Source: a virus. From it: DNA of 24,677 bases. The notes beneath the pieces were generated by a model that ran no database searches, was not told where the DNA came from, and worked only from the letters and a program-made list of their open reading frames with translations. The stretch is taken from the IMG/VR virus record IMGVR_UViG_3300030108_000545, positions 1 through 24,677 of that record. The stretch is one strand, 5' to 3'. The translations under genes and the position numbers were made by a program. Below, one piece after another: positions 1 through 24,677 of this stretch (its first letter is position 1; each line of letters starts with the position of its first letter).

Positions 1-707
1 AAATCTCTTGCTCCTGATCCCCCTTTAATGTCTTTAGCACCTTTACCTGCTAATCTTAAATTTTCCTCCATTATCATTTTAAAAGCATCTTCTTCTATTT
101 GTTCTTTATTTTCTGGAGTTGGTGGAGTTCCTTGCAAACGTGCTGCTTCTTTTGCTCTAAAATCCTCTTTTTCTTTTCCGAACAATTGTTCTTCTGCTTG
201 TGCAGATTGTTGAGCTTCTTTTAACAAAGATTCTTCTGCTGATGCTTTTTCTTCAGCAACTGTTTGTGGTCTACCTTCTGGAGGCACTCTAGGAGAAGCT
301 GAACTAAGCAAACTATCAATCTCACTTAGTTTTTTACCTAAATCAGATGTAGGTTCTGGTGGCTCAAAAGATTTCATTCTATTAGGATCAACTAACATAC
401 TTTCAATTAAATCTCTTTCAGGTGTATTTAATATTCTTTCAATGTTTCTTTGAGCTAAAGTTTTAGGATCTAAAATCGATTTAAAACCTTCTGCACTTTT
501 TTTGTAAGAATCTTGAGCTAATCCTCTATAGAATTGAGCTATATCATCAGGTAATCCAAGTAGTTCTGAACCCATACCTGTTATATCTGATGCACCACCA
601 TAAATACCAGAAGTTATTCCTGTTGTAAGATCTTCAAGTTGTCCAATACCCGTACTTAGTAAATCACGTATGTTTGGTAGTCCGTAAGTGCTTTGATTTT
701 CAGCCAT
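1..707 (-). CDS. Putative internal virion / ejection protein, C-terminus cut by window edge
   Basis: The minus-strand frame is open from an ATG at 707 to base 1 with no stop, giving at least 235 residues that begin MAENQSTYGLPNIRDLL. The start lies 9 nt after the stop of the upstream gene, in the same tight operon. The N-terminal third is Gly/Leu-rich (LLSTGIGQLEDLTTGITSGI), like the amphipathic starts of proteins ejected with phage DNA. From about residue 140 it is highly charged and rich in Glu, Ala and Lys (AEEKASAEESLLKEAQQSAQ), probably a long coiled coil. I recognise no enzymatic motif. The place at the end of the structural block, after two Gly-rich virion-like genes, suggests an internal virion or tape-measure-like role. 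That role is inference, and the coding call is secure. Confidence 0.7.
   Translation of the reverse strand, partial: MAENQSTYGLPNIRDLLSTGIGQLEDLTTGITSGIYGGASDITGMGSELLGLPDDIAQFYRGLAQDSYKKSAEGFKSILDPKTLAQRNIERILNTPERDLIESMLVDPNRMKSFEPPEPTSDLGKKLSEIDSLLSSASPRVPPEGRPQTVAEEKASAEESLLKEAQQSAQAEEQLFGKEKEDFRAKEAARLQGTPPTPENKEQIEEDAFKMIMEENLRLAGKGAKDIKGGSGARD
179..192. repeat. Copy 1 of the GAACAATTGTTC palindrome (inside a gene)
   Basis: The plus strand reads CCGAACAATTGTTC across 178-191, with the perfect 12-base palindrome GAACAATTGTTC at 180-191. It lies inside the partial gene 1-707, where the minus strand encodes E-Q-L-F-G. The same 14-base word recurs at 2879-2892 (plus) and 21052-21065 (minus), in different reading contexts. 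Confidence 0.6.
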
Positions 708-716
708 ATTTAAACC

Positions 717-1853
717 TTATTGTACTTGTCCATAACCACCAAGAGCTAGGGAAGTTCCTACTCCTTGTAAGAATGGATTAGGACTTTGTTGATAACCTTG
801 TGTGTATGTATTTATATTACCTGCTGATGGACTTCCTTTTACAAATTGCTGTCCTATAGATAAAGGCATTAAAGCACTCTTGAGTGGGTTCATTTGATTG
901 GCTCTATCAGCATCTAATATAGCTTGATTATAACCTTGTCTACTTGTGCCCGCAGAGTACATAGCATTCATATCAGCAGCTGTTAGTCCACCATATCCTC
1001 TACCTAATCCACCCATCATACCACCTAGACCACCAAAGTTTGATCCAATACCACTAGCAACACCACCAAGTCCACCTACGCCTGTAGCTATGCCACCAAG
1101 ACCCTGACCTAATCCACCAGCTAATCTTCCACCTTCTAAGTTTCTTCTTTTACCTTCTTCAAAAGCCTTCATAGAAGATCCTAATGCACTTTGATAACCT
1201 TGAGACAACATCTTATTTAAAACGTCACCTCTTCTTTCAGCTTGTCTATCTTGTAATTCACCTTGATTTAATCTAGATCGACTACCACCAAAAGCTCCAG
1301 ATGCAATAGCACCTGCTTGTGCTTTATTTTGTTCTTGTAAATCCCGTTCATCTAATCTTTCCATAGCAGCATCTATAACTTTTTCTTGATAAGGATTCAT
1401 AAACGCATCTACTTGAGAAGATGGATCAAAAGACCCTACGCCTTGTTGTAAAAATTGTGCTCCCTGATCAAAATAATCACCAGTTTGATCATATATATCT
1501 TGAGCTGCCCCTAAATATCCTAATCCACTTTTTAAAGATTCAGCACCCGCTTTACCATATTGACCACCTGCTTCAAAGAAAGGTTTAAACCTATCCATAT
1601 ACTCTTGAGAACCAAGGGTATCAAACACTTTTTGTTGCAAAGGATCAATGCCTGCAATTTTTTGATCTGGTACCTTAAATAAATATTTATCACTTGTAGG
1701 ATCGGCATATTCACCAGAAAGTAACCCTGCAGTACCAAATCCAGTAAAATTACCATCTTCATCATATTGAGAGTCAAATAAAGAGTCCAAGACTCCTTTT
1801 TCCATATCCTCTATATAAGGTGCTTTTCTTTGTATTGTTTCTACTGTTGACAT
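717..1853 (-). CDS. Gly-rich putative ejection / internal virion protein (378 aa)
   Basis: The 378-residue protein has an acidic N-terminal half. The middle (residues about 165-230) is built like many phage ejection proteins, with AGAIASGAFGGSRSRLNQGE followed by a helical stretch ending LSQGYQSALG. A long Gly-rich tail (GLGQGLGGIATGVGGLGG and similar, residues about 245-295) follows. It has no signal peptide or catalytic motif. The ATG at 1853 overlaps the upstream stop as TAATG, so translation is probably coupled. In podoviruses, proteins with such 'AFGGSRS...GYQ.A' segments are often annotated as internal virion or DNA-injection proteins. I base the call on that resemblance and on position; a homologue search could overturn the function but not the gene. 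Confidence 0.65.
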   Translation of the reverse strand: MSTVETIQRKAPYIEDMEKGVLDSLFDSQYDEDGNFTGFGTAGLLSGEYADPTSDKYLFKVPDQKIAGIDPLQQKVFDTLGSQEYMDRFKPFFEAGGQYGKAGAESLKSGLGYLGAAQDIYDQTGDYFDQGAQFLQQGVGSFDPSSQVDAFMNPYQEKVIDAAMERLDERDLQEQNKAQAGAIASGAFGGSRSRLNQGELQDRQAERRGDVLNKMLSQGYQSALGSSMKAFEEGKRRNLEGGRLAGGLGQGLGGIATGVGGLGGVASGIGSNFGGLGGMMGGLGRGYGGLTAADMNAMYSAGTSRQGYNQAILDADRANQMNPLKSALMPLSIGQQFVKGSPSAGNINTYTQGYQQSPNPFLQGVGTSLALGGYGQVQ

Positions 1854-2818
1854 TATGCCATCCTCTCAAGATTACCCATCATATCGTAGGCACGTTGTAT
1901 ACCTACATTTTGATTGCCACCACCTAGACCTTTTACTGCATCTTTCGTTAATACAAACTCACCTGCTGTTAACATAGCGGGGACATCATCAACTTGACCA
2001 CCACCTTCATAAGGCATAATGGCACCATCTCTTCTTGGGAAGATTGTTCCACCTCTGTTAACTTCTAATGGTTTTAATGCAGATACACTATAATCTACTA
2101 GTGGTCTAGATTTAAAATCTTTTGCAGATCCAAATTTTCTAGGGTCAATTTTTAAATCTTCATCTTCATCACTACCAGACAATAATTGAGCCAGTAAACC
2201 CATAGAAACAGCATCACCAGCCTTTGTATTCAAAAGTTGACCAATTTTACTATCCAAAGGCAATCCAACAATATTTGCTAATTGAGCCATTGGATAAACT
2301 TCAGCAACTTTATTAATACCTCCTTTTTCAGCAACATCCTTTAAAGCTTTTCCGGGTTTCTTAAAAAGATTTACAAGATTACTACCTTTCCCACTATCAG
2401 GAAAAAAAGCTCCACCTAATCCACCAGTTAAAGCTCCCTGAATTGGACTTCCTCCACTTAATCCACTGGTCAAAGCACCAGTTAAAGCACTACCTACAAC
2501 ATTAGCAGCTGTTCCAGTTAAACCTAAAGCACCTCCTATCGCAGGACCAATACCCGGAAAAAGAAGTGTAACTAAACCAGGTATTAATTTTTTTAAATCA
2601 AAAAATTCTGGTTTTCCTGTCATAGGATTAATACTGTTTCTTGGATCACCAACAGTATATCTTCTAGGGTCATTACCCCCTATAGCAATGGCTTTTTGTA
2701 TTCCTACCTTTAATGAAGGATTATCATCAAGAACACTTCTAGGTACAACCATCTCACCTGTTTGTACGTGAGCTATGTTGTTATCGCCAAATCTACCCAT
2801 TTCAGCCATGTTCATCAT
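1853..2818 (-). CDS. Structural protein with duplicated 'TGE-V' end motifs, tape-measure / internal virion-like (321 aa)
   Basis: The 321-residue protein starts at an ATG (2818) with GAGGAA about 8 nt upstream; a second ATG follows at 2815. The N-terminus carries HVQTGEMVVPRSVLDDNPSL followed by KVGIQKAI, and the C-terminus carries MLTAGEFVLTKDAVKGLGGG followed by NQNVGIQRAY. The two read as diverged copies of one motif. The C-terminal version (DDVPAMLTxGEFV) is widespread near the ends of phage tape-measure and internal virion proteins. Between them lies a Gly/Ala/Leu-rich hydrophobic stretch (residues about 80-145, LVTLLFPGIGPAIGGALGLT onward) that could insert in membranes. Next to two ejection-type genes, an internal virion role is plausible. 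It is not proven. Confidence 0.6.
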   Translation of the reverse strand: MMNMAEMGRFGDNNIAHVQTGEMVVPRSVLDDNPSLKVGIQKAIAIGGNDPRRYTVGDPRNSINPMTGKPEFFDLKKLIPGLVTLLFPGIGPAIGGALGLTGTAANVVGSALTGALTSGLSGGSPIQGALTGGLGGAFFPDSGKGSNLVNLFKKPGKALKDVAEKGGINKVAEVYPMAQLANIVGLPLDSKIGQLLNTKAGDAVSMGLLAQLLSGSDEDEDLKIDPRKFGSAKDFKSRPLVDYSVSALKPLEVNRGGTIFPRRDGAIMPYEGGGQVDDVPAMLTAGEFVLTKDAVKGLGGGNQNVGIQRAYDMMGNLERMA

Positions 2819-2904
2819 ATTTGTTCCTCAATATACTCTAACATATAAATATATCAGATAAAAATTTATTTTACTAGTCCGAACAATTGTTCGTATTAAT
2901 TTAT
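2819..2904 (-). promoter_or_regulatory. 86-nt AT-rich intergenic gap with a perfect 14-base palindrome
   Basis: This is one of only two gaps of real size in the window. It contains CGAACAATTGTTCG at 2880-2893, a perfect palindrome, then on the minus strand a very AT-rich run with TATATT- and TATATG-like words and a GAGGAA ribosome-binding site for the gene at 2818. I cannot place a convincing -35/-10 pair. The palindrome could form a 5-bp hairpin with an AATT loop, but no U-run follows on either strand, so it is not a normal intrinsic terminator. An operator or protein-binding site is possible. Confidence 0.4.
2880..2893. repeat. Copy 2 of the palindrome, CGAACAATTGTTCG
   Basis: This is the longest and only intergenic copy, 14 of 14 bases self-complementary. 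With one flanking base it shares CCGAACAATTGTTC with the copies near 178 and 21065, and it shares CGAACAATTGT with 14743-14753. Confidence 0.7.
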
Positions 2905-3201
2905 TTATGTAATCGTTACAGTTACAGTTCCTACAGCAGTTGTTCCTACATTTGTTGCTACATGAGGAGTGTTCAATTCAACTATCTTAACAAACCCACC
3001 ATGATTAAATAAACCACCAACTTCTAACCCTTGATCATTTTTTTGTAAATTAGTCATTACAAAAGTAGATGCCCTACCCTCTCCCGGATTTTGTATTTGA
3101 TCTAAATAAACAGCAAAATTACGAACTAAGGTTGCAAAATACTGTTGTTCATACTGATTTGGTGGTATGGGAAAAAATGGTAATACTAAGTTTCTAGACA
3201 T
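2905..3201 (-). CDS. Conserved small phage protein of unknown function (98 aa)
   Basis: The ATG at 3201 overlaps the stop of the large hub-like gene as TAATG, which points to coupled translation. The 98-residue product begins MSRNLVLPFFPIPPNQYEQQ and has a Pro-rich start, a helical segment (YFATLVRNFAVYLDQIQNPG) and a C-terminal beta-like Val/Thr run (GTTAVGTVTVTIT). I have the impression of similar proteins immediately after the gp10-like gene in marine phages, but I know of no function. The C-terminal strand pattern and position suggest a small virion protein attached to the tail hub. That is inference. Confidence 0.6.
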   Translation of the reverse strand: MSRNLVLPFFPIPPNQYEQQYFATLVRNFAVYLDQIQNPGEGRASTFVMTNLQKNDQGLEVGGLFNHGGFVKIVELNTPHVATNVGTTAVGTVTVTIT

Positions 3202-5111
3202 TATCTTCTTCCATCTGGTCTAATATCTACTCTTGGAGATCCTAAACGCCAAGTAACTCCAACTGTAGATGATTCTACTCTTAAAGCAAAACTTCTCCCT
3301 CTAAGTCTTACTCTAGCATCTTCTGTAAATTGTTCTACAGGAACAGTAGCTGATTTAACTACAGAAGATGACTCTGTATTTAAATAGTTACCTCCCGGTG
3401 CATTTCTAGTTTTTAATGTTAAAGTAGCAGTAGAATTGTCAATAGAATCTCTAAATGTTAAATCAGGTATTATTCTTGTAATAAAGCTAAATTGATTTCC
3501 ATCACCTATGTCCATTTGACTTGATTCAATATGTGCATTGATTGCAGTAACTGGACTTGTACTTCCATCATCATTACCAATCTCGTGATTATAAAGGTAG
3601 CCATCTGTGCTTGCAGCGATTGGGTACTCCCCAACACCACGATCCATCCAAGCTGTTCTGGCTAAAGAACCTACATACCATATTCTTTGTTCATAATTAT
3701 AAATTACATATCTATCTATTTCATTTGAGCTAGAAGAGGGGTAAAACCACCAAACTTCTGAATACCCACCATTAGATGATGCAAACACTTTTTGAGCTTG
3801 ACCTTTGTTAAAATCACTAAATACAAAATCTTTTACAGAACAAGGTATTTTTTGCACAGAACCAGAAAAGATATAAAACTCATTAATACCCATCCAAAAT
3901 ACAGTATCTTCAATAGCAATAGTAGACATTGGACTACGTATAGATATATTTTCTGAAATCAAATTAATACTGAATGTAAAAGGCGGCCCGATAAATTGCA
4001 TGGTATATATAGAAACGTCTGTAAAAACTAGTATTTGTTGTCTTGTTTCTACAGCACAAACAATTTCTGAACCAGAACCAAGCCTTAATTCACCTGCAGT
4101 ATTTGTAATTAATGATTCCCAATCAGTTAAGGATTCTTGACTAGAAAACCTTATAACCAAAGGATCTTGTGTTCCAATATTATCTTCTGGGTCACAACCA
4201 AAAGCTATAATATGACGATCTCTATCAGATACTAATACTTGTGTTGCTATTGTGGGTGCCTTAGAAGAACCAGCTAAACTGTCTAATTTAACTGCCCTTG
4301 AAGTTAAGCCACTCGTTCTATCCCAATAATAAATACCATCATTTCTAACATTAATTAATAAATCTTCTCCAAAATTATCATGTGTCCATAATCTTAACAC
4401 ACCCTCAATAGTTAAACTAGCTCCACTACCCCAAGATAATCTACCCCAAGTACCAGCTCCCCAACCATTTCCTCCAACTCCAGTATCAAGACCACCACTG
4501 ATTTGATAAGCTCCTACAGTAGAACCTCCCCCATTACCTGTGTCAGAAGAATTAGCGTTAACTTGTGTAGGTGTGTAAGTTCCATCAACTGTTATTTGAG
4601 ACAATGTTGCAACTTCTCTAGCCAAAATGGTATAATTGCTCGTATCTACAACGCTTGCGATTTCATACTCTTGATTTAAAATTGCAGCTGTAATATTACC
4701 ACCTAATGAAACAGCACCACTAAAAGTAACAAAATCTCCAACAAAAGCTCCATGATTAGCTTCTGTAACAGTTATAGTAGAGGATCCATTAGTGGCTGAA
4801 AATGTAACGTCACCTGCAGAAGTTGTTAACCTTATAGGGGTAATATCAGAATAAGCTTCGCCTTGCTCAATATAATATTTTCTATGAGTTCCAATACCGA
4901 TAAATTGGTCTAATGCTAAAGTTTGCCAAGCATGTAAAGCTCTAGCCGATCCTAAAAAAGAATTGCCACCTTTTTTTATCCAACCACCTATTTTTTCTGG
5001 ATAACCTGTTCTAAATCTTACTTTATCACAATCAAACCAACCTCCTTCATTAGAATAAGAAGTAGCTTCTTTGTTAATGCCCGGTCTAAATTGTAATTTT
5101 GTTAATGGCAT
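3201..5111 (-). CDS. Tail hub / DNA-stabilisation protein, P22 gp10-like (636 aa)
   Basis: This is the largest protein of the window. An ATG at 5111 overlaps the upstream stop as TGATG; a TTG one codon earlier is less likely. It opens PLTKLQFRPGINKEATSYSN followed by EGGWFDCDKVRFRTGYPEKI, an opening I associate with marine-phage proteins annotated as packaged-DNA stabilisation protein. The body is rich in beta strands with repeated Trp/Gly turns (WGAGTWGRLSWGSG, residues about 218-232), consistent with the beta-propeller hub of P22 gp10 or T7 gp12. An inserted Ser/Thr-rich beta domain lies around residues 100-200. In P22, gp10 sits between the gp4 adaptor and the needle and closes the DNA exit channel. 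A gp4-like gene occurs in the same window. Family call moderate, structural role fairly sure. Confidence 0.65.
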   Translation of the reverse strand: MPLTKLQFRPGINKEATSYSNEGGWFDCDKVRFRTGYPEKIGGWIKKGGNSFLGSARALHAWQTLALDQFIGIGTHRKYYIEQGEAYSDITPIRLTTSAGDVTFSATNGSSTITVTEANHGAFVGDFVTFSGAVSLGGNITAAILNQEYEIASVVDTSNYTILAREVATLSQITVDGTYTPTQVNANSSDTGNGGGSTVGAYQISGGLDTGVGGNGWGAGTWGRLSWGSGASLTIEGVLRLWTHDNFGEDLLINVRNDGIYYWDRTSGLTSRAVKLDSLAGSSKAPTIATQVLVSDRDRHIIAFGCDPEDNIGTQDPLVIRFSSQESLTDWESLITNTAGELRLGSGSEIVCAVETRQQILVFTDVSIYTMQFIGPPFTFSINLISENISIRSPMSTIAIEDTVFWMGINEFYIFSGSVQKIPCSVKDFVFSDFNKGQAQKVFASSNGGYSEVWWFYPSSSSNEIDRYVIYNYEQRIWYVGSLARTAWMDRGVGEYPIAASTDGYLYNHEIGNDDGSTSPVTAINAHIESSQMDIGDGNQFSFITRIIPDLTFRDSIDNSTATLTLKTRNAPGGNYLNTESSSVVKSATVPVEQFTEDARVRLRGRSFALRVESSTVGVTWRLGSPRVDIRPDGRR

Positions 5112-5953
5112 CAATGTTTCTTTCTATTTTCAAGTTTTTTTGTATTGGTTAAAGATTGTTTGTCTAATAAAGTAAAACCTCTACGATTTGCAAATATTTC
5201 TGGATCTTTTTCCCATTTATCTGCACAAGCTTCTAACCAACGCATTGTCATTTCGTGAGTAGGTGCTTTACCTTCTTTCATTAATTCATTCTCTGTATTA
5301 AGATACGCAAAAACTTCAGCCTGTGCTTGAGCACCACTAATACCTAAATCAAAGATATAAATCATATTACCTTCATCTATAATCCCACCTCTAGGTCTAG
5401 CACTAGTAAGAGCTTGTTTCATAGCTGTCATAATATGGTATCTGTTTTCTTCTCTTTCATACATTTCTTCTGTAATTTCATCTACACCTAAATGTTTTAA
5501 TAAAGAATTATATTGATTTATAAAAAAGTTTAGTTTTCTAATAGCACCTTGTACAGAATTTTGTGCATTAACTGAATGTGTTTGTATTTCTAGTATTTCT
5601 ATTTCTAGCATCTCTCTCTGCAAATCATCTTGACACTCTAACAATTCACGTTGTTTCATTTTAAGTTCAACAGATTTTTTTTGCATACGTATCTGTGCTT
5701 CTTGTAAAGCATTTTTTGTTTTATCTACTTCTGCCAAAGTATGCTTGATTGAACGTATAGGTGTTATGGCAGTAACATCTAGTGTTACACCCATAAATTG
5801 AGAATGCGATTTATAAAAGTTACTAGATGCCTGTTGCACCATAGGCATATTTTTATCTATGTTCTTTAACATAGTTTTATACTCTGGCTTTACTTCGGAT
5901 AAAGCTGTCTGTATATTTTTTATAACAAGTTCAGTTTTCAAATTATCCACCAT
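5111..5953 (-). CDS. Coiled-coil phage protein, unknown function (280 aa)
   Basis: The 280-residue protein starts at an ATG (5953) that overlaps the end of the upstream gene by 11 nt. Residues about 75-150 are a strong predicted coiled coil (KTKNALQEAQIRMQKKSVEL, then repeated Glu/Gln/Leu heptads). The C-terminal third looks globular, with an aromatic-rich helix-strand pattern (HEMTMRWLEACADKWEKDPE) and a short 'RPRGGIIDEGN' loop. No catalytic motif is seen. It lies directly before the tail-hub gene and shares a stop/start with it, so a tail-assembly or virion role is likely. It could be a tail-needle-like trimeric fibre or an assembly factor. I cannot choose. Confidence 0.6.
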   Translation of the reverse strand: MVDNLKTELVIKNIQTALSEVKPEYKTMLKNIDKNMPMVQQASSNFYKSHSQFMGVTLDVTAITPIRSIKHTLAEVDKTKNALQEAQIRMQKKSVELKMKQRELLECQDDLQREMLEIEILEIQTHSVNAQNSVQGAIRKLNFFINQYNSLLKHLGVDEITEEMYEREENRYHIMTAMKQALTSARPRGGIIDEGNMIYIFDLGISGAQAQAEVFAYLNTENELMKEGKAPTHEMTMRWLEACADKWEKDPEIFANRRGFTLLDKQSLTNTKKLENRKKH

Positions 5954-6284
5954 TTAATGCTGTTAAATCATTCCATATTATTGTAGCAGCTGTTGCAGGC
6001 ACAAAATCTTCCTCAGTGCCATCTGCTTTCATTTGCTTCCAACCATTACCATCACTTACACTTGTAAGGTAGGTTATTAAAGCATCTTTACTTGCTATCT
6101 CACCTTCAGAACCAGATATATCAGCTCCATCATCTGCAATACCAAGCATTACATGATCCCTTGGACTTGCTGTGCTATCTTTAACAGGATACATACCTCC
6201 TGTTCCTTGAGGTACACCAAATTTAAGAAAAGTTGGTATTGTACCCTCTGCTGTTAATCTATATTTTACTACTTTATAAGCCAT
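5943..6284 (-). CDS. Small conserved phage structural-type protein (113 aa)
   Basis: An ATG at 6284 with AAGGAG upstream starts a 113-residue soluble protein beginning MAYKVVKYRLTAEGTIPTFL. It is beta-rich, with a 'GVPQGTGGMYPVKD' loop and a C-terminal 'WNDLTALNGG'. There is no membrane segment or known motif. It sits between the propeller array and the coiled-coil/hub genes, which makes a virion accessory protein the natural guess. Function unknown. Confidence 0.6.
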   Translation of the reverse strand: MAYKVVKYRLTAEGTIPTFLKFGVPQGTGGMYPVKDSTASPRDHVMLGIADDGADISGSEGEIASKDALITYLTSVSDGNGWKQMKADGTEEDFVPATAATIIWNDLTALNGG

Positions 6285-6299
6285 ATTATCTCCTTAAAA

Positions 6300-7361
6300 T
6301 TAACTTATTCCACCATGTGAGCCACAAAGACCTAAAGGTCCTGCTCCTCTAGCTACCGATAAATCTCCAAAATCTGTTGCATTGCCAGTACTACCTATAG
6401 TTATGTATTCAATGACATTTAGATTACCTCCAGAATAACCACCTGCAAAAACACCTCTAGTTGAATTGCTTGTTCCTCTATGACCAGTTTTAGTTGCAGT
6501 AAGGTCACCAAAATCTGTAGCGTTACCAGTGGATGATATGGTCACATAATCTATAACATTAGAACCTGAACCTGATGCATCACCACCACTAGTTAAACCT
6601 CTGGTATTACTTGAACACCCTGCTACCAAGTATCTTGTCTGGGTATTATCACCAAAGTCAGTAGCATTACCAGTGGATGCTATAGTTACATAGTCCATAA
6701 CATTTGTATATCCAGTCGTATAACCACAACTAAATACACCTCTAGTTGGAGAAGAGAATGCTGTTTTACCAGAAGATGCTTGGGTGTTGTCCCCAAAATC
6801 TGTACCATTACCTGTACTCGCAATAGTAAAATAATCAATTGGACTTAATGCTCCACCTACACCAACACCATAAGCTCCATTAGAATATAATGCTCTAGTG
6901 CTACTACCACAAGCACCACCATATCTTGAACCTGAAATAAGGTCACCAAAGTCTTGAGCATCTCCTAGTGAGCCAATACTAACATAACTTACTTGATTAC
7001 TATTAGTTGATTCATACCATGAGCTTCCACCTATAAATAAACCTCTAGTAGTGGATGCTGTAGCACCCCCATTACTAACAGGCTGAACTAAATCACCAAA
7101 ATCTGAAGCATTACCTGTTGATGATACATCAATATAATCAATACTTCTAAGGTCATCAAAGGTTGATATTGCTCCACCACCTGCAAATAAGGCTCTATTA
7201 ACAGGAAAAGCATTACCTACTGTAGGCCAAATACTTTGTTTATTTAACATTAATTGTTCGTGTAAATTAAAAACTCCATTACCCGAAGTGTTTTCGTATT
7301 CATTAGTGGGTCTAATAGTGCTTTCTTCAAAATTAATTAAATTGCCTAAAAATTTGGTCAT
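6300..7361 (-). CDS. Kelch-like six-bladed propeller protein, paralogue 3 (353 aa)
   Basis: After about 55 unique N-terminal residues, the protein is six tandem units of about 45-50 residues. Each unit follows the plan S-x-T-R-G-[LV]-F-x-G-G, a variable loop, then [ND]-x-I-[DE]-Y-[IV]-T-I-x-S-T-G-N-A-T-D-F-G-D-L. I count six FGD signatures: NASDFGDL, DAQDFGDL, NGTDFGDN, NATDFGDN, NATDFGDL, NATDFGDL. The protein ends in a short partial strand (LCGSHGGIS), which could close a ring with the N-terminal NRALFAGGG strand. Blade size and paired-glycine pattern fit kelch-type beta-propellers. The ATG overlaps the stop of paralogue 2 as TAATG. An exposed tail or capsid adhesin is likely; no enzymatic residues were recognised. 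Confidence 0.75.
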   Translation of the reverse strand: MTKFLGNLINFEESTIRPTNEYENTSGNGVFNLHEQLMLNKQSIWPTVGNAFPVNRALFAGGGAISTFDDLRSIDYIDVSSTGNASDFGDLVQPVSNGGATASTTRGLFIGGSSWYESTNSNQVSYVSIGSLGDAQDFGDLISGSRYGGACGSSTRALYSNGAYGVGVGGALSPIDYFTIASTGNGTDFGDNTQASSGKTAFSSPTRGVFSCGYTTGYTNVMDYVTIASTGNATDFGDNTQTRYLVAGCSSNTRGLTSGGDASGSGSNVIDYVTISSTGNATDFGDLTATKTGHRGTSNSTRGVFAGGYSGGNLNVIEYITIGSTGNATDFGDLSVARGAGPLGLCGSHGGIS

Positions 7362-8356
7362 TAGGCTAATCCTCCATGAGTAGAAGATAAAGCTGCTCCA
7401 TTATAAGAACTTGAACTTAAATCTCCCCAATCAGAACCTGATCCACTTGTGCTCATTGTAAAAATATCAACAGAATTTAAGTTGGTTGTTGATGCACTTT
7501 GTGTACCATCATTTCCTACAATAGACAAACCTTTTGTTTTGTTGCCAGATTGAGCATTAAATCTTCTAGCATTTAAATCACCAAAATCTTGAGCATTGCC
7601 TGTTGAAGCTATAGTAATATATTGAACCTCTGCTATACCATCACTACCTGCTGTATTTTTACCATTACAAACATATCCGTATGTTCCAGAAGAAGTTATT
7701 CCTACACCACCATAATAAACTGCTGTATTAAGATCTCCAAAATCGGTAGCATTTCCTGTAGAGGCTATTGTAATATAATCCATAAAATTAGAAATACCAC
7801 CACTAATTTCTCCACCCATAAAAACACCTCTTGTTGTATTACAAGTGCTAAATAACGCATAACTAGATACGTTTGTGTTACCAAAATCAGCTGTGTTGCC
7901 AGTAGAGGCTATAGTAACATATTCCATAGTATCAACATAAGAACCCGGATAACCAATTTTAAAAACTGCTCTTGTAGAATTTGAAACTGCTCTACCACCA
8001 GTATCACCTGCCGATAAATTGCCAAAATCAGTGGCATTACCGGCTGATGCCATAGTAATATAATCAATAACATTAGAATATGGACTACCATCAAACCCAC
8101 CACTAAATAGACCTCTTGTAGAAGATGATGATGCACCCAAATCATATCTTGCAACAGTTAAATCACCAAAATCTGAAGATCTTCCTAGCGTGGAAATAGA
8201 TAACATATTTATTGTATTTAAATAAGAAAAAGTGTGTGTTGCAGCCTCTGCATGAAAAACTGCATCACTTGAAGAAATTGGTGCTAAAGGCCAATTATTA
8301 CCTTTAACAGCTACACCTTGTTCTGCTAAACTCCAAAATCCAGAATAATTAGGCAT
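7361..8356 (-). CDS. Kelch-like six-bladed propeller protein, paralogue 2 (331 aa)
   Basis: The N-terminal 30 or so residues are unique (MPNYSGFWSLAEQGVAVKGN). Six blade units then follow, with signatures RSSDFGDL, NATDFGNL, NTADFGNT, NATDFGDL, NAQDFGDL and GSDWGDL. The last unit is the most diverged (Trp replaces Phe). As in paralogue 3, the protein ends with an incomplete strand (SSTHGGLA) that may pair with the first blade. The ATG at 8356 follows a 20-nt gap after paralogue 1; the stop overlaps the next start. No signal peptide or transmembrane segment is seen, so it is probably a virion-mounted binding protein. The copy number of six matches both neighbours and argues for selection on a closed ring rather than random repeat drift. 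Confidence 0.75.
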   Translation of the reverse strand: MPNYSGFWSLAEQGVAVKGNNWPLAPISSSDAVFHAEAATHTFSYLNTINMLSISTLGRSSDFGDLTVARYDLGASSSSTRGLFSGGFDGSPYSNVIDYITMASAGNATDFGNLSAGDTGGRAVSNSTRAVFKIGYPGSYVDTMEYVTIASTGNTADFGNTNVSSYALFSTCNTTRGVFMGGEISGGISNFMDYITIASTGNATDFGDLNTAVYYGGVGITSSGTYGYVCNGKNTAGSDGIAEVQYITIASTGNAQDFGDLNARRFNAQSGNKTKGLSIVGNDGTQSASTTNLNSVDIFTMSTSGSGSDWGDLSSSSYNGAALSSTHGGLA

Positions 8357-8376
8357 TGTAATATTTTTCCTTTAAA

Positions 8377-9627
8377 TTATTGTTGAGATGCCACTGAGCT
8401 TGCTGTTCCTGCCAATTGATTTATTCCTGCATAAGAACCTACTGTTAACAAATCTCCAAAATCGGTAGCATTTCCTGTTGATCCAATTGTAATATAATCT
8501 ATAGTATTTTCTCTACTACTACTACTATTTATACCACCTGCAAAACACCCCCTAGTAGAACTAGATACCCCACCTGCTAATTCTTCTCTAGCTACTGTTA
8601 AATCTCCAAAATCGGTAGCATTTCCTGTAGAGGCTATTGTAACATAGTCCATAGTATTAATTCTTGAACCATCATCCCCACCACCAAAAACCAATCTTGT
8701 AGCACTTGCAACAGCTGCAAGAGAATGTCTCGCGACTGTAAGATCCCCAAAATCTGTAGCATTACCTGTAGAGGCTATTGTAAAATATTCAATTGTATCT
8801 TTTTTAGTATGACTACCTGTTTCTGTACCACCACCTACAACTGCACGTGTAGTACTAGAACCTGCTGCTAAAAGCCTTCTTGCAGCACTTAAATTACCAA
8901 AGTCTGCAGCATTTCCAGTTGAAGCTATTGTAACATATTCTACAACATTTACGTGTTCAGCAGCAGCAGTACCACCTCCAATTGAACAAAGACCTCTTGT
9001 GCTATTTGAAGTTCCTCCTATTTTATCAGTTGCTGTTGTAAGATCCCCAAAGTCAGTAGCATTGCCAGTAGTAGAAAAAGTAATATAATTTATAACATTT
9101 GACTTGCCTGAACCATCATCCCCACCTGCAAAAACACCTCTAGTACTACTACCACAAGCTGAACCAGCTCTTTTATTAGCTGTAAGATCTCCAAAGTCAG
9201 TAGCATTGCCAGTAGATGAAATATCAATATATTGAATTACATTTATTCTATCTGAACCATCTACTGTGCCACTTATCTCACCACCCGAAAAAATACCTCT
9301 AGGTGAAGCAGGACTTGAAGAACTAGCATCACTGTAAGGACTTGCACCAAAGGCATTGTTTGCTAAACCTGTAACAGAATAGCTTGTACCATTGCTTAAT
9401 CCTGTAATAACAACAGGACTTGATGCACTTGTTGCTCCTGTAGATACACCACTTGCAATAGCTGTTGCTGTATAAGAAGTAATAGCACCACCACCAACAT
9501 CTGATGGATTAGTAAAGGCAACACTAACTTGTTCGCTGCCTGCTGTTACACTTATTGTAGGTGCATCTGGTGCTCTTAATTGGTCAAAGCCACCTAAGGC
9601 TCCTCCTTTTGGTTTGTTCTTACCCAT
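8377..9627 (-). CDS. FN3-domain plus six-bladed kelch-like propeller protein, paralogue 1 (416 aa)
   Basis: A short basic N-terminus (MGKNKPKGGALGG) leads into a fibronectin type III/Ig-like domain at residues about 19-108 (APDAPTISVTAGSEQVSVAF ... ITGLSNGTSYSV ... NNAFGASPYSD). The last 300 residues hold six blade units with FGD/FGN signatures and RGxFAGG-like strands. FN3 domains on phage virions usually act as surface-binding modules, and beta-propellers are general ligand-binding platforms. The combination suggests a host-surface or polysaccharide adhesin. The ATG at 9627 starts 9 nt after the stop of the 138-residue gene. Function inferred; architecture seen directly. Confidence 0.75.
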   Translation of the reverse strand: MGKNKPKGGALGGFDQLRAPDAPTISVTAGSEQVSVAFTNPSDVGGGAITSYTATAIASGVSTGATSASSPVVITGLSNGTSYSVTGLANNAFGASPYSDASSSSPASPRGIFSGGEISGTVDGSDRINVIQYIDISSTGNATDFGDLTANKRAGSACGSSTRGVFAGGDDGSGKSNVINYITFSTTGNATDFGDLTTATDKIGGTSNSTRGLCSIGGGTAAAEHVNVVEYVTIASTGNAADFGNLSAARRLLAAGSSTTRAVVGGGTETGSHTKKDTIEYFTIASTGNATDFGDLTVARHSLAAVASATRLVFGGGDDGSRINTMDYVTIASTGNATDFGDLTVAREELAGGVSSSTRGCFAGGINSSSSRENTIDYITIGSTGNATDFGDLLTVGSYAGINQLAGTASSVASQQ

Positions 9628-9636
9628 TGACTACCC

Positions 9637-10053
9637 TTACGCATCATCCATGACTTCGTAACTAACAAACAAATCTAAATCACTTGCAGCACTTGCTCCA
9701 CCTTTTAAAATATCACCTTCCATTAGATAAATGGGTGTGTCTAAAATAACAAGAGTGCTATCCGCAGGAACAGAAACAGTTTTAGCTAAATATATAGTAG
9801 TTCCCGCAGGGGCTGCTCCAGAACCATCTGTTACAGTAATTCCTGTTGTTCCTCCACCATTTGCCATACCATCTACAAATAAATCCAAGGTAGCAGCATT
9901 AGTGCCATCTACATTTGCACAGATTATATTGTTAATTTTTAGTAATTTATCACTAGCAACAGTTATTAAGGTGGCTGTAGCTGTAGCTGATAAGTTAAAT
10001 CCTGCATTACCTGCAAGAATACTTGTGACATTTATAATATTGGGATTTGCCAT
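9637..10053 (-). CDS. Beta-rich putative virion protein (138 aa)
   Basis: An ATG at 10053 (MANPNIINVTSILAGNAGFN) with AGGAG about 8 nt upstream starts a 138-residue, Ala/Thr/Val-rich, cysteine-poor protein of alternating strands. The pattern (SATATATLITVASDKLLKIN, DSTLVILDTPIYLMEGDIL) resembles a small jelly-roll such as decoration or fibre-tip proteins, and it has no membrane or catalytic features. It stands between two families of fibre-like genes. A virion surface accessory protein is likely. The specific role is unknown. Confidence 0.55.
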   Translation of the reverse strand: MANPNIINVTSILAGNAGFNLSATATATLITVASDKLLKINNIICANVDGTNAATLDLFVDGMANGGGTTGITVTDGSGAAPAGTTIYLAKTVSVPADSTLVILDTPIYLMEGDILKGGASAASDLDLFVSYEVMDDA

Positions 10054-10064
10054 ATTTTACTCCT

Positions 10065-10556
10065 TTATCCGAACACAATAGCCATTGCGATTGCAAAACC
10101 TTTTGATGCACCTGCACTTGTTGAAAAACCTGCATCATTTACAGCTGCTCCTGATCCCGCACCATCTAAATACACAATTTTAGTTTGACCATTGGGTATT
10201 GTAACATTACTACCACTTCCTTGACTTATAATAATATTGTAAGGGCCGGACGAACCAGAATCTGTAGTTGCATTTTCAATAATATGAACTCTCTTCATAG
10301 TATTTGGGGTAATCGTGATAGTGCAATCTGAGTCTAATGCACCTGTGTATTTTAAATACATGGCTCTAGCTTCATCAGCTGCTCCATCAGCAACAACACT
10401 ACTATGCGTATCAGCATTGGTTGTTATGGCTTCTGTTCCAAATCCAACAGCCTGACCTATTAGTTCAAGGTTTGTATTAGTTGCATCACCCCATGTACCT
10501 GATCTTTCACCAGTTCCAATTTCTTCTAATCTTAAATTATTAACGTATGTACTCAT
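10065..10556 (-). CDS. Short tail-fibre-type protein of the 'YVNNLRLEEIGTGE' family (163 aa)
   Basis: The protein opens STYVNNLRLEEIGTGERSGT followed by WGDATNTNLELIGQAVGFGT. This N-terminal block heads many long fibre-like proteins in marine phages (from memory, not searched). The ordered strands that follow (ARAMYLKYTGALDSDCTITI, IIISQGSGSNVTIPNGQTKI) also fit. In those proteins this domain is usually followed by hundreds more residues; here it ends at 163 with a hydrophobic tail (GFAIAMAIVFG). It may therefore be a stand-alone base or connector domain, or a naturally shortened fibre. The stop is clean and the next gene follows normally, so no frameshift is evident. Confidence 0.65.
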   Translation of the reverse strand: MSTYVNNLRLEEIGTGERSGTWGDATNTNLELIGQAVGFGTEAITTNADTHSSVVADGAADEARAMYLKYTGALDSDCTITITPNTMKRVHIIENATTDSGSSGPYNIIISQGSGSNVTIPNGQTKIVYLDGAGSGAAVNDAGFSTSAGASKGFAIAMAIVFG

Positions 10557-10565
10557 TTTTTATTC

Positions 10566-11405
10566 CTATGCTGCTACGTCTGTCCAAGTATTATCTGGAT
10601 TAGGTGTTACATCTGACCATTCATTATCCGTGCTAACCGAAACATCTGACCAAGAAGTACCCGGAACAGGTATAATATTACCCCAAACTATCACACTTCC
10701 TACAAAAGAGCTAGTAGAAACTCCAGTTAAAGTAATATTTGCATCTCCAATAACAGCAACTTCATTATGAACAGTTCCTGTTAATGATACTCCTGTTACA
10801 CTTACATCAATACCTTGACCTTCAACAATTGTAGATGATCCAACTGCTGTTGTGCCTACAGCTCCGTTTTGAGTTTCAAAGGTATTGCCGACTTGACCTG
10901 TTGACGATACACCTGTCAGATTTACTGTTATGTGTACTTTAATTTCAACAAGTTCATCATCTACATCACCTGCTGCAGCTATTCCTATAACATTTACATC
11001 TACGTGTTGTGGCACCACTACAGAGCCTACAGCAGTTGTACCAACAGCTCCATTTTGAGTTTCAAAAGTATTTCCTACTGTACCTGTTGCAGAAACACCC
11101 ACAGCATTAGCTGTTGAGTCTGTTTCTACAATTACTGTGCCAACTGTTGTCGTACCTACAGCACCATTCTGAGTTTCAAAAGTGTTGCCAATAGCTCCAG
11201 TTGCAGAAATACCTGTTACACTTTGATTAATGTTTGTTTGTTGTGTTGCTGTGCCTACAGCACCACTCGCTTGTGGTAACGTGACATTAGTACCCCAAGC
11301 ACCTGTATTCCAAGTGCTTGATCCCCAACCTGCTATAGGTATAGTTACATTTACGACAGATTCAGACCCAAAAGATGTTTCTGAAAAAGCTGAAATACCA
11401 AACAT
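10566..11405 (-). CDS. Repeat-containing virion protein with NTFETQNGAVGTT and WSDV repeats (279 aa)
   Basis: The 279-residue, Val/Gly/Thr-rich protein is almost free of charged residues. Its core repeats the module TG[IV]SxTGxVGNTFETQNGAVGTTxVG three times, plus weaker copies. The C-terminus has three short WSDV/WTDV units (TSWSDVSV, NEWSDVTP, NTWTDVAA), a terminal motif I associate with other marine phage virion proteins. The N-terminus contains GWGSSTWNTGAWGTNV, a Trp/Gly motif also seen in the hub-like gene (WGAGTWGRLSWGSG). It probably forms an extended beta structure on the virion. The ATG at 11405 is 11 nt after the previous stop. Function unknown. Confidence 0.6.
   Translation of the reverse strand: MFGISAFSETSFGSESVVNVTIPIAGWGSSTWNTGAWGTNVTLPQASGAVGTATQQTNINQSVTGISATGAIGNTFETQNGAVGTTTVGTVIVETDSTANAVGVSATGTVGNTFETQNGAVGTTAVGSVVVPQHVDVNVIGIAAAGDVDDELVEIKVHITVNLTGVSSTGQVGNTFETQNGAVGTTAVGSSTIVEGQGIDVSVTGVSLTGTVHNEVAVIGDANITLTGVSTSSFVGSVIVWGNIIPVPGTSWSDVSVSTDNEWSDVTPNPDNTWTDVAA
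10855..11225 (-). repeat. Direct DNA repeats inside the 279-aa repeat protein gene
   Basis: Three imperfect direct repeats of about 60-70 nt share the plus-strand word gagtttcaaa at 10871, 11057 and 11171, flanked by related sequence (tacagctccgttttgagttt at the first). Spacings of 186 and 114 nt are multiples of three, so gain or loss of units would keep the frame. Confidence 0.65.
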
Positions 11406-11416
11406 ATTTTATACCT

Positions 11417-11704
11417 TTAACTTGGTTTTGTCGGCCACGTTGGGTTATCTACATCACCAGAGGTTATATCCCTCAAGGCTTGTCTATATGTACGCCAACT
11501 TGAAGCATCTCCACTTGCATCTTCTATTTTATGAATTTGCCAATCGGCTTCTTCTAAAAGTTCTTTTCTTTTATTTCTTAATCTTTGTTTTTTTCTTTCA
11601 GTAGCACCATTCGCCCATTCCTGTTGCAAAGCATTATATTCTGCAACTTCTTCGTCAGTTAATTTAATTCTATCTGCACCAACTTTTTTATAAAGATCTA
11701 CCAT
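11417..11704 (-). CDS. Tail (fibre) assembly chaperone-like protein (95 aa)
   Basis: The 95-residue protein begins MVDLYKKVGADRIKLTDEEV. It has a charged helical middle (residues 20-50) and the C-terminal pattern DWQIHKIEDASGD, W-x-T-Y-R-Q-A-L-R-D-I, and a final WPTKP. This W.xYRQALRD...WPxKP ending is characteristic of phage tail assembly chaperones of the Phage_tail_APC type, normally encoded beside tail fibre genes, as here. The ATG at 11704 starts 8 nt after the stop of the 344-residue fibre-like gene. I expect it to help fold or attach that fibre or the propeller proteins. Family call is from the motif; the partner is inferred. Confidence 0.7.
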   Translation of the reverse strand: MVDLYKKVGADRIKLTDEEVAEYNALQQEWANGATERKKQRLRNKRKELLEEADWQIHKIEDASGDASSWRTYRQALRDITSGDVDNPTWPTKPS

Positions 11705-11712
11705 ATTTAATT

Positions 11713-12747
11713 TTATTCCATTTTAATCCCAAAAACTCTCATTGTGCCACTAGCTATATTTCCACTTGTAAAATTTAATTGAACACCTGACATGGCAGTA
11801 GTATACCATTCACTTCCATTAGATGATAAGTAAAAATTTGTATGATAATTATCTACTGATTTATAACACGCAAATATTACTTGAGATGCTGCTGCAAATC
11901 CACTTGTTCTTGTGTTATACACTCTAATTAAACCTGTGTAACCCTCATCACTTTCACTTCCTACGCTAAATTCATCTTGCCCTGAAATAGCCCAACCCGC
12001 AGTAGTAGAGGCCGCGGATCTACCATCAGTTTGAGCACTATCAGAACCACTAGTTCCTGATGTGGCACCATAATAATGATAAGCAGAGGATATTACAGAA
12101 CTATCAGATGCTTTTATTAATTTCATTCGCAAATTTACATCATCTGTAGCGGGAATAAATTTTCTTACATAAATATCATACGTATCATACGTGTCCGAAA
12201 ACAAAGAACCTGTGCTTAAAGTAGCATCATCACTTGCAGTAAATTCTCCTAAAAAATTATAGAAAAAAGGTGTGGTAGAAGCAATTAATTTTCCTGTCCC
12301 ATTAGGTGTAATGTTAAGATTACCATTACTATCCGTTGTACTTATTGTATTTGAATCAATAGTAATATTATCAGCTATTAAAGATCCACCAGTTACAGAA
12401 CCAGACGTAGACGCATTTCCACTATTGTCTAGTGCAAAAGCTTTAGATGCAGGTAAAGTGCAAAATACGTGTTTTGTACCTGCTGAAAAATTAACTGCAC
12501 TATCACTATTAGAACTTGAAATTACAGATGTTCTAGCCAGTGTATCAGGAGATGCGTCTGTAACAGTTCCTAAACCAATTTCAAACTCTGCTTCACTTTG
12601 ATGAGCTATACAATAATAAGTCGTGTTAGAATTACCAATTGCTGCAACAAATGTTTCAAACCCGCTTACTGCACCACCTAAATTTATTGTTCCAGTGCCC
12701 GTGCTTGTTGAAGTTTCTTTTACACGGTCATTTATAACATGAGCCAC
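11713..12747 (-). CDS. Tail fibre / receptor-binding type protein, GTG start (344 aa)
   Basis: The gene starts at GTG (12747), overlapping the previous stop as TAGTG; no in-frame ATG is near. The N-terminal 110 residues (VINDRVKETSTSTGTGTINL, then GFETFVAAIGN and DTLARTSVISSSNSDSAVNF) look like an attachment domain common on marine phage fibres. A Gly/Ser/Asn linker follows (residues about 110-150, SLIADNITIDSNTISTTDSN). The distal part (residues about 155-344) is a beta-rich domain with aromatic strands (YDTYDIYVRKFIP, NYHTNFYLSSNGSEWYTTAM) ending in GTMRVFGIKME, probably the receptor-contacting jelly roll. The neighbouring tail-assembly-chaperone gene supports a fibre role. Specificity unknown. 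Confidence 0.65.
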   Translation of the reverse strand: MAHVINDRVKETSTSTGTGTINLGGAVSGFETFVAAIGNSNTTYYCIAHQSEAEFEIGLGTVTDASPDTLARTSVISSSNSDSAVNFSAGTKHVFCTLPASKAFALDNSGNASTSGSVTGGSLIADNITIDSNTISTTDSNGNLNITPNGTGKLIASTTPFFYNFLGEFTASDDATLSTGSLFSDTYDTYDIYVRKFIPATDDVNLRMKLIKASDSSVISSAYHYYGATSGTSGSDSAQTDGRSAASTTAGWAISGQDEFSVGSESDEGYTGLIRVYNTRTSGFAAASQVIFACYKSVDNYHTNFYLSSNGSEWYTTAMSGVQLNFTSGNIASGTMRVFGIKME

Positions 12748-13211
12748 TAAGCAATCCTTATGATAGCGTTACTTGCATCTGCTGTTGGAAACACAACTTG
12801 AAAATCACCTGAACTTGATGATTTGTCTGCACCAAAATCTAACACTATAACTGAAGCATCATTACTTGCATCATCATTAAAAATAACAGCACCTCTAGCT
12901 GTTATGGTAGAAGAACTAAAGGTTGCATTAGCAAAATCAGTAAAAGCTGTTGTTCCACTTGAACTTGGATCTACTCTTGTCAAAGTTGCACCTTTTGCTG
13001 TATAACCTGTACCACTAACCTCATTGTTAGTTGCATAATTTGTAACAGAAGCATCCATTGTACTACCACTTCCTCCCATATCGGAAGGAACAGCACTATT
13101 AGTATAAAGAGCAAGTTTAAAAGCACTTCCTCCAGAATTTTTAAAATTATGCCCTGCTTCTAAAAGTTCTTTCTTAAAAGAAGTGCACATTGCATTACCA
13201 CTAAAAGCCAT
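12747..13211 (-). CDS. Conserved beta-rich phage virion protein (154 aa)
   Basis: An ATG at 13211 follows a clear AAGGAG that lies within the last codons of the upstream gene. The 154-residue product begins MAFSGNAMCTSFKKELLEAG. A short helix (CTSFKKELLEAGHNF) precedes repeated strands rich in Ser, Thr and Ala, ending VVFPTADASNAIIRIA. I have the impression of a recurring family upstream of fibre genes in marine phages, with no known function. Composition and place suggest a virion surface or fibre-base protein. Confidence 0.6.
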   Translation of the reverse strand: MAFSGNAMCTSFKKELLEAGHNFKNSGGSAFKLALYTNSAVPSDMGGSGSTMDASVTNYATNNEVSGTGYTAKGATLTRVDPSSSGTTAFTDFANATFSSSTITARGAVIFNDDASNDASVIVLDFGADKSSSSGDFQVVFPTADASNAIIRIA

Positions 13212-13212
13212 T

Positions 13213-13509
13213 TTATAATCTCCTTATTAATTCAGCTAGTTCAGGATGACCTGCATCCTTTATTGCATTATAAATTGTTGTTCTATCACTATTAATAGCT
13301 TCTTTCATATATGATGCAATTACTTTTTCCATATTTTTTGCATAAGCAATAGCTTGATCCCTTAAAACAGGATCAACATTATCCGATATGGAAATTATTC
13401 TTTTAACACATAATTCTGAAATTTCTTCAGGTGTAAATCCTCTATTATTTGTGGTTCTTACCTCAACGACTGGTTTATCTTTCGGTAAATCCATTTTTAA
13501 AGTAAACAT
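13213..13509 (-). CDS. Small helical phage protein, unknown function (98 aa)
   Basis: The 98-residue soluble protein's ATG at 13509 overlaps the previous stop as TAATG. A conserved-looking helical core reads FTPEEISELCVKRIISISDN, then DPVLRDQAIAYAKNMEKVIA and SDRTTIYNAIKDAGHPELAE, ending LIRRL. It has no membrane segment or DNA-binding signature I can name. The all-helical small fold between a connector-like gene and virion genes could be a chaperone or connector subunit. I do not recognise the function. Its final codons contain the ribosome-binding site of the next gene. Confidence 0.6.
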   Translation of the reverse strand: MFTLKMDLPKDKPVVEVRTTNNRGFTPEEISELCVKRIISISDNVDPVLRDQAIAYAKNMEKVIASYMKEAINSDRTTIYNAIKDAGHPELAELIRRL

Positions 13510-14168
13510 TATTGTTTCTGCCTTATTATTTTACCTGTTCTATATTCGTCTGAAACTTCTTTAGCTTCTCCTAATAATTTAACACCTGCTAAAGATTCTT
13601 GAAATTTTTGATTATACATAGTCATTACATCTTGCTCACCTTTCATAAAGGTATAAGCTTCTACTAAAGCACCATATAGTAAAGCTATTTCGGCATTTTG
13701 ACTTAACCAAGTTGTTCCAGAATCTGAACCCGCTGTTAAACTTTCAGGTCTATAAAAATAATGTAATTCGCCTGTATAACTTGCGTCTGGAGTAGGTGCT
13801 ATTAAAAAGTTACTAACATCATAAATAGCATAATATTTAGGTCTACCTGTACCTGTAGATTGAGGATTAAAAGTTTGCAAAAAACTTGGATCTTTAAAAT
13901 CAACAAATTCCTTTGTAGGACTTGAATCTGAAGTTAAAGCAAAACTTAATGAAAAAGGAGCCAAAAAATCAGAAGGGCAAGCAAAAAACTGACTGTTAAC
14001 TGAAATGTTAGCACTTGCATTTTTTCTAAATAAACTCAATTGTACACTTTTTAATATACGTTCTTCTGAAATTCTAATAAACATTGGAATGTTATTTACA
14101 AAAGTAGTTTCGTTATTTTCTGTATAATCTTGTACAGCAGTTTTAAGTTGTAAATAAGTAAAACTCAT
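13509..14168 (-). CDS. Head-tail connector / adaptor-like protein (219 aa)
   Basis: I start this gene at the ATG at 14168, which overlaps the previous stop as ATGA; the frame extends 14 codons further but only into the upstream gene. The protein begins MSFTYLQLKTAVQDYTENNE and contains ISEERILKSVQLSLFRKNAS, CPSDFLAPFSLSFA, a central beta section and a final helix (NAEIALLYGALVEAYTFMKG ... EDVMTMYNQKFQESL-like). It resembles proteins annotated as phage adaptor or connector in marine podoviruses. Together with the gp4-like gene it would form the neck between portal and tail hub. The exact ring position is not determinable here. Confidence 0.6.
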   Translation of the reverse strand: MSFTYLQLKTAVQDYTENNETTFVNNIPMFIRISEERILKSVQLSLFRKNASANISVNSQFFACPSDFLAPFSLSFALTSDSSPTKEFVDFKDPSFLQTFNPQSTGTGRPKYYAIYDVSNFLIAPTPDASYTGELHYFYRPESLTAGSDSGTTWLSQNAEIALLYGALVEAYTFMKGEQDVMTMYNQKFQESLAGVKLLGEAKEVSDEYRTGKIIRQKQ

Positions 14169-14500
14169 GGTGTATTTGCTTGACCTCCCATGCCACTGTG
14201 ATTTGAACAATAATAATATAATGTTGGAGCACCACCTGCAACAGTTATTTGAGTTGTGTAAGCACTATCATCTTTGACTACGCCAGTAGTGTACTCGCTA
14301 CCACTATTATGTGTACCATCTGATGTTGTTGAAAATCTAAAAGGATGAGAAGTAGCAGCAGACCAATCAAAAAGATAGATACTTCCCTCTGACAAACTTA
14401 AGGTAGGTTGTCTTACTCCATCTATATAATATTTATTGGCACCAAGATAACTTGCAACTGTTACTATGTATCTAGTTACATTTGAGGTAATACTTATAGA
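14165..14500 (-). other. Cupredoxin-like domain coding segment
   Basis: This part of the gene encodes residues about 130-240, holding the candidate metal ligands H181, C227, H230 and M233. Domain limits are estimated by eye from the strand pattern. Confidence 0.5.
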
Positions 14501-14887
14501 ACCAACAGAAGTAGAAGAAGAAACTCCTGTTAAAGAAACAGAGGATGTTGTAGAACCAGAACCACTTGCAATAACAGTTATTGAACCAACTTGTGCTTGT
14601 GCTTCCATACTAGTAGGAGGGGAGTAGTCTCTAGTTGGTGTGCCGACAGGATTAAATCCCCATTGAGTAGATCTCTCTTCTACTAAATTTACTTCTGGTC
14701 TAGCATCTCTTATCGCTTGTGGATCAATAATTCTTCTTTTTACGAACAATTGTGGATGTTTTGGCTCAAACTCGTCTTTACCAACAAGTAAACCATTCCA
14801 CTCTTTTTTCATATCTTTTAACCTATATCTGAAACCTGATCTATCAGATATACCATAAGCTCTTTTTCCTGAAGCAAATTTAGACAA
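14165..14887 (-). CDS. Virion protein with SKFASGK N-domain and cupredoxin-like C-domain, TTG start (240 aa)
   Basis: The likely start is TTG at 14887, overlapping the previous stop by 8 nt; the next ATG would cut off the distinctive opening SKFASGKRAYGISDRSGFRY. Residues 1-75 are that domain, which I associate with cyanophage and other marine phage proteins. Residues about 90-130 are a Ser/Gly/Thr spacer (SLTGVSSSTSVGSISI) similar to modules in the 279-residue protein. Residues about 130-240 look like a cupredoxin fold: strands leading to SHPFRFS (H181) and a closing YYYCSNHSGMGGQ (C227, H230, M233), the His...Cys-x2-His-x2-Met set of type-1-like copper sites. The His-Met spacing is two residues, against four in plastocyanin. 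Metal binding is inferred. Confidence 0.65.
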   Translation of the reverse strand: MSKFASGKRAYGISDRSGFRYRLKDMKKEWNGLLVGKDEFEPKHPQLFVKRRIIDPQAIRDARPEVNLVEERSTQWGFNPVGTPTRDYSPPTSMEAQAQVGSITVIASGSGSTTSSVSLTGVSSSTSVGSISITSNVTRYIVTVASYLGANKYYIDGVRQPTLSLSEGSIYLFDWSAATSHPFRFSTTSDGTHNSGSEYTTGVVKDDSAYTTQITVAGGAPTLYYYCSNHSGMGGQANTP

Positions 14888-15548
14888 CTCTATAAAACCT
14901 CAACTCTGGACTTATTGTAGTAGAAGATCTATCTCTATCTTCTGACATAGCTCTATTAAACTCTTCTTCATAAACAGATTTTAATAATTGTACTCTATCT
15001 GGTGCTCTTTTTATTGCTATATAATAGGCTAAACCAGCAGCTAAACAAGGATAAAACCTAAAAGGTATTTCCATAGTATTTGTATAATTATCAGCATCAT
15101 CCATTCTTGTGAGTGCATCATAATATAAAACATCTGTGCTATTTTCTGGACTTAACCATATCTTTAATTTTGGAGTTATTAACCTATCTAAAAAAAATTG
15201 TGTTGGCCTTCCTGAAGTTGTTTTATTAGGTATCGCTAAATAAGCATCTCTACTTATTCTTTCTAATGGGTAATAAGTATTATCTCTAACAACAGCAACA
15301 GATAAAATATCTATAATATCTGCATTTAAAGTATATTCTGTAGTTCCAGAGGTAACTGTTTGCGTTCTCTGAACAATTGTCCATTGATTTAAACCTCTAT
15401 TCGCCCACTCTGCCAACATAAGATTTAGAGATCTCTTAGCTGTTTTTAAGTCATAACCTGTCCTTACCTCAAGACCACATCTTTCAAAAGCTTCCTCTAT
15501 ATATTCAGTAACATTTAATTCAAAATCTGTACTAGTTGAAAGAGTCAT
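14880..15548 (-). CDS. Head-tail adaptor, P22 gp4-like (222 aa)
   Basis: The ATG at 15548 has AAGGT about 8 nt upstream; the frame runs 15 codons higher, but only inside the previous gene, so I exclude that part. The N-terminus (DFELNVTEYIEEAFERCGLE, then YDLKTAKRSLNLMLAEWANR and GLNQWTI) matches the helical adaptor pattern of P22 gp4 'tail accessory factor' proteins: two helices with 'LNxMLxEWxxxG'. A beta domain with EYTLNADIIDILSVAVVRDN and a helical C-terminus (FYPCLAAGLAYYIAIKRAPD) follow. In P22-like phages gp4 multimers bind under the portal and receive the gp10 hub. The gp10-like gene is in this window, which supports the call. Confidence 0.65.
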   Translation of the reverse strand: MTLSTSTDFELNVTEYIEEAFERCGLEVRTGYDLKTAKRSLNLMLAEWANRGLNQWTIVQRTQTVTSGTTEYTLNADIIDILSVAVVRDNTYYPLERISRDAYLAIPNKTTSGRPTQFFLDRLITPKLKIWLSPENSTDVLYYDALTRMDDADNYTNTMEIPFRFYPCLAAGLAYYIAIKRAPDRVQLLKSVYEEEFNRAMSEDRDRSSTTISPELRFYRVV

Positions 15549-15549
15549 G

Positions 15550-16233
15550 TTATTTACCTTTTTTCTTTTCTGGTTTTGCGTACATATTATCAAATATTTG
15601 ATTTACATCCAATACATAATCTAAATCTGACTTTGAATAATGAATATGGTGAGATGGTTTAAAATCTGGCGGCCCCTCACCTGTTTGAAACCAAGCAGGG
15701 TGTGTTACTCTAACTCGATTATTTGGTAACGCTACTATATTACCAGTATATTTATCTGCATCTAGTAACTGCAAAACATGACTTTGTTTATGTTGAGCAG
15801 GGTCATCTGCTATTTCGCTTTCAGAGTAATCTACAGTAAATAAATATTTTGCAGGATAAAACTCACTGCCTATTTTTGCTAACCAAGGGCAAGGAGTTGC
15901 TCTATTTAGTACATAAACAGAATGATGGTGAGAAGCACAATCCCAAGGTTGAGCTAAATAAGTAGGCATAGGTTCAGGCCATCCTTCAAAATCAAAATCA
16001 CCAACTAATCCAGTAATAGGCATCCTCGCCCACATAGCTCCACCATGAGGATTTTGTTCTTGGGATTCACAACCAGTAAATATTACTTGAAAGCTTAAAC
16101 AACGACAAGGCATAGAAGTAACAGCGATAGCCATAGCGTGAAGAAACTCACCATGATATTTTTCATGGTTGTGAGTATATTCTCTACGTACCCAACATTT
16201 AAAATAAGGTATGTTACTTTGTAGATAAGCCAT
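15550..16233 (-). CDS. Cys/His/Trp-rich phage protein of unknown function (227 aa)
   Basis: The 227-residue protein begins MAYLQSNIPYFKCWVRREYT. It is unusual here for its Cys, His and Trp content: CWVRREYTHNHEKYHGEF, MPCRCLSFQVIFTGC, WDCASHHHSVYVL, ATPCPWLAKIG and later SHHIHYS. No spacing matches a zinc finger I know, yet several Cys/His pairs could bind metal. The C-terminus is basic (KPEKKKGK). The start at 16233 lies 1 nt past the upstream stop, and the stop abuts the gp4-like gene. Position beside the adaptor suggests a conserved head-tail or virion component. I cannot name the function. Confidence 0.55.
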   Translation of the reverse strand: MAYLQSNIPYFKCWVRREYTHNHEKYHGEFLHAMAIAVTSMPCRCLSFQVIFTGCESQEQNPHGGAMWARMPITGLVGDFDFEGWPEPMPTYLAQPWDCASHHHSVYVLNRATPCPWLAKIGSEFYPAKYLFTVDYSESEIADDPAQHKQSHVLQLLDADKYTGNIVALPNNRVRVTHPAWFQTGEGPPDFKPSHHIHYSKSDLDYVLDVNQIFDNMYAKPEKKKGK

Positions 16234-16234
16234 A

Positions 16235-16414
16235 TTATTTATATTTTTTTACACTTCCACCTTTACTCATCATTTTAACAGTGCCACCTTTAGTCATTTG
16301 CACTATTTTTCCACCTTTCATTTTCATAACGATAGGAACAGATTTGGTAGTATTAGTTACACCACCATTTTTCATCATTTGCATTTTTTTATTTGGACTC
16401 ATTTTGGATTTCAT
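16235..16414 (-). CDS. Small Lys/Met/Gly-rich protein with KGG repeats (59 aa)
   Basis: I place the start at the ATG at 16414, 8 nt after AGGAG; a GTG three codons upstream sits too close to that site. The product is short and basic, with repeats of K-G-G-x-V (MKGGKIVQMTKGGTVKMMSK, then GGSVKKYK) and very many Met and Lys residues. Small KGG-repeat proteins recur in marine phage late operons (from memory). Whether it is in the virion or binds nucleic acid is unknown. It overlaps the upstream gene by 26 nt in another frame. Confidence 0.6.
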   Translation of the reverse strand: MKSKMSPNKKMQMMKNGGVTNTTKSVPIVMKMKGGKIVQMTKGGTVKMMSKGGSVKKYK

Positions 16415-16592
16415 ATTTAGCACTCCTTTTAATAAAATCTTCCCACAATGGTTTAATCATTTCATAGTTTGCATTTACTTTTACAGCAGTAATTTCAGTT
16501 CTTTTATCTACAGAAATCAATGTAGTAGCCATCCAAGCAAAAGAACCAAAGAAAGAAGCTGTAACAACCCCAACAAAAATATCTTTTTTCAT
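16389..16592 (-). CDS. Small single-span membrane protein (67 aa)
   Basis: Three in-frame ATGs are available (16604, 16598, 16592). I choose 16592 because GGAG stands 6 nt before it and it overlaps the upstream stop as TAATG. The product begins MKKDIFVGVVTASFFGSFAW; residues about 5-26 form one transmembrane helix, followed by a charged tail (DKRTEITAVKVNANYEMIKP). With such a layout it could be a small holin, a spanin component or an inner-membrane accessory. It is far from the main lysis cluster, so I leave the function open. Confidence 0.6.
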   Translation of the reverse strand: MKKDIFVGVVTASFFGSFAWMATTLISVDKRTEITAVKVNANYEMIKPLWEDFIKRSAKYEIQNESK

Positions 16593-16876
16593 TAGCATCT
16601 CCATCTTCTTCTTGCTTTACGTAATCTACTATTAGGGTTCTTAGCAGCTTTAGGAAACTTTTTCATTTGACCTGCAGATCTTGCACAATAAGATTTACGT
16701 CTTGATTTTTCTTTTTTAGTCAGATTTTTTTTCTTAGTTACTGCTGTCTTTAATTTAGAACCGGGGTTTTCTCTTCTATAACGAGCAACACCAGCCTTAG
16801 TCATTCCCGCTCCACTTTTAGTGGAACGGAAATACTTTTTAGTTTTAGGTGGTTGTTTATCTTTCTTTCTTGCCAT
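16592..16876 (-). CDS. Highly basic small phage protein, DUF6321-like (94 aa)
   Basis: The ATG at 16876 overlaps the previous stop as TAATG. The 94-residue product is dominated by Lys and Arg and carries GMTKAGVARYRRENPGSKLK, TAVT, then RRKSYCARSAGQMKKFPKAA and a closing NSRLRKARRRWRC. This succession (GMTxAGVxxYRxxNPGSKLKTAVT, RRKSxCARxxG, xRRWxC) is one I recall as a common unknown phage family (DUF6321, from memory). Charge suggests binding to DNA or RNA, perhaps inside the capsid. Two Cys residues at conserved-looking positions could be functional. Confidence 0.65.
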   Translation of the reverse strand: MARKKDKQPPKTKKYFRSTKSGAGMTKAGVARYRRENPGSKLKTAVTKKKNLTKKEKSRRKSYCARSAGQMKKFPKAAKNPNSRLRKARRRWRC

Positions 16877-17160
16877 TACGATAAGAACAATGTCAATTTA
16901 TTGCTACTACCTGTAAATGCAGAAACATAAGCACCACTTGTAGCTAATATACCATTGTCAGGTATGTTCAGCGTATGCAATCCTGTAGGAAAACTTTGTA
17001 CTAATAAGTTAGCACCACCATTCCCATTTGTGATTGTTAAGGCACCTGCAGCATCAGCGAATATAACTACTTGTCTTATTCTTGATCTGGCAGGCCCAAC
17101 TACTGCAGCTGAATCACCTTGATTATGATTAAAAGCTTTTACATCTGATCTAGTAGACAT
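16876..17160 (-). CDS. Small beta-rich putative virion protein (94 aa)
   Basis: An ATG at 17160, with GAGGAG about 8 nt upstream, opens a 94-residue protein beginning MSTRSDVKAFNHNQGDSAAV. It is neutral, Gly/Ala/Thr-rich and strand-dominated (RIRQVVIFADAAGALTITNG, then LLVQSFPTGLHTLNIPDNGI and SNKLTLFLS), suggesting a compact beta sandwich. It could be a decoration or fibre accessory protein. No family is recognised with certainty. Confidence 0.55.
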   Translation of the reverse strand: MSTRSDVKAFNHNQGDSAAVVGPARSRIRQVVIFADAAGALTITNGNGGANLLVQSFPTGLHTLNIPDNGILATSGAYVSAFTGSSNKLTLFLS

Positions 17161-17163
17161 TTA

Positions 17164-17358
17164 TTACTCCTCAATCTCACCTCTTAGAAGCATTGCTTTA
17201 TATTGAGCAGTACCTTTAGGTGGCAAAGACGCAGATGATGTTGACTTCTTTTTTGAAGTTTTTTTAGTCGTAACCCAAGCTTCATTAACATGAGGTGTAC
17301 TGGGGTCATCTGGTATAAATTTGCCCGATTTGGTTCTAGCTCTCTTTTTTTCAGCCAT
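17164..17358 (-). CDS. Small basic hydrophilic protein (64 aa)
   Basis: An ATG at 17358 follows AGGAG 9 nt upstream. The 64 residues are rich in Lys, Ser and Thr, with a probable disordered middle (TTKKTSKKKSTSSASLPPKG) and a short acidic C-terminal helix (AQYKAMLLRGEIEE). It sits between two beta-rich virion-type genes and is only 3 nt from the next start. No function is recognised; nucleic-acid contact or a tail-assembly role are both possible. Confidence 0.55.
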   Translation of the reverse strand: MAEKKRARTKSGKFIPDDPSTPHVNEAWVTTKKTSKKKSTSSASLPPKGTAQYKAMLLRGEIEE

Positions 17359-17368
17359 TAGCTATCTC

Positions 17369-18085
17369 CTAACGATTTTGAGCTGCAAACATATAATCAA
17401 TGTTCATTGATTTTGTTCCAGTTGCTGAACCTGAAAGCTCCATAGCTCCTAATGCAAGATTCTCATCATCTGGAATATTTGCTGTGTGAGTAGCAACTAA
17501 GTTTCTATTTACGAAAAACTCTACAGAACCAGTTCCTTTTACGTGAAATCCAAGTGTAACTGCTGTTCCACTTGCAATATCAATACCAGAATCAGTTGTT
17601 GTAGCAGTACCATCTTTTTCAGTAACACAATCAATATTACTATCACCATCATCTACTTGAAAAACAATTCTGTCAGTAGCATCTAACATTGCCTCTGGAT
17701 TAGTTGCAAAATTCACAGTTAGTCCAACACATATGTCCATTGCACTACCTTCAGCATCTGTAGGAGTTATTTTGGTTTCAAACCAAATATCTCTAGTTGA
17801 AGAAAGTGCAAATATTTCATTTCCTTGTATTGAAGCACCATCATTATCAGTTGTAGCTTGTGAACTTAGAGTTAATGCTCCATTGACAACATCTGCTGCA
17901 ATAGCAGCTGAAGCACTTGAGTCTTTTACTACTGTCCAATCATTTGTACTGTCTAGTGCAATACCAGTAAAATCATCCATATAAACTAGATAATCTGGAT
18001 TTTTGTCTATAGGTAGGTTTTCAAACCATTTCCTATTGCCATCTTTTCCTGCGAAAAGAATAGGGCCGGTAAAATGTACAGCCAT
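17369..18085 (-). CDS. Concanavalin A-like (lectin/jelly-roll) virion protein (238 aa)
   Basis: This is the first gene after the terminator/promoter gap; its ATG at 18085 follows AGGAG. The 238-residue protein begins MAVHFTGPILFAGKDGNRKW. From residue about 33 it has the plan of a lectin/glucanase-like sandwich: YMDDFTGIALDSTNDWTVVK, then RDIWFETKITPTDAEGSAMD, DRIVFQVDDGDSNIDC and TAVTLGFHVKGTGSVEFFVN, ending DYMFAAQNR. 'DDF...W' at the start and 'F.V.G.GSVEFFVNG' late are typical of phage ConA-like domains. It probably binds glycans or stabilises the capsid. No catalytic Glu pair is evident, so I favour a binding or structural role. Confidence 0.65.
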   Translation of the reverse strand: MAVHFTGPILFAGKDGNRKWFENLPIDKNPDYLVYMDDFTGIALDSTNDWTVVKDSSASAAIAADVVNGALTLSSQATTDNDGASIQGNEIFALSSTRDIWFETKITPTDAEGSAMDICVGLTVNFATNPEAMLDATDRIVFQVDDGDSNIDCVTEKDGTATTTDSGIDIASGTAVTLGFHVKGTGSVEFFVNRNLVATHTANIPDDENLALGAMELSGSATGTKSMNIDYMFAAQNR

Positions 18086-18115
18086 TTCTGTCTCCTGTCA
18101 TAGTTAAAATAATGT

Positions 18116-18131
18116 CAATCCTTTCGGATTG
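18116..18131 (-). promoter_or_regulatory. Leader hairpin with GAAA tetraloop
   Basis: The minus-strand RNA would read CAAUCC-GAAA-GGAUUG, a six-pair stem capped by a GNRA tetraloop, about 30 nt before the start codon at 18085. No U-run follows, so it is not a terminator. It could protect the 5' end of the downstream transcript or mark a processing site. Confidence 0.5.
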
Positions 18132-18149
18132 TCAGAAGTTAATATTAAA

Positions 18150-18178
18150 ACTATACAGTAAAAAATGGAAGGCGACAA
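18150..18178 (-). promoter_or_regulatory. Candidate sigma70-type promoter overlapping the terminator
   Basis: On the minus strand TTGTCG (18178-18173) and TATAGT (18155-18150) stand exactly 17 bp apart, matching the -35 and -10 consensus at 4/6 and 5/6 positions. It would restart transcription toward the gene at 18085 just after the capsid-gene terminator. AT-rich DNA yields such matches by chance, so this is tentative. Confidence 0.35.
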
Positions 18179-18197
18179 GTGCCACCTTCCAAAAAAA
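18160..18197 (-). terminator. Intrinsic terminator after the major capsid gene
   Basis: On the minus strand a perfect 7-bp stem TGGAAGG/CCTTCCA (18191-18185 and 18172-18166) encloses a 12-nt loop and is followed at once by six Ts (18165-18160). It starts 4 nt past the end of the capsid gene. The plus strand has A/T runs on the other side as well, so it could act in both directions. It would let the capsid gene end the head transcript or reduce read-through to the tail genes. Confidence 0.8.
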
Positions 18198-18201
18198 TTA
18201 A

Positions 18202-19110
18202 TTATGCCCCCGGTGAACCGAAAACACATCTTGGATCAGAGAAGCCAAAAGAATATCTTTCTCTTGCTTTAAATCTCATATTTCCAGTATCAAAATCAGC
18301 TTCCATAGAAGTAGCTAATGGTGATCTTTCAAACATTTTAAAACCATTTGGTGCGTCTGTTTTAATAAAAAACGCATCAGTATCGGTTAAGAAATGATTA
18401 ACTACTACACCATCAGGTAACATTCCCATGTTGTTAATAGCGTTAACATCATTGTCAGCAGTACCCGGTCTTTGGGTTGATGACATTAATCTGTCAGCTA
18501 TAAACTTCAACGCAGGTGGTACGATCAACTTCATACCTCTTAAAGCAATTATCATATTTCTTTCATCTACGAATTGAGAAATATCAATAAGTGCGTTTTC
18601 AAGAGAAGTTTCGTTCAAATCTGCAGCTGTTGAAAGCTCATTTGAAAATGTTCCACCCATAGCTAATGGATGGTCTGTAGCACAGAGTTCTTTGCCATCA
18701 CCACCAGTAAAGCTACTATCAAACGCATTATTAAGCGTTGCAGCAGATTTTACTTGCTTAGTATGAGCCATAGAACGTGCTAATGCTCTAGTGTATCTTG
18801 CACCAAGACGATCATAAAGATTATCTTCAATTGCTTCTTCAGTAAGAGCAAATGCCAATGCAATAGTTTCGTGTGTGTATCTAGCTGTGTAAGCTTCATT
18901 TGCACTATCAAATGAAACACCAGATCCCTCACTCTTTGTTGGAGCATTTCCGAAACCTACTAACATTACTTCTTCTTCAAATGCACGATCAGAAGTTTCT
19001 GTTTCATAAATTTCACTATGTTCGTTTTCATAACGATCATATTCCATTCCAAAAAGAGCATTAAGACCGGGCTCTAGCTCTTTAGCTAATTGTGCTCTAG
19101 ATATAGCCAT
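18202..19110 (-). CDS. Major capsid protein, Mu gpT-like / HK97-fold type (302 aa)
   Basis: An ATG at 19110 with a strong AAGGAG site opens a 302-residue protein of typical major-capsid length. Residues 1-55 include acidic 'EYDRYENEHSEIYETETSDR', the 'E-loop' style start. Then come TARYTHETIALAFALTEEAI (residues about 75-94), LARSMAHTKQV, ATLNNAFDSSFTGGDGKELC, the 'DHPLAMGGTFSN' block, a long helix (ETSLENALIDISQFVDERNM) and a strand set ending RYSFGFSDPRCVFG. This succession is that of Mu gpT-type capsid proteins, which have the HK97 fold. Position after scaffold- and decoration-like genes and before a strong terminator fits a highly expressed capsid gene. High confidence. Confidence 0.88.
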   Translation of the reverse strand: MAISRAQLAKELEPGLNALFGMEYDRYENEHSEIYETETSDRAFEEEVMLVGFGNAPTKSEGSGVSFDSANEAYTARYTHETIALAFALTEEAIEDNLYDRLGARYTRALARSMAHTKQVKSAATLNNAFDSSFTGGDGKELCATDHPLAMGGTFSNELSTAADLNETSLENALIDISQFVDERNMIIALRGMKLIVPPALKFIADRLMSSTQRPGTADNDVNAINNMGMLPDGVVVNHFLTDTDAFFIKTDAPNGFKMFERSPLATSMEADFDTGNMRFKARERYSFGFSDPRCVFGSPGA

Positions 19111-19122
19111 TATTTAGTCTCC

Positions 19123-19707
19123 TTATGCTAACCCGGCACCTTTAACACCGAATATATGATTTTGAATTGTAACAAGTACATTTGTATTTGCCGAACTAAC
19201 ATCTGAATTTTCTGGATCCTCAGAAATATCAATTGCTTTAACAGATAAAGTTGTTCCTGTTCCACCATCACCTACATTCAATTCTGCACCAGAAATACCA
19301 GTAACAGTTGAACCTGCTGTTGTGTAAACAATATCAAAGTTACCAAACAAGTCTGCAATTGGAAAAGCAGCATTTGCTTGAACTTCAAAAACAACCATTG
19401 GGTCATCTACTATAAAAGCAATAATATCAGAAGCATTTGTACTAGCTGGATAATAGTTACTAAAAACCTGTTCTCCAGTAGTAGGATCAGTGTATTGACA
19501 GCCATTGAAAACGCCAACAATAGGAACAGTACCACCATCTGCATGAATTTCTACAGTACCACCAGTGACTTGCATTACCATGTCACCTTGAAAGATACTT
19601 GTCCCATAATTGGCGGCAATTCTATATCGACTTTGGCCGCCTGTCCAAGGTGCACCACCTATCATTTTGACAGGTCGTAAACCAAAAGCAGCATCTTTAT
19701 TTGCCAT
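19123..19707 (-). CDS. Capsid decoration-like structural protein (194 aa)
   Basis: The 194-residue protein begins MANKDAAFGLRPVKMIGGAP, with AGGAG before the ATG at 19707 and only 12 nt between its stop and the capsid gene. The pattern 'DAAFGLRPV', 'NGCQYTDPTTGEQVFSNYYP', 'DDPMVVFEVQANAAF' is one I associate with marine phage structural proteins encoded next to capsid genes. It is beta-rich, with no cysteine other than the one in NGCQY. A head decoration or capsid-stabilising protein is the likely role, by analogy with small proteins placed just upstream of capsid genes. Not proven. Confidence 0.65.
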   Translation of the reverse strand: MANKDAAFGLRPVKMIGGAPWTGGQSRYRIAANYGTSIFQGDMVMQVTGGTVEIHADGGTVPIVGVFNGCQYTDPTTGEQVFSNYYPASTNASDIIAFIVDDPMVVFEVQANAAFPIADLFGNFDIVYTTAGSTVTGISGAELNVGDGGTGTTLSVKAIDISEDPENSDVSSANTNVLVTIQNHIFGVKGAGLA

Positions 19708-19737
19708 TTTTAAAGTCTCCTTATAAAAGGGTTAAAA

Positions 19738-20199
19738 TTATTCAGTATTAGGTTTCTGTGACCCAAATGTCACAGAAGTTGATCTTTGTGGAGCTAGTTT
19801 AGGCATATTAGGATTATTTTCTCTCATCCAATCCCTATCTACAGCTTCCATTTGATTTTTTGCCACATTAGAATAGTGCTTGTTTCGCTGTTCTGCTATC
19901 TCTTCAGGTATTCTTGCCAATACTAATCCACCAACGCCTATAACGCCAGAGTTCTTACCTTCATCAATGACAGGTGCGTCAAAATCAGGATATTCTTCAG
20001 CTTTTACTAATTCATATCCTTCTCTTCTTTTTTTATGAATATTATTTCTATCATCATATTCCATGACAGATTCTCTGATCCATCTATGCTTATAACCAAC
20101 AGGGGGTTCTGGAGCTTCAAGAGTTGAAGGAGGCTTCCACTCTGTTACTCTTTCTGAATTATCTCTGTTTTTAGATTCTCTAGGATTTCTTTCAGACAT
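19738..20199 (-). CDS. Hydrophilic head-region protein, unknown function (153 aa)
   Basis: I start at the ATG at 20199, which has GGGGAA 7 nt upstream; the frame continues higher but inside the scaffold gene. The 153 residues begin MSERNPRESKNRDNSERVTE and then carry APEPPVGYKHRWIRESVMEY, followed by DDRNNIHKKRREGYELVKAE. The middle has a short hydrophobic stretch (SGVIGVGGLVLARIPEEI), and the protein ends in a flexible tail (QRSTSVTFGSQKPNTE). It lies between scaffold and decoration genes, a slot where marine phages usually have a conserved unknown. Likely a head assembly factor or minor capsid protein. Confidence 0.6.
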   Translation of the reverse strand: MSERNPRESKNRDNSERVTEWKPPSTLEAPEPPVGYKHRWIRESVMEYDDRNNIHKKRREGYELVKAEEYPDFDAPVIDEGKNSGVIGVGGLVLARIPEEIAEQRNKHYSNVAKNQMEAVDRDWMRENNPNMPKLAPQRSTSVTFGSQKPNTE

Positions 20200-20200
20200 A

Positions 20201-21163
20201 TTATTTCCCCGCTTGCTTTCTGTTTTCAATTTTAATCACTTCTTCAGCGTATTTTTCCAAGGGTATTCGCATCTTGTTAGCAAAAGCCACTTGCCCCGGT
20301 GTTAATTGCACCGATTTCTTCACCCGCCCATTTTTCACAGATCTACCTGTGGATGCAGGAGTAACGACTTGGGCGTTTGATGTTCGCTTCTCCTGAAACT
20401 TGTGTGGAAACTCTCTTCGCATCCTTTTATCAATTTCTGAATAATATTCATCTGTTGTAGGATCAAAACCTTCTTCCAATATTAATTCTTCATGTATTGT
20501 TTGAGCACCTCTAGTCATAATTTTATCAACATTAAACCAAGAGTTTTTTGATAACCAAGATTGTAGTTTCTTATCTTCTTTTGGATCTGGTGCTTTTACT
20601 TGTGGTTGTTGTGGTGCAACTTGTGGTTGTTGTGCCTGTCGTTTTGCATTTTGGTTTTGTTGATTTATTTTAACTTTTTGTTGCCTTATTCTTTCTTCTT
20701 CAACTCCAAGTTGACTCATTATTTTTAATATTTCTGCTTGTTTCTTTGAATCACCAGCCTCTGTTGCTTCTTCATAAAGCTTTTGAGCTTGAGCACTTTG
20801 ACTTTTAACTCTGTTCTCGTACTCATTCACATATCCCTGATTTAAAGCAGAATAACCATTTTTTAATTGGTCATTTTCTTTTTTCATATGTTCAGCATAT
20901 TGATAAGCAGCTTGTGCTTCTTCAAGAGCTTGTTTTCTTTTAGCAGTTAATTGATTAATTCTCTTTTGTACATTTTCGCTATAAGTTTCTAATTCCTCAT
21001 CAGAATTATCTTTTTCACTTACAACAACTTTTTCTTCTTTATCATCCTCTTGAACAATTGTTCGGGATTCTTGAGAATTTGAATTATCCTCTTCGACTAC
21101 AGCATCTACAATAACTGCATCACTTACGTCTTGATTATTTTCTTTTTGAGTTTCTACTGACAT
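20201..21163 (-). CDS. Head scaffolding-like protein (320 aa)
   Basis: The 320-residue, highly charged protein has an acidic, disordered N-terminus (residues 1-60), a long coiled coil (residues about 60-170, for example TAKRKQALEEAQAAYQYAEH) and a Gln/Pro linker with a 7-residue duplication (PQVAPQQ-PQVKAP; 21-nt DNA repeat near 20598-20640). The C-terminus is compact: basic NGRVKKSVQLTPGQVAFANK followed by MRIPLEKYAEEVIKIE. That 'LTPxQxxxAxKxxxPLExYA' ending is typical of phage head scaffolding proteins, where the basic C-terminus binds the capsid protein. The location just upstream of the capsid block agrees. The ATG at 21163 has AGAGAGG upstream. The palindrome copy 3 lies within it. Confidence 0.72.
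   Translation of the reverse strand: MSVETQKENNQDVSDAVIVDAVVEEDNSNSQESRTIVQEDDKEEKVVVSEKDNSDEELETYSENVQKRINQLTAKRKQALEEAQAAYQYAEHMKKENDQLKNGYSALNQGYVNEYENRVKSQSAQAQKLYEEATEAGDSKKQAEILKIMSQLGVEEERIRQQKVKINQQNQNAKRQAQQPQVAPQQPQVKAPDPKEDKKLQSWLSKNSWFNVDKIMTRGAQTIHEELILEEGFDPTTDEYYSEIDKRMRREFPHKFQEKRTSNAQVVTPASTGRSVKNGRVKKSVQLTPGQVAFANKMRIPLEKYAEEVIKIENRKQAGK
21051..21064. repeat. Copy 3 of the GAACAATTGTTC palindrome (inside the scaffold gene)
   Basis: GAACAATTGTTC lies at 21052-21063. Read on the minus strand with two flanking bases it is CCGAACAATTGTTC, matching copies 1 and 2 on the plus strand. Here it encodes R-T-I-V-Q, unlike copy 1, so protein conservation does not explain the match. Confidence 0.6.
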
Positions 21164-21182
21164 TTTTTATACCTCTCTATCT

Positions 21183-21629
21183 TTATACATACGAAATATC
21201 GGTGGGGTCAAGTATTTTCGCAATAACATTATCGTCATTTATAATACGAACTTCAAGATTTTCCACTTTAAACCTATTTCCTGCATATCTTCCCATAATA
21301 ATCCAGTCTTTTTCTTTACACCATGCTCCATCTGGAAATCTTCCCACATCTTTATATGCAGAAGCTCCTAACTTTACAACATAAGCAGCGACAGTAGCAA
21401 AGCTCTCTCTATCCCTTGTTGCATCAGGAACATAAACACCACCCTTTGTTTGGGTTTTCATGTAGTATGGAATGACTAGTATTCTATAGCCAGTAGGTTG
21501 AGGTAATCTTTCTAAAGCTGATTTCTCCATTTTAGAAGGATCATCTGAATTTTTGTTCTCCTCAATTTTAAAAACATTTTTTGGAGGTTTTGGTACCATT
21601 CTGTCTGGAACGTATAATTTTTTATTCAT
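21183..21629 (-). CDS. groES: GroES-like co-chaperonin (148 aa)
   Basis: I use the ATG at 21629; a TTG two codons earlier is also in frame. Residues 1-38 are a charged extension. From residue about 42 the chaperonin-10 fold is recognisable: LPQPTGYRILVIPYYMKTQT, then a mobile loop KGGVYVPDATRDRESFA (62-78) whose GGVYV matches the GGI-type GroEL-binding tripeptide region, then VAAYVVKLGASAYKD, WCKEKDWIIMGRYAGNRFKV and a final NDDNVIAKILDPTDISYV. At 148 residues it is longer than GroES (about 97), closer to other phage versions. It should cap the host GroEL, replacing GroES to fold capsid protein as T4 gp31 does. Its place two genes before the capsid gene agrees. The fold call is strong; the substrate is inferred. 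Confidence 0.82.
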   Translation of the reverse strand: MNKKLYVPDRMVPKPPKNVFKIEENKNSDDPSKMEKSALERLPQPTGYRILVIPYYMKTQTKGGVYVPDATRDRESFATVAAYVVKLGASAYKDVGRFPDGAWCKEKDWIIMGRYAGNRFKVENLEVRIINDDNVIAKILDPTDISYV

Positions 21630-21819
21630 TTTCAAGCTCTATGCCTTTCATCGCGGCTATAATTAAATCTTCTACATAGGTCATGCCACGTACTTGACCA
21701 ACTGTAAACCGATAGTTTTCTATCGTATCTATCGAACCATTCACCAAAGATTCTGCAAAATCTTTCTTTCTTTGGCGTATGTCTTTAAGCAGATATTCTG
21801 CTAAAACTATTGAATCCAT
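21622..21819 (-). CDS. Small helical phage protein, unknown function (65 aa)
   Basis: An ATG at 21819, only 2 nt after the endolysin stop, starts a 65-residue, acidic, all-helical protein (MDSIVLAEYLLKDIRQRKKD, then VGQVRGMTYVEDLIIAAMKG and IELENE). Its last codons overlap the start of the co-chaperonin gene by 8 nt. I associate a similar small protein with marine phage head operons but know no function. It could be an assembly factor. Confidence 0.55.
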   Translation of the reverse strand: MDSIVLAEYLLKDIRQRKKDFAESLVNGSIDTIENYRFTVGQVRGMTYVEDLIIAAMKGIELENE

Positions 21820-21821
21820 AA

Positions 21822-22292
21822 TTAAATTTCAAGCTGGAAATGCGGCCCATCTATAAATGGCCTTCTACCTTCTGACCTGCGTAAATCAATGTATGAGTTC
21901 ATTAATTCTTCTGAAGTTCCACTCCATTCATTTAACTTTTTGTGCCAAGCAGCACCCCATGTCACTTGTTTTGATTGATTAATACAAGCTTTCTTAATCG
22001 CATCAGCTATATCATCATAAAGATTTAACTCCCAGCTTGCCCTTGAACCAACATATGCCATGAGATCGACAGCATGACTTTTTCCTGTAGATTCTTGTGG
22101 TAAGTGGCGGCTATTCATAGTTTTAGATGCTCCAGACTTGACTAGATCAGCCTGCTGACTCTTTGTTCTAACTCCACAAATCACTCCAAAATCCACCTTA
22201 CTAAGTGTTATGGCTTCCTTAACAATAGATATTAGATCATCATGCACACCATCTAATCTATCTAAACTTTTTTGACTTAATTTAAATGTCAT
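21822..22292 (-). CDS. Endolysin: M15 / VanY-like L-alanyl-D-glutamate peptidase (156 aa)
   Basis: The 156-residue protein has no signal peptide and is all catalytic domain, the usual size for phage M15 peptidases such as the T5 endolysin. After an N-terminal helix (SLDRLDGVHDDLISIVKEAI) comes FGVICGVRTKSQQADLVKSG, then the first zinc motif SRH (H63) and HAVDL (D76) separated by an inserted stretch (PQESTGKS), and the final PHFQL motif (H151). H63, D76 and H151 would hold the zinc. It cuts peptidoglycan stem peptides to release progeny. ATGA overlap with the upstream basic-protein gene and the nearby holin-like gene make a lysis cassette. Catalytic family is sure; exact bond cut is inferred. 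Confidence 0.85.
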   Translation of the reverse strand: MTFKLSQKSLDRLDGVHDDLISIVKEAITLSKVDFGVICGVRTKSQQADLVKSGASKTMNSRHLPQESTGKSHAVDLMAYVGSRASWELNLYDDIADAIKKACINQSKQVTWGAAWHKKLNEWSGTSEELMNSYIDLRRSEGRRPFIDGPHFQLEI

Positions 22293-22543
22293 TTTTTAGT
22301 TCCCTTCCCTTTTTTTAAAAAAACTTTTTTAGCAGATGTTTTTCTTCTTGCTGCCGATTTTGCCTCTTTTGATTTACATTGTGCCATAGTAGGTCTGCAA
22401 TATGGATATGATCTTTTTGTACTTGTACGTGATTTTCTTCCACAAGGTTTACCAGTTTTACAATCTACCCATCCTTTTCCCTTGTTTTGACCAAACCATT
22501 TTTTAAGACCACCACTGGTGCTACTTTTTCTTTTTCTTGGCAC
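22289..22543 (-). CDS. Small basic Cys-containing phage protein, DUF5872-like (about 84 aa)
   Basis: I prefer the GTG at 22543, which has GGGGA about 7 nt upstream; a TTG at 22570 would add nine residues with no clear ribosome-binding site. The product is very basic and has SGGLKKWFGQNKGKGWVDCK, TGKPCGRKS, then YPYCRPTMAQCKSKEAKSAA and a Lys-rich end. The order LKKWF...W.DC...PCGRK...YPYCRP resembles a widespread viral/bacterial family of unknown function (DUF5872, from memory). Four Cys residues could form a small zinc or disulfide site. The gene overlaps the 58-residue gene upstream and the endolysin start downstream by ATGA. Role unknown, possibly nucleic-acid binding. Confidence 0.6.
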   Translation of the reverse strand: MPRKRKSSTSGGLKKWFGQNKGKGWVDCKTGKPCGRKSRTSTKRSYPYCRPTMAQCKSKEAKSAARRKTSAKKVFLKKGKGTKK

Positions 22544-22697
22544 TTTTCTTTCCCCAGTTTTTTGCTCCAACTTTTCGGCATTTTACTAACGCACCTGAAC
22601 CATATGCAGAAGGCCAAGTTCCACCACCCCTTGTATATCTTGCTTTCACCTTATGATAGCAAGCATCTTTTTTTGATTTTTTCTTTTTTACAGCCAT
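22521..22697 (-). CDS. Small Lys-rich phage protein, CYHKVKxRY family (58 aa)
   Basis: The ATG at 22697 overlaps the holin stop as TAATG and the TAG at 22521-22523 ends a 58-codon gene. The product starts MAVKKKKSKKDACYHKVKAR and continues YTRGGGTWPSAYGSGALVKC, RKVGAKNWG, then a Lys tail. I know this ACYHKVKxRY...WPSAYxSGALVKCRKxGxxNWG block from many viruses and some bacteria. It is probably a compact Cys-containing nucleic-acid-binding protein, although no function is established to my knowledge. The recognisable sequence and the stop/start overlap make the gene secure despite its size. Confidence 0.8.
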   Translation of the reverse strand: MAVKKKKSKKDACYHKVKARYTRGGGTWPSAYGSGALVKCRKVGAKNWGKKSAKKKKK

Positions 22698-23053
22698 TAT
22701 TTCTTACCCCCAAAAAATTTAGTTGCAGATCTAATTCCAAATGAAGCTGCAATTACCACTCCAAAACTATATGTATACCATCTAGGAGCCTGTTCAAGTG
22801 CTTGAAAACCAGCAAATGCCATCTCTCTTGTAGTATCCGAAATGAAGCACAGCAAGAATGGTATACTTAACAAAATTGTCAACCACTCGTCCTTCCAACT
22901 CGATTGAGTGGCTCTAATTGCTTCTAAATCCCAATCTATTTCACCAGTAAGTTGTTTTTTTTGTATTTCTGCTTTGATTTTTTGCGTTTGAACCTTACCA
23001 TCTACATAAGATGAAGCTAAAGAACCTATAGATTTAACAATACTTAAAATCAT
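22697..23053 (-). CDS. Holin-like membrane protein (118 aa)
   Basis: The 118-residue protein has an N-terminal amphipathic helix and a charged helix (residues about 20-50, TQKIKAEIQKKQL). The block WKDEWLTILLSIPFLLCF (residues 53-71) forms a first membrane helix, and ALEQAPRWYTYSFGVVIAAS (about 86-105) forms a second, ending in a basic tail (TKFFGGKK). 'KDEW...P...APxWY...GVVIAASFGI' resembles GTA-type 3TM phage holins, which form the lesions that let endolysin reach the wall. The endolysin lies two genes downstream. The ATG at 23053 follows the previous stop by 3 nt. Good family resemblance; holin activity is inferred. Confidence 0.7.
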   Translation of the reverse strand: MILSIVKSIGSLASSYVDGKVQTQKIKAEIQKKQLTGEIDWDLEAIRATQSSWKDEWLTILLSIPFLLCFISDTTREMAFAGFQALEQAPRWYTYSFGVVIAASFGIRSATKFFGGKK

Positions 23054-23056
23054 TTT

Positions 23057-23347
23057 TTAACTCTTTTTGTGCTTTTTCCTAAGAGCTTCTTTCGCTTTTT
23101 TGGCAATTTGAGCTTGCTTTGCTTTCCCAGATACTTTGGCTCTTTGCTCCATAACAGTAAGGATTTGAATTTTCCTAGCATATGGCTTATTAATTTTTTT
23201 AACTTTGTTAGCAGTTGCCCTAGCATCTGCAACGGTAGCATACTTAATCGATACAGTGTCTTTAGGATTTTCATCTGTATAAAGCCTCCTTCCAGTACCT
23301 TTAGGTTTTTTTCCTGTTCCTACTTTGGGGTCTTTTCTTTTTGCCAT
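23057..23347 (-). CDS. Lys-rich helical phage protein (96 aa)
   Basis: The 96 residues begin MAKRKDPKVGTGKKPKGTGR. After a basic disordered start comes RRLYTDENPKDTVSIKYATV, then a helical run ADARATANKVKKINKPYARK and IQILTVMEQRAKVSGKAKQA, ending with a Lys-rich tail (ALRKKHKKS). It overlaps the upstream basic gene by 47 nt in another frame; AAAGG 8 nt before the ATG supports this start. The 'GTGKKPKGTGRRLYTDENP' opening and the 'DAxATxxKVKKxxxPxARKIQIL' core recur in marine phages as far as I recall. A nucleic-acid or virion-DNA-binding role is plausible. Function unknown. Confidence 0.6.
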   Translation of the reverse strand: MAKRKDPKVGTGKKPKGTGRRLYTDENPKDTVSIKYATVADARATANKVKKINKPYARKIQILTVMEQRAKVSGKAKQAQIAKKAKEALRKKHKKS

Positions 23348-23501
23348 TTAATAAACCTTTTAATGTTTTAGCTTGACTAGCATGAGTTTTTGAAGCTTTG
23401 CTCAACCCTTTAACAACTTTTTTTATTTTTCTTTTATTTCTATCTGTCAACATTTTTTTCTTTTTCCTTTTACTTGGAGGATTTGAAATTTGTTTAGACA
23501 T
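23301..23501 (-). CDS. Extremely basic small protein (66 aa)
   Basis: The ATG at 23501 has AGGAG 4 nt upstream, overlapping the nuclease stop codon; a TTG seven codons higher is rejected. The product is about half Lys, Arg and Asn (SKRKKKKMLTDRNKRKIKKV, then VKGLSKASKTHASQAKTLKG). No domain is recognised. Net charge suggests nucleic-acid contact. Confidence 0.55.
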   Translation of the reverse strand: MSKQISNPPSKRKKKKMLTDRNKRKIKKVVKGLSKASKTHASQAKTLKGLLNGKKKRPQSRNRKKT

Positions 23502-23508
23502 TTGGCTC

Positions 23509-23910
23509 CTAGTTATCGTCAATAGCTAAACCCCTTTTTTCTTTTAATTCTTTTAAATTTTTATCTTTAGTGCCACCACCATAAGTCCAAGCATAACCTA
23601 AGTCTACCATATCTCTATTAATACTTCTATTATCATCATCAAATAACCAACCTAACATTCTACCATACTTGCCATCTTTTTCTGTTTTAACAACTAAATT
23701 ATCACAAGCATCTAAACGCATAGCTAAATATTCTTTTGCATCTACACCAAGTTTTTTTTCTTCATAATCTTTTGTTCTTGTTTCTGGGGTATCAATGCCA
23801 GCCAATCTAATTCTTTCTTTTTTAGTTAAACTAAAACCTAAATCAATATCTACATCAATAGTATCACCATCAATAATTCTACAAATTTTTTTTACGTGAT
23901 ACTCATACAT
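23509..23910 (-). CDS. Staphylococcal-nuclease-like (thermonuclease) protein (133 aa)
   Basis: I start at the ATG at 23910 with AGGTG 6 nt upstream; a GTG three codons higher is in frame. The domain is complete for the SNase family: CRIIDGDTIDVDIDLG at residues 10-25 (calcium-binding Asp), RIRLAGIDTPET at 33-44 with R35, D40, T41 and E43, and KYGRMLGWL with R84. These are the catalytic positions of the family. There is no signal peptide, so it acts in the cytoplasm or the virion. SNase-type enzymes cut DNA and RNA using calcium. In a phage late operon it could degrade host DNA, trim DNA at packaging, or be carried in the particle. Enzyme class sure, target unknown. Confidence 0.85.
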   Translation of the reverse strand: MYEYHVKKICRIIDGDTIDVDIDLGFSLTKKERIRLAGIDTPETRTKDYEEKKLGVDAKEYLAMRLDACDNLVVKTEKDGKYGRMLGWLFDDDNRSINRDMVDLGYAWTYGGGTKDKNLKELKEKRGLAIDDN

Positions 23911-23922
23911 TGCTTGCACCTA

Positions 23923-24288
23923 TTATTTTGCTTGCACCGATAAATCATTATTTCTTTTACTATAAGCTGTAGCTCCCATAAATACAGACACAACAGCTGC
24001 TTGACTCACAAAAAAAGTATTTAAAAAACCTGAAAGTTGGTTAACTCTATCTACATCAATCAAAGGAGTCATCATAGCAACAACAAACAAAACCATAGAA
24101 CCCATAGCAACCCAAGCCATCATACGTTGCTGATCTTGCATTTTATCAAGGTTTTGATTCATTTCTCTTTGATGTTGAAGTTGCTCCATCTTTTGAGCAA
24201 TTGCCATTTCTCCATCTGTAATAATTCCATTATTATCAATGTCTAAATGTTCGTACTGCGAACCTTTTTGTAATTTTTTTTCTGTCAT
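23923..24288 (-). CDS. EF-hand, two-helix membrane protein (121 aa)
   Basis: The ATG at 24288 overlaps the stop of a 35-residue gene as ATGA; an in-frame TTG at 24303 would add five residues. Residues 16-27 (DIDNNGIITDGE) match the 12-position EF-hand loop: Asp at 1 and 3, Asn at 5, Gly at 6, Ile at 8, Glu at 12. A charged Gln/Met-rich helix follows (AIAQKMEQLQHQREMNQNLD). Two membrane helices come next: MMAWVAMGSMVLFVVAMMTP and LNTFFVSQAAVVSVFMGATA. The topology suggests a membrane protein with a calcium-sensing or calcium-stabilised soluble head. It could be holin-like or a membrane anchor. Function is inferred only; the EF loop is seen directly. Confidence 0.7.
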   Translation of the reverse strand: MTEKKLQKGSQYEHLDIDNNGIITDGEMAIAQKMEQLQHQREMNQNLDKMQDQQRMMAWVAMGSMVLFVVAMMTPLIDVDRVNQLSGFLNTFFVSQAAVVSVFMGATAYSKRNNDLSVQAK

Positions 24289-24392
24289 CTTATTATCAGC
24301 CAATGTGGTTTAATTAAAAAAGTTTCAGCCCATGCTAGTAATATTATTATTACCATTATAGCTAATTTAATAAAGTAATGTCTAGTCTCCAT
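24285..24392 (-). CDS. 35-residue single-span membrane peptide
   Basis: A minus-strand ATG at 24392 opens METRHYFIKLAIMVIIILLA, then WAETFLIKPHW, ending at TGA 24285-24287. One strongly hydrophobic helix spans residues about 8-24 with positive residues before it. Its stop overlaps the EF-hand gene's ATG as ATGA, and it fills the only gap between that gene and the upstream one, which supports a real gene. Ribosome-binding site weak (GATGGT about 8 nt upstream). It could be a small holin-type, antiholin or spanin accessory; function unknown. Confidence 0.6.
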   Translation of the reverse strand: METRHYFIKLAIMVIIILLAWAETFLIKPHWLIIR

Positions 24393-24401
24393 TTTTTACC
24401 A

Positions 24402-24677
24402 TCATATATTCATAAAAATGTAAACAATACCAAACAAAGCTATGATACCTACAACCCCTAAAAATAAAAACGATAAAATCTCTAATAATTCCTCTTGCTG
24501 TTGCTTTCTAATTCTCATTCTTTCTTTTTCTGCTTTTTTTGCTTCATCTAAACGCTTTTTTCTCTCTGTCATAATGTTCGCCCATGTACCATGACCAAAG
24601 CGTTGATCCACTAAAACAGAAACATTATATAACTCTTCTGCTGCCAATTTAGCGTCTATAATTTCATTAGCTACTGT
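24402..24677 (-). CDS. Partial C-terminally membrane-anchored protein (N-terminus outside window)
   Basis: The frame is open from the window edge to TGA at 24402-24404, 91 residues visible. The first possible start inside (TTG at 24647) is not needed, since no stop lies upstream of it, and the true start is probably beyond 24677. Visible sequence: residues LAAEELYNVSVLVDQRFGHG, then TWANIMTERKKRLDEAKKAE, a charged helix (KERMRIRKQQQEELLEI), and a membrane helix (LSFLFLGVVGIIALFGIVYI) at the very end. It looks like a tail-anchored protein with a cytoplasmic coiled coil. Function not recognised. Confidence 0.55.
   Translation of the reverse strand, partial: TVANEIIDAKLAAEELYNVSVLVDQRFGHGTWANIMTERKKRLDEAKKAEKERMRIRKQQQEELLEILSFLFLGVVGIIALFGIVYIFMNI

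Follow-up and report, generated by a model that had tools for sequence, protein, structure and literature searches.

The presence of three adjacent paralogues, each holding six kelch-like units, in the fiber region of a viral genome raises the question of what such proteins do for the virus and why each of them should hold six units. We addressed this question computationally in the window, by which we mean the whole 24.7-kb stretch of a virus record that was analyzed. Our reading is that the three genes probably encode virion adhesins, each made of an anchor and a closed six-bladed kelch-fold head, and that together they form a three-slot platform with interchangeable rings. All of the genes discussed lie on the minus strand, and the features are as follows.

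8377..9627, minus strand: P0003, slot 1, an N-terminal segment, an FN3 domain and a six-bladed ring, 416 aa (AlphaFold2 model, Foldseek).
9319..9567, minus strand: FN3 domain of P0003, residues 21-103 (Pfam PF00041, E=1.9e-4; PHROG 6977).
8380..9306, minus strand: ring of P0003, residues 108-416 (AlphaFold2 model, Foldseek, unit profile).
7361..8356, minus strand: P0002, slot 2, a short W-anchor and a six-bladed ring, 331 aa (AlphaFold2 model, Foldseek).
8288..8341, minus strand: anchor peptide of P0002, GFWSLAEQGVAVKGNNWP, residues 6-23, with a helix at 10-18 in the model (AlphaFold2 model, anchor survey).
7364..8269, minus strand: ring of P0002, residues 30-331, with a degenerate first blade and the closing tail SSTHGGLA (unit profile, model).
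6300..7361, minus strand: P0001, slot 3, a longer anchor and a probable six-bladed ring, 353 aa (unit profile; ring by likeness to the paralogues).
7224..7277, minus strand: anchor peptide of P0001, GVFNLHEQLMLNKQSIWP, residues 29-46 (sequence, anchor survey).
6303..7196, minus strand: ring of P0001, residues 56-353, with the closing tail LCGSHGGIS (unit profile).
9637..10053, minus strand: 138-aa protein that borders the adhesin bay on its upstream side in 85 related loci.
5943..6284, minus strand: 113-aa protein directly downstream of the rings, present in 54 related loci.
5111..5953, minus strand: 280-aa protein, the downstream border in 75 related loci, which served as an independent bait.
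11417..11704, minus strand: tail-fiber assembly protein family (PHROG 4912, E=7.5e-15).
13509-14210, minus strand: adaptor-like gene.
3201-5114, minus strand: virion structural protein, followed by an ejection-type protein at 717-1853, minus strand.

The three paralogues are flanked by fiber and adaptor genes on one side and by virion structural and ejection-type genes on the other, and the PHROG 4912 family member places the locus in the tail-fiber module. A position in the tail or fiber module is one mark of an adhesin gene, and it was evident here from the fiber-assembly, adaptor-like and ejection-type neighbors and from the conservation of the bay, whose 138-aa border protein has homologues in HTVC033P, DSL-LC04 and S-SKS1. 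The major capsid protein of the window is 72% identical to its counterparts in DSL-LC04 and Pelagibacter phage HTVC023P, and the DSL-LC04 annotation includes a Pam1-type adaptor. Elsewhere in the window, the gene at 21183-21635 in the head module is a probable GroES co-chaperonin by synteny with the annotated GroES genes of HTVC023P and DSL-LC04, and the C-terminal part of the product of 14165-14887 matches the baseplate wedge/fiber connector PHROG 677 (E=5e-13), an unusual match beside short-tail adaptor genes.

The earlier note had counted six units of about 45 to 50 residues in each gene, 18 in all. This count held when we scored the proteins with a unit profile built from the units of relatives, excluding the window's own (E=4e-8 to 1e-25), and successive units were spaced 47 to 52 aa apart. 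Whole-protein scores were 315, 245 and 354 bits for P0001, P0002 and P0003, the best of 599 shuffled controls reached 11.1 bits, and the weakest units (P0002 blade 1, 20.5 bits; P0002 blade 6, 19.6 bits) were still far above chance. Two details of the unit description needed correction, in that the conserved aromatic residue before GD is mostly F (97%) and that blade 1 of every ring gene in the window lacks strand a, which is provided by the C-terminus. The partial C-terminal strands reported previously, LCGSHGGIS and SSTHGGLA, are present, and SNxHGGL-like tails end many relatives. The FN3 domain proposed for one gene lies in P0003, where the Pfam score of 22 bits falls below the gathering cutoff of 25; we regard it as real because fn3 also matches six of the aligned sequences (best E=7.1e-9), and residues 12-105 also match the minor tail protein family PHROG 6977 (E=9e-10). 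Searches of annotated phages with tblastn gave no match for P0003 and only S-SKS1 (E=0.8) for P0001, and the low-complexity filter is possibly to blame in both cases.

AlphaFold2 models made with a 37-sequence alignment for P0003 (pLDDT 86.1, pTM 0.78) and P0002 (pLDDT 81.7, pTM 0.82) are closed six-bladed kelch-fold propellers, as the unit count had led the earlier note to expect. Kelch propellers ranked first in a Foldseek search of the PDB with P0003 (KLHL12, 6v7o; E=1.4e-17, TM 0.89 by target length), and P0002 likewise matched human KLHL12 (E=3e-19, TM 0.88). Keap1 was also among the structural matches, and the rings agree with the kelch architecture of six or seven four-stranded blades in a closed circle. 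P0001 probably forms a six-bladed ring as well, judging from its paralogues. A typical blade of P0003 has strands a to d at residues 156-159, 163-167, 175-183 and 191-201 by DSSP, and the suggested pairing of the C-terminal strand with the first blade is seen in the P0002 model, in which the tail (residues 321-324) supplies strand a of blade 1. The di-glycine that ends strand b in kelch propellers is also present, given that positions 18 and 19 are glycine in 83% and 94% of 921 units. In kelch repeats, closely spaced conserved Tyr and Trp residues follow the di-glycine; in the phage units, Tyr at position 30 (87%) is followed 12 residues on by Phe at position 42 (97%). The Pfam kelch models did not match P0001, P0002 or P0003 and matched one of 37 relatives (E=0.61), so these proteins have the kelch fold and are not members of the Pfam kelch family; "kelch-like" is thus appropriate for the structure and not for the sequence. 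Sequence searches of the PDB returned no propeller with the alignment profile and KLHL12 at just E=0.05 to 0.07 with P0003 alone.

We considered whether the number of blades is fixed among relatives. Among 250 distinct complete ORFs from approximately 110 related loci, 197 have six blades and 31 have twelve. The remaining 22 comprise halves of split genes, genes with six blades and a piece of the closing strand, and rings that lost a degenerate blade, in most cases blade 1, to the score threshold. Given that this set was found with a six-bladed query, we gathered a second through the neighboring 280-aa gene, which gave 99 six-bladed and 15 twelve-bladed ORFs out of 131, the remainder being explained in the same way; some contigs are common to both sets. 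Ring genes were present in all 48 complete bays of the second set and usually filled three gene slots. The number of blades per gene is therefore not freely variable, whichever way the relatives were selected, and it stays at 6 or 12 even though the identity between rings has dropped to a floor of about 50%. Twelve-bladed genes consist of two rings, with a linker such as AAAVQPTPTSA following the closing strand of the first. In one comparison, L022 and L034 have flanks that are 99.7% and 99.5% identical, and L022 has an additional ~904 nt that amount to a whole second ring. A separate locus (L052:3863-8776) combines one six-blade gene with two twelve-blade genes, and their rings are 70 to 79% identical to each other, apparently through recent copying inside one genome. 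Blades at the same position are 0.537 identical, blades at different positions 0.521 and blades within a ring 0.536; with almost no positional memory, a six-blade ancestor could not be traced. That positional memory is nearly nil in all ring loci, yet the blade number per ring is fixed, is an observation in its own right.

In several unrelated sequences, one ring is spread over two adjacent ORFs, and the halves total six (or twelve) blades. The split point is always the b-c loop of blade 3 (L047:5705-6715, L036:7242-8288, L076, L126, L139, L159 and L045:5370-6377) or blade 4 (L193 and L135; for a twelve-blade gene, L022, L032, L034 and L035), right after Gly-Gly, and the stop and start codons overlap or stand close together. 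In most of these splits, a Shine-Dalgarno-like stretch formed by the Gly-Gly codons themselves (GGGGG, GGAGG) precedes the new start by a few to about a dozen bases. L036, with ~30 nt separating its halves, seems to rely on a different site. Sequencing error was rejected as an explanation because the breaks recur at the same loop in unrelated sequences with overlapping or adjacent stop and start codons. In the isolated cyanophage S-SKS1 (201.8-208.0 kb; L123:5800-12008), divergent blades are distributed over several ORFs, for example 3 and then 9 units, partly unannotated, and these are possibly split or decayed rings.

The relationship between anchor and ring is modular, with a constant anchor and an exchangeable variable head, as would be expected of an adhesin. 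We compared 70 gene pairs of equal blade number with anchors at least 85% identical, and the rings were just 40 to 60% identical, the background for unrelated rings, in 45 pairs and more than 95% identical in 16. The reverse case also occurs, with rings at 93 to 95% identity on anchors that are 44% and 8% identical: L062 and L105 have rings that are 95% identical on anchors 8% identical in different slots, and L044 and L054 have rings that are 93% identical in slot 1 and slot 2, respectively. L044 corresponds to the slot-1 anchor of L054 joined to the slot-2 ring of L054. At the DNA level, the breakpoint between L025 and L096 falls at the anchor/ring junction, positions 1-348 matching one gene and 346-1223 the next. 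The close relative L011 is 91% identical to the window across 6 kb beside the rings, and its slot-3 anchor carries a P0003-type ring.

The anchors are shared not only among rings. In the collected loci, the head that follows the GVWxL...WP peptide is a ring in 129 ORFs and something else in 17. A scan of ten from the latter group showed Gly_rich_2 in four, DUF7483 in five (one case with laminin-G and one with F5/8C) and no match in one. Isolates show the same pattern: downstream of the homologue of the 138-aa border protein, Gly_rich_2 heads occur in both DSL-LC04 and HTVC033P, and laminin-G heads in DSL-LC04. We considered that the rings could instead decorate the virion or serve as structural spacers, their ligands being environmental glycans or other parts of the particle and not an infection receptor. 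Many virions are decorated by multi-copy beta domains, an anchor of this kind could dock anywhere on the particle, and three copies per genome exceed the need of one receptor. However, slot exchange with lectin-type and poly-glycine heads, a position in the tail-fiber module and variation on one face are more in keeping with recognition than with an unchanging structural function, and we regard decoration as unlikely. The receptor-binding role of gp38, the poly-glycine adhesin of T2/S16-type phages, is proven, and gp38 adhesins of the T2 type carry variable loops on a poly-glycine frame and bind host porins (PMC12892980). By analogy, an anchor common to the rings and to known adhesin-type heads is our main reason for considering the rings to be adhesins; together with the position of the locus, it suggests that the rings bind the host, and the co-occurrence of anchor and head suggests that the anchor serves in docking.

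The face on which the rings vary is consistent with the adhesin reading. Across 38 ring pairs at 70 to 97% identity, 40% of residues differ in the b-c loop and 44% in the d-a loop, compared to 14% in the a-b turn, 16% in the c-d turn, 4 to 12% in strands b, c and d and an intermediate 26% in strand a. The b-c and d-a loops are assigned to one face because of the strand order of an antiparallel four-stranded blade, and the predicted concentration of loop variation on one face was thus borne out. The proposal that loops change while the frame stays fixed stands insofar as the loops vary most, but loop substitutions account for less of the variation than does the exchange of whole rings from slot to slot. 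Diversification by a retroelement (DGR) was considered separately and is unsupported, given that we found no RVT_1 reverse transcriptase in the window or in 19 related records, some of them fragments. Galactose oxidase is an enzyme with the kelch fold. Several phage propellers are endosialidases (PMC4901313), and on these grounds the rings could degrade or modify polysaccharide on the host surface, as a lyase or a kelch enzyme akin to galactose oxidase would. We find this improbable, given that the b-c and d-a loops, the likely place for a propeller active site, show the least conservation (about 2.9 to 3.9 bits of entropy), and an invariant catalytic residue was not apparent in them. Effectors that bind host proteins inside the cell, in the manner of poxvirus kelch proteins, would share the fold of kelch substrate adaptors, but the genes lie inside the structural module, between adaptor/fiber and ejection genes, and their anchors are common to rings and lectin-like heads, which makes such a role very improbable. 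Hardly credible is a repetitive fiber without ring closure, such as an open beta-solenoid with six repeats by chance, which would suit tandem repeats of ~48 aa in a fiber region and was already disfavored by models at TM 0.88 to 0.89 to closed kelch rings, the 6-or-12 quantization and the conserved closing tail.

Under the adhesin reading, the ring closes at blade 1, three strands of which (b, c and d) come from the N-terminus and the fourth (a) from the C-terminal tail, often SNxHGGL. The anchor, which contains FN3 in slot 1 and is a short GVWxL...WP peptide in the other two slots, would dock the head on the tail or fiber apparatus of the virion, so that three different heads could each present a variable side to the host. 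Most strands and the a-b and c-d turns are fixed, and the varying b-c and d-a loops on the other face would touch the host surface. Diversity arises mainly when entire rings recombine from slot to slot or from phage to phage, with the cut at the anchor/ring junction, and also through the gain or loss of one complete ring (6 versus 12 blades). The head would be replaced as a closed unit because another blade number would not close the same way. We propose more tentatively, and with some doubt, that this three-slot locus typifies a widespread group of aquatic phages in which the ring is the unit of recombination, moved whole between slots and phages, doubled or lost in sixes, interchangeable with unrelated adhesin folds on a shared docking peptide and splittable into two chains at one loop with six blades kept.

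Collectively, our findings give the apparent host-recognition proteins of uncultured aquatic phages, whose genes mostly carry a "hypothetical" annotation, a fold, a putative docking peptide and a unit of exchange, and the locus looks like a plug-in system for recognizing changing bacterial surfaces. If the anchor peptide marks adhesins generally, heads could be found in metagenomes and host specificity tested by expression of rings. The strict 6-or-12 rule and the split rings that sum to six also represent a natural experiment on how ring closure limits the evolution of repeats.

An open-license literature search found no account of the locus or its anchor, nor of exchanged or split rings, while kelch-type phage propellers, as annotated in PMC5259590, and the five-bladed receptor-binding head of phi11 (PMC4901313) were already known. 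The nearest sequence relatives are PHROG 19111 (E=1.5e-12) and proteins of Synechococcus phage S-SKS1 in which units were detected, although these carry no functional annotation and the S-SKS1 blades are divergent and distributed over several ORFs. Like the kelch propellers of KLHL12 and Keap1 (PDB 6v7o, 2vpj and 1zgk), the phage rings have six four-stranded blades with a di-glycine after strand b, and N- and C-terminal strands that join to close the ring; they differ in being only ~15% identical, in having Phe for the kelch Trp and in having short anchors in place of BTB/BACK domains. The kelch-annotated phage proteins CBB_550/552/554 of vB_PcaM_CBB (PMC5259590), BcepSaruman A0A4D5ZBY9 and those of PhiPA3 are kelch-type propellers and structural matches, and CBB_552 was found in the virion. 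These are from jumbo or myo-type phages and are 11 to 21% identical to the rings, and the excerpted accounts of them do not describe an anchor-sharing three-slot locus or ring swapping. The gp38 adhesins of T2/S16/PP01-type phages resemble the rings in placing variable loops on a fixed frame at the tail-fiber tip, and Gly-rich heads that may be comparable use the same slots and anchors as the rings; gp38 differs in its unrelated fold and in being a single adhesin at the fiber tip and not one of three slots (PMC12892980). Gp45 of the Staphylococcus aureus phage phi11, a five-bladed propeller receptor-binding protein with a putative GlcNAc cavity, also represents a propeller used as a receptor-binding platform on a phage tail (PMC4901313). 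It has five blades of another propeller family and is encoded by one gene as a homotrimer with stem and tower (PMC4901313), whereas the rings described here are six-bladed and occupy three slots.
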